DNA of 43,195 nucleotides. Origin: an uncultured Methylopila sp. (GTDB lineage: Bacteria > Pseudomonadota > Alphaproteobacteria > Rhizobiales > Methylopilaceae). How positions within the stretch are numbered: position 1 is the first letter of the stretch; each line of letters starts with the position of its first letter. Location of the stretch: NCBI GenBank assembly GCA_902168115.1, contig CABHPB010000076.1:1-43195 (forward strand), written 5' to 3'. This document shows, one piece after another, positions 1 to 43,195 of this stretch. Below the pieces are notes generated by a model. That model was given only the letters and a program-made list of their open reading frames with translations, searched no databases and was not told the origin of the DNA. The translations under genes and the position numbers were made by a program.

Positions 1-75
1 CCTCTTCCCCGCCCCACGAGGACGCGGGACCGGGGCGGCGGCGCCAGACTTTTCCAGCCCCCGCGAGCCCCTCCG

Positions 76-1017
76 ATGTTCCAGCCCACGCTCCTCAACG
101 CCGGCGTCGAGGCCGCGCCCCGCCGTCGCGTCCGCCTGCTCGGCCAGCCGCAGCTGCAGGACTATCTGGACTTCGTGCGCGAGAAGGCGGTCGGCGGGCG
201 CAGCGCCTGCGTGCGCGCGCTGGTCGACGAGTGGCGGGCCGCGAACGACGTCTATTTCGAGCTGGAGACGAAGGAAGCGGGCCTCGCCGAGACGATCGAC
301 GTCCGCCCGCTCGACCTGGCCTGCCGGCCGCTCGAGACCGCGCTCCGGTCCGAGCCGCGCTTCATCGAGGCCTTTGCGGAACTGCCGGTGACGCTCGAGC
401 TCGTGGAGCTCGACAAGCTCATCGTCAGTCAGCTTTCCGTCTCGCTCGACTTCGGCGAGCGGCTCGCGGTCGAGCTCGGCCCGACGCCGACGCCCGAGGC
501 GCTGTTCCGCTTCTGCCAGAGCGTCGACCGCGTCGAAGCGCCGGTTTGGGTCGAGCGGCTTGACGACGGCCGCTGGCGGTTCGTCTCGGACTCGACCGAC
601 TTTCGGGCGCAGGAGCCGGAACTGCTGGCGCCGGGACAGGTCAGCGGCCTGTCCTCCAGCGATCCGGTGAACGCACTCGTCGGCGTCGCGATCGGCTACG
701 GCTCCAACTTCCTGCACGCCGTGCGCGCCGACGACCGGCTCGTCCTGCAGAACGGCTACCACCGCGCCTATGCGCTGCGATCGCTCGGGATCACCCATGC
801 GGTCTGCGCGATCCAGACCGTGACGCGCCGCGACGAGCTGAAGCTGGTCGCCTGCGAGGCCGTGGCGGAGACGCCGGAGTTCTATTTCCGCGCCGCCCGG
901 CCGCCGCTGCTCAAGGACTATTTCGATCCGCGCCTCGCCAAGGTCCTCGACGTCCGCAGGGTGACGCGGACCATCGAGGTCGAGCTCAAGGTGCGCGAAC
1001 TGCAGGCGGTGTCCTGA
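76..1017 (+). CDS. Uncharacterised protein at the head of an exporter operon
   Basis: A 313-residue protein that I cannot assign to a named family. It has no signal peptide and no membrane segment. The C-terminal third holds the stretch LQNGYHRAYALRSLGI (about residues 225-240), which loosely resembles the G-x-HR-x-A-LR-x-LG motif of ParB/sulfiredoxin-like folds; this is a weak resemblance only. The gene ends in a 1-base overlap with the HlyD-type adaptor gene and is therefore very probably translated with it and with the C39 ABC exporter behind it, which points to a role in handling or maturing the exported substrate. The reading frame stays open to the left edge of the window, so the true start could lie upstream; the ATG at 76 is the first one seen. 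Confidence 0.7.
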   Translation: MFQPTLLNAGVEAAPRRRVRLLGQPQLQDYLDFVREKAVGGRSACVRALVDEWRAANDVYFELETKEAGLAETIDVRPLDLACRPLETALRSEPRFIEAFAELPVTLELVELDKLIVSQLSVSLDFGERLAVELGPTPTPEALFRFCQSVDRVEAPVWVERLDDGRWRFVSDSTDFRAQEPELLAPGQVSGLSSSDPVNALVGVAIGYGSNFLHAVRADDRLVLQNGYHRAYALRSLGITHAVCAIQTVTRRDELKLVACEAVAETPEFYFRAARPPLLKDYFDPRLAKVLDVRRVTRTIEVELKVRELQAVS

Positions 1018-2294
1018 TGGACGCCTCCGCGCCCCTGTTCCGGCCCGAAGCGATCGAGGAGCAGCGCACCCAATGGCTGGGCTCCGTGCTGGTCGCGCCG
1101 GGCATCTCGGCCATCCTGTTGGCCGGCTTCGCAGCGCTCGCGGGCGCCGGCGTCGTGGCGATGCTCGCGCTCGGCGGCTACACCCAGAAGGCGCGCATCG
1201 CCGGTTGGCTGACGCCCGACGCCGGCATGGTGCGGGTCTACGCCCCGCAGGCCGGCCGCATCGTCAAGCTGCACGCCCGCGAGGGCGATACGGTGCGCAA
1301 GGGCGATCCGCTGGCGCTGGTCTCGACCGAACTCCAGAGCGCGCAGGGCGGCGCCCGCGCCGAAGCCGTCGCGCAGCTGATCAGCCGCCGCGAGAGCCTC
1401 AAGGCCGAGCGCGAACGACAGGCGCGGCTCCATGTCCTTCAGCTCCGCGCTCTCGACGAGCGGCTGCCGGTGCTGGTCCGCGAGGGCGAGCGGCTTGCCG
1501 AGGAGATCTCCATGCAGCGCGGCCGGCTCGACATCGCCGCGCAGGCGCGCGACCGGCTCGCGGGCCTGCGCGCCAAGGGCGTCGCGACCGAACCCGCCGT
1601 GCAGGAGGCCGAACGCGACCGGCTGCGGATCGCGGGCGATCTCCAGGCGCTGGAGCGCGACCGGCTCGTCAATACGCGCGAGCGCCTGGAGACGGAAGCG
1701 AAGCTGCGCGAACTGCCGCTCTCCAACGAGGCGCGGCTCGGCGAGATCGACCGCAACGTCTCGGCCATCGCGCAGGAGCTCGCCGAAACCGAGGCGCGCC
1801 GCGAGACGATCGTGGCGGCGCCGCAGGACGGCGTCGTCACCGCGGTGCGCGGCACGCTCGGCGGCGGCGTCGGGGCCGACGCTCCGCTGATGTCGATCGT
1901 GCCGGCGGGTTCGAGCCTGACGGCCGAGCTGTTCGCTTCGAGCCGCGCCATCGGCTTCGTGCGCGAGGGGCAGACGGTCCTGCTGCGCTACCAGCCGTTC
2001 CCCTACCAGAAGTTCGGGCTCTACCGCGGCGTCGTGGCGAGCGTGTCGCGCTCGGCGGTGAGCCCCGCGGAGCTGCCGCCGCAGCTCGCCGGCCTCACGG
2101 GCCTTATCGGCGCCGACGAACCTGTCTACCGAATCGCCGTCGCGCCCGAGCGGCAGTCGGTCAACGCCTATGGCCGGCCCGTGCCGCTGCAGGCCGGCAT
2201 GCGGCTCGAGGCCGATATCGAGATCGAGCGCCGCAAACTCTATGAGTGGCTGCTCGACCCGCTCTATGCCCTCACCGGGAGGAAGCCGGCATGA
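1017..2294 (+). CDS. HlyD-family periplasmic adaptor (membrane fusion protein)
   Basis: A 425-residue membrane fusion protein that would link an inner-membrane ABC exporter to an outer-membrane channel. One membrane helix lies near residues 27-52. It is followed by a biotinyl-lipoyl-like half domain (APQAGRIVKLHAREGDTVRK, about 78-97), a long charged helical hairpin (about 118-265), the second lipoyl half (IVAAPQDGVVTAVRGTLGG) and a beta-barrel region. This is the CvaA/HlyD layout found beside peptidase-containing exporters. The start overlaps the stop of the preceding gene by one base, and the stop overlaps the ABC gene as ATGA, so the three genes form one tight operon. No TolC-type outer-membrane gene is in the window. 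Confidence 0.9.
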   Translation: MDASAPLFRPEAIEEQRTQWLGSVLVAPGISAILLAGFAALAGAGVVAMLALGGYTQKARIAGWLTPDAGMVRVYAPQAGRIVKLHAREGDTVRKGDPLALVSTELQSAQGGARAEAVAQLISRRESLKAERERQARLHVLQLRALDERLPVLVREGERLAEEISMQRGRLDIAAQARDRLAGLRAKGVATEPAVQEAERDRLRIAGDLQALERDRLVNTRERLETEAKLRELPLSNEARLGEIDRNVSAIAQELAETEARRETIVAAPQDGVVTAVRGTLGGGVGADAPLMSIVPAGSSLTAELFASSRAIGFVREGQTVLLRYQPFPYQKFGLYRGVVASVSRSAVSPAELPPQLAGLTGLIGADEPVYRIAVAPERQSVNAYGRPVPLQAGMRLEADIEIERRKLYEWLLDPLYALTGRKPA

Positions 2295-4435
2295 GCGCGA
2301 CCCCGCGCCTCAACCTCGGCTTCGGTCGCCGCCTGCCCATGCTGCTGCAGGCGGAAGCCGCCGAATGCGGGCTGGTCTCGCTCGCCATGGTGGCGGGCTG
2401 GTTCGGCCAGCATATCGGCCCGACCGAGCTCAAGCGCCGCTTCGGCCTGTCGCTCACCGGCGCGAGCCTGAAGGAGCTGGTGCGGATCGCCGACGAGATC
2501 GGCCTCGCCTCGCGGCCCGTTCGGCTGGAGCTCGACGAGCTGTCGATGCTGAGGCTTCCCTGCGTCCTGCACTGGGACCTCAACCATTTCGTCGTTCTGA
2601 AGAGCGTCGGGCGCGGCGAGATCGTGATCCATGATCCCGCGGTCGGCCGCCGCCGCGTGCCGATGTCGGAAGCCTCGCGCCGTTTCAGCGGCGTCGCGCT
2701 GGAACTGACCGCGACCGGCGGCTTCGAAACCGCCGCGCCCCCGCCGCGCATAAAGATCCGGGCGCTGCTCGGGCGTCTGCATGGCGTGAAGCGCTCGCTC
2801 GGCCTGCTGCTCGCGCTGGCGCTCGGGCTGGAGGTGCTGGCGCTGGTCGCGCCGCTGTTCATGGTCTGGGTCATCGACCACGCGCTGGTCACCGGCGATC
2901 GCGACCTGCTGACGACGCTCGTGCTCGGCTTCGGCCTCTTGCTGCTTGTCCGGACAGCGGTCTCGGCGATGCGCGACTGGACGGTGATGACGCTCGGCGC
3001 GCAATTGAAGGTCCAGGCGCGCGCCAACCTGTTCTCGCACCTCATCAACCTGCCGCCGAGCTGGTTCGAGACCCGCTACGTCGCCGACGTCATGTCGCGT
3101 TTCGGCTCGCAGGAGACCATCCTGCAGGCGATCACGACCGAGCTCGTCATCGGCGTGCTCGACGGGCTGATGTGCGCCCTGACGCTGACCCTGATGCTGA
3201 TCTTCGCCCCGGGCCTCACGCTGGTCGCGCTCGCCGGCGCCGCGCTCTACGTCCTGCTCCGCATCGCGCTCTACGCCCCGCTCCGGCAGGCGGCCTCCGA
3301 GGCGATCATCTGGTCCGCGAGGCGCGACGGCCACTTCCTCGAGACCATGCGGGGCATCTCGGCGATCAAGCTGTTCAACGGCTATGACGACCGCCGCGCC
3401 CATTGGCTCAATCTGCTGGTCGAGACCATGAACCGGCGGCTCGCCGAGCAGAAGCTCGACCTGTTGTTCCGCACCGCCAACATGATGCTGATCGGGGGCC
3501 TTGCGCTGATCGTGGTGTGGCTCGGCGCCCGGAGCGTGCTCGACGGCGCCTTCACGGTCGGCCTGCTGGTCGCCTTCATTTCCTACAAGGACCTGTTCGT
3601 GCGTCGCGTCAGCGACCTGACTGACCGGCTGGTCGACCTCCGCATGCTGCGCCTCCATGCCGAGCGCCTCGCGGACATCGCGCTGAGCGTTCCCGAAAAG
3701 CGCGACCGCGCGCTCGTTGAGCCGGAAACGCGCGGAAAGCCGCGCTCGATCGAGGTGAAGAACCTCTCTTTCCGCTACGGACCGAACGACCGCTGGGTGC
3801 TGCGCGACGTGAGCTTCAAGATCGAGGCCGGCGAGCGGGTCGCGATCGTCGGGCCGTCCGGCTGCGGCAAGACCACGCTGATGAAGCTGATGGCCGGGCT
3901 CCTGGAGCCGACCGACGGCCAGATCCTGATCGACGGAGAGCCGCTCGGCGCCTTCGGGCCGGACCGCCACCGCTCGCTGATGGGCGTCGTGATGCAGGAC
4001 GACCAGCTGTTCGCGGGCTCGATCGCAGACAACATCGCCTTCTTCGCCGCCGAGCCCGACCAGGCGCGGATCGAGAAAGCGGCCCGTCTCGCGGCCGTCC
4101 ATGACGAGATCCTCGCCATGCCGATGGCCTATGGCACGCTGACCGGCGACATGGGCGCGGTGCTTTCGGGCGGGCAGAAGCAGCGGGTGCTGATCGCCCG
4201 CGCGCTCTACCGCGAGCCGGGCCTGCTGCTGATGGACGAGGCGACGAGCCATCTCGACGTCGAGCGCGAGGCCGCCGTCAACGCAGCGATCGCGGTGACG
4301 CAGACGACCCGCATCGTGATCGCCCATCGGCCGGAGACCATCCGCGCGTCGGGGCGGGTCATAAACCTGAACGAAGCGGCGGCGGGGCCCTGCTTCGGCG
4401 ACGAGCGCCGTCCGCGAGCCTCTCGCCTAATCTAA
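2291..4435 (+). CDS. Peptidase-containing ABC transporter (C39 peptidase, TM and ATPase domains)
   Basis: A 714-residue bacteriocin/peptide exporter of the PCAT type, which cuts a double-glycine leader from a small substrate and exports it. The N-terminal C39 peptidase shows the catalytic Cys26 in QAEAAECGLVSLAM, His99 in HWDLNHF and Asp115 in IHDPAVG, so it appears active. A six-helix membrane domain follows (about 155-440). The ATPase has Walker A GPSGCGKTT (521-529), signature LSGGQKQR, Walker B LLLMDEAT (about 645-652) and a switch His in IVIAHRPET. I chose the ATG at 2291, which overlaps the adaptor stop as ATGA and has GGGAGGA upstream; an ATG-like start at 2246 would add an unrelated tail. 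No leader-peptide substrate gene is visible nearby. Confidence 0.93.
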   Translation: MSATPRLNLGFGRRLPMLLQAEAAECGLVSLAMVAGWFGQHIGPTELKRRFGLSLTGASLKELVRIADEIGLASRPVRLELDELSMLRLPCVLHWDLNHFVVLKSVGRGEIVIHDPAVGRRRVPMSEASRRFSGVALELTATGGFETAAPPPRIKIRALLGRLHGVKRSLGLLLALALGLEVLALVAPLFMVWVIDHALVTGDRDLLTTLVLGFGLLLLVRTAVSAMRDWTVMTLGAQLKVQARANLFSHLINLPPSWFETRYVADVMSRFGSQETILQAITTELVIGVLDGLMCALTLTLMLIFAPGLTLVALAGAALYVLLRIALYAPLRQAASEAIIWSARRDGHFLETMRGISAIKLFNGYDDRRAHWLNLLVETMNRRLAEQKLDLLFRTANMMLIGGLALIVVWLGARSVLDGAFTVGLLVAFISYKDLFVRRVSDLTDRLVDLRMLRLHAERLADIALSVPEKRDRALVEPETRGKPRSIEVKNLSFRYGPNDRWVLRDVSFKIEAGERVAIVGPSGCGKTTLMKLMAGLLEPTDGQILIDGEPLGAFGPDRHRSLMGVVMQDDQLFAGSIADNIAFFAAEPDQARIEKAARLAAVHDEILAMPMAYGTLTGDMGAVLSGGQKQRVLIARALYREPGLLLMDEATSHLDVEREAAVNAAIAVTQTTRIVIAHRPETIRASGRVINLNEAAAGPCFGDERRPRASRLI

Positions 4436-4515
4436 AGTCAGCAGCCCCGTCTGCTCTCGGGCAGGTTGCGAATGCCTGCTGTTGGCGCATCAACACCGAG
4501 GGACATAGCCCCAAG

Positions 4516-4547
4516 CGCCTACAGTGCGAAAAATCGCACCGTAGGCG
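4516..4547. repeat. Strong stem-loop downstream of the 30-codon gene
   Basis: CGCCTAC-a-GTGCGA / AAAA / TCGCAC-c-GTAGGCG forms a 14-position stem with a single A-C mismatch and a four-A loop. It lies 5 bases beyond the stop of the small minus-strand gene at 4553-4645 and about 80 bases after the ABC exporter gene on the other strand. It could end transcription of either, but no T-run follows on either strand, so an intrinsic terminator is only a guess; an mRNA-stabilising hairpin is equally possible. Confidence 0.5.
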
Positions 4548-4552
4548 GGAGG

Positions 4553-4645
4553 TCAGCGGCGGTAGGCCGTGTCACGCCCGCCGCGGCCTGCAAAGCGCTT
4601 GGCGAGCCAGCCGAGAAAAAGCGTCTTAATAATGGCTTTTAGCAT
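4553..4645 (-). CDS. Small basic protein of 30 residues, probable short gene
   Basis: A short frame that reads MLKAIIKTLFLGWLAKRFAG and then a basic, glycine/arginine-rich tail ending AYRR. The first 20 residues form a hydrophobic/amphipathic helix with lysines, so the peptide probably sits on or in the membrane. Support for a real gene: AGAAGGA stands 4 bases before the ATG, an excellent ribosome binding site, and a strong stem-loop (4516-4547) begins just after the stop. It is convergent with the ABC exporter gene. I do not recognise the family with certainty. No homology search was possible, so it could still be chance. Confidence 0.5.
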   Translation of the reverse strand: MLKAIIKTLFLGWLAKRFAGRGGRDTAYRR

Positions 4646-4716
4646 CTGGTGTCCTTCTGCTCTCGGAAGTCTTGCAGGCAACCGTTGGCCGGAGCGCTTC
4701 GTTCCTCAATTGCCGG

Positions 4717-5316
4717 TCACGAAAGAGAATGACGATCTTCCCGCGTCTCCTGACTGTACGTATTGCTCAGGAAAAAGCGGAGCATCTTCGCCGAAGCGTT
4801 GGGAGCTGTTGGGTCAACATACGCACCGCCTGGTCGCCCGCCTGACCACGCATGCCCAGCCCCGTCGATGAGCCAGAGTTCGGCCGCCGGGGTGTATCCG
4901 CGACGTCCCAGTTGCGCGGCGACCGTCTGTGGAGAGATCGAGGCGGCGTCCGGCGTTGCGTCCATCATGATCCGCTCCGCGTTGGACGGATAGACGGTCG
5001 CATCGGCCGTGCCGTAGAAATCAATGGTTGGCACGTCGCCGGATCGGCCGTCGGTCTTATGCGAGACTGCGCCGGCGCCTCGCATAGCCGCGAAGGCGGA
5101 CGCAACGTTGCTAGCCGATCCTGTTGGAAGGCCGGAATGGACGCCGACGCCCGCATAAAGATCGGGGTAGGTTTCGCCCATCACCGCCGCCATCGCGCCG
5201 CCAGCCGAGAGGGCATCCACGAAGACGTTTGCGGGATTGATGCCAAACTCCGCGAGAAGCTCCTGTGTCAGCCCTGCGATGATCGCCGGCTCGCCAGCGG
5301 CGCGCGCTGATCGTTT
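4717..5316 (-). pseudogene. 5'-truncated PHB depolymerase-family esterase
   Basis: About 199 residues match the C-terminal two thirds of the extracellular PHB-depolymerase/LpqC-like esterases, alpha/beta hydrolases that cut short-chain polyhydroxyalkanoates or feruloyl esters. Visible motifs are the nucleophile elbow ALSAGGAMA (family GLSAGG), ETYPDLYAGVGVHSGLP, the acid in DFYGTADATVYP and the base in GAGHAWSGG, so the catalytic triad is still present. The family N-terminus, with the HGC oxyanion segment and the CWNWF region, is missing: homology begins at about KRSARAAGEPAIIAGL near 5316, and upstream codons up to the ATG at 5529 look unrelated and run into the start of the divergent gene at 5522. 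I read it as a decayed relic. Bases 5317-5521 hold no other gene apart from the ribosome binding site of the next one. Confidence 0.7.
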
Positions 5317-5521
5317 GGGGCCTGGCCCAACGTGATCGATGATTGGCGGAACTGCGCCACAACAGCGCGAAAGTGCAGATAGAACGTCGACGTCCGAGGA
5401 CGGTGGTTGCGGTGCGAGCCAGACCGGTCTCCGCGCTCGGCCTTGCTGGTGGACCAGCAGAGCTTGACGCGGTGCGCGCTCCCTTCGAGCGTACATTCTG
5501 AAAGAGCCAAGGGAGTCGCCC

Positions 5522-5914
5522 ATGGACATCGATCTGCCCGACGTCGTGGAGGAGGCGCGCGAAGCCTTCGCGGCCTATGAAGCCGCGCTCGTCAGTAACG
5601 ACATCACGACCCTCGAAGCGTTGTTTCGCAACGATCCCCGTACGATCCGCTACGGCGCGACCGAAAACCTCTACGGGATGGACGAGATCCGCGCGTTTCG
5701 GCGCGGGCGCTCTCCCGCGGGGCTCGCGCGAACGCTTGATCGCACCGTGATCACGACGTTCGGCCGTGATGTCGCTATCGCCAACACGCTGTTTCGACGG
5801 GACGCGGCTCCTGGCAGGATGGGTAGACAGAGCCAGACCTGGATCCGCTTTCACGACGGTTGGAAGATCGTTAGCGCCCATGTCAGCGTAATCGACGACG
5901 CCCCGGCGACATAA
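5522..5914 (+). CDS. HpxZ/AtzH-like protein (DUF3225, NTF2 fold)
   Basis: A 130-residue protein of the AtzH-like (former DUF3225) family with a SnoaL/NTF2-type fold. Characteristic stretches are FAAYEAALVSNDITTLEALF, RTIRYGATENLYGMDEIRAF and QTWIRFHDGWKIVSAHVS. In Klebsiella, hpxZ belongs to the hpxWXYZ oxalurate/oxamate operon; AtzH acts late in cyanuric acid breakdown, between carboxybiuret and allophanate. Both families travel with an amidase (HpxY/AtzE) and a short partner (HpxX/AtzG), which are absent here, whereas an HpxW-like enzyme lies 3.7 kb downstream on the same strand. GGGAG sits 6 bases before the ATG. The gene precedes a two-component pair by 24 bases and is probably co-transcribed with it. 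The exact substrate is unknown. Confidence 0.8.
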   Translation: MDIDLPDVVEEAREAFAAYEAALVSNDITTLEALFRNDPRTIRYGATENLYGMDEIRAFRRGRSPAGLARTLDRTVITTFGRDVAIANTLFRRDAAPGRMGRQSQTWIRFHDGWKIVSAHVSVIDDAPAT

Positions 5915-5938
5915 GCGATCGAACGACGGCGACCCCCG

Positions 5939-7015
5939 ATGAGCCCGACCGACGACGCCGACCGTCGACTTCGCCGAGCTTTGCTCGACAACATGCCCGA
6001 TATGGCGTGGATTAAGGACCGCGAGTCCCGGTATCTGGCCGTAAGTTCGGCCTATCTGGAGACGCTCGGCGTCAACGAAGCGGACGTCATCGGCAGGAAG
6101 CCCGAGGAAGTCTGGCCGGCCGACGTCGCCGACGTCTATCTACAGACCGACCGCGCCGTGCTGAGAAGCGGGAAGCGGCGGCGCTACGAGGAAAGCCGCC
6201 GCGATCCCGGCGGCGAGCTGCGCTGGTACGACACGATCAAGTCGCCGATCCGCGACGACGCCGGCCGGATTGTCGGGACGGTCGGCATCTCGCGCGACAT
6301 TACTCGGCGCAAGGCCTCGGAGGCGGAGCTTATCGCCTCGCGGGCCGAACTCCGCCGCCTTTCCGGCGCCGAGCAGCGGGCGCGCGAAAGCGAGCGGGCG
6401 CGGATCGCGCGCGAGCTCCACGACGAGCTCGGGCAGACGCTGACCGCTATCAAGATGCAGCTCGTCTCGCTGAAGTCCGTAGCCCCGATCCCGGCGGAAA
6501 CGCTCGCCGGCCGACTTGAGCGGCTGATCGGCATCGTGGACCAATCCGTCGTCGATCTCAGGCGGATCGCGACCGAGCTCCGCCCGCTGATCCTCGACGA
6601 GCTCGGACTTCCGGCGGCGCTCGAATGGCTCGCCCAGACGGTTTCCGAGCAGGCGCAGCTTGCCGTCGCGCTCGACTTCGAGGTCGGCGATCCGCCTTTC
6701 GACCCGGACGCGCGCACCGCCGCGTTCCGGATCGTGCAGGAGGCGCTTACCAACGCCGTCCGCCACGGTCACGCGAGCCAAGCGCGCGTCTTCGGCCGGC
6801 GGCGAGGCGACGCGTTCGAGATCACGGTGGAGGACGACGGCCGCGGCATCGAACCGTCGTCGACGCCGACCGGCCGGCTCGGGCTTGCAGGCATGCGCGA
6901 GCGGGCGCGGCTCGCCGGTGGGACGGTCGAGATCGTCGGCGCTCCGGGCCGCGGCACCACCGTCACGTTGCGCCTGCCGCTCCCGCGCGGCGGATCGGCG
7001 AAGCGCAAGCGATGA
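5939..7015 (+). CDS. PAS-domain sensor histidine kinase, NarL-type partner
   Basis: A 358-residue kinase without membrane segments, so it senses a cytoplasmic signal. A single PAS domain covers about residues 10-125, with a PAC end at GTVGISRDITRRK. A short coiled linker leads to a HisKA_3 dimerisation domain with the phospho-acceptor His161 in ARELHDELGQTLTAIKM. The HATPase domain shows an N box (IVQEALTNAVRHG) and G boxes (VEDDGRGI, GLAGMRERA, GRGTTVTL). This domain type pairs with LuxR-family regulators, and one follows immediately with an ATGA overlap. Its place between the HpxZ-like gene and the amidohydrolase gene suggests that it controls this catabolic cluster; that is inference. Confidence 0.92.
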   Translation: MSPTDDADRRLRRALLDNMPDMAWIKDRESRYLAVSSAYLETLGVNEADVIGRKPEEVWPADVADVYLQTDRAVLRSGKRRRYEESRRDPGGELRWYDTIKSPIRDDAGRIVGTVGISRDITRRKASEAELIASRAELRRLSGAEQRARESERARIARELHDELGQTLTAIKMQLVSLKSVAPIPAETLAGRLERLIGIVDQSVVDLRRIATELRPLILDELGLPAALEWLAQTVSEQAQLAVALDFEVGDPPFDPDARTAAFRIVQEALTNAVRHGHASQARVFGRRRGDAFEITVEDDGRGIEPSSTPTGRLGLAGMRERARLAGGTVEIVGAPGRGTTVTLRLPLPRGGSAKRKR

Positions 7016-7638
7016 TCCGCATCCTGATCGCCGACGATCACGCGATCTTCCGGGAGGGGCTGAGCCAGATTCTTGGCGAACAGCCGGATTTCGATATCGT
7101 TGGCGAGGCGACGACGGGCCCCGACGTGCTGGCGCGCCTCGCCGAGACGAGCCCTGACGTCGTGCTGCTCGACCTCTCGATGCCGGGCGCCAGCGGTATC
7201 GGCCTTGTCCGCGAAGTCGCCGCGCGTGGCGACTGCCGGGTGGTCGTCCTGTCGATGCACGAGGAGCGGCAGTATGTGATCGAGGCGCTGAAGGCCGGCG
7301 CCGTCGGCTACGTCACCAAGGCGAGCGCCTCGGACCAGCTGTTCGACGCCGTCCGCAAGGCCGCGACGGGCGAGCTTGCGGTGAGCTCGTCGGCTTCGCA
7401 GGCGATGATCCGCCAGATGCTGGAGCCCGAGGACCCGTGCCCGCACGAGCGTCTGACGGCGCGCGAGCGCCAGGTCTTCGACATGCTGGTCGCGGGCGAG
7501 ACTGTTTCCGCCGTCGCCCACAAGCTCGGCCTCAGCGTGAAGACCGCATCGACTCACAAGGCGAACGTCCTGATCAAGATGGACGCGAAGACGACCGCCG
7601 ATCTCGTCCGTTACGCGCTTGCGAAGAAACTCGCCTGA
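7012..7638 (+). CDS. NarL/LuxR-family response regulator
   Basis: A 208-residue regulator. The receiver domain shows the acidic pair in ADDH (residues 7-10), the phospho-acceptor Asp54 in VVLLDLSMPG, Ser/Thr near VVVLSMHEE and the Lys of YVTKASAS. The C-terminal LuxR-type HTH is LTARERQVFDMLVAGETVSA followed by VKTASTHKANVLIKM. The start at 7012 overlaps the kinase stop as ATGA, so the pair is translationally coupled. It is expected to bind DNA as a phosphorylated dimer. A candidate site is the inverted repeat at 7738-7755 in front of the amidohydrolase gene. Confidence 0.93.
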   Translation: MIRILIADDHAIFREGLSQILGEQPDFDIVGEATTGPDVLARLAETSPDVVLLDLSMPGASGIGLVREVAARGDCRVVVLSMHEERQYVIEALKAGAVGYVTKASASDQLFDAVRKAATGELAVSSSASQAMIRQMLEPEDPCPHERLTARERQVFDMLVAGETVSAVAHKLGLSVKTASTHKANVLIKMDAKTTADLVRYALAKKLA

Positions 7639-7737
7639 AGGTTCGCTGCGCCGCAGCTCGGACAAGTCCTAGACTCGCGCCGGACGCCGCCGATTGGCGC
7701 GAGCGCCGGACGGCGCCAGTCTTGCCCCCCATAAGGA

Positions 7738-7755
7738 CCGTTCCTCGAAGAACGG
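7738..7755. promoter_or_regulatory. Short inverted repeat before the amidohydrolase gene
   Basis: CCGTTC-CTCGAA-GAACGG is a perfect 6-base dyad with a 6-base centre, in the 136-base gap between the response-regulator gene and the amidohydrolase gene and 20 bases before the latter's ATG. It could be an operator for the neighbouring NarL-type regulator or a small hairpin in the leader; nothing in the sequence decides between them. Confidence 0.35.
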
Positions 7756-7774
7756 CCGATGGAGGAGACCGGAG

Positions 7775-9067
7775 ATGGACATCGTCCTGCGCCGCGTCCG
7801 GATCGACGACGAACAGCCCTTGCAAGACATCGGCGTCGAGAACGGCCGCATCGTCGAGATCGCCGAACGCATCGAACAAGCGGGCGCCGAGGAGATCGAC
7901 GCCGGCGGCCGCGCCGCCCTGCCGGGTTTCGTCGAACCGCACATGCATCTCGAGAAGGCGTTCCTGCATCGCCGCCTGCCGGCGCGCTCAGGCACGCTTG
8001 AGGAGGCGATCCGGGTCACCGGCATCCTGAAGTCCAAACAGGAGCGCGACGACGTCCTCGACCGCTCCCGGCGCGTCCTCGACATGTCGGTGAGGAACGG
8101 CACCACGCTGATCCGCGCCCATCCCGACGTCGACCCAATCCAGGGCCTGATCGGCGTTGAGACCGCAGTGGAGCTCCGCGAAGAGTACCGCGACCTGCTC
8201 GACATCCAGATCGTCGCCTTCCCGCAGGAGGGCATCCTCAAGACCGACGGCGTCGACGAACTAATGGAGGCGGCGCTCGACATGGGCGCCGACGTCGTCG
8301 GCGGCTGTCCCTACAACGAGCTGACCTGGGACGACACTAGGAGCCACATAGACAAGGTGTTCGACCTCGCGGCCAAGCGCGGGCTGCCGATCGACATGCA
8401 TGTCGACTTCGCCGACGACGTCGGCGACGAGCGCTTCGCCTCGGCGCGCTACATCGCCGAAAAGACGATCGAAACCGGCTATCAGGGGAGGGTCGCGCTC
8501 GGCCACGTCACCAGCCTCGGGGCGCTCGCGCCCGACGAAGCCAAGCCCGTCATCGAGCTGCTGCGCAAGGCCGACATCCACATCGTCACACTGCCCGCGA
8601 CAGACGTCTATCTCGGCGGGCGCAAGGACGAAGCCAAGCCCCGCCGGGGGCTGACGCCGGTGCGGGCGCTCCACGAGGCGGGCGTCAACGTCGCTTATTC
8701 CTCGAACAACATCCGCAATGCCTTCACGCCCTTCGGCAAGGCCGACCCGCTCCAGATCGGAAACCTGCTCGCCCATCTCGTCCAGTTCGGCACGCCTGAA
8801 CACCAGGCCGAGATCCTCAAGATGGGCACCACCAACGCCGCGCGCGTCGTCGGCGTCTCCGAGGACTACGGACTCGCCGTCGGCAAGCAGGCCGACATCG
8901 TGATCCTCGACACCGAAGTCGTCGCCGACGCGCTGCTCGACCTGCCTGCTCGCTCCTGGGTGCTGAAGCGCGGGCGCGTCACGGTCGTCACCACAGTCGA
9001 AAGCCGGATCTGCCGCGACTGCGGCCAGGACCATTCGCTGAAAATCCCCCGGGCCGCGGCCCGCTGA
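7775..9067 (+). CDS. Cytosine deaminase-like amidohydrolase
   Basis: A 430-residue member of the amidohydrolase superfamily, close in layout to cytosine deaminase and N-isopropylammelide hydrolase (AtzC), which remove amino or alkylamino groups from pyrimidine/triazine rings. Metal-site His56 and His58 lie in FVEPHMHLEKAF, His209 in DMHVDF and His244 in LGHVTS. Where cytosine deaminase has the metal-binding and catalytic Asp (HDDVFDPW-type motif), this protein reads SSNNIRNAFTPFG (309-321), with Asn at the Asp positions; the Glu after HxD is Phe212. It may therefore not be a classical deaminase. The C-terminus carries CRDCGQDH, a possible zinc knuckle. The ATG at 7775 follows GGAGGAGACCGGAG and is preferred to an upstream start at 7694. 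DUF1097 follows 15 bases later. Confidence 0.85.
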   Translation: MDIVLRRVRIDDEQPLQDIGVENGRIVEIAERIEQAGAEEIDAGGRAALPGFVEPHMHLEKAFLHRRLPARSGTLEEAIRVTGILKSKQERDDVLDRSRRVLDMSVRNGTTLIRAHPDVDPIQGLIGVETAVELREEYRDLLDIQIVAFPQEGILKTDGVDELMEAALDMGADVVGGCPYNELTWDDTRSHIDKVFDLAAKRGLPIDMHVDFADDVGDERFASARYIAEKTIETGYQGRVALGHVTSLGALAPDEAKPVIELLRKADIHIVTLPATDVYLGGRKDEAKPRRGLTPVRALHEAGVNVAYSSNNIRNAFTPFGKADPLQIGNLLAHLVQFGTPEHQAEILKMGTTNAARVVGVSEDYGLAVGKQADIVILDTEVVADALLDLPARSWVLKRGRVTVVTTVESRICRDCGQDHSLKIPRAAAR

Positions 9068-9082
9068 TTAAGGAGTGAGGCC

Positions 9083-9613
9083 ATGAGGAAACTGCCCGTC
9101 GAGATCGTCTCATCCACTCTCGCGGTGACGACGCTGTTCTATCCTTGGCACCTTCCGGTGTGGGCGATCTTTGTCGCCTGGGCCGGGACCTTCGCGGCCG
9201 GCGGCCCGAAGCCCGAGGTGTTGCGCAAGATCTGGCCCTGCATGCTTCTCGGCAATGTCACGGCCTGCATCATCGTCGTGCTGTTCGGGCTCGCGTCGCA
9301 GAACCTCTCGGGAACCTCGCTCACGATCGCGCAATGCGTGATCCTGTTCTGCCTCAACGGCGGGATGATGGCCCTCGGCCGGTTCGAGCCGCTGAGCTTC
9401 ATCCCCGGCATGTTCTTCGGCTTCGCCTCGTTCTTCGCCACTTACTTCGGCGGCTTCGGCCCGACCCCGAAGGACCCCGCGATCGCGCTGCTCTCCGTCG
9501 CGGCCATGAACGCGCTCGGCCCGATCTACGCGATCCTGACCGCCAGGTTCGGCGCACACCACCATCCGACGGGATCCCACGCCGCCCCGGCGAGCGCCCC
9601 GGCGCGGTCCTGA
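9083..9613 (+). CDS. DUF1097 family membrane protein
   Basis: A 176-residue integral membrane protein with about five to six helices (for example SSTLAVTTLFYPWHLPVWAI, IWPCMLLGNVTACIIVVLF, CVILFCLNGGMMAL, FIPGMFFGFASFFATYFG, AIALLSVAAMNALGPIYAIL). The pattern VWAIFVAWAGTFAAGG with a glycine-rich second half fits DUF1097 (E. coli YcdZ type), whose function is not established. AAGGAG stands 7 bases before the ATG. Set between two hydrolase genes of one operon, it is a reasonable candidate for uptake or channel activity for their substrate; this is inference from position. Confidence 0.8.
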   Translation: MRKLPVEIVSSTLAVTTLFYPWHLPVWAIFVAWAGTFAAGGPKPEVLRKIWPCMLLGNVTACIIVVLFGLASQNLSGTSLTIAQCVILFCLNGGMMALGRFEPLSFIPGMFFGFASFFATYFGGFGPTPKDPAIALLSVAAMNALGPIYAILTARFGAHHHPTGSHAAPASAPARS

Positions 9614-9656
9614 ACCGCGCCCGCCTCGCTCCTCTCTCCCCCGACGGCTGAAAGTC

Positions 9657-11339
9657 ATGTCCATGTCCCGCAGGTCTTTCCTCTCCGCCTCGGCGGGGGC
9701 GACGGCGCTCGCCGCGACGCCCGCCTCGACGTCGCGCGCCGACGCCGAGCGGGGGATCGTCCGCCCCCGGCTCGCCGCCTCCCGAACCGGCATGGTCACG
9801 AGCCCTCACACGCTCGCGAGCGAGGCCGGGGCCGAGGTGCTGCGCCAGGGCGGCGACGCCATCGAGGCGGCGGTCGCGATCGGGGCCGCGATCGCCGTGC
9901 TCTACCCGCATTTCTGCGGGATCGGCGGCGATGCGATCTGGATGATCGCTGATCGGGACGGGCGGCGCTCCACCATCATGGGCATCGGCCAAGCGCCGGC
10001 CAACGTCCCGGCTTATGACGGGCCGATCCCGTTGCGCGGGCCCGCCTCCACGGCGTCCTCCGCCTGCGCCGTCGACGCCTGGCGGGTGGCGCTCGACTTC
10101 TCGAAGCGGCACTGGGGCGGCCGGAAGTCGCTCGCGGAGCTGATGGGGCCGGCGATCGGCCATGCCGAAAACGGCTTCGCCTGTTCGCCCTCGCAAGCGT
10201 TCTGGACCAACTTCCGAGAGGCAGACCTGCCCCAGTGGCGCGGCTTCGCCCGCACCTTCCTGCCGGGCGGCAAGACGCCGCGCGTCGGCGAGAGCTTCGT
10301 GCAGAAAGAGCTCGCGGAAAGCCTGAAGCTGATCGCGAACAACGGCCCCCGCGACTTTTACGAGGGCGAACTCGCCGCTCGCCTCGTGAAGGGACTTTCG
10401 GCCGCCGGATCGCCGCTCACCGCAGCCGACCTCGCCGCGACGCACGCGCTGCTCGAGGAGCCGGTGGCGCTCGACTATCGCGGGCTGACGCTGCTCGCCC
10501 CGCCGCCGCCGACGCAGGGGATCTCGACGCTTGCGATCCTTGGCGTATTGAATCGCTTCGACCTTGCCTCGGTCGAGGAGGGGAGCGCGGATTACTATCA
10601 CCTCTGCGTCGAGGCGGTGAAACAGGCGTTCCTCGACCGCGGGCGGATCGCCGATCCGCATTTTTCGGACCTGCCCGCGGACCTGTGGCTCGACGAGGCC
10701 ACGCTCGATCGCAAGGCCGCCGCGATCGACCGCCGACGCGCGCGGCCGTGGCCAGCGACCTTCAAGACCGGCGACACCGTGTTCTTCGGCACGACCGACA
10801 CAATGGGGCGCAGCGTCAGCGTGCTGCAAAGCACCTATTTCGACTGGGGCAGCGGCGTCGTGGTCGGCGACACCGGCGTGCTCTGGCAGAACCGCGGCGC
10901 AGCTTTCAGCACGGACCCGCGAAGCCCGAACTTGATCGCCCCCGGGAAGCGGCCGTTCTACACGCTCAATCCCGGCATGGCGCTAAAGAACGGCCGGCCT
11001 CACATCCTCTACGGGACGCAAGGCGCCGACGGCCAGCCGCAGACCCTGACCGTCGCGCTCACCCGCCTGATCGACTACGGGCTCGACCCCGCTGAGGCGC
11101 TGGCGCGCCCTCGCTTCCTGCTCGGCCGGACCTTCTCTGACAGCCGCGACACGCTGAAGCTTGAAGCGAGCGTCGGCTCGGCCACCGTCGGAGCGCTGGA
11201 ACGGATGGGGCACGAGACGAGCGTGATCGACTCCAACAGCCCGCTCGCCGGTCAGGCCGGCGTCATCGCGATCCAGGACGACGGTTCGATGATCGGCGCG
11301 CACGATCCCCGTAGCGACGGCGCTGCCATAGGTGTCTAA
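9657..11339 (+). CDS. Gamma-glutamyltransferase-family Ntn hydrolase, HpxW-like, Tat signal
   Basis: A 560-residue autoprocessing Ntn-hydrolase relative. The start, MSMSRRSFLSASAGATALAA, is a twin-arginine signal, so the enzyme is probably exported folded to the periplasm. The probable self-cleavage site and nucleophile is Thr374 in GDTVFFGTTD, followed by SVLQSTYFDWGSGVV and VLWQNRGAAFSTDPRSPN, a pattern that resembles oxamate amidohydrolase HpxW more than classical GGT. PGMALKNGRPHILYGTQGAD matches the region lining the active site in GGTs. HpxW splits oxamate to oxalate and ammonia; the substrate here is unproven. It closes the cluster that opens with the HpxZ-like gene, and an AT-rich island begins after its stop. 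Confidence 0.85.
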   Translation: MSMSRRSFLSASAGATALAATPASTSRADAERGIVRPRLAASRTGMVTSPHTLASEAGAEVLRQGGDAIEAAVAIGAAIAVLYPHFCGIGGDAIWMIADRDGRRSTIMGIGQAPANVPAYDGPIPLRGPASTASSACAVDAWRVALDFSKRHWGGRKSLAELMGPAIGHAENGFACSPSQAFWTNFREADLPQWRGFARTFLPGGKTPRVGESFVQKELAESLKLIANNGPRDFYEGELAARLVKGLSAAGSPLTAADLAATHALLEEPVALDYRGLTLLAPPPPTQGISTLAILGVLNRFDLASVEEGSADYYHLCVEAVKQAFLDRGRIADPHFSDLPADLWLDEATLDRKAAAIDRRRARPWPATFKTGDTVFFGTTDTMGRSVSVLQSTYFDWGSGVVVGDTGVLWQNRGAAFSTDPRSPNLIAPGKRPFYTLNPGMALKNGRPHILYGTQGADGQPQTLTVALTRLIDYGLDPAEALARPRFLLGRTFSDSRDTLKLEASVGSATVGALERMGHETSVIDSNSPLAGQAGVIAIQDDGSMIGAHDPRSDGAAIGV

Positions 11340-11797
11340 GGCTCTCAGACATCTGCGCGCATGTATTTAACGTTCAGTCGACAAGCAATTATGTTAAGAT
11401 ATAGTATGGAATATTTCAATTTAATTGAAGAAGATATTTGCGTTTTTATGCAAATTGAGTGCGGAATCTGCCGCCGCATTGACGCGTCAGCGCGGCATTT
11501 GCCGCGCCGGCAGGCGGAAAGTCAGAAAGACGGAATAGTCTAGCGTCACCTCGAGCTTGGCGTTCAGCCTCGTGCTCGTGCATCGGCCAGGTCGCTCGAA
11601 TAACTCGCAAACCAGTTTGGGCTGATGCACGCCGCGCTGCGCGGCCAAACGCTCGCTTCGTAAAGTCGACAGCGACCATGCCGAATGGCGGCAGAGGGGA
11701 GTTAGCTCGTGATGGAGGGTCGTCGTGGGTTTCGCTCGAAGGTGGGGTTGCCGCTTTGGCGCGGCGGACGAGATCTCCGAGCCACGAGGAGACCAAT
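11340..11797. other. Gene-poor stretch with an AT-rich island
   Basis: Bases about 11355-11460 are strikingly AT-rich against the GC-rich surroundings and include runs such as TTAACG, TTATGTTAAGATATAG and AAGATATTTG. A 60-codon frame (11361-11543, plus strand) runs through it but has no ribosome binding site, and its second half reads like random GC-rich sequence. The rest of the stretch, to 11797, holds no gene that I can support. The island may be a promoter region, foreign DNA or an insertion scar. Confidence 0.5.
11415..11429. repeat. 15-base palindrome in the AT-rich island
   Basis: TTCAATT-T-AATTGAA is a perfect 7+1+7 palindrome. A regulator-binding site is one reading; in AT-rich DNA such palindromes can also arise by chance. 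No gene start lies close by on either strand. Confidence 0.5.
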
Positions 11798-12019
11798 ATG
11801 CACGGTGATCGAGACCGACCGCTAACCGGAACAGATGCAACGCCGAAAGTGCAGAGAGGCGAGAACATAAAGGACCTTGTCACCCCCGGCGCCGACGCGG
11901 ACGAAGAAGCGGAAGCGGAAGAGATCGCCCCGCCGGGCGGCCAGAAGGTCAGTGCGAATGAGACGCGGGCCAATCCGGAGCCTGGCGAGGCGCCGGAGGA
12001 GGAACAGTCGCCGACGTAA
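11798..12019 (+). CDS. Small acidic, probably disordered protein
   Basis: A 73-residue hypothetical protein starting MHGDRDRPLTGTDATPKVQR. The second half is very rich in Glu, Asp, Pro and Ala (for example DADEEAEAEEIAPPGG and EPGEAPEEEQSPT), with no Cys, no aromatic core and no membrane helix, so it is probably intrinsically disordered. GAGGAG lies 6 bases before the ATG at 11798, which favours that start over an in-frame ATG at 11678. Codon use fits the genome. No family is recognised, and the neighbours (AT-rich island, insertion sequence) give no clue to function. Confidence 0.5.
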   Translation: MHGDRDRPLTGTDATPKVQRGENIKDLVTPGADADEEAEAEEIAPPGGQKVSANETRANPEPGEAPEEEQSPT

Positions 12020-12473
12020 TTCGTGTCGACTGCCCGGAGACGGAACGATCGGAGCGACGCAAGCTTCCCCTCTGTGTCGCCGCATTCCCGTCGGCGGACT
12101 AGGTCGTCCGAACCGACGTCGGTGGCCCTGGAGGACAAGCAGCGTACCTTAACCCCACGCCGCGGGCCTCGGCAGGAGCCGGCTGCAGCCATTCAAGGGT
12201 CTGTCGGGGATCTCGCCTCGGGTAGCTTGATGCGGCTGCTTGAACTACCGAACACACCCTCGCAAACGACGGGCAAGCGGAGATTGTTCGATCTCAGTCC
12301 GTACCGCTCAGCCAGCTCTTTCAGCGCAACTCTCTCTCCAAAAATTCAGTTGCGCCCGCGGCTCGCCAGAACCACAGGGTTTGCGCGCCGAGCTGTGTAG
12401 GTCGACGCGGCGCAAGCGCGGCAGATCCGCTCTCTGCCGCGCCAATTTCTCCAAAGCTGTGTAGTCGCTGACG
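12020..12473. other. Stretch without a recognisable gene
   Basis: Several short frames cross this stretch on both strands (for example plus-strand frames at 12023-12400 and 12240-12464), but none has a ribosome binding site, a conserved-looking composition or a family match that I can see. It ends at the left tip of the IS3-family element. It may be decayed DNA accumulated around the insertion. Confidence 0.4.
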
Positions 12474-12486
12474 TGACCCCCGTTTT

Positions 12487-13422
12487 TTATCCAGCGGAAG
12501 CGAGAGTCCTGTCGTGATCTGAGCCATCGTCGATGGCGGTTTCAAGAGGCCGAAGCGCGGAGCCGTCAGGTTGCGCAGCGCTTCGGCCGGCGGTCTCGAG
12601 GATGGCGCCGGCGTAGGCCCGAGGCGTCATCCAGCCGAGTTTGGAGTGCGGTCGTTCCTCGTTGTAGTCGCGTCGCCAAGCCTCGAGCACGGCGCGGGCG
12701 TGCGGCAGCGAGCGGAACAGCGTCTCGTTCAGAAGCTCGTCGCGCAGCCGGCCGTTGAAGCTCTCGATGAAGCCGTTCTGCTGGGGCTTGCCCGGCGCGA
12801 TGTAATGCCAGCCGACGCCGCTCTCGTCCGCCCAGCCGAGGATCGCGTTCGAGGTGAACTCGGTTCCGTTGTCGCTGACGATCGTCGTCGGCCGACCGCG
12901 CCGGCGCACGATGTCGTCGAGCTCGCGCGCGACTCGCAGGCCGGACAGCGAAGTGTCTGCCGCGAGCGCCAGGCATTCCCGCGTGCAATCGTCCCCCACC
13001 GCGAGGATCCGGAAGCGGCGCCCGTCCGTGAGCTGGTCGGACAGGAAGTCCAGGCTCCAGCGCTGGTTCGCCGCGAGCGGCGTCTCGATCGGCCGCCGCG
13101 TTCCTATCGCTCGCTTGCGCCCGCCGCGCCGGCGCACCGTCAGCTTCTCCTCGCGATAGAGCCGCTGCACGCGCTTGCGGTTGACCGCATGGCCCTCCCG
13201 CTTCAGCAGGACATATAGCCGCCGGTAGCCGAAGCGACGGCGCTCGGCCGCCAGTTCCTTCAACCGTCCGCGCAGCGCAGCGTCGTCGGGACGCGTCCCT
13301 TAGTATCGCACGCTCGTCCGGTCGACGCCGACCACCCGGCACGCCCGCCGCTCGCTCATCTCGAAGGTCGCGGCGAGATACGCCACGGCCTCCCGTCGCG
13401 CTGCGGGCGTCACCACTTTTTT
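12487..13422 (-). pseudogene. IS3-family transposase orfB with an internal stop
   Basis: The DDE catalytic half of the transposase. Read in the -1 frame after the slippery site it runs [32 protein letters not shown], then TAA at 13300-13302, then continues in the same frame [19 protein letters not shown] and on to the integrase core: first Asp in [11 protein letters not shown], second in VSDNGTEF and Glu in [11 protein letters not shown]. The relatives I recall read through where the TAA stands, so this is a nonsense mutation, probably from a CAA, AAA or GAA codon. The downstream part from the ATG at 13263 is intact (258 residues) and holds the whole DDE triad, but lacks the N-terminal HTH-linker segment. 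Confidence 0.8.
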
Positions 13423-13676
13423 CCCAGAAGGTCCTTCAGCGCGGCGTTGTCGAGCATCGCGTCCGCCAGCATTCGCTTCAGCCGGCCGTTCTCGTCCTCC
13501 AGCCCCTTCAGCCGCCTCGCCTCCGAGACGTCGAGCCCGCCGAACTTGGCCTTCCACTTGTAGAACGTTGCAGAGCTGACGCCGTGCTTCCGGCAGACCT
13601 CCGCGGTCGCGACGCCCGCCTCCTGCTCGCGCAGGATCACGATGATCTGCTCTTCCGTGAACCGTGACTTCTTCAT
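13410..13676 (-). CDS. IS3-family transposase orfA
   Basis: An 88-residue protein with the IS407-group orfA pattern: [20 protein letters not shown], helix-turn-helix through [20 protein letters not shown] (about residues 28-47), then a leucine-zipper-like helix ([20 protein letters not shown]) and the end LLGKKW. It binds the terminal repeats and, through -1 frameshifting at A AAA AAG (13422 down to 13416), would give the OrfAB transposase; alone it usually acts as a regulator. The reading frame is intact. The initiating ATG lies about 60 bases inside the right tip of the element. Confidence 0.88.
13416..13422 (-). promoter_or_regulatory. Programmed -1 frameshift heptamer A AAA AAG
   Basis: On the minus strand the orfA codons GGA AAA AAG TGG TGA contain the heptamer A AAA AAG. 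A slip of one base back gives GGA AAA AAA GTG GTG, which enters orfB as GKKVV. This is the standard IS3-family frameshift signal; the orfA stop follows two codons later. Confidence 0.8.
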
Positions 13677-13735
13677 CCGTCCGTCCCTCGTGCTGGGCAG
13701 ACTCTAGCTATCCATGGAGGAGTTTCAGGGGGTCA

Positions 13736-14036
13736 CGGCACTTGGATGACCCTCTACGCAGGTCAAGGCGGTCTCATTTCTGCGAGCCGTGGAGTGTCCA
13801 TCCTTACGGAGTCCGTGCCGGAGCATTCTGCCGTCACCGCGCTTTGGCCGGAACGCCGAAGAGGCAGCGTAACCGTCGAGTGTTCGCAGCGTTCTAGCTT
13901 AGCTGGTTCCTTCTGCCGCGCCTCAGAATTGGTCACCGACAGCGTCGCCTAAGGCGCGGACGTCATTTGTGATATTCGTCGGTTGATCCCGCCGCGCACG
14001 GCCTGTGCGTGCGATCGGTCATGGAGCCTGAACGAG
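13736..14036. other. Intergenic stretch after the insertion sequence
   Basis: About 300 bases with no gene that I can support; short plus-strand frames (for example 13746-13952) lack a ribosome binding site and any conserved look. It must hold the promoter of the DUF4126/oxidoreductase pair, but no convincing -35/-10 pair stands out. Confidence 0.4.
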
Positions 14037-14498
14037 ATGGCTTACATTCTTGCCGCAGCGCTGATCGGGGTCGTGGCGGGGCTGCGCGCCATGACCGCGC
14101 CAGCAGCCGTCAGTTGGGCTGCGCATCTCGGCTGGATCGACCTGTCCCAGTCCTGGCTCGCCTTCATGGGCTATGCTTGGACGCCTTACGTTTTCACGCT
14201 GCTTGCGCTCATGGAGTTCGTCACCGACCAACTGCCGTCGACGCCGAGCCGCAACGTCCCGCCGCAGTTCGGAGCGCGGATCGCAATGGGCGCGCTGTGC
14301 GGGGCGGCGATCGGGGTCGCAGGCGATTCGCTCGTCATCGGTCTGATCGCAGGGGTTGCGGGAGCCGTCGCCGGCACGCTCGGCGGCGCCGCGGCGCGCG
14401 CGAAACTGGCGGGCTCCTTCGGTCGCGACCTTCCGGCCGGGCTCATTGAGGACGCCGCCGCGATTGCGGTGGCCCATCTCGCCGTCCGGGCGCTCTGA
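14037..14498 (+). CDS. DUF4126-family membrane protein
   Basis: A 153-residue integral membrane protein. The N-terminal MAYILAAALIGVVAGLRAMT and the following PAAVSWAAHLGWIDL segment, with the middle motif EFVTDQLPSTPSRNVPPQFG, match DUF4126, a family of unknown function with glycine-rich helices (ARIAMGALCGAAIGVAGDSL, VIGLIAGVAGAVAGTLGG). About four helices are expected. The ATG at 14037 puts the conserved helix at the start; a TTG at 13983 would add an unrelated 18-residue tail. Its stop overlaps the ATG of the oxidoreductase gene by one base (TGATG), so the two are co-translated. Confidence 0.82.
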   Translation: MAYILAAALIGVVAGLRAMTAPAAVSWAAHLGWIDLSQSWLAFMGYAWTPYVFTLLALMEFVTDQLPSTPSRNVPPQFGARIAMGALCGAAIGVAGDSLVIGLIAGVAGAVAGTLGGAAARAKLAGSFGRDLPAGLIEDAAAIAVAHLAVRAL

Positions 14499-15877
14499 TG
14501 ACCCGCGCGTTCGACGCGATCGTCATCGGCGCGGGGCAAGCCGGACCGTCGATGGCGGCGCATCTCGCGGCGGCAGGGCGCAAGGTGGCGATCGTCGAGC
14601 GCCATCTCGTCGGCGGCACATGCGTCAACACCGGCTGCACGCCGACCAAGGCCATGGTGGCGAGCGCATATGCGGCCCATCTCGCCCGCCGCGCCGGGGA
14701 CTACGGCATTGGGACCGGCCCGGTGTCGGTCGACATGGCGTCCGTCAAAGCCCGCAAGGACGCGATCGCCGGCGCCTCCCGGCGGAACAACGAGGTCTGG
14801 CTCGACAGTCTCGACGGCGTGACGCTGATCCGCGGTCACGCCCGCTTCGTCGGCCCGCACCGGCTTGAGGTCGCGGGCGAGACGCTCACCGCACCTCAGA
14901 TCTTCCTCAACGTCGGCGGCCGCGCGGCGACGCCGGCCATGCCGGGGCTTGATACGATCTCCTACCTCACCAACAGCTCGCTGCTCGAACTCGACGTCGT
15001 GCCGCGCAGCCTCGTAGTCATCGGCGGCAGCTACATCGGGCTCGAATTCGCGCAGATCTTCCGCCGTCTGGGCGCCGAGGTGACGGTTGTCGAGATGGGC
15101 CCGCGGATCGTCGCGCGCGAAGACCAGGAGACGTCAGACGCGATCCAGGCGTTCCTGGAGGAAGAAGGCGTCCGTTTCCGCCTCAACGCCGAATGCATCA
15201 GCTTCGAAAACCGCGGCGACGAGATCGCAGCCGCGGTCAGTTGCACGTCTGGCGAAGCCGCCGAAATCGGCTCGCACGTGCTGCTCGCGGTCGGCCGCCG
15301 CCCGAACACCGACGATCTCGGGCTGGAGGCCGCAGGCGTCGCGCTCGATCAACGCGGTTATGTCGTCGTGGACGACGAGTTGCGAACGAGCGTCGAGGGG
15401 ATCTGGGCGCTCGGCGACTGCAACGGCCGCGGGGCCTTCACGCATACCGCCTACAACGACTTCGAGATCGTCTCCGCGAACCTGCTCGATGGGGGCGCCA
15501 GGCGGATCGGGGATCGCTTTCCGGTCTACGCGCTTTACACGGACCCGCCGCTCGGGCGCATCGGCATGACTGAAGCGCAAGCCCGCGCCGCCGGGGTCTC
15601 CTATAAGGTCGCGACCCGCCCGATGGCCCGGGTCGGTCGCGCGGTGGAGAAGGGCGAGACCAAAGGCTTCATGAAGGCGATCGTCGACGCCCGGACCGAT
15701 TTGATGCTAGGGGCCGCCGTTCTCGGCGTCGGCGGCGACGAGGCGGTGCATGGCCTACTCTACGCGATGCAGGGCGGCGTCACGGCCGACGCGATCCGTC
15801 GCACCACGCCAATCCATCCGACGGTCGCGGAACTGTTTCCAACGCTCATGGGCGATCTTCATCTTGCGAACCCATAG
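14498..15877 (+). CDS. Flavin disulfide reductase, mercuric reductase-like
   Basis: A 459-residue class I pyridine nucleotide-disulfide oxidoreductase. It shows FAD-binding GAGQAG (11-16), the redox pair Cys42/Cys47 in GGTCVNTGCTPTK, NAD(P)-binding GGSYIGLEFAQIF, the second FAD motif WALGDCNGRGAFTHT, and the catalytic C-terminal HPTVAELFPT typical of the dimer-interface His. It would pass electrons from NAD(P)H via FAD to a disulfide or similar acceptor. It looks like MerA-type proteins but lacks the N-terminal heavy-metal domain and the C-terminal Cys pair, and no other mer gene is near, so mercury reduction is not supported. It is coupled to the DUF4126 membrane protein upstream. Confidence 0.88.
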   Translation: MTRAFDAIVIGAGQAGPSMAAHLAAAGRKVAIVERHLVGGTCVNTGCTPTKAMVASAYAAHLARRAGDYGIGTGPVSVDMASVKARKDAIAGASRRNNEVWLDSLDGVTLIRGHARFVGPHRLEVAGETLTAPQIFLNVGGRAATPAMPGLDTISYLTNSSLLELDVVPRSLVVIGGSYIGLEFAQIFRRLGAEVTVVEMGPRIVAREDQETSDAIQAFLEEEGVRFRLNAECISFENRGDEIAAAVSCTSGEAAEIGSHVLLAVGRRPNTDDLGLEAAGVALDQRGYVVVDDELRTSVEGIWALGDCNGRGAFTHTAYNDFEIVSANLLDGGARRIGDRFPVYALYTDPPLGRIGMTEAQARAAGVSYKVATRPMARVGRAVEKGETKGFMKAIVDARTDLMLGAAVLGVGGDEAVHGLLYAMQGGVTADAIRRTTPIHPTVAELFPTLMGDLHLANP

Positions 15878-15934
15878 CGATCCCCGACGTTGTTGGCGCA
15901 GATGCGCAGTAGATCGAAAAAGCAGGCAGACGAT

Positions 15935-15967
15935 CTAGGGTGCGCAGCTGGCTTCAGCACACCCTAG
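15935..15967. terminator. Stem-loop between convergent genes
   Basis: CTAGGGTG (15935-15942) pairs with CACCCTAG (15960-15967), and inside it GCTG-gctt-CAGC (15947-15958) forms a second short stem. It lies in the 113-base gap between the oxidoreductase (plus) and MBL hydrolase (minus) genes, where a two-way terminator is expected. No clear T-run follows, so termination is inferred from position and stem strength. Confidence 0.5.
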
Positions 15968-15990
15968 ACAGAGCCTGGTGAGCGCGGGGA

Positions 15991-16908
15991 TCAATAGTCC
16001 CAGAACGCTGGCACCCAGCGGAACGCGTCGCCATCGACCGCTACCCGGCCGACCGACGGGAACGGCAGATGTGTCGCGACCAGTTGCTCGCCGCTCGCCG
16101 CCAGCTCTCTCAGAAGACGAAGCCTGACGAGGGTGGCCTCTTCCGGATCGTGCTCGAAGCCGTTGTGCCAGTCGGGATGATCAAACCCGACCGTGAAAAC
16201 GGCGTCGCCGGCGAACATGAGCTTTTCGCCGCGGGACCTTATACGGACGACGCTGTGCCCGGGCGTGTGGCCGCCAGTGCGCTGGACGATTACTCCGGGC
16301 GCCACCTCGTGCTCGTCCTCGAACGTGCGCAAATTTTCACGATAGTCCTCCGCGAACCGCTTTGCGGCCGCCTTCAGCGCATCCGGAAATCCCTGCGGCA
16401 TCGCGGTGCGGGTGAAGTCGGGCGACTGCCAGAACTCGACCTCGGCGGCTGCGACGTGGATCCGAAGGTCCGGGCGCAGCCGTTCCTTTATCCCTTCGAC
16501 GATCAGCCCGCCGACATGGTCCATGTGCATGTGGGTCAGAATCACGTCGGTGACGGACGCGAGGTCGATCCCGGCAGCTTCGAGGCGCATGACCAGCTGC
16601 CCCGCGCGCGGCAGGTTCAGATCTGGATCGAAACCAAGACCGGCGTCGATCAGGATTGTCTGCTCGCCACTGCGCGCCACGACCACGTTCAGCGACCAGT
16701 CGAAGGCCTCGCGCGGCAGAAACATGTCGTCCAGCCAGGCCGTCCGGTCGGCCGGATCGGCGTTGTGGCCTAACATCTTGGTCGGAAGGGGCAGCACCCC
16801 ATCGCTCACCACCAGCACGTCGATATCGCCGATCCGCACCGCATAGCGCGACGGAACCAGGTCGCTGGGCTTCGGTAGACCGGCCCCGACAGCATTGCTC
16901 ATGTCCAT
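15991..16908 (-). CDS. MBL-fold metallo-hydrolase, lactonase/AttM-like group
   Basis: A 305-residue metallo-beta-lactamase-fold enzyme. The zinc ligands are visible: HMHMDH in ILTHMHMDHVGGL (about 126-138), His in GGHTPGHSVVRI, Asp in MFAGDAVF and the C-terminal His in ATHLPFPSVGRV. The spacing and the IDAGLGFDPDLN segment fit the group that includes AHL lactonases and related hydrolases; the substrate is unknown. GAGGGA stands 7 bases before the ATG at 16908. It is divergent from the membrane protein/ECF41 operon, and a TGTCACA-17-CGTC pair in the shared gap points toward it, so it may belong to the ECF41 regulon. Confidence 0.85.
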   Translation of the reverse strand: MDMSNAVGAGLPKPSDLVPSRYAVRIGDIDVLVVSDGVLPLPTKMLGHNADPADRTAWLDDMFLPREAFDWSLNVVVARSGEQTILIDAGLGFDPDLNLPRAGQLVMRLEAAGIDLASVTDVILTHMHMDHVGGLIVEGIKERLRPDLRIHVAAAEVEFWQSPDFTRTAMPQGFPDALKAAAKRFAEDYRENLRTFEDEHEVAPGVIVQRTGGHTPGHSVVRIRSRGEKLMFAGDAVFTVGFDHPDWHNGFEHDPEEATLVRLRLLRELAASGEQLVATHLPFPSVGRVAVDGDAFRWVPAFWDY

Positions 16909-17036
16909 CTTCGTTCCCTCTGCAAATGGACCACCATGGCGGAAGCGCGGCGAGCGGCAGAGGATGTGTTCTGCCCTCTGCGACGGGCTGCGCTTCCGGC
17001 CCGCTCGAGACTCGTCTTCGAGCGATGCGGGGCAGA

Positions 17037-17064
17037 GACGAGTTGGCCGTCGTCGGATGTGACA
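17037..17064 (-). promoter_or_regulatory. Candidate ECF41 promoter toward the MBL hydrolase
   Basis: On the minus strand TGTCACA (17064-17058) is followed after 17 bases by CGTC (17040-17037). This matches the ECF41 consensus elements TGTCACA and CGTC, with one base more between them than in the other two sites of this locus. It would give a leader of about 120 bases before the ATG at 16908. Confidence 0.5.
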
Positions 17065-17166
17065 CGGCGCGCGAATTTAGTAGCCGCGCCATGAGCGTCG
17101 GACGGTCGGGAACATTCGCGCCGGCGGGCGTGGGGCGGCCTGCTCACTCAGAATTCTCCGGCCCAA

Positions 17167-17193
17167 TGTCACATCGAGCGCCGTTCGCTCGTC
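17167..17193 (+). promoter_or_regulatory. Candidate ECF41 promoter of the membrane protein-sigma operon
   Basis: TGTCACA (17167-17173), 16 bases, then CGTC (17190-17193). These are the -35 and -10 elements described for ECF41 sigma factors. Transcription would start about 25 bases before the ATG at 17226 and read through the membrane protein into the ECF41 gene, giving autoregulation. Confidence 0.72.
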
Positions 17194-17225
17194 CTGGCCC
17201 CGACCATTCCGTTTGGGACCTCATC

Positions 17226-17621
17226 ATGACCAAAGCCATTCTCGCGTTCGCGATCCTCTTCGGCGCAGGCCTTGCGGCGAACGGCTTCTATATGCTGGCC
17301 GACCCGCAGGCTTGGTACTTGGCCGTGCCGGGAGTGACCACCACCGGACCATTCAACCAGCACTTCCTCCGCGACATCGGACTGATTTTCGTGTTCCTCG
17401 GATCGGCATTCGCCCTGGGCGCAGCGCGCCGCGACGTCCGCCCGTTGCTGTGGGGCGCGGGGGCAGTCTGGCTTTCGGGCCACGCGCTGTTCCACTTCTG
17501 GGAGGTCGCGGCCGGGATCTGCGGACCCGACGCGCTGTTGCGGGACTTTCCCGCGGTGACCACGCCCGCGCTTCTCGCGATCGCCCTCACGGTCTGGTCG
17601 GTGCGCCATGCCGACCGCTGA
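17226..17621 (+). CDS. Small four-helix membrane protein upstream of ECF41 gene
   Basis: A 131-residue membrane protein with about four helices: ILAFAILFGAGLAANGFYML, DIGLIFVFLGSAFALGAA, LLWGAGAVWLSGHALFHFWE and TTPALLAIALTVW. Between helices 1 and 2 lies the periplasmic-looking loop PQAWYLAVPGVTTTGPFNQH. I recognise no named family with certainty. Its last 14 bases overlap the start of the ECF41 sigma factor gene, so the two are coupled. ECF41 factors lack a classical anti-sigma factor; this protein could be a target of the regulon or an unrecognised sensor, and the sequence does not decide. Confidence 0.75.
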   Translation: MTKAILAFAILFGAGLAANGFYMLADPQAWYLAVPGVTTTGPFNQHFLRDIGLIFVFLGSAFALGAARRDVRPLLWGAGAVWLSGHALFHFWEVAAGICGPDALLRDFPAVTTPALLAIALTVWSVRHADR

Positions 17622-18504
17622 CGAGGCTACGAACGCCTTCGAGGCGGAACGGGCCCGGCTTGTGCGGCTCGCCTACCGCATGCTCGGCTCGCTCGGAGAG
17701 GCCGAGGACGTCGTGCAAGACGCATGGATCCGCTGGCGGCAGGTCGACCATGCCGTGGTCGCCTCTCCGTCGGCCTTTCTCTCGCGCACCGTCACGCGGC
17801 TCTGCCTCGACGTCATGAAGTCGGCGCGCGTTCAGCGCGAGGCCTATTTCGGGACCTGGTTGCCGGAGCCGCTGGCGATCATGCCCGAAGAGGATCTCGC
17901 CGACGACGTCACCCTGACGCTGATGCTGGCGCTCGAACGGCTGTCTCCGCTCGAACGGGCGGCGTTCATCCTCCACGACGTCTTCGGTGTGCCTCTCGAC
18001 GAGGTCGCGACCACGCTCGAGCGCGAGCCCCCGGCCGTTCGACAGCTCGCGTCGCGGGCGAGGAAGCACGTCCAGACCGCGAAGCCGCGGTTCCCGGTCG
18101 ATCGGGAGGAAGGCGCGAGGATCGCAAAAGCGTTCTTCGAGGCGTCGGCCTCCGGCGACGTCGCCGCACTTCGCTCGATGCTGGCGGCGTCGGTGGTGGT
18201 GCATTCCGACGGCGGCGGAAAGGCGCACGCTTTCCCGCGGCCGATCATCGGCATCGAGCGCGTGTCGCGGATGTTCGAAGGCGTGGCGCGCAAGTCGTGG
18301 ATCCAACAGGCGCGCAAGCTGCAGGATCTCTGGATCGACGGCCTGCCGGGCTATTTCAGCCTGGAGCCGGGGAACGCGTTCCAGACGGTGGCTCTGGAGA
18401 TCGAGAACGGCCTCATCGTCGGCATCTACTTCACGCGCAATCCCGACAAGCTGGCGCGTCTCGTGGAGCGCTTCGGCGACGGCGCCTCCGCGACGGCCCA
18501 TTAA
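17608..18504 (+). CDS. ECF41-type RNA polymerase sigma factor with C-terminal NTF2-like domain
   Basis: A 298-residue extracytoplasmic-function sigma factor. Region 2 covers about residues 10-75 (YRMLGSLGEAEDVVQDAWIR) and region 4 about 108-160 (LERLSPLERAAFILHDVFGV, then VRQLASRARKHV). Two marks place it in ECF41: the linker motif WLPEP (84-88) and the C-terminal NPDKL (278-282), at the end of a SnoaL-like extension of about 125 residues that in this group tunes sigma activity in place of an anti-sigma factor. ECF41 genes usually neighbour carboxymuconolactone decarboxylase, oxidoreductase or epimerase genes; here an epimerase-like NAD-binding protein lies next door. It probably drives its own operon and its neighbours from TGTCACA/CGTC promoters. 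Confidence 0.93.
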   Translation: MPTADEATNAFEAERARLVRLAYRMLGSLGEAEDVVQDAWIRWRQVDHAVVASPSAFLSRTVTRLCLDVMKSARVQREAYFGTWLPEPLAIMPEEDLADDVTLTLMLALERLSPLERAAFILHDVFGVPLDEVATTLEREPPAVRQLASRARKHVQTAKPRFPVDREEGARIAKAFFEASASGDVAALRSMLAASVVVHSDGGGKAHAFPRPIIGIERVSRMFEGVARKSWIQQARKLQDLWIDGLPGYFSLEPGNAFQTVALEIENGLIVGIYFTRNPDKLARLVERFGDGASATAH

Positions 18505-18510
18505 GAAACG

Positions 18511-18951
18511 TCAACGCCGGGCGATCGCGAGCTCCGCCCGGCAGGCGCTGGAGAAATCGCAGAGCGGGTCGAGGTCTCCGGCGGGCCGAATGTCCGCGAA
18601 GGCGGCGAGGTCCTTGTCCGGCGAGAAATAGGTCTCGCCGATGCGGTGCATGACGCGCTCGGCCTCCTTCAGCGTCTCCGGCGCGCCGAACAGGCGGATC
18701 TTGCTGACAAGCGCATAGAGGTTCACGAGCTTCGCCGGATCGTCGAGCCCATGCCGGAACGCGTCGCCGAACAGGGTGGACGCCTCCCGGATGAACTCTC
18801 CGTACAGCGCCTCGCGCCTCGCGCGATCCTGCACCAGCAGCGTCGCGCGTTGCTGGGCGTGCTGCGTGACCCAGGTCGTCGCGAAGGACGCGAGCGCGCC
18901 GATGGCCGAGCCCGCAAGCGCGGCGAGAGCCGAGATGTAGGCCGCGTCCAT
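18511..18951 (-). CDS. Membrane-anchored protein of unknown function
   Basis: A 146-residue protein with one N-terminal membrane helix (AALAGSAIGALASFATTWV, about residues 11-29), then a helical soluble part (ATLLVQDRARREALYGEFI, DPAKLVNLYALVSKIRLFG). The type, a short anchor followed by a charged helical bundle, is a common uncharacterised one. It starts 14 bases after the epimerase-like gene on the same strand and so belongs to that transcript, under the ECF41-type promoter at 19776-19802. It converges on the sigma factor gene with only 6 bases between the stops. Confidence 0.75.
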   Translation of the reverse strand: MDAAYISALAALAGSAIGALASFATTWVTQHAQQRATLLVQDRARREALYGEFIREASTLFGDAFRHGLDDPAKLVNLYALVSKIRLFGAPETLKEAERVMHRIGETYFSPDKDLAAFADIRPAGDLDPLCDFSSACRAELAIARR

Positions 18952-18965
18952 CGGCGCCGCCTCCG

Positions 18966-19724
18966 TCAGGCCGCGCGCTTCGGCTGCGCCGCGAGCCAGT
19001 CGCTGAAGCGCTTTTCCGAGAGCCAGGCGTCGCCCTCGGGCGTCAGCGAGCGGTCGTCGATGACGACGCCAAAGTAGTCCGCCGTGTCGTCGGTCATGAC
19101 CTCCTTCGCCTCGCCCACGCCCTCGAAGTAGCGCTTCACGAGTTCGGCGAGCGGCATCTTCTCGGGGCCGGCGATCTCGATCATTCCATTCAGCGGCTCG
19201 GCGAGCGCCGCCTCCGCGACCTTGGCCGCGACGTCGGCCGAAGCGATCGGCTGGATCGCGGCCGAGGTCGCGCGGGCCACGCCGTCCGCGACGGCGGCTG
19301 CGGCGATCGCGGCGACGAACTCGAAGAACTGGGTGGCGCGCACCAGCGTCCAGGGCACGTCCGCAGACGCGATCAGCTCCTCTTGGGCGAGCTTGGCGCG
19401 AAAATATCCGCTGTCGAGCAGGCGCTCGGTGCCGACGACCGACAGCGCGACATGGTGAGCGACGCCCGCGGCTTTCTCGGCGGCCGCAAGGTTGCGGCCG
19501 GCGCGGACGAAGAAGTCCATGGCGGTCTCGTCCGCGAAGGACGGCGAATTGGCCACGTCGACGACGACGCTCGCGCCTTCCAGCGCCTGAGCGAGGCCCT
19601 CGCCGGTGACGGCGTTTACGCCCGAGTTCGGCGAAGCCGCGACGACCTCGTGTCCCTTGGCCTTCAGCGTCGCGACGACCTGAGATCCGATGAGCCCGGT
19701 CCCGCCGATGACGACGATCTTCAT
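18966..19724 (-). CDS. NAD(P)-binding epimerase-like protein (atypical SDR, NmrA-like)
   Basis: A 252-residue Rossmann-fold protein: MKIVVIGGTGLIGSQVV with the nucleotide loop GGTGLIG (7-13), then VVDVANSPSF, HHVALSVVGTERL and WTLVRATQFFEF. The active-site YxxxK is present as YFRAK. This is the NAD-dependent epimerase/NmrA type of the COE group that typically accompanies ECF41 sigma factors. The start at 19724 is chosen because GGAG lies 6 bases upstream and because the candidate ECF41 promoter (-10 at 19779-19776) would start transcription downstream of the earlier possible start at 19775. The substrate is unknown. Confidence 0.88.
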   Translation of the reverse strand: MKIVVIGGTGLIGSQVVATLKAKGHEVVAASPNSGVNAVTGEGLAQALEGASVVVDVANSPSFADETAMDFFVRAGRNLAAAEKAAGVAHHVALSVVGTERLLDSGYFRAKLAQEELIASADVPWTLVRATQFFEFVAAIAAAAVADGVARATSAAIQPIASADVAAKVAEAALAEPLNGMIEIAGPEKMPLAELVKRYFEGVGEAKEVMTDDTADYFGVVIDDRSLTPEGDAWLSEKRFSDWLAAQPKRAA

Positions 19725-19775
19725 GTGACGCTCCATGTGTGGCTTCGTCCCCCAATTCGGGACGGTCGCGAGCAA

Positions 19776-19802
19776 GACGAAGCGGCTAGGCGCGGTGTGA
19801 CA
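19776..19802 (-). promoter_or_regulatory. Candidate ECF41 promoter of the epimerase-like gene
   Basis: On the minus strand TGTCACA (19802-19796), 16 bases, CGTC (19779-19776): the same two elements and the same spacing as the site in front of the sigma operon at 17167. The start codon at 19724 is about 50 bases beyond the -10 element. Confidence 0.75.
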
Positions 19803-19842
19803 TCGACCGCAAAAAACTTAAGTCAGCGCGTCCGAAGCGAGG

Positions 19843-20388
19843 GCGAACGGCGAAGCGACCGACTGGGAAGAGGCGCTTGTGCGCTGCGGCCTCATGGAGA
19901 AGCTCGCGGCGTTCGACCCGCGTGTCGCAGGAACGCTTCCGCTCGGCATCGCGACGCAGGCCTGCAACATCGACATTCTCGCGCACGCGCCCGGCGCTCA
20001 CGCGGTTTCCGCTGTGCCGTTCGATCGGCACAGTCATGGGAGCAAGTTCTTCATCCGGCAATGAACGACAGCCGATCGGCCGGTCATCGCCGGGTTCATC
20101 GCCCACGGGTGGGCGTTCGAGGTATTTGCCTCGCCAGACCCGGTCGAGATGCAGACGTTCTGGCTACACTTTAGGGTCGAACGGCACTTGTTCGAACTCG
20201 GTGGTGATGCGTTTCAAGAAGCGTTGATGAGCCAGCGCAGACATGGCCTGAAGACCTAGCCGGCCTTCGCATCTGCGCTCGGGCTCGCAGGCAATGCTTA
20301 CGCCGCGATGCTATCGCTCGCGCGGGAGGGCGATGGGCGCCTCAAGACCATGCTTGTGGCCGCAGGCTTCGGGATTCGCGACAATTGA
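19843..20388 (+). pseudogene. Decayed DUF4269 protein gene
   Basis: One plus-strand frame reads DWEEALVRCGLMEKLAAFDP, RVAGTLPLGI, CNIDILAHAP, then a TGA at 20062-20064, then VIAGFIAHGWAFEVFASPDP, RRHGLKT, a TAG at 20257-20259, and PAFASALGLAGNAYAAML to a final TGA at 20386. The order of motifs is that of DUF4269 proteins, small nucleotidyltransferase-like proteins of about 170-190 residues; the family usually has Glu where the TAG stands (KTEPAFA), so GAG to TAG is likely. The segment between the first half and VIAGF is shorter than in the family, which suggests a small deletion. The 5' boundary is approximate and no clear start codon remains. Confidence 0.75.
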
Positions 20389-20435
20389 CCGATCAGACCG
20401 TCGCCTTCAGGATCGACCTCGGAGCCGCCCGCGCG

Positions 20436-20549
20436 TCAGGGATAGGGTTCGCGCTTGAGGTGCTTGAGATGCAAGACTGACGCGAAGCTTCCAATGGCGT
20501 GGAAAGTACGCTCAACGTCGCCACGAGCAACCTTGGGCAGCACCTTCAT
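20436..20549 (-). CDS. Short protein of 37 residues coupled to the gene upstream
   Basis: The frame starts MKVLPKVARGDVERTFHAIG and ends LKHLKREPYP. Its ATG overlaps the stop of the 59-residue gene as ATGA, the coupling arrangement used throughout this genome (for example in the hopanoid genes). The peptide is basic, with a central helix-like stretch. No family is recognised. It could be a true small gene or the end of an older longer gene that was disrupted; no other evidence is available. Confidence 0.4.
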   Translation of the reverse strand: MKVLPKVARGDVERTFHAIGSFASVLHLKHLKREPYP

Positions 20550-20725
20550 TTGGGCTTTTGAGTTTGCGAGCCTGCGTCCGGCATTACCGCCTGCGCCTGC
20601 CGGTCCCGCGTTTGCTCGGCGGCGATGAGCGCCGCCGCCCGCGATGGGTAGGTTTCGCCCGACGGGACGCCGTCAATCTTATAGGACCAGCGCCCTGGCT
20701 CGAATTCGAAAACTTCGTAGTCCAT
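20546..20725 (-). CDS. Small hypothetical protein, 59 residues
   Basis: A short soluble protein: MDYEVFEFEPGRWSYKIDGV followed by PSGETYPSRAAALIAAEQTR. The beta-hairpin-like start and the following helix resemble small uncharacterised rhizobial proteins that carry a Y-x-I-DG-x-SGE-x-Y-x-S-R-x-AA pattern. I chose the ATG at 20725 because GGGAG stands 6 bases before it; another ATG two codons upstream touches the Shine-Dalgarno sequence itself. Its stop overlaps the start of the 37-residue gene. Confidence 0.6.
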   Translation of the reverse strand: MDYEVFEFEPGRWSYKIDGVPSGETYPSRAAALIAAEQTRDRQAQAVMPDAGSQTQKPK

Positions 20726-20862
20726 CGCCATCTCCCTGCTGAGAGAGAAACAGCGAGATGGAAAAGGAGGTTCCTTGCGGGCCAAAAGGGTCAGACCGGC
20801 AATCCGGAGAGACGGCCCGCTCAAGCTGAACGGCAGGCGCGCCGCGATGAGGTGGCGTCGTG

Positions 20863-21366
20863 TTACTTCAGCCGCAGTCCTGCTCGATCCAAGACCATCA
20901 CAGAGACTGGGATCCCTCGTTTCACGCTTTCAGAAACCGTGCAGAAGCGCTCGAACTGATCGAGCACCCGGTCGATCCGGTCCATCTCGCCGGCGTCGTT
21001 TCCGAGCAAGATGGCGACTTCGATGCTATCGACGCGCAGCCGGCCTTCTTCATTGCGGCCGATCTCGCATTGGGCCTCAGCGCTGACGCCGCGCGTTTCC
21101 TGACGGAATTTGCGAAGCGCGAACACCATGCTGGCCAGAAGGCAGTTAGTGACGCCCGCCAAGAGCAGCTGTTCGGGAAATGGACCGTCCCCGCCTCCAA
21201 TCGGGGGAGCTTCATCAACAGCCAGCTCAACAAGCGAAGGCCCGAAGTCAACGAGAAAACGAAAATCGTCGACGTGCCGGATGCGGATGATGGGCTTTGA
21301 TGCGGGTCCGGTCATGGTCGGCGAAACGATAGATACTGAAGCCGCGGCAGTCGGCAACCTAGGCAC
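20863..21366 (-). CDS. OsmC family protein
   Basis: A protein of up to 167 residues of the OsmC/Ohr type, which reduce organic or fatty-acid hydroperoxides with a Cys pair. FLVDFGPSLVELAVDEAPPI, the loop GGGDGPFPEQLLL, the first Cys in GVTNCLLASM and the second in FERFCTVSESV are all visible, so the redox pair is present. The start is uncertain: a GTG at 21366 has GGAAGA upstream, whereas an internal ATG at 21315 (MTGPASKPIIRI) fits the usual family length better but has no clear ribosome binding site. It stands alone between small genes and the integrase remnant. Confidence 0.82.
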   Translation of the reverse strand: MPRLPTAAASVSIVSPTMTGPASKPIIRIRHVDDFRFLVDFGPSLVELAVDEAPPIGGGDGPFPEQLLLAGVTNCLLASMVFALRKFRQETRGVSAEAQCEIGRNEEGRLRVDSIEVAILLGNDAGEMDRIDRVLDQFERFCTVSESVKRGIPVSVMVLDRAGLRLK

Positions 21367-21405
21367 GACATCTTCCGATCGTCCGCAAGCATCGCTTGTC
21401 CAATT

Positions 21406-22410
21406 TTAGGGTCGTCGCGCTGGGCGATAGCCGAGCCCCTCGCACCTGAGCTGATCGTGTGCGTCTCTTCCGATGATGCGCGCCGCGCCGTCGAATTGAG
21501 GCGGCGCGTCGGAGAAGCGACGGATCGCCGTTGAAGGCGTTCCGTGACGGTTAGGGGTTTGGAATGCTGGCGTCACCGGGCTCTTTTGGAGCGCTTTCTG
21601 GACTGTTAGCTGGGTCTTGGGGAGAGTTGCGACGGTCGCAGCGCTCTGTTCGGTGAGGGAGGCCGAAGCGACCGTCGGCCCCGAAGGCCGCACTTCCATC
21701 GCGCCCATCGGCGGCCGCGAGGCGTTCGCTATGAGTTGGGAGACGGCTTCTTCCACCAGTTCCTCGTACGGAAGATCGTCGCCGGTGTCGTTTGCGCTTC
21801 GTAGTAGCGCTTCGCCGAGCGCGCGGTAGTAGTAGGTCCTTGACGCACTGACGTTGCGCGCATTGATTTCCGCGCCGACGCCTGCCAGCAAGCGCTCGAT
21901 TTTTCCGGTCGACTGCGCAGACCTTGACGCTTGGCGAAGAACGGCGAGTTGCGACAGAACCCGATCGCTCTCGGCGTCCGAGAGGCCGCGGCTGGCGAGG
22001 GATTCTCGCTCTCGCGTGTCGGTCAGATCGCCGCCGTTTCCCCCGAACTGCGAGAGCAATCGGTAGGCTTGTCCTTGGACGCGCTCGATGTCCGCAATCT
22101 CGTCAAGGCGGCGACCGTCCGAACGGTCGATCTCATTCAGCGCCATCAGCTTTGTCAGATGCTGGGTGAAGGCTGTCTTGAACAGATCGTGCGCTTGGGC
22201 GCTCGTGAGGATGGAGGGAATTGGCATGGCGAACAGGGTTTCGGCGAGGGCCGACAGTTGCACCGCCCGGAACCGCGCGGTCCGCGAATCCATCGTGCGC
22301 AGAGAAATTTTCAGGTGCGATCGTCCGATCCGGCAAGCGATTTCCGATGGCGGCCGGCGGCGCCAGTAATAAACGGCGCCGCGGCGCTCGAGACTGCTCA
22401 GGAGGGGCAT
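21406..22410 (-). pseudogene. Truncated tyrosine integrase (N-terminal part, DUF6538)
   Basis: A 334-residue frame whose N-terminus, MPLLSSLERRGAVYYWRRRP then KISLRTMDSRTARFRAVQLS, is the DUF6538 arm-type domain of phage/island integrases. A SAM-like helical region follows (IDRSDGRRLDEIADIERVQG). The C-terminal catalytic domain with R...HxxR...Y is absent, and the last 100 or so residues look like unrelated sequence, so the gene has lost its catalytic half. The ATG at 22410 gives the family start; an earlier one at 22458 adds a random-looking tail. It lies 111 bases beyond the 3' end of tRNA-Gln, the classical place for an island integrase. Confidence 0.75.
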
Positions 22411-22521
22411 GCGCGGACTTCCTGTGTCCCTATCGCGTGTCCCAGGTCTGTGCCCCACGGCGTGTGGAGGCTACTCAGCCAGATCGCAAAGCCACTCAGT
22501 CTCTTGGGGTCGAGAGATTCT

Positions 22522-22596
22522 TGGCTGGGGCGGGAGGATTCGAACCTCCGCATGGGGGAATCAAAATCCCCTGCCTTACCGCTTGGCTACGCCCCA
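22522..22596 (-). tRNA. tRNA-Gln (TTG)
   Basis: A 75-base tRNA on the minus strand with encoded CCA. The acceptor stem TGGGGCG pairs with CGCCCCA, discriminator G. The D arm is GCC-AAGCGGTAA-GGC, the anticodon stem GGGGA/TCCCC with loop TTTTGAT (anticodon TTG), and the T arm GGAGG-TTCGAAT-CCTCC. All stems pair perfectly. The truncated integrase lies just downstream of its 3' end, so this tRNA probably served as an integration site. Confidence 0.97.
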
Positions 22597-22674
22597 ACGA
22601 CCGGCTAGGCCGGCGAGCGGGTTGGATAGCGGGAGCCGCGATCCGCCGCAACAGTTCCGCGGGGTAAGTCCGGC

Positions 22675-23589
22675 ATGTCCGATACGCTCGATCTCGACCG
22701 CACCATCGACGCGCCGGCCGGCGCCGTGGTCGAGGTCGCGCCGAACGTCCGGCGGGTGGTCGCGCCGAACCCGTCGCCTTTCACCTTCACCGGCACCGCC
22801 ACCTACGTCGTCGGGCGCGGCCGGGTCGCGATCGTCGATCCGGGACCGGACCACGAAGGGCATCGGGCGGTCGTCCTGGATGCGCTCGCGGGGGAGACCG
22901 TCGAGGCGATCGTCGTCACGCACACGCATATGGACCACACCGCGGGCGTGCGGGCGATGGCGGAGGCGACCGGCGCGAAGGTCGTCGGCGCGGGGCCGCA
23001 CCGCGCGTTCCGGTCCCTGCACGACGGCGAGACCAACCGGCTCGACGCCAGCGCCGACACGGCCTACCGGCCCGATCTGGAGCTTCGCGACGGGGAGGGG
23101 GTGTCGGGGCCCGGATGGTCGCTGGTCGCGATCGCGACGCCCGGCCACACCGCGAACCACCTCTGCTTCTCGATGCCGGAGAACCGGCTGCTGCTGTCGG
23201 GCGATCACGTCATGGCCTGGTCGACGACGATCGTCGCCCCACCGGACGGGGCGATGGGGCCTTACGTCGCCTCGCTGAAGACGCTGATCGCGCGCGAGGA
23301 GGAGCTCTATCTTCCCGGACACGGGCCGGTCGTGAAGAACGCGCGGGCCTTCACCCGCCACTTGCTCGGCCACCGGCTGATGCGCGAGACGGCGATCCGG
23401 GAGCGTCTCGCGGGCGGGCCGCGCATGATCCCGGAGCTCGTCGCCGAACTCTACCGGGGGCTCGATCCGCGGCTCTCGGGCGCGGCCGGCCTGTCGGTCT
23501 TCGCCCATCTCGAGGAGCTTTGCGCGCGCGGGCTCGCGCAGACTGACGGGCCACCGCAGCTCGACGGCGTCTTCCGCGCGCCCGATTGA
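22675..23589 (+). CDS. MBL-fold hydrolase, LACTB2/glyoxalase II-like with winged-helix tail
   Basis: A 304-residue metallo-beta-lactamase-fold hydrolase. The metal site is seen in VVTHTHMDHTAGV, ATPGHTANHL, LLSGDHVMAW and LPGHGPVV. The C-terminal part (about 225-290: LLGHRLMRETAIRERLAG to HLEELCARGL) is the winged-helix tail of the LACTB2 group, enzymes related to RNases and thioester hydrolases. The function in bacteria is not settled. The frame begins about 80 bases from tRNA-Gln and marks the return to ordinary chromosomal genes. It ends 3 bases before the convergent DUF1499 gene. Confidence 0.87.
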   Translation: MSDTLDLDRTIDAPAGAVVEVAPNVRRVVAPNPSPFTFTGTATYVVGRGRVAIVDPGPDHEGHRAVVLDALAGETVEAIVVTHTHMDHTAGVRAMAEATGAKVVGAGPHRAFRSLHDGETNRLDASADTAYRPDLELRDGEGVSGPGWSLVAIATPGHTANHLCFSMPENRLLLSGDHVMAWSTTIVAPPDGAMGPYVASLKTLIAREEELYLPGHGPVVKNARAFTRHLLGHRLMRETAIRERLAGGPRMIPELVAELYRGLDPRLSGAAGLSVFAHLEELCARGLAQTDGPPQLDGVFRAPD

Positions 23590-23592
23590 GGC

Positions 23593-24396
23593 TCAGGGCG
23601 CCGCGTTCGCCGCTGTGGCGAGATCGGCCAGAAAACTTTTGACGCGCGCGGCGTTGGAGCCGAAATCGGACGGGCCGATCCGGGAGGCCGAGCGCATGTC
23701 GACCCGGGCGCCGTCGCCCTCCGGGCGGATGCGGATCGTCACGTCCTCCGACAGCCCGAGGATCATGGTGCTGGCGACGGCCTCGATCCGGCCGCGCGGA
23801 GGTCCGCCGCGGGGGTAGGAGGTGGGGCCGAGAAGGCGCCACTTGCGATCCTCGACAAGCCCGAGCGCGAGGTTCGAGACCTCCTCCGGCGATAGCTGCA
23901 GCGACAGGCTCTTCACGTCCGGATAGTGCGCGCGCTGGCTCTCGGCCTGCGCGGCGGGGATGTCTCCGGGCGCTGGAAGGTCTGCCTGGCCCCGATCGAA
24001 GCGCGCGCGGTCGAAGCGCGGCGGGTCGGCGAGGTCGGTCGACACGTCCGTCGTCGCGAGCGGCGCGGCGAAGCCGTTCGCGGTCGCGACATAGACCGGG
24101 CCGGCGAGCAGCAGGAGCGCGAGCGCGACCGCGAAGATCGCGCGCACGCCGCCGGTCCGGCCGGTCCGCCAGACGACGCCCATGGCGAGGATCGCGAGCG
24201 GAATGACGAGCGCGGCGAGCGCCAACCCCGACAGGAAGGCGGCGAAGCCGGCCGAGGCTTCGACCATGTGCGTGCGGACGAGAATGAAGGCGTAGAGCGT
24301 CACCAGCGCGGCGAACAGCGCGAGCGACGCGACGAAGCGCGCGAGGATCGAGGGCCGCGGCTTCTCGAACCGGGGCAGGGGCGACAGACGCTTCAT
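23593..24396 (-). CDS. DUF1499 domain membrane protein
   Basis: A 267-residue protein with three N-terminal membrane helices (ILARFVASLALFAALVTLYA, AAFLSGLALAALVIPLAILA, VRAIFAVALALLLLAGPVYV) and a soluble C-terminal DUF1499 domain (from about DLADPPRFDR to the end), including SYPRGGPPRGRIEAVASTMI, LSEDVTIRI and MRSASRIGPSDFGSNAARV, the family's best-kept stretch. The function of the family is unknown. The ATG overlaps the stop of the M48 protease gene as ATGA, so the pair is co-translated. Confidence 0.83.
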   Translation of the reverse strand: MKRLSPLPRFEKPRPSILARFVASLALFAALVTLYAFILVRTHMVEASAGFAAFLSGLALAALVIPLAILAMGVVWRTGRTGGVRAIFAVALALLLLAGPVYVATANGFAAPLATTDVSTDLADPPRFDRARFDRGQADLPAPGDIPAAQAESQRAHYPDVKSLSLQLSPEEVSNLALGLVEDRKWRLLGPTSYPRGGPPRGRIEAVASTMILGLSEDVTIRIRPEGDGARVDMRSASRIGPSDFGSNAARVKSFLADLATAANAAP

Positions 24397-25574
24397 TTGG
24401 CCGGCCCGCAGATGCGCTTGAGTGCGAGGTAGTCGGCCGCGTCCATGAGCGGCGTCGTCGGACCGTCGCCGGCGGCGTCGTCGATCGCGGCCTGTCGCTC
24501 GGCGGTCTGCGGGTGGGACGACAGCCAGTCCATGATCGAGGCGCCCTTGTCCGTCTTTCCGGGCTTGTCCGCCTCGCCCTTGTCCTTGTCCTTGTCCTCG
24601 GCCGCCTTGCCGTCCTCGCGGTCGCGCGCGGTGAGGCGCGTGAGCAGGGTGCCGACGGCCTTCGCGTCCGCGCCGAGCGACTTCATGATCCCGACCGCAT
24701 ACATGTCGGCGTCCCGCTCGGCCTCGCGGGAGTAGGAGGCCTCGCTCGCCGCCTGCGCGATGGCGATCGCCGCCGCGCCGCCGACGAAGTCGCCGATCAC
24801 GAAGCCGAGCACCAGCGAGGTGCCGCCGGCCGCGAGCGCGTGGCGGGTGCCGTCGCGATGGGCGACATGGCCGATCTCGTGGGCGAGCACGCCGGCGACC
24901 TCGTCGCCCGAGATGGATTCCTGCAAGAGGCCGTCCATCAGGTAGATCGGCCCGCCCGGCAGCGCGAGCGCGTTCACCATCTCGGTGCGGACCGCGATGA
25001 TCTGGATCGGGACAGGCAAGCCCGCGGCGTCCGACAGGCGCTTCGACAGTCGGTCGAGCGCCTCGCGGCCGGGCCGCTCCTGCGAGCCCGCGCCGCATTC
25101 GAAGTCGCCGGGCCCGGTGGGCAGCATGGCGCGCAGCTGGACGTCCGCGGCCCGCCCCATGCGCTGGTCGACGCTCCAGGGCAGCATGGGCGTCACGGCG
25201 GCGGCGATCTGGGGGATGCCGAAGAAGCCGAAGATCGTCAGCGAGACGACGGCGAACAGGCTCCAGAACACGACCTTGCGGGTCGTGCCGCTCTCCGCGA
25301 CGAGCCTCGCGCCGAGCCTGGGGGCGACCCGCCGCGTCTGGTCGGCGAGGGCGGCGTCGCGGATTTCGAGGCGAGCCAGCGGCGGCCCGCCGTCGCGCGT
25401 CAGCCGGAGCATGCCGTCCGGCGCAGAAAGTTCGCGCAGCGCCTCGTAGGGCCAGCCGTCGAGCCGGCTGCCGTCGGGGCGCAGGATGAGGAGGTCGTGC
25501 TCGAGCGAGACATGGACGTCCTGCCGACGGCTGGTCAGCCCGTCGAAGAACACGGCGGTCCCGGTCGTGGTCAC
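24393..25574 (-). CDS. M48-family membrane-bound zinc metalloprotease
   Basis: A 393-residue protease. An N-terminal soluble domain (about 1-95) with a hydrophobic helix at about 101-122 precedes the M48 domain: the zinc motif HEIGH (232-236) in VLAHEIGHVAHRDGTRHALA and the third ligand Glu286 in YSREAERDAD. A second hydrophobic stretch (TSLVLGFVIGDFVGGAAAIA) follows the motif, as in the HtpX/Ste24 type. A Lys/Asp-rich insert (about 322-345) is probably disordered. The start is GTG at 25574. It lies between the YjgN-like and DUF1499 genes on the same strand; the YjgN/M48 pairing suggests a role in membrane protein quality control. Confidence 0.88.
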   Translation of the reverse strand: MTTTGTAVFFDGLTSRRQDVHVSLEHDLLILRPDGSRLDGWPYEALRELSAPDGMLRLTRDGGPPLARLEIRDAALADQTRRVAPRLGARLVAESGTTRKVVFWSLFAVVSLTIFGFFGIPQIAAAVTPMLPWSVDQRMGRAADVQLRAMLPTGPGDFECGAGSQERPGREALDRLSKRLSDAAGLPVPIQIIAVRTEMVNALALPGGPIYLMDGLLQESISGDEVAGVLAHEIGHVAHRDGTRHALAAGGTSLVLGFVIGDFVGGAAAIAIAQAASEASYSREAERDADMYAVGIMKSLGADAKAVGTLLTRLTARDREDGKAAEDKDKDKGEADKPGKTDKGASIMDWLSSHPQTAERQAAIDDAAGDGPTTPLMDAADYLALKRICGPAK

Positions 25575-25685
25575 GGCGTACGCCTCACAGATTCCGAAGC
25601 GCGCCGAAGTCCCGTCGGCGCGCCGAAGCGCAGTTGTGCCAGAGGCCGCGCGCCGCCGCCACTTCGCCGAAGGGGTCGTGCCTCG

Positions 25686-26894
25686 TCAGAAGCCGCCGAA
25701 GTCGATCGCGTCCGCGATGCCCTCGCCGAAGGCGTTGGCCTCCGGCGTCGTCGACTGCGCCGCCATCAGCGCGCCGAGCCCGTGGATCTCGCAGCTCTCG
25801 AACGACTTCCGCCAGATCGGGCGGACGCCGAACACCTGCCAGAGCGCCGCGAAGACGAGGCCGACCAGGAAGTAGAAGGCGCCGAAGGCGACGAAGAACA
25901 CCAGCGGCGGCCGGGTCTGCGCCGACATGCCTTCCAGCACGCCGCCCGAATAGAGCGCCGCGCCGATGCCGAAGCCGAGCGCGCCGACGATCAGGCCGAA
26001 CAGCAGGGCGACGCCGAGATAGCCGAGATAGACCTTGAAGAAAGCGAAGTTGCCGAGGTCGCAGGCGGCCGCGGCGGGGCCGACGCTGCACCCGTTCGCC
26101 CACCAGCGGAACTCGACGGCCCAGTAGACCGGGACGAGGACGATGAAGCCGATCACGCTGACGAGGATGAGCGTGTGCACCGGCGAGGCCGCGCCGATGT
26201 TGCCGGTCGCCTCCATGCCGGCGACGAAGGCGATCGGGCCGCCGATCACCACGATGGCCGCGATCCAGACCACGAGCGTGCGCCAGAACAGCTGGCCGCC
26301 GGTCGAGGAGAACGCGCCCTGCTGGTCGCCGTACCAGGTGTTGGTCATCTTGTAGCGCTCGAGGCCCGCGCGCATCCACGGATAGGCGAGGCCAAGCGTC
26401 AGCACGGTCAGGAGCAGCCACAGCAGCGAGCGCCAGGCGTAGCCCCAGCCCGAGCCGGACTGCTGGAAGCGCACGCCGCGCCAGATGGTGCGGGTCAGCC
26501 GGTAGCGGCGGGCGCGATAGAGCGCGTATTGCGCCAGCAAGAGCAGCGCGAAGCCGTAGAGCCCTTGCGCGACCGCCGCCGCCTCCGCGCCCATGTAGAG
26601 CGGCGCGAGGAACAGCATGGCGTAGAACGGCACGAGGACGGCGACCGCGATCAGGAAGCCGATGAACAGTTCGACGCCGCGGCCGGTGTATTCGAGGAAG
26701 TCGCCGTCGACCTCAGTGTTGTTCCAGAGGAACCGGCGCACGTTGGTCATGTACCAGAAACGGTAGATGCCCAGCGTGATGATCGTGAGGAACAGACCCT
26801 TCAGCACGACCGGGAACATCGCGCGGGCCGAGCCGTGGAATTTCGGCCGGACCGACTCGGTCCACGACGAGTCGCTGACTGCTGGAATGTCCAT
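25686..26894 (-). CDS. YjgN family (DUF898) membrane protein
   Basis: A 402-residue integral membrane protein. The N-terminal KFHGSARAMFPVVLKGLFLT, ITLGIYRFWYMTNVRRFLWN and the second copy LTLGLAYPWMRAGLERYKMT plus NTWYGDQQGAF are the repeated DUF898/YjgN signature (TLGIY-x-FW, R-x-L-x-N). About eight helices are expected. Function is unknown. It is first of a three-gene minus-strand set with M48 protease and DUF1499; 111 bases separate it from the protease gene, with no obvious hairpin. A GGGGGGCGG run precedes the ATG. Confidence 0.85.
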   Translation of the reverse strand: MDIPAVSDSSWTESVRPKFHGSARAMFPVVLKGLFLTIITLGIYRFWYMTNVRRFLWNNTEVDGDFLEYTGRGVELFIGFLIAVAVLVPFYAMLFLAPLYMGAEAAAVAQGLYGFALLLLAQYALYRARRYRLTRTIWRGVRFQQSGSGWGYAWRSLLWLLLTVLTLGLAYPWMRAGLERYKMTNTWYGDQQGAFSSTGGQLFWRTLVVWIAAIVVIGGPIAFVAGMEATGNIGAASPVHTLILVSVIGFIVLVPVYWAVEFRWWANGCSVGPAAAACDLGNFAFFKVYLGYLGVALLFGLIVGALGFGIGAALYSGGVLEGMSAQTRPPLVFFVAFGAFYFLVGLVFAALWQVFGVRPIWRKSFESCEIHGLGALMAAQSTTPEANAFGEGIADAIDFGGF

Positions 26895-26987
26895 ACCGCC
26901 CCCCTGGTATCGCCGCGCCGCTTAGATCACGAAATCTCCAGCGAGGCGAGATCAGCGGTTTGTCGTCCGGCCGGCCGATCAGGTTCA

Positions 26988-28367
26988 TCAGGCGGCGCGG
27001 ATATTCTCCTTCACCGTCCAGTCCTGCGCCCTGTCGAGCGCCCGTCCAAGCCGCTCGAACAGCTCGTCGATCTGGCTTTCCGAGATGACGAGCGGCGGGC
27101 AGATCGCGACCGCGTCGCCGATGGCGCGCACGATCAGGCCCTCCTCCTGCGCGAAGGCGACGGCCTTCGCCGCCACGGCCTTCTTCGGATCGAAGGCGCG
27201 CTTCGACGCCTTGTCCGCGACGACCTCGACCGCCCCGACGAGACCGAGCCCGCGCGCCTCGCCGACGAGCGGATGGTCGGAGAATGCCGAGAGCCGCTTC
27301 TGGAAATGAGGCGTGATCGCCTGCACTTGGCCGAGAATATTCTCGCGCTCCATGATCTCCAGCGTCTTGAGGCCGACGGCGGCGGCGACCGGGTGGCCCG
27401 AATAGGTGAAGCCGTGGCCGAACACGCCGATCTTGGCGCTCTGGACGGTCAGCGCCTCGTCGATCCAGTCCGGGATGATGACGGCGCCAAGCGGCACATA
27501 GGCCGAGGTGAGAGCCTTCGCGACCGAGACGGTGTCGGGCTTCATGCCGAGCACGGTCGAGCCGAACCACTCGCCGAGCCTTCCAAAACCGCAGATCACC
27601 TCGTCGGCGATCAGCATCACGTCGTGCTTTTCGAGCACCGGCTGGATGGCCGCGAAATAGCCCTCCGGCGGCACGATCACGCCGCCGGCGCCCATGACCG
27701 GCTCGGCGATGAAGGCCGCGACCGTCTCCGGACCCTCCGCCTCGATCTGCGCGTCGAGCTCGGCGGCGAGGCGTTTCGAGAAGTCGAGCTCGCTCTCGCC
27801 CTCCTGCCCGAACCGCCAGTGATGCGGGCAGGCGGCGTGACGCACGCTCGACAGCGGCAGGTCGAAATCGAGGTGGTTGTTCGGCAGCCCGGTGAGGCTC
27901 GCGCTCGCGATCGTGACGCCGTGATAGGCCTTGATGCGGCTGATGATCTTTTTCTTTTCAGGCCGTCCGAGCGCGTTGTTGACGTACCAGACGAGCTTCA
28001 TCTGGGTGTCGTTCGCCTCCGAGCCGGAGGAGCAGAAGAACACCTTGGCGGCCTGGTTCGGCGCGATCTCCTTGAGCTTTTCGGCGAGCGCGATCGCCGG
28101 GTCGTGGCTCTTGCCGGTGAAGAGATGCGCGAAGGGCAGCTTGCGCATCTGCTCGGCGGCGGCGTCGACGAGCTCCTCGTTCCCGTGGCCGAGCGCGTTG
28201 CACCAGAGGCCCGCCATGCCCTCGATATAGGGCTTGCCGTCGACGTCGTAGACCAGAACCCCGTCGCCGCGCTCGAGGATGAGCGAGCCGGACTGCGGCA
28301 GCGTGGCGAGGTTCGAATAGGGGTGAAGAACGGTCGCGACGTCGCGCGCCTGAAGGTTCGTCAGCAT
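26988..28367 (-). CDS. Class III aminotransferase (omega-transaminase type)
   Basis: A 459-residue PLP-dependent aminotransferase. The cofactor lysine is Lys284 in VAKALTSAYVPLGAV; Asp in MLIADEVICGFGRLG binds the pyridine nitrogen; SSGSEANDTQMKL binds the phosphate, and SRIKAYHGVTIASASLTG is typical of the class. The MAGLWCNALGHGNEEL and HLFTGKSHDPAIALAEKLKE segments fit the pyruvate-linked omega-amino acid/diamine/taurine transaminases (SpuC-like group). Which amine it uses cannot be told from sequence. It is monocistronic here, with GGGACAGCC before the ATG. Confidence 0.9.
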   Translation of the reverse strand: MLTNLQARDVATVLHPYSNLATLPQSGSLILERGDGVLVYDVDGKPYIEGMAGLWCNALGHGNEELVDAAAEQMRKLPFAHLFTGKSHDPAIALAEKLKEIAPNQAAKVFFCSSGSEANDTQMKLVWYVNNALGRPEKKKIISRIKAYHGVTIASASLTGLPNNHLDFDLPLSSVRHAACPHHWRFGQEGESELDFSKRLAAELDAQIEAEGPETVAAFIAEPVMGAGGVIVPPEGYFAAIQPVLEKHDVMLIADEVICGFGRLGEWFGSTVLGMKPDTVSVAKALTSAYVPLGAVIIPDWIDEALTVQSAKIGVFGHGFTYSGHPVAAAVGLKTLEIMERENILGQVQAITPHFQKRLSAFSDHPLVGEARGLGLVGAVEVVADKASKRAFDPKKAVAAKAVAFAQEEGLIVRAIGDAVAICPPLVISESQIDELFERLGRALDRAQDWTVKENIRAA

Positions 28368-28504
28368 GGCTGTCCCGTTGGTCCGCCGCTCGGAGCGTCT
28401 CGACGAGACTTAGCCAAGCCGAGGCGGATGCGGAAGACGCAGGACCGTGCGGGCGCGCAGGTCGGCCCCCGCGCCCGCGCCGGACGCCCAACGGTTGCCG
28501 TGAC

Positions 28505-28741
28505 TCACCGGCGGCCGAGGCACAGGACGTCGAAGACGCCCTGACCCGCCTGCGCCGCGTCCGTTCCATCGCCCTGCGCCAGCGCGGCCGCCCCGATGCC
28601 GAGCGGCGCGACGAGAAGCGCGCCGACGATCGCGCCGCGGAGAAGCATCCCGGCGCGATCGCTTCGCGCGGCCGATCCGAGAAGGCGCCAGACCAACGCG
28701 ACGTTCCCGGCGAGCAGGGCTCCGATGAGGCAGCACAGCAT
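28505..28741 (-). CDS. Small two-helix membrane protein
   Basis: A 78-residue protein: MLCCLIGALLAGNVALVWRL is the first membrane helix and AGMLLRGAIVGALLVAPLGI with GAAALAQ the second. The tail is soluble with one Cys. A near-perfect GGAGGA lies 6 bases before the ATG at 28741, preferred to an in-frame ATG at 28762. It is divergent from the first DUF899 gene, and its promoter must overlap the nested dyad at 28754-28817, so the two genes are probably regulated together. No family is recognised. Confidence 0.6.
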   Translation of the reverse strand: MLCCLIGALLAGNVALVWRLLGSAARSDRAGMLLRGAIVGALLVAPLGIGAAALAQGDGTDAAQAGQGVFDVLCLGRR

Positions 28742-28753
28742 GTCGCATCCTCC

Positions 28754-28817
28754 ATCAATCAACCTGTATCTTGACTATCAATGTTATAATTGATTATCAA
28801 TACAAACGTTGATTGAT
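28754..28817. promoter_or_regulatory. Nested dyad of ATCAAT half-sites, candidate ArsR operator
   Basis: The outer arms ATCAATCAA (28754-28762) and TTGATTGAT (28809-28817) and the inner arms ATCAAT (28777-28782) and ATTGAT (28789-28794) share exactly the same centre (28785.5); TTGA (28771-28774) and TCAA (28797-28800) pair about it too. A further palindrome ATTGAT-T-ATCAAT lies at 28789-28801. A plausible plus-strand promoter, TTGACT (28771-28776), 18 bases, TATCAA (28795-28800), is embedded in it. The region serves the divergent genes at 28741 (minus) and 28858 (plus). The ArsR-type regulator at 30183 is the natural candidate to bind it. Confidence 0.65.
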
Positions 28818-28857
28818 TACGGCGGCGCCCAAGCCGTCGCAGGATGGGAGGCGCGTC

Positions 28858-29592
28858 ATGACCGAACAGGCGTTTGACCGGCCGTCGCCGGTGATCGTTG
28901 GACGACCGGAGTGGCTGAAGGCCCGTCGCGATCTGCTCGCGGAGGAGAAGAAGCTGACGGAGCTGAGGGACGAGCTGAGCCGCAGGCGGCGCCGGATGCC
29001 GTGGGTGCGGATCGACAGGCCGTACCGCTTCGAGGGCCCGGAGGGGGAGCTCTCGCTGGGCGACCTGTTCGCAGGCCGCAGCCAGCTCCTTGTCTACCAC
29101 CTGATGTTCCACCCCGACTGGGAGTGGGCCTGCAAGAGCTGCTCGTTCTGGGCGGACCATTTCGACGGGATGATCCCGCATCTCGCCGCGCGCGACGTCG
29201 CCTTCGCGGCGATCTCGCGGGCGCCCCGGGCCAGGCTCGCGCGGCAGGCGGAGCGCCTCGGCTGGCGCTTCCCGTGGGTCTCGACGCAAGGCGAGGACTT
29301 CAACGCCGACTTCGGCGTCTCCTTCCCGCCGGACGACGACGACGGCGCCTACAATTACGCCCCGCGCGAGGGCACCGACTATTCCGGCGCCGTCGAGCTG
29401 CCGGGCTTCAGCGTGTTCGTGCGCGACGCGGAGAGCGGCGCCGTGTTTCACAGCTACTCGACCTACGGCCGCGGCATCGAGCTGATGAACAGCGCCTACA
29501 GCGCGCTCGACCTCACGCCGGCCGGCCGAAACGAGGAGGGCCTCGCCCACACCATGGCCTGGGTCCGCCTCCACGACGACTACGCGGCGTGA
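28858..29592 (+). CDS. DUF899 thioredoxin-like protein, first copy
   Basis: A 244-residue member of DUF899, predicted thioredoxin-fold dithiol oxidoreductases of unknown substrate. Typical stretches are PEWLKARRDLLAEEKKLTEL, YRFEGPEGELSLGDLFAGRS, YHLMFHPDWEWACKSCSFWA with the CxxC pair, DVAFAAISRAPRARL and VFHSYSTYGRGIE. GGGAGG lies 7 bases before the ATG. A second DUF899 gene with a CPNC pair stands 1 kb downstream next to an ArsR-type regulator. The first copy is read from the promoter inside the nested dyad. Confidence 0.9.
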   Translation: MTEQAFDRPSPVIVGRPEWLKARRDLLAEEKKLTELRDELSRRRRRMPWVRIDRPYRFEGPEGELSLGDLFAGRSQLLVYHLMFHPDWEWACKSCSFWADHFDGMIPHLAARDVAFAAISRAPRARLARQAERLGWRFPWVSTQGEDFNADFGVSFPPDDDDGAYNYAPREGTDYSGAVELPGFSVFVRDAESGAVFHSYSTYGRGIELMNSAYSALDLTPAGRNEEGLAHTMAWVRLHDDYAA

Positions 29593-29613
29593 GGAGAGGC
29601 GGCACGGCGGTCG

Positions 29614-30003
29614 TCAGTCGAGGATGAGCCGGAGGTCGCCGTCGTCTTCGTGCGAGCGGAGTATATCGACCAGCCAGTCGAAGACTGTCGGGCCTCGTGC
29701 GGCTCGCGCTTCGTCGAGCTCGCGGGCGACGAAGACGCGGCTCTCCTGGTGGCAGGTCGCCAGCATCATCTCGAGCTGCCTCGTCGTTTCGGGATAGCCG
29801 AGATGCTGGCGGGACACGGCCGAGCTGGCCCAGCGGAACGTGAAACCCTCCTGCGGCGTCCCGAATCCCCCGCGAAGGACGTCATTGAACGCGTCGAGGT
29901 TCCTGCCCCAGGATAAGTCGGGCGTCAGCACGCGGCTGACTTCGTCGTAGAAGGCTTCGAGCGTTACGGTTCGCGCTCCGTCGATCGTGAATTCCGGCAT
30001 CAT
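29614..30003 (-). CDS. Barstar-family protein (ribonuclease inhibitor fold), orphan
   Basis: A 129-residue barstar-like protein. The family core is clear: a first strand and helix TIDGARTVTLEAFYDEVSRV, then WGRNLDAFNDVLRGGFGTP, and the end TVFDWLVDILRSHEDDGDLR. Barstar blocks the RNase barnase by covering its active site with an acidic helix; homologues serve as antitoxins or immunity proteins. No barnase-like or other toxin gene is next to it, so it is either an orphan immunity protein or has another partner. It is convergent with the first DUF899 gene (21 bases between stops). Confidence 0.82.
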   Translation of the reverse strand: MMPEFTIDGARTVTLEAFYDEVSRVLTPDLSWGRNLDAFNDVLRGGFGTPQEGFTFRWASSAVSRQHLGYPETTRQLEMMLATCHQESRVFVARELDEARAARGPTVFDWLVDILRSHEDDGDLRLILD

Positions 30004-30077
30004 CGCGATGACCCTTCATGCCAGCAGGACAGCGGCTCAGCGCGCTTGGGCGGTATGCCGGTATTCTTTCATGTGAT

Positions 30078-30122
30078 GATTGATCGCCCCGTCATCCAGA
30101 TGCGAGGCCCGGTCGATCAATC
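30078..30122. promoter_or_regulatory. Inverted GATTGATCG arms upstream of the ArsR gene
   Basis: GATTGATCG (30078-30086) and CGATCAATC (30114-30122) are perfect 9-base inverted arms 27 bases apart, in front of the ArsR-type gene at 30183. They contain the same heptamer (GATTGAT/ATCAATC) as the outer arms of the dyad at 28754-28817, but pointing the other way, so the same protein could bind both regions. Confidence 0.5.
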
Positions 30123-30182
30123 CTCCGGTTGAGAATCGGCCGGCGGTTCGGTCAGTCTTGGCCGTTCCGAAAGGCGAGGCGC

Positions 30183-30575
30183 ATGGCGGAGAGCGAAAAG
30201 GTCGTCCCGCTCCCGGACGCGGGAGACGGCCGCGAGGAGGCGCTGGACCGCGCCTTCTTCGCGCTGTCCGATCCGATCCGGCGGGCGATCCTCGACGAAC
30301 TCGACAAGGGCCCAAAGCTGGTCTCGGAGCTGGCGGAGCCGTTCGACGTCTCGCTGCAGGCGGTCTCGCGCCACATCCAGGTGCTGGTGCGCGCGGGGCT
30401 CGTGAGGCAGGAGCGCACCGGGCGCATCTCTCGCTGCAGCCTCGACGTCGGGCCGATGCTCGCCGCCGCTGTCTGGATCAACCGCTACACCAAGTATTGG
30501 GAAGCCCAGTTCGAGACGCTCGCGGCGCTGCTGCAGGACGCCGGCGCGCCGGACGAAAGGGAGCCGAAGCGATGA
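30183..30575 (+). CDS. ArsR-family winged-helix regulator
   Basis: A 130-residue transcription regulator. The winged helix spans about residues 18-95: ALSDPIRRAILDELDKGPKL, then VSELAEPFDVSLQAVSRHIQ with the recognition helix and VLVRAGLVRQERTGRISRCS as the wing. It lacks the metal-binding CxC motif of ArsR/SmtB, so it probably responds to something other than metal through the C-terminal part (AAAVWINRYTKYWEAQFETL), the pattern seen in regulators paired with SRPBCC or DUF899 proteins. The ATG at 30183 has AGGCGAGG upstream and replaces an extended start at 30129. It overlaps the second DUF899 gene as ATGA. Confidence 0.9.
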   Translation: MAESEKVVPLPDAGDGREEALDRAFFALSDPIRRAILDELDKGPKLVSELAEPFDVSLQAVSRHIQVLVRAGLVRQERTGRISRCSLDVGPMLAAAVWINRYTKYWEAQFETLAALLQDAGAPDEREPKR

Positions 30576-31183
30576 GCGACGCGAACGCCTACGCCGCCGG
30601 GAAGGACCGTCTCGCCGCCCTGAGGTCGCGGATCTCGGACCTGCGCCGGGAGATCCGTGAGATCCAGGGCGCGCTGGAGCCGGAGCAGGTGGACGACCAC
30701 GAATTCGCCGGTTGGGAAGGTCCCGCGCCGCTCTCAAAGCTGTTCGAGGGGCGGCGCGACCTGTTCGTCGTCCACAACATGGGCGCGTCCTGCCCGAACT
30801 GCACGCTCTGGGCGGACGGCTACAACGGCGTCTACCGGCATCTTGCGAGCCGGGCCGCCTTCGTGGTCGCGAGCCCCGACCCGACCGACATCCAGCGCCG
30901 CCTCGCCGAGGCGCGGGGCTGGCGCTTCCCGATGGTGAGCGATCCGGGCTCGGCCTTCGCCGCGAAGATGGGCTATGTCGACGGGGCCGGCAGGCCGCGG
31001 CCGGGCGTCTCCGCCTTCCAGCTGCGCGATGGGGGCATCTGGCGCGTCGCCGACGCCGGCTCGGAGCCGCTCGACGACTTCTGCATCGTCTGGCACCTGT
31101 TCGAGATGCTGCCCGGCGGCGCCGGGGGCTGGCGCGCCGAGCCGAGCGAGGAGGCGCAGGCCTCCCGCGCGGCGCGAGGGTAG
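30572..31183 (+). CDS. DUF899 thioredoxin-like protein, second copy
   Basis: A 203-residue DUF899 protein, shorter than the first copy. An N-terminal coiled helix (AALRSRISDLRREIREIQGA) precedes the thioredoxin-like domain: FEGRRDLFVVHNMGASCPNC TLWADGYNG carries the CPNC pair at about residues 73-76, then AFVVASPDPTDIQRRLAEAR and RGWRFPMVSDPGSAF-type strands. It is translationally coupled (ATGA) to the ArsR-type regulator and presumably is its main target. Substrate and partner are unknown; a role in redox or xenobiotic response is inference from fold and regulator. Confidence 0.9.
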   Translation: MSDANAYAAGKDRLAALRSRISDLRREIREIQGALEPEQVDDHEFAGWEGPAPLSKLFEGRRDLFVVHNMGASCPNCTLWADGYNGVYRHLASRAAFVVASPDPTDIQRRLAEARGWRFPMVSDPGSAFAAKMGYVDGAGRPRPGVSAFQLRDGGIWRVADAGSEPLDDFCIVWHLFEMLPGGAGGWRAEPSEEAQASRAARG

Positions 31184-31221
31184 GGGGCTGCGCTTCGCGA
31201 CCGGGCGACACCCTCGCCCTC

Positions 31222-31312
31222 GCCCCGGCCGGAGCGCCGGGGCCCATTACCGTCGACCTTTCAGACAGTCATGCCGCCATTGCGGTCATGGGTCCCGGAA
31301 CAAGTCCGGGAC
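31222..31312. repeat. Two hairpins between convergent genes, REP-like remnant
   Basis: GCCCCGG (31222-31228) pairs with CCGGGGC (31237-31243), and GTCCCGGA-acaag-TCCGGGAC (31292-31312) is a perfect 8-base stem preceded by GTCATG and followed by GACG. The second hairpin resembles the palindrome at 34987-35077 (CCCGGACAAGCCGGG). They may act as two-way terminators for the second DUF899 gene and the extensin-like gene; no T-run is present. Confidence 0.5.
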
Positions 31313-31366
31313 GACGGCAGCGGTTCGGGCGGGTCGGGCTAGAAACCTTCGCTCCAATGCCGCTCG

Positions 31367-32863
31367 TCACGGCGCCTGCGGCTTCTTCTGAGGCTCCTCC
31401 GGCTCCGGCTTGCGGCCGGCGGCCTTGTCCTTCTCGGTCTCGGCGGCCGGCTTTGGCGCCCTGGCCTGTTCGGCGCCGTCGTGGTCGCCGTCCTCATCGT
31501 CCTCCTTCGCGACCGCGGGCTCGTCCCACTGGCAAAGCTTCGACTTCGAGCGGCGCGGCTGCAGGTCGAGATGGAGGTGGGTCTCGTGGTGGCCGTCCGA
31601 GCCCGGACCGAGCACCGTCGAGAACCGCCCGCAGGCGCCCGCCTTGAGCCTGTCGGCCATCGGCTTCGGCAGCTCTGGCGCGAACACGCCGAGCGATTTT
31701 CCGTCGGCGAAGCCGAAGCCCGAGACGTCGATCGCGTTGGCGCGACCATGCTCGCTCATCTTGCCGCCGGTCGCGCCGTTGCGGCCGCGGCACTGGAAGG
31801 AGCCGGCGACGTCGATCTCCTTCAGCTGGAGGTCCGAGGCCTGCGCAGCCGGCGCGACGTCCTCCCTGACGTAAGCGGCGAGTTCGCGCGCCATGGAGCA
31901 GCGCAGCGTCGCCGCCGGATGGATGCGAATTTCGGCCCCGTCCGGGCGCTTGACGCTCTTAAGCAGGACGAGCGGTCCGCCGCCGCACACGCCCGGGCCC
32001 TCGATCGGCGGGATGCGGTCGGCCTCCGTGACGTCCTCGCTCGCGAGCGTGCGGCAGTCCGGGTCCTCGTCGTGCGGCACGTTGGGCAGGGCGATGTCGG
32101 GCGCGGTCGGGCCGGGCGGCGGCTGCGGCGCCTCGGGCTCCAGCGCGGCCATATCGCCCGGACGGCGCGGCGGCAGCGGCACGCCTTCCGGCGCGAGGCC
32201 CTGCCCTTCAGGGGCCAGGTGTTTGCCCTCGGGGGCGAGACCCTTGCCCTCGGGCGAAAGACCTTCGACCCTCGACGCCTCGCCCTGCGCAGGCGGCCTT
32301 ACAGGCGGCAGGGGGACGTGACGGTCGGGCGTCTCGACCTCCGGCTCGGCGGCGGCCGAGCGGACCGCCGCGGTGGTCTGCTCACCGACGCTCATGCGGT
32401 TCAGCAGCGCCAGCAGATAGGCCGGGGCCGGGCCGGGTCCGTCCTCGGAGATGCGCGGCGGGTCGGCGGGCGGCGGCGTCTGGCTGGCGACCAGCGCCCA
32501 TCCGTCAGCCTCGCGCCGGGTCGCGCCGCGCGGCGCCGCGACGTCGAACGGACCGGTCGGCGGCGGCAGGGCCGCGTCGAGCGGATCGGGAGCGGCGGGA
32601 GCCGCCGCCGGCGCGGCGGGCCGCTGATTTTCACGCCTGTTCGTCGTGGGCTTTTTCGATCCCGAGCGCGGCCGCTTCGTCGAACGCCGGCTGCGCGACT
32701 TCGCCTTCGGCTTCTGCTCCCACGGGAACCGGAACTGCGCCGGCTCGGCCGCCGGCGATACGAGCGCGGAGAGCGCCTGGGGTCGCGGCGCAGCGGCGGC
32801 CGGTCCGGCGGACAGCACTCCGGCGGCGCCAAGCGCGGTCGCGACGGCCAGCATTCGGATCAT
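31367..32863 (-). CDS. Extensin-like family cell-envelope protein
   Basis: A 498-residue exported protein. The signal peptide is MIRMLAVATALGAAGVLSAG PAAAA; a basic and then Pro/Ala-rich low-complexity part follows up to about residue 260. Four tandem 7-residue repeats, GLSPEGK, GLAPEGK, HLAPEGQ, GLAPEGV, occupy residues 201-228. The C-terminal extensin-like domain (about 275-440) has PAATLRCSMARELAAYVRED, SFQCRGRNG, SEHGRANAIDVSGFGFADGK and HHETHLHLDL, whose His/Asp pattern is like that of M15-type metallopeptidases. The family is common in Rhizobiales and is thought to act on the cell wall. The tail is a charged, disordered extension. It is divergent from dxs. Confidence 0.85.
   Translation of the reverse strand: MIRMLAVATALGAAGVLSAGPAAAAPRPQALSALVSPAAEPAQFRFPWEQKPKAKSRSRRSTKRPRSGSKKPTTNRRENQRPAAPAAAPAAPDPLDAALPPPTGPFDVAAPRGATRREADGWALVASQTPPPADPPRISEDGPGPAPAYLLALLNRMSVGEQTTAAVRSAAAEPEVETPDRHVPLPPVRPPAQGEASRVEGLSPEGKGLAPEGKHLAPEGQGLAPEGVPLPPRRPGDMAALEPEAPQPPPGPTAPDIALPNVPHDEDPDCRTLASEDVTEADRIPPIEGPGVCGGGPLVLLKSVKRPDGAEIRIHPAATLRCSMARELAAYVREDVAPAAQASDLQLKEIDVAGSFQCRGRNGATGGKMSEHGRANAIDVSGFGFADGKSLGVFAPELPKPMADRLKAGACGRFSTVLGPGSDGHHETHLHLDLQPRRSKSKLCQWDEPAVAKEDDEDGDHDGAEQARAPKPAAETEKDKAAGRKPEPEEPQKKPQAP
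32180..32263 (-). repeat. Four tandem 21-base repeats coding for GLAPEGx
   Basis: Four in-frame 21-base units in the extensin-like gene code for the heptads GLSPEGK, GLAPEGK, HLAPEGQ and GLAPEGV (residues 201-228). They lie in the disordered Pro-rich linker, and copy number is likely to vary between strains. Confidence 0.8.
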
Positions 32864-33027
32864 ATGGGCAATAGATTACCGCGCGAGCGCCCGAGGCAAG
32901 GCGGCCTAAGACCATCGGCGACCTGGGACCCTGCGCGCCGGAGCCGCGACTTCCGGCCGGTTTGCACGCTGCGCGCGCCGCGTGTAACCCTCGGTTTCTC
33001 CATCATCAGCGTGATCGCAAAGCCATC

Positions 33028-34944
33028 GTGTCCGTTCCGGCCAACGTCTCAGTGCTCGACCGCGTCGCGTATCCGTCTGACCTGAAGGGTCTTTCGGACG
33101 AGGATCTTGGGCGTCTTAGCGACGAGCTTCGTCAGGAGACGATCTCTGCGGTGTCGGTGACGGGCGGGCACCTTGGCGCGGGGCTCGGGGTGGTCGAGCT
33201 GACGGTCGCGCTGCACCATGTGTTCGACACGCCAGGCGACCGGCTGATCTGGGACGTCGGCCACCAGTGCTACCCGCACAAGATCCTGACCGGCCGGCGC
33301 GAGCGCATCAGGACGCTGCGCAAGGGCGGGGGCCTCTCCGGCTTCACCCAGCGGGCGGAGAGCGACTACGACCCGTTCGGGGCGGGCCACTCTTCGACCT
33401 CGATCTCGGCCGGCCTCGGCATGGCGGTGGCGCGGGACCTCAAGGGCGCGGACAACCACGTCGTCGCGGTGATCGGCGACGGCGCGATGTCCGCCGGCAT
33501 GGCGTACGAGGCGATGAACAACGCCGGCGCGCTGGGCTCGCGCCTGATCGTCATCCTCAACGACAACGACATGTCGATCGCCCCGCCGACCGGGGCGATG
33601 TCGGCTTATCTCGCGCGCCTCGTCTCGGGCCGCACGTACCTGTCGCTGCGCGACATCGGCCGCGGCCTTGCGAGGAAGCTGCCGAAGTTCGTCGAGCGGG
33701 GCGCGGCCCGCGCGGAAGAATACGCCCGCGGCTGGGCGATGGGCGGCACGCTGTTCGAGGAGCTCGGCTTCTACTATGTCGGCCCGATCGACGGGCATAA
33801 TCTCGAGCACCTTCTGCCCGTTCTGAGGAACGTGCGCGACGCCGAGTTCGGCCCGATCCTGGTCCATGTCGTGACCAAGAAGGGCAAGGGTTATGGCCCG
33901 GCCGAGGATTCGGAAGACAAGTATCACGGCGTCAGCGCCTTCGACGTGGTCTCCGGGGCGCAGTCAAAACCCAAGGCCAACGCGCCGAGCTACACGAAGG
34001 TGTTCGCCGAGAGCCTGATCCGCGAGGCGGCCGAGGACGAGCGCATCGTCGCGATCACCGCCGCGATGCCGGGCGGCACCGGGCTCGACCTGTTCGGCAA
34101 GGCCTATCCGACGCGCACCTTCGACGTCGGCATCGCTGAGCAGCACGCCGTCACCTTCGCCGCAGGGCTGGCGACGGAAGGCCTAAAACCCTTCTGCGCG
34201 ATCTACTCGACCTTTCTGCAGCGCGCCTACGACCAGGTGGTGCACGACGTCGCGATCCAGCGCCTTCCGGTGCGCTTCGCGCTCGACCGGGCCGGGCTCG
34301 TCGGCGCCGACGGGGCGACCCATGCCGGGGCCTATGACCTGTCCTATCTCGGCTGCCTGCCGCAGTTCATGCTGATGGCGCCGGCCGACGAGGCCGAGCT
34401 CGTCCATATGGTGGCGACGGCGGCGGCTTATGACGAGGGTCCTTGCGCGTTCCGCTATCCGCGCGGCGAGGGGGTGGGGATCGAGCTGCCGGCCTATGGC
34501 CAGGCGCTCGCGATCGGCCGCGGCCGCATTCTTCGCGAGGGGACGCGCGTCGCGCTGCTCTCGCTCGGCACGCGGCTTGCGGCGGCGCTGGAGGCGGCCG
34601 AGGGGCTCGCGCTCAAGGGAATCTCCGCCACCGTCGCGGACGCGCGCTTCGCAAAGCCGCTCGACCGCGAGCTGATCCTCAATCTCGCGCGCGAGCACGA
34701 GGCGCTGATCACGATCGAGGAGGCCTCCGCCGGCGGCTTCGGGGCGAGCGTGCTGCAGCTGCTGGCCGCCGAAGGCGCGCTCGACCGGGGCCTGAAAATC
34801 CGCACCCTCGCGCTGCCCGACCGCTTCATCGAGCAGGACAAGCCCGAAAAGCAGATCGTCGAAGCCGGCCTCGACGCAACCGCAATCGCAGCCGCAGCGC
34901 TCCATGCGCTCGGGCGAGAGGCGAAGGCGGCGCTGAGGGCGTAG
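33028..34944 (+). CDS. dxs: 1-deoxy-D-xylulose-5-phosphate synthase
   Basis: A 638-residue thiamine-diphosphate enzyme that joins pyruvate and glyceraldehyde 3-phosphate, the first step of the MEP isoprenoid pathway. The TPP motif [18 protein letters not shown] begins at Gly150; the catalytic Glu371 is in [33 protein letters not shown] and [16 protein letters not shown] are typical. The length fits the family (about 620-640). I chose the GTG at 33028, which gives the usual short lead into [18 protein letters not shown]; a TTG at 32962 would add an unlikely tail. The ribosome binding site is weak. Neighbouring hpn genes suggest that it supplies farnesyl diphosphate for hopanoids. Confidence 0.95.
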
Positions 34945-34986
34945 GGCGGCGCGTTAAAGCGTGATGCTTTCAGCCTAAGCCGCTAC

Positions 34987-35077
34987 GTCATGCCCCGGCT
35001 TGTCCGGGGCATCCAGTCATCCGTTGCGCGGCGCTTGACGACGATCGCTGGATCCCCCGGACAAGCCGGGGGATGAC
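34987..35077. repeat. REP-like long inverted repeat
   Basis: A 30-base arm at 34987-35016 (GTCATGCCCCGGCTTGTCCG then GGGCATCCAG) and its near-complement at 35048-35077 (CTGGATCCCCCGGACAAGCC then GGGGGATGAC) differ at two positions and enclose 31 bases. Each arm is itself partly palindromic (CCCCGGcttgtCCGGGG). Such GTCATGCCC...GGGCATCC elements are frequent between genes of Rhizobiales. It sits between the convergent dxs and hpnO genes and may act as a terminator or messenger stabiliser. Confidence 0.8.
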
Positions 35078-35127
35078 GAGCTGGACCAAACGCATCAGCC
35101 TTGGCGACGGTTCTTCGCGACGGAAGC

Positions 35128-36561
35128 TCAGCGCGCCGCGCGCGCCTTCAAGGCGTGGTCGGCCAGCGTCTTGCCGAGCGACCAGACCGCGCCGGGAACC
35201 TTGTGGCTGTCCGCGATCACTGCCTCGAAGCCGCGTTCGATCCAGTCACAGTCGGCCTCGCTCATCACCATGGTCGGCAGCAGCTTGACCGTATGACTGG
35301 CATGGCCGGCGACCTGCACGAGGATCTTGTGCTCCTTGAAGAGCGGGATGGTGATCAGCTGGCAGAACAGCCCTGCGTTCACCGTCTCGAGCAGGCTCCA
35401 CGCGGCCCGCAGCTTCAGCGTTTTCGGTGCGCCGAATTCGAGCCCGATCATCAGGCCCTTGCCGCGCACCTCCTTCACCATCTCGTAGCGCTGTGTCAGC
35501 CCCTCGAAGAACGAGATCAGCCGCGCGCCGGTCGCCGCCGCCTTCTCGATCAGGCGCTCGGAGCGGATGACCTCCAGCGTCGCGAGGCCCGCCGCCATCG
35601 CGAGGTCGTTCTTGGCGAAGGTCGAGCCGTGCACCACGGCCTTGTCCATGCGCGAGAACACCTTGTCGAAGATAGGCTTCTTGGACAGCACCACGCCGAC
35701 CGGCACATGGCCGCCCGACAGGGCCTTGGCGAGAAGCACCATGTCGGGCTCGACGCCCCAATGCTCGATCGCGAGGAACTTTCCGGTGCGGCCGAGCCCG
35801 GTCTGGATCTCGTCGGCGACGAACAGCGTCCCGAACTTGCGGCAGAGCGCCTGCGCGCCGGCGAGGTAGCCGTCGTCGGGCATGTTGACGCCCTTGCCCT
35901 GGATCGGCTCGACGATGAACGCCGCGATCTCGCGGGTCGCAAGCGCCTGCTCGAGCGCTGCGAGGTCGTTGAACGGCACGCGCACGCAGCCGGGCAGCGT
36001 CTCGCCGAAACCGTCGCGGAAGATCGCGTCGCCGTTCAGCGACAGCGCGCCGTAGGTCAGGCCATGGAAGGCGTGGTCGCAGAACACGACGCCGGGCCGC
36101 TTCGTGGCGGCCCGCGCAAACTTGATCGCGGCCTCGACGGCCTCAGCGCCGGAGTTGCAGAAGAACGCCTTGTCGAGGAAGGGCGTGTGTTCGAGCAGTT
36201 TTTCGGCGAGCAGCGCCGCCAACACCGGCACGTCCATCTGGACGAGGTTCGGCAGGTCGCTCGCGAGCACGCTCTGCAGCGCGTCGCGCACGATCGGGTG
36301 GTTGCGGCCGAGGCCGAACACGCCGAAGCCGCTCAACAGGTCGAGATAGCGGACGTCCTGGCGGTCGTAGAGGTACTGGCCGCGGCCGCGCCGGAAGCCG
36401 ACGTCGTAGCCGATGGTCTGCAGCACCTTCACCATCATCTCGTTGAGATGCTGCGTGTGCAGCGCATAGCGCTCCGGCTCGCGCTCGGCGATGAGCGCGG
36501 CGACGTCGAACGGCTTGGTCTCGCCGGCGGGCGCGGTTTTCAGCACGGTGGCGTTCTGCAT
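35128..36561 (-). CDS. hpnO: Hopanoid-associated aminotransferase HpnO
   Basis: A 477-residue class III PLP aminotransferase. The cofactor site is in VLLAKALSGGHVPVGVV; NSGAEAVEAAIKFARAATK, FCDHAFHGLTYGALSLNGDA and LFVADEIQTGLGRTGKF are standard motifs. The N-terminus (YALHTQHLNEMMVKVLQTIG followed by YLYDRQDVRYLDLLSGFGVF) and the position in a hopanoid cluster identify HpnO, which is needed to convert ribosylhopane or its aldehyde to aminobacteriohopanetriol in methylotrophs and Rhodopseudomonas. It is the only gene of the cluster on the minus strand, divergent from hpnB and convergent with dxs. Confidence 0.9.
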   Translation of the reverse strand: MQNATVLKTAPAGETKPFDVAALIAEREPERYALHTQHLNEMMVKVLQTIGYDVGFRRGRGQYLYDRQDVRYLDLLSGFGVFGLGRNHPIVRDALQSVLASDLPNLVQMDVPVLAALLAEKLLEHTPFLDKAFFCNSGAEAVEAAIKFARAATKRPGVVFCDHAFHGLTYGALSLNGDAIFRDGFGETLPGCVRVPFNDLAALEQALATREIAAFIVEPIQGKGVNMPDDGYLAGAQALCRKFGTLFVADEIQTGLGRTGKFLAIEHWGVEPDMVLLAKALSGGHVPVGVVLSKKPIFDKVFSRMDKAVVHGSTFAKNDLAMAAGLATLEVIRSERLIEKAAATGARLISFFEGLTQRYEMVKEVRGKGLMIGLEFGAPKTLKLRAAWSLLETVNAGLFCQLITIPLFKEHKILVQVAGHASHTVKLLPTMVMSEADCDWIERGFEAVIADSHKVPGAVWSLGKTLADHALKARAAR

Positions 36562-36857
36562 TGCGGACGGTCTACCCAGCGATGGAGGCCTTGGATCGGA
36601 AAATAGCGCGCCAGACGCGTTCGCAGAACCTCGGCGGGACGATGTCGGCCGCGACGATCGTCAAGCCGGCTTTCGGAAGCGGCGTCGCGCCGCAGATTGA
36701 CCCGCGGCGCCCCCCTTCCTAACATTCTTCCGCCTAAGGACGGCGTGGCGCGGGCGTCTTTCCGGTCTCGGCGCCGACGTCGTCATCCGGCGGTCGCCTT
36801 CATGGCTGAGGGATCGGCCTCGCGACCAGAAGCCCCCAACAGCCTTCGTGTGATCCC
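36562..36857. other. Divergent gap between hpnO and hpnB
   Basis: This 296-base stretch must hold the promoters of hpnO (minus) and of the hpnB-hpnC-hpnD-hpnE-shc-hpnG transcript (plus). I see no further gene: short frames lack ribosome binding sites. No obvious -35/-10 pair or dyad stands out. Confidence 0.4.
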
Positions 36858-38021
36858 TTGATCGAACTCGGCCTTGCCGGCGCAAGCATTGCAGCCTGGA
36901 TCTGCATCGTGGCGCTGCGCGACGGTTTCTGGCTGATGCGGGAGGTCGACAGCGCGAGCGACGCCCCCGCCCCCGCCGTCTGGCCGGCGGTCGTCGCCGT
37001 GGTCCCGGCCCGTGACGAGGCGGACGTGATCGGGCGGTCGATCGAGAGCCTGCTCCGTCAGGACTACCGGGGCGATTTTCGCATCGTCCTGGTCGACGAC
37101 GGCAGCTCCGACGCCACCTCGGCGATCGCGCGCGCCGCGGCGGAGCGGCTCGGCGCGGAGGATCGCCTGACAGTTCTCCAGGGCGCGCCGCCGCCCGCCG
37201 GCTGGACCGGCAAGCTGTGGGCGGTCTCGCAGGGGGTGGATCGCGCGAGCGCGACGGGGGGGCCCAAATATCCGCCCAAGTATCTGCTGCTGACGGACGC
37301 CGACATCGTCCATGCGGCCGACAGCGTCAGCCGCCTCGCGGCCCGTGCCGAGGCGAGAAACCTCGCGCTGGTCTCGCTGATGGCGCGGCTGCGCTGCGAG
37401 AGCCTTGCGGAGCGGGCGACGATCCCAGCCTTCGTGTTCTTCTTCCAGATGCTCTACCCCTTCGCCCGGGTGAACCGGCCGGGCGGCGTCGGCGCCGCCG
37501 CGGGCGGCTGCATGCTGGCGAAGCGCGAGGCGCTCGCCGCGGCCGGCGGCGTCGCTTCCGTCCGCACTGCCCTGATCGACGACTGCGCGCTCGGCGCGGC
37601 GCTCAAGCGGCAGGGGCCCGTCTGGCTTGGCCTGACCGACCGCGTCGTCAGCATCCGCGACTATCCGCGCTTGGCCGACATCGCCGCCATGGTGTCGCGC
37701 TCGGCCTATGCCGAGCTCCGCTATTCGCCGTGGCGGCTCGCGGGGGCGCTCGGCGGGCTCGCGCTGGTCTATGGCGCGCCGCCCGCGCTCGCGATCTTCG
37801 GCGAGGGACCAGCACGCTGGCTCGGGCTGGCGGCCTGGGTCGTCATGGCGATCGCGTTCCAGCCGATCCTGAGGTTCTACCGACGCTCGCCCGTATGGGG
37901 CGTGCTGTTGCCCGTCATCGCGGCCTTCTACGCCGGCTGCACCGTGCTATCGGCCTGGCAGCACATGCGCGGCCGGGGCGGCATGTGGAAGGGCCGCGCG
38001 CAGGCGGCGCTCGGCGGATGA
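36858..38021 (+). CDS. hpnB: Hopene-associated glycosyltransferase HpnB
   Basis: A 387-residue family 2 glycosyltransferase with an N-terminal anchor helix (LGLAGASIAAWICIVALRDG). VVPARDEADVIGRSIESLL, the nucleotide motif LVDDGSSDATS, APPPAGWTGKLWAVSQGV and the DxD site LLTDADIVHAAD are present, and at least two C-terminal membrane helices follow (ALGGLALVYGAPPALAIF, LLPVIAAFYAGCTVLSAW). This is the HpnB type found in hopanoid operons; the acceptor is not firmly established. The start appears to be TTG at 36858: no in-frame ATG or GTG precedes it and the next stop upstream closes the frame. The stop overlaps hpnC as ATGA. Confidence 0.9.
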   Translation: MIELGLAGASIAAWICIVALRDGFWLMREVDSASDAPAPAVWPAVVAVVPARDEADVIGRSIESLLRQDYRGDFRIVLVDDGSSDATSAIARAAAERLGAEDRLTVLQGAPPPAGWTGKLWAVSQGVDRASATGGPKYPPKYLLLTDADIVHAADSVSRLAARAEARNLALVSLMARLRCESLAERATIPAFVFFFQMLYPFARVNRPGGVGAAAGGCMLAKREALAAAGGVASVRTALIDDCALGAALKRQGPVWLGLTDRVVSIRDYPRLADIAAMVSRSAYAELRYSPWRLAGALGGLALVYGAPPALAIFGEGPARWLGLAAWVVMAIAFQPILRFYRRSPVWGVLLPVIAAFYAGCTVLSAWQHMRGRGGMWKGRAQAALGG

Positions 38022-38866
38022 GCGTGGCGTCCATCGACGATTTCGCCTCCGGCAAAGGCCATCGCGACGAGAATTTTCCGGTCGCGAGCCGCCTCGTCTC
38101 AGCCTGCCATCGCGCGCCGATCATGGCGTTCTACCGGTTCGCGCGCGGCGCCGACGACGTCGCCGACCATCCGGACGCGGCGCCCGAGGCCAAGCTCGCC
38201 CGGCTAGGCGCCATGCGCGCGACGCTGTCTGGCGAAGCCGACGCCAACCCCGAGGCCGCCGCCCTGCGCGCCGTCTGCGCCGAGCGCGGCCTGCCGATCG
38301 CCCACGGGCTCGACCTGCTGACCGCCTTCGAGCGCGACTGCACGGTCAGGCGCTACGAGACGTGGGACGGTCTCATCGATTACTGCCGGGTCTCCGCGAT
38401 GCCGGTCGGCCGCTTCGTGCTCGACGTCCATGGCGAGGCGCGCGACACGTGGGAGGCGTCCGACGCGCTCTGCGCGGCATTGCAGGTCATCAACCACACG
38501 CAGGATTGTTCGAAGGATTTCCGCGCGCTCGACCGGGTCTACCTGCCGCTCGACATCCTCGACGGCCATGGCGCGCGGCTAGAAGATCTAGGCGCGGCCG
38601 TCGCGACGCCGGCCCTGCGCGCGGCGATCGTCGAGATGGCGGAGAAAAGCCTCGGCCTTCTCGACCGGTCTTCGGGGTTCGCGAGAATGATCCGCGACCG
38701 GCGGCTCGCGACGGAAGTCGCCGTCATCCACGGGCTCGCGCGGGATCTCGCGAAGCGCCTGCTCGTGCGCGATCCGCTGAGCGAGCGGGTCCATCACGGC
38801 AAGCTCGAGGCGCTGATGCGCGCGGCGGGCGCAGCAGTGCGCCATGTGATCGGGCTTCGCGGATGA
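38018..38866 (+). CDS. hpnC: Squalene synthesis protein HpnC (hydroxysqualene synthase)
   Basis: A 282-residue trans-prenyltransferase-fold enzyme. ENFPVASRLVSACHRAPIMA and FYRFARGADDVADHPD carry the first Asp-rich motif (Asp46, Asp47, Asp50), and VINHTQDCSKDFRALDRVYL the second. In the three-enzyme bacterial route HpnD makes presqualene diphosphate, HpnC turns it into hydroxysqualene and HpnE reduces that to squalene. The ATG overlaps hpnB, and the stop overlaps hpnD, each as ATGA. Confidence 0.94.
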   Translation: MSVASIDDFASGKGHRDENFPVASRLVSACHRAPIMAFYRFARGADDVADHPDAAPEAKLARLGAMRATLSGEADANPEAAALRAVCAERGLPIAHGLDLLTAFERDCTVRRYETWDGLIDYCRVSAMPVGRFVLDVHGEARDTWEASDALCAALQVINHTQDCSKDFRALDRVYLPLDILDGHGARLEDLGAAVATPALRAAIVEMAEKSLGLLDRSSGFARMIRDRRLATEVAVIHGLARDLAKRLLVRDPLSERVHHGKLEALMRAAGAAVRHVIGLRG

Positions 38867-39702
38867 CCGCAGTCCCCTCGCCCGACGAGATCAGGGCCAA
38901 GGTCGCCGGCTCGAGCTTCTACGCCCCGCTGCGCGCTTTGCCGCCGGAAGAGCGCGAGGCGATGTTCGCGATCTACGCCTTCTGCCGCGCGGTCGACGAC
39001 ATCGCCGACGACCAGCAGGGCGCCCGGCCGGAGCGCGCCGCGGCGCTCGCGCGCTGGCGAGACGACGTCGACGCGCTGTACGACGGCGGCGATGCCGGCC
39101 AGGCCGCGTTTCTCGCCGGCTCGATCGCCCGCTTCGGCCTCGCGCGGGACGACTTCCACGCGGTGATCGACGGGATGCAGATGGATGTCGATCGCGACCT
39201 CCGCTGGCCGGACGCGGCGACCCTCGACCTTTACTGCGACCGCGTCGCCTCCGCGGTCGGGCGGCTGTCGGTGCGGGTGTTCGGTATGGAGACGGAGACG
39301 GGGATCGCGCTCTCCCACCACCTCGGCCGCGCGCTGCAGCTGACCAACATCCTTCGGGACATCGACGAGGATGCCGCGATCGGCCGTGTCTACCTGCCGG
39401 CCGAAGACCTCGTCGCCGCCGGCGTTCCCCTCACCTCCCCGGCCGAGGTCGCGGCCGACCCGCGCATCGACGCCGCGGCCCGCGGGGTGGCGCGGCAGGC
39501 GCATGCGCATTACCGCGAGGCGGAGGCGATTCTGGCGTCGCGGCCCAAGGGGCTTCTCATCGCGCCGCGCATGATGGCGGTCGTCTACGGCAGGATCCTC
39601 GCGCGGCTCGAGGCGACCGGCTGGCGGCCTCCGCGCCGGCGCGTGAAGGTCAACAAGCTCGCGCTGGTCTGGACGTTCCTGCGGCTGCGGCTGACGTCGT
39701 GA
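38863..39702 (+). CDS. hpnD: Presqualene diphosphate synthase HpnD
   Basis: A 279-residue squalene/phytoene-synthase-fold enzyme that condenses two farnesyl diphosphates to presqualene diphosphate. The two metal-binding Asp motifs are FAIYAFCRAVDDIADDQ and LTNILRDIDEDAAIGRVYLP; GSSFYAPLRALPPEEREAMF opens the domain and VYGRILARLEATGW closes it. The gene overlaps hpnC (ATGA) and hpnE (GTGA). Confidence 0.95.
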   Translation: MTAVPSPDEIRAKVAGSSFYAPLRALPPEEREAMFAIYAFCRAVDDIADDQQGARPERAAALARWRDDVDALYDGGDAGQAAFLAGSIARFGLARDDFHAVIDGMQMDVDRDLRWPDAATLDLYCDRVASAVGRLSVRVFGMETETGIALSHHLGRALQLTNILRDIDEDAAIGRVYLPAEDLVAAGVPLTSPAEVAADPRIDAAARGVARQAHAHYREAEAILASRPKGLLIAPRMMAVVYGRILARLEATGWRPPRRRVKVNKLALVWTFLRLRLTS

Positions 39703-40952
39703 CGCGAACCGTCCGGATCGTCGGCGCGGGCTTAAGCGGGCTCTCGGCCGCGGTGGAGCTCGCGGCCGACGGCTATCGCGTCGAGATCGACGAGGCGGCG
39801 GCGGGCGCCGGCGGGCGCTGCCGGTCCTATCACGACCCGCAGCTCGGCCGCGTCATCGACAACGGCAACCACCTCGTGCTCTCCGGCAACACGGCGGTAG
39901 CGGCCTATCTCGACCGCATCGGTGCGCAGGGCCGGCTGGCCGGACCGGACCACGCCGAGTTCGACTTCCACGATCTGCGCACGGCCAAGCGCTGGCAGGT
40001 CGCGCCGAACGACGGCCGGGTCCCGTGGTGGCTGCTGAGCCCGGCCCGGCGCACGCCCGGCGCAAGCCTGCGCGATCATCTGGCGCTCGGCCGGCTGATT
40101 TCCGCCGGTCCGGAACAACGCGTCGGCGACGTCGTGAAGACCGAAGGACCGCTCTGGGAACGACTCATCGAGCCGGTGGTGGTCGCCGCCCTCAACGTGC
40201 CTGCAAAGGAAGGCTCCGCGCGGCTCGCCGGCGCCGTGATCGCCCAGTCGCTTGCGCGCGGCGGCCGCGCCAGCCGGCCGCTGATCGCGGACCCTACGCT
40301 CGACGCCGCGTTCGTCGCCCCGGCGCTCGCACATCTGGCCGCGCGCGGCGCCGACGTGCGGTTCGGACGGCGTCTGCGCGCCATAACGTTCGAGAGCGAC
40401 CGCGTCGCGGGGCTCGATTTCGGCGCCGGCGAGGAGCCGGTCGGAGACGCCGCGGTCGTCCTCGCGGTCCCGCCATGGATCGCGGCCGAACTCCTGCCCG
40501 GTCTCATCGCACCGGACCGTCACAGCGCGATCGTCAACGCGCATTTCGCCGTCGATCCGCCCAAGGGCGCGCGACGCATGACGGGGCTGATCGGCGGAAC
40601 GGCCGAGTGGGTCTTCGCCTTCGACGACCGCGTCTCGGTGACGATCAGCGCGGCTGACCGGTTGGTCGACGAGGACCGGGAAAGTCTCGCCCGCCGCATC
40701 TGGGCCGACGTCGCCAGGACTCTCGACATGCCGCCGGACGCCCTTCCCCGCTGGCAGATCGTCAAGGAGAAGCGCGCGACCTTCGCCGCGACGCCGGAGC
40801 AGGACGCGCGCCGGCCTTCCGCCAAAACCCGATGGAAAAACCTCGCGCTCGCCGGTGACTGGACGCAGACCGGCCTGCCCGCCACCATCGAGGGGGCGAT
40901 CCGCTCCGGCGTCGCCGCGGCCCGGTTGGCGAAGGCCTCGGCCGGCGCATAG
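39699..40952 (+). CDS. hpnE: Hydroxysqualene dehydroxylase HpnE
   Basis: A 417-residue FAD-dependent amine-oxidase/desaturase-type protein. The dinucleotide fold is RIVGAGLSGLSAAVELAADG (GAGLSG, 9-14) followed by AGGRCRSYHD; IDNGNHLVLSGN and the C-terminal LALAGDWTQTGLPATIEGAI, which binds FAD, match HpnE. It reduces hydroxysqualene to squalene, the substrate of Shc just downstream. It starts with GTG at 39699, overlapping the hpnD stop. A gap of 10 bases leads to shc. Confidence 0.93.
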   Translation: MTRTVRIVGAGLSGLSAAVELAADGYRVEIDEAAAGAGGRCRSYHDPQLGRVIDNGNHLVLSGNTAVAAYLDRIGAQGRLAGPDHAEFDFHDLRTAKRWQVAPNDGRVPWWLLSPARRTPGASLRDHLALGRLISAGPEQRVGDVVKTEGPLWERLIEPVVVAALNVPAKEGSARLAGAVIAQSLARGGRASRPLIADPTLDAAFVAPALAHLAARGADVRFGRRLRAITFESDRVAGLDFGAGEEPVGDAAVVLAVPPWIAAELLPGLIAPDRHSAIVNAHFAVDPPKGARRMTGLIGGTAEWVFAFDDRVSVTISAADRLVDEDRESLARRIWADVARTLDMPPDALPRWQIVKEKRATFAATPEQDARRPSAKTRWKNLALAGDWTQTGLPATIEGAIRSGVAAARLAKASAGA

Positions 40953-40962
40953 AAGACGAGCC

Positions 40963-42924
40963 ATGGACGGCAGCCCGCACTTCAGCCAAGCCCTTTCCGC
41001 CACGGACCTTCTCGGCCGCACGGACGCCGCAGTCGCGCGCGCGGCGGCGGCGCTCGGCCGCGCGCAGAAGCCCGACGGCCACTGGGTCTTCGAACTCGAG
41101 GCCGACGCCACCATCCCCGCCGAATACGTGCTGCTGCGGCACTACCTCGGCGAACCGGTCGACGCCGACCTCGAAGCCCGTATCGGCCGCTATCTCCGAC
41201 GGATCCAGGGCGCGCATGGCGGCTGGCCGCTGTTCCACAACGGCGCCTTCGACGTCAGCGCGACGGTGAAGGCCTATTTCGCGCTGAAGATGATCGGCGA
41301 CGCCCCCGACGCGCCGCACATGGCGCGCGCCCGCGAGGCGGTGCTGGCGGCGGGCGGAGCCGAGGCGGTCAACGTCTTCACCCGCATCCAGCTCGCGCTC
41401 TATGACGCGGGGCCTTGGGTAGCCGTGCCGACGATGCCGGTCGAAATCATCCTGCTGCCGCGCTGGTTCCCGATGCACCTGTCGCGCATGTCCTACTGGG
41501 CGCGCACCGTGATCGTCCCGCTGCTGGTGCTGGCCGCGCTCAAGCCCGTCGCGAAAAATTCGCGCGGCGTGCGGGTGGACGAGCTCTTCACCGGCCGTCC
41601 GCAGGCGCCGAAGAGCAAGGCGGCGGACGTCAAGTGGCTCTGGACCAAGTGTTTTGGCGCGCTCGATCGCGTGCTGAAAGCCGCCGAAGGGCTCTGGCCG
41701 AAGGCGCAGCGCGAGCGCGCGATTGCGGCTTGCGTCGCTTTCGTGACCGAGCGGCTGAACGGCGAGGACGGGCTCGGCGCGATCTATCCGGCGATGGCGA
41801 ACAGCGTGATGATGTTCGACGCGCTGGGCTATGCGGAGGATCATCCCTCGCGCGCCATTGCCCGGCGTTCGGTCGAGAAGCTCTTGGTGCTGCGCGAGGA
41901 CGGCGAGGCCTACTGCCAGCCTTGCGTCTCGCCGGTCTGGGACACGGCGCTGGCCGCCCACGCCATGATGGAGGTCGGCGGCGAGGAAGCGGAAGGCCGC
42001 GCCGGCGCCGCGCTCGACTGGCTGAAGCCGCTTCAGGTGCTCGATCTCAAGGGCGACTGGGCGGAGCAGCGGCCGGATGTCCGTCCCGGAGGCTGGGCGT
42101 TCCAGTACGCCAACGCGCATTATCCCGACCTCGACGACACCGCCGTCGTCGTGATGGCGATGGACCGGGCGGCGCGCCGCGCCGACTACGACTCCGCCAT
42201 CGCGCGCGGCGAGGAGTGGACGGTCGGCCTCCAGAGCAGCAACGGCGGCTGGGGCGCCTTCGACGCCGACAACACCCACCATTACCTCAACAACATCCCC
42301 TTCGCCGATCACGGCGCCCTGCTCGACCCGCCGACCGCGGACGTCTCGGCGCGCTGCGTCTCGATGCTCGCGCAGCGCGGAGAACCGGCCGACAGCGCCC
42401 GGATGCGCGCGGCGCTCGCCTATCTCGAACGCGAGCAGACGGCGGAGGGAAGCTGGTTCGGCCGCTGGGGCGTCAACTACATCTACGGTACATGGTCCGT
42501 GCTCTGCGCGCTGAACGCGGCCGGGATTGAGCCCACCTCGCCAATGGTCGCGAAGGCGACGGGCTGGCTGGCCGCGATCCAGAATCCGGACGGCGGCTGG
42601 GGCGAGGATTGCGAGAGCTATGCGCTCGACCGAACCGGCCATCGCCCCGCGCCGTCCACCGCCTCGCAGACCGCCTGGGCCGTCCTCGGGCTGATGGCCG
42701 CCGGCGAGATCGAGGCGCCGGCCGTCGAGCGCGGGGTGGCGTGGCTTCTGGACCATCAAGACGCCGACGGCCTCTGGAGTCAGGCGCATCACACCGGCGG
42801 CGGGTTTCCGCGGGTGTTTTACCTCAACTACCATGGCTACCCGAAGTATTTCGGGCTCTGGGCGCTCGCGCGCTACCGCAACCTCAAGCGCTCGAACGAC
42901 CGCCGCGTCGCGTGGGGCATGTGA
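40963..42924 (+). CDS. shc: Squalene-hopene cyclase
   Basis: A 653-residue terpene cyclase (also called HpnF) that folds squalene into hopene/diplopterol at the membrane. The acid motif DxDD is Asp389-Leu-Asp391-Asp392 in YPDLDDTAVVVMAM. QW repeats are visible, for example QGAHGGWPLF, QSSNGGWGAFDADN, EGSWFGRWGVNYIYGTW, QNPDGGWGEDCESY and DGLWSQAHHT. The ATG at 40963 gives the usual family length and start (DLLGRTDAAVARAAAALGRA); a frame opening at 40855 lies inside hpnE. The stop overlaps the next gene as GTGA. Confidence 0.97.
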   Translation: MDGSPHFSQALSATDLLGRTDAAVARAAAALGRAQKPDGHWVFELEADATIPAEYVLLRHYLGEPVDADLEARIGRYLRRIQGAHGGWPLFHNGAFDVSATVKAYFALKMIGDAPDAPHMARAREAVLAAGGAEAVNVFTRIQLALYDAGPWVAVPTMPVEIILLPRWFPMHLSRMSYWARTVIVPLLVLAALKPVAKNSRGVRVDELFTGRPQAPKSKAADVKWLWTKCFGALDRVLKAAEGLWPKAQRERAIAACVAFVTERLNGEDGLGAIYPAMANSVMMFDALGYAEDHPSRAIARRSVEKLLVLREDGEAYCQPCVSPVWDTALAAHAMMEVGGEEAEGRAGAALDWLKPLQVLDLKGDWAEQRPDVRPGGWAFQYANAHYPDLDDTAVVVMAMDRAARRADYDSAIARGEEWTVGLQSSNGGWGAFDADNTHHYLNNIPFADHGALLDPPTADVSARCVSMLAQRGEPADSARMRAALAYLEREQTAEGSWFGRWGVNYIYGTWSVLCALNAAGIEPTSPMVAKATGWLAAIQNPDGGWGEDCESYALDRTGHRPAPSTASQTAWAVLGLMAAGEIEAPAVERGVAWLLDHQDADGLWSQAHHTGGGFPRVFYLNYHGYPKYFGLWALARYRNLKRSNDRRVAWGM

Positions 42925-43195
42925 GGAATTCGGGGCATGCGACGGCCCTGATCGCCTGCGGCCTCGCCCGCGAGGCGCGGATTTTTGCGGGACCGGGCGT
43001 CGTCTCGGTGGCGGGCGGGGGCGACGCCAGCCGTCTGGAGGCCGAGCTCGAACGCCATGCGGGCGCGGCGCGGCTCATCCTGTCGGCAGGCCTCTGCGGC
43101 GCGCTCGATCCGGCGTTGCGGGCCGGCGATCTGGTGATCGGCGGACTGGCGCCGCCCGTCGAGCCCCTGGCGCGATCCCTCCCCTTGCAAAGGGG
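42921..43195 (+). CDS. hpnG: HpnG, hopanoid-associated nucleoside phosphorylase (5' part)
   Basis: The first 91 codons of a gene that runs past the window edge. GTG at 42921 overlaps the shc stop (GTGA). The start reads TALIACGLAREARIFAGPGV, then SVAGGGDASRLEAELERHAG and RLILSAGLCGALDPALRAGD LVIGG, the pattern of HpnG. That enzyme removes adenine from adenosylhopane to give a ribosylhopane, the branch that leads to bacteriohopanetetrol and, through HpnO, to aminotriol. The partner radical-SAM gene hpnH is not in the window. Confidence 0.9.
   Translation, partial: MRNSGHATALIACGLAREARIFAGPGVVSVAGGGDASRLEAELERHAGAARLILSAGLCGALDPALRAGDLVIGGLAPPVEPLARSLPLQR

Follow-up and report, generated by a model that had tools for sequence, protein, structure and literature searches.

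The window, i.e. the whole stretch of 43,195 nucleotides that was analysed, probably carries a local ECF41 regulon which is autoregulated and has three promoters; this is the best explanation of what we read in the sequence (Table 1). The layout is <MBL< P P >membrane protein>sigma> <anchored<epimerase< P. The predicted recognition sequence of the sigma factor, to which a SnoaL-like domain is fused, is TGTCACA-N16/17-TCGTC; it stands ahead of three putative transcripts, encoding the MBL hydrolase, the membrane protein (MEM) together with the sigma factor, and the epimerase-like oxidoreductase (EPI) together with the anchored protein. In ECF41 factors, transcription of the target is sigma-dependent and shortening of the C-terminus is activating. 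By analogy with the family, the C-terminal extension may restrain the sigma factor until a small molecule or a condition alters its conformation, and activation would then increase transcription of the sigma gene, as a positive feedback, as well as of the enzymes. The initial annotation had proposed an autoregulated regulon with two promoters. Exact sites at all examined orthologous promoters, and their near confinement to loci with an adjacent ECF41 gene among the 80 best MEM loci, speak for the regulon and both promoters; the third arm, with the MBL gene and the site upstream of it, had been missed.

Table 1. Genes and putative promoters of the locus, with positions in the window
Feature	Position	Strand	Basis or remark
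MBL-fold metallo-hydrolase, AidB-lactonase-like, third putative target	15991..16908	-	Pfam Lactamase_B E 1.7e-25
ECF41-type promoter, putative	17037..17064	-	TGTCACA-N17-CGTC; MBL start codon 128 nt downstream
ECF41-type promoter, putative	17167..17193	+	TGTCACA-N16-CGTC; MEM start codon 32 nt downstream
MEM, 131-aa membrane protein, four long helices	17226..17621	+	Overlap with sigma gene 14 bp
ECF41/SigJ-type sigma factor, C-terminal SnoaL-like extension	17608..18504	+	Pfam, NCBIfam, PDB alignment
Anchored protein, small, hydrophobic N-terminal segment	18511..18951	-	Second gene of the epimerase operon
EPI, NmrA/epimerase-like NAD(P)-binding protein	18966..19724	-	NAD_binding_10, NmrA, Epimerase
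ECF41-type promoter, putative	19776..19802	-	TGTCACA-N16-CGTC; epimerase start codon 51 nt downstream

The identity of the sigma factor as a member of ECF41 was confirmed by several lines of evidence. The protein matches Sigma70_r2 (E 2.3e-14) and Sigma70_r4_2 (E 1.4e-12) in Pfam and scores 359 bits against the NCBIfam SigJ subfamily (cut-off 271). It continues for about 140 residues past sigma4, compared with about 100 for the SnoaL-like extension typical of ECF41, and there SnoaL_2 is matched weakly (E 0.00069; 20.6 bits, under the Pfam cut-off of 27). The translation shows NPDKL near the C-terminus, which is counted as an ECF41 family motif. This motif is not printed in the text of PMC3426412. 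The linker between sigma2 and sigma4 contains WLPEP, the motif which defines ECF41 (PMC3426412). Moreover, the structure of SigJ from M. tuberculosis (PDB 5xe7) aligns with residues 8-283 of the 298 residues (E 8.9e-44).

The ECF41 promoter has been described as TGTCACA-N16+/-1-CGTC, located before COE/ECF genes (PMC3426412). Both previously reported sites, before MEM and before EPI, lie where they had been placed, the elements being separated by exactly 16 bases. They are the sole N16 sites in the window; shuffled sequences had 0.04 such matches on average, and none of 100 shuffles reached two. A first-order model predicts 0.03 exact sites for the window, where three are present. Across the whole genome (4.10 Mb), a search for TGTCACA-N15-17-CGTC returned five sites, three of them inside one 2.8 kb stretch of the window. 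The remaining two fall, according to our reading of unannotated ORF lists, at 3' gene ends; hence the pair does not turn up frequently by chance ahead of genes. Exact sites do occur as background: nine genomes of the same genus without an orthologue of the sigma gene contain between 0 and 4 each. Nevertheless, three exact sites in 2.8 kb, each before a gene and each matched by exact sites at orthologous promoters in relatives, leave chance or a compositional artefact with a negligible probability.

For a closer comparison we used 18 orthologous loci in addition to the window, counting those promoters which were open to examination. The MEM-sigma promoter has an exact site in 18 of 18 cases, all with N16, and the epimerase promoter in 19 of 19, with N16 in the window only and N17 in the 18 others. 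Thus, the identical spacing emphasised in the initial annotation holds for the two sites it reported and is not kept in orthologues. We rejected equal spacing as evidence: since the published spacing is 16 +/- 1 and the orthologous epimerase and MBL promoters alternate between 16 and 17, the argument carries no weight, and N16 at both sites is incidental. The spacers and flanks of the orthologous promoters have mostly diverged while the elements were kept. Four relatives possess the full cluster, each with all three sites (L014, L015, L016 and L067). In one full-cluster genome (G007) the three sites at the orthologous locus are the only ones, while G014, G015 and G186 contain 5, 7 and 4 sites genome-wide, with three at the locus in each. 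The anchored protein, which has no family match in Pfam or NCBIfam, has a tblastn match at 17 of the 18 close loci.

The third promoter deserves separate consideration. The sigma factor might use only the epimerase and/or the autoregulatory promoter, the MBL site being inactive or belonging to another sigma factor. A single target was reported for the ECF41 systems in PMC3426412 and PMC6180224, and the MBL site of the window combines N17 with a long leader. However, an exact site precedes each of the 14 MBL orthologues identified in the close set, even where the gene has been relocated: Methylobacterium/Methylorubrum carry it elsewhere, beyond the epimerase gene, with a site of its own (L095, L097, L099, L102, L103, L105, L106, L114 and L120). 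Moreover, none of six MBL-bearing loci with a winged-helix regulator (L128, L134, L135, L146, L147 and L163) has an exact site, and we regard the restriction to one or two promoters as unlikely. In one further locus (L094), the site at the usual MBL position stands before a CMD gene instead, where CMD denotes a carboxymuconolactone-decarboxylase/AhpD-type protein with CxxC. The MBL promoter is located farther from its start codon than the other two, which counts against the three-promoter model, as do the single target transcript of each ECF41 factor in B. licheniformis and R. sphaeroides and the inactivity of three genomic motif matches tested in that study (PMC3426412).

We then related sites and sigma genes in the 80 best named MEM loci, searching the fetched flanks for an ECF41 gene. 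A site before a module gene was present in 27 of 27 loci with an adjacent ECF41 gene (before EPI, MEM or MBL in 25, before CMD in 2) and in 4 of 53 without one; the Fisher p value of 2e-17 is only descriptive, since the count takes in related genomes. Not every ECF41 locus has an exact site, which also counts against the model. Of 17 other fetched loci with an ECF41 gene, most of them more distant, an exact site is present in 8 and absent from 9 (L018, L078-L082, L085, L087 and L088; sigma factors 41-60% identical), the sequence of L079 being truncated upstream of MEM. No exact site precedes the CMD genes beside the ECF41 clusters of L156 and L169, where the variant TGTCACG can be read.

The genome encodes a second ECF41 factor (C125:736-1596), 52% identical to the local one, which could share the promoters. 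That this paralogue uses them, alone or jointly with the local sigma factor, would fit four genomes with a module site and no adjacent ECF41 gene (L112, L124, L141 and L153), where use in trans is required if the site is active. ECF41 genes are found elsewhere in all four genomes, but also in 7 of 8 comparison genomes, so that a trans-acting ECF41 factor as an account of these exceptions gained nothing from the test. In the 80-locus set, by contrast, sites accompany the adjacent ECF41 gene. Upstream of the paralogue itself there is no exact site, the best match agreeing in 10 of 11 positions, and a genome with a C125-like paralogue and without the locus (G012) contains four sites which are scattered. 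We therefore consider a role of the paralogue at these promoters improbable, and the adjacent sigma gene remains our preferred regulator.

MEM of the window has no match in Pfam or NCBIfam; among 72 relatives DUF4345 is matched weakly in 7 and DoxX_2 in 1. Its AlphaFold2 model (pLDDT 92.2) gave no clue to function: no PDB structure matched at E <= 0.001, the best (E 0.13) being a designed protein, and the MEM profile found nothing at E <= 1 among PDB sequences. Three histidines are invariant. No known anti-sigma domain was recognised by Pfam or NCBIfam in the five neighbouring proteins scanned; MEM, however, is probably cotranscribed with the sigma gene. The overlap of the two genes and their common promoter might hint at an anti-sigma role of MEM, as might the distant relatives L076-L082, where an ECF41 gene lies within about 0.7 kb in 7 of 7. 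Several observations stand against this. An ECF41 gene is absent from the fetched flanks of 53 of the 80 MEM loci, and in 49 of these 53 MEM lies within 1.1 kb of an epimerase-like gene, as an effector would. The predicted fold consists mainly of four long helices with no sizeable additional domain. Furthermore, PMC3426412 reports that an ECF41 factor is functional in B. subtilis, a species lacking ECF41 factors, and that the family has no obvious linked anti-sigma gene. An anti-sigma function of MEM is thus quite unlikely.

ECF41 genes are characteristically linked to a carboxymuconolactone decarboxylase, an oxidoreductase or an epimerase (COE) with an NmrA/Epimerase domain. EPI matches NAD_binding_10 (E 7.8e-9), NmrA (E 3.4e-8) and Epimerase (E 5.8e-6), all above the cut-offs, while the MBL protein scores 131 bits against AidB in NCBIfam, under the cut-off of 360. 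Elsewhere the epimerase-membrane protein pair is accompanied by a CMD protein or by MBL and alpha/beta hydrolases, which is why we tentatively suggest that the products may serve in detoxification or repair of a reactive small molecule. There is about an even chance that the NmrA-like oxidoreductase and the four-helix MEM, with CMD or MBL as an exchangeable third enzyme, form a conserved effector module wired to differing alphaproteobacterial regulators: here a self-inhibited ECF41 factor with up to three promoters, in Hyphomicrobium-type genomes a divergent winged-helix/TPR regulator. If so, ECF41 factors govern true multi-transcript regulons, and a comparison of the regulators would point to a common signal. 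A compact three-promoter regulon, whose gene set is kept outside ECF41 control too, would give a defined list of co-working proteins and thereby a route to the substrate and the inducing signal. The three promoters would be a natural reporter set.

The signal and the function of the targets had initially been called undescribed, which is only partly right. The linkage of ECF41 to epimerases and the promoter were published in 2012 (PMC3426412), whereas we found no description of the gene set in the open-licence PMC literature, judged by title and start of the abstract. This search likewise did not find the three-transcript set, the membrane protein, the CMD/MBL exchange or the same module beside other regulators. 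The switch itself is of a known kind. A MEM-like gene may already be among the published motif genes, since, according to its legend, Figure 2 in PMC3426412 includes several hypothetical genes which carry the motif and are not named. Induced ECF sigma genes were reported for Sphingomonas wittichii, in passages of PMC3425912 which do not tie them to the module in the window.

ECF41 comprised about 400 proteins from 10 phyla in 2012, and the first study obtained no reproducible phenotype (PMC3426412). The arrangement >ECF> <COE< was seen in 9 of 373 loci; a site precedes the ECF gene in 3 of these and the COE gene in 4 (PMC3426412, Table 4). SigJ of M. tuberculosis resembles the local factor across the SnoaL-like domain and is distant in host and sequence. 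RpoE9 of S. meliloti is also an alphaproteobacterial ECF41 factor with TGTCACA...TCGTC ahead of the target operon; unlike here, its only target is a carboxymuconolactone decarboxylase, whose gene probably shares a transcript with that of the sigma factor (PMC6180224). RpoE10 of A. brasilense, from the ECF41 group, controls motility and lateral flagella according to a title cited in PMC8999054, so that ECF41 regulons wider than one gene have already been claimed. Ecf41Bli and Ecf41Rsp share with our locus the sigma2 and sigma4 domains, the long C-terminal extension, the WLPEP linker, the linked epimerase and the promoter (PMC3426412). They are autoregulated where the promoter stands at the head of the operon, as would be the case here. 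A classical anti-sigma gene was not found with those factors; nor was one recognised here, where, however, MEM is probably cotranscribed with the sigma gene. In B. licheniformis and R. sphaeroides, however, each factor has one target transcript (PMC3426412), whereas the locus described here would have three promoters and transcripts, with an MBL hydrolase and the uncharacterised MEM among their products.

The sigma protein of the locus scores above the NCBIfam cut-off for the SigJ subfamily, and its residues 8-283 align to SigJ (PDB 5xe7). Read from left to right, the locus consists of a leftward metallo-beta-lactamase-fold gene (MBL), two ECF41-type promoter sites, the rightward genes of a membrane protein (MEM) and the sigma factor, and, convergent to the sigma gene, the operon of an epimerase-like gene (EPI) and a small protein that is probably anchored, with a further site upstream of EPI.

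Features of the ECF41 locus and its surroundings in the window
Feature	Coordinates	Strand	Remarks
MBL-fold gene	15991-16908	minus	
Site before MBL	17037-17064	minus	N17; 128 nt upstream of the MBL start codon
Site before MEM	17167-17193	plus	N16
MEM	17226-17621		131-aa membrane protein; 3' end overlapped by the sigma gene start
Sigma gene	17608-18504		sigma2 and sigma4 domains, weak SnoaL_2 match
Small protein gene	18511-18951	minus	no family match; operon with EPI
EPI	18966-19724	minus	NAD_binding_10, NmrA and Epimerase domains
Site before EPI	19776-19802	minus	N16
OsmC-like gene	20863-21366	minus	
DUF6538-domain gene	within 21406-22596		
tRNA-Gln	22522-22596	minus	

The initial annotation had proposed two TGTCACA-N16-CGTC promoters in a local, autoregulated regulon. 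Both are present and are the only matches in the 43,195 bases of the window, where 0.04 would be expected and where none of 100 shuffles contained two. A search of the whole genome (4.10 Mb) for the exact site, TGTCACA-N15-17-CGTC, returned five sites, three of them at the locus, in line with the claimed local regulon and adding MBL to it as a putative target; a first-order random model gave a mean of 0.03 such sites for the window. The remaining two, L001 and L002, fall at gene 3' ends and not before starts, by our reading of the ORF lists. Beside the regulon, the OsmC-like gene is followed by the DUF6538-domain gene, whose domain occurs in phage-type integrases; this second gene lies close to tRNA-Gln, possibly marking an old integration site.

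A first scan covered 28 fetched loci and the window segment. Four loci (L014, L015, L016, L067) contain every gene of the cluster, their sigma orthologues being at least 87% identical, and each carries a site before MBL, MEM and EPI. Their genomes contain 3, 7, 5 and 4 exact sites, three at the locus in each case, and nine genomes of the same genus lacking this sigma orthologue contain 0 to 4. In the same-genus genome G013, L017 looks like a decayed remnant of such a locus: at 5075-5392 only a 27-residue C-terminal piece of MBL is left, directly adjoining an incomplete copy of MEM, and the 10 kb contain neither a sigma nor an epimerase match.

Searching with the MEM alignment brought up 526 relatives, and we retained the 80 best named loci. 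Among these, 18 close orthologues, including the same four full-cluster genomes, were compared with the window. The exact site was found at every examinable promoter: MEM 18/18 (leaving out L102, whose sequence ends upstream of MEM), EPI 19/19 and MBL 14/14 (leaving out L094, L096, L100, L101 and L113, where the sequence retrieved showed no MBL). As the list admits only exact matches, conservation of the elements within it is by construction, and the informative point is that none is missing. A T precedes CGTC in 51 of 51 sites, and most spacer and flanking columns vary. The spacer is N16 in all 18 MEM promoters and in 12 of the 14 MBL promoters, the other two MBL promoters having N17; in 18 of 19 EPI promoters it is N17, with N16 in the window alone. 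Since spacing differs among orthologous promoters, the identical spacing to which the initial annotation gave weight is not a conserved property.

We then related the sites, counted where no more than 200 bp separate them from a downstream EPI, MEM or MBL, to an adjacent ECF41 gene, called by tblastn at 40% identity or more within the fetched flanks. Such a gene flanks 27 of the 80 best MEM loci, and 25 of these carry a site; in L111 and L139, the two that are left, the site precedes a carboxymuconolactone decarboxylase/AhpD-type (CMD) gene that heads the cluster. Without a flanking ECF41 gene, a site was found in 4 of 53 loci (L112, L124, L141, L153); in a fifth, L127, a site falls within an EPI-like gene. 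The p of 2e-17 from Fisher's test is descriptive, the genomes being related. An ECF41 gene elsewhere in the genome was found in all four exceptional genomes, but also in seven of eight comparison genomes. Counting against a general rule, 9 of the 17 first-scan loci with an ECF41 gene lack the exact site and 8 have it. In the nine, the sigma factors are less closely related (41-60% identical); they include the second ECF41 gene of the window genome (G000:C125:736-1596; L012, L018; 52% identical), upstream of which no exact promoter was found, the best match having 10 of 11 positions 563 bases before the gene. These nine loci may use variant promoters.

MBL adjoins MEM in Methylopila-type loci and lies beyond EPI, with its own site upstream, in Methylobacterium/Methylorubrum (L095, L097, L099, L102, L103, L105, L106, L114, L120). 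In L094 the site at the usual MBL position precedes instead a CMD gene (PF02627, with CxxC). CMD genes follow an exact site in L098, L111, L139, L142, L149 and L162 as well; in the ECF41 loci L156 and L169, no exact site precedes the CMD gene, only the variant TGTCACG-N16-CGTC. L105 (11134-12653) and L166 (4536-6064) hold a cluster of epimerase, membrane protein and ECF41 genes of a second type. On the divergent side of its EPI gene an exact site points away from the cluster, towards a downstream gene for a class III nucleotide cyclase (PF00211) whose start codon is uncertain; such cyclases might be another class of ECF41 target.

MEM could be a dedicated anti-sigma factor, and an ECF41 gene lies near all seven of its distant relatives L076-L082. 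However, 49 of the 53 loci without a flanking ECF41 gene keep an epimerase-like gene within 1.1 kb of MEM, and this persistence of the pair speaks for MEM as an effector. Eight of the 53 (L128, L134, L135, L138, L146, L147, L152, L163) carry, in divergent orientation, a gene for a winged-helix/TPR regulator (over 60% identity to a query from the genome of L147), and L128, L134, L135 and L147 have both MBL and alpha/beta-hydrolase genes as well. ECF41 and this regulator apparently take each other's place: in L071 (7185-8810) and its relatives L128, L134 and L163, which lack ECF41, the winged-helix/TPR gene adjoins the epimerase-membrane protein module. Many remaining loci, chiefly of sphingomonads, have a CMD gene beside MEM. 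A MEM match occurs in 23 of 397 genomes of the order; among 72 relatives, 7 weakly match DUF4345 and one DoxX_2. H46, D50, H86 and H90 (window numbering) are among the residues invariant across 17 diverse sequences, D50 being merely near-invariant in the 72-member set. MEM is modelled as four long helices (pLDDT 92.2), and no PDB entry matches the model at E <= 0.001; a redox or metal role would be a guess.

By two published accounts, one part of the ECF41 C-terminal extension is needed and another inhibitory, and an anti-sigma factor is apparently not involved in control (PMC3426412; PMC8999054). By analogy, a signal would free the sigma factor of the window from its inhibited state, and the freed factor would transcribe its own operon and two other transcripts. 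Their reductase-like, membrane, and hydrolase or thiol-peroxidase-like make-up suggests the handling of a reactive small molecule.

The ECF41 family, its promoter and its linkage to an epimerase are already known, and a later A. brasilense paper reportedly already implied wider control. In the open-licence literature, seen mostly as titles and abstract starts, we found no description of a three-transcript set with the membrane protein and the MBL gene. It is this conserved, predicted set that our comparison adds to the known ECF41 systems.
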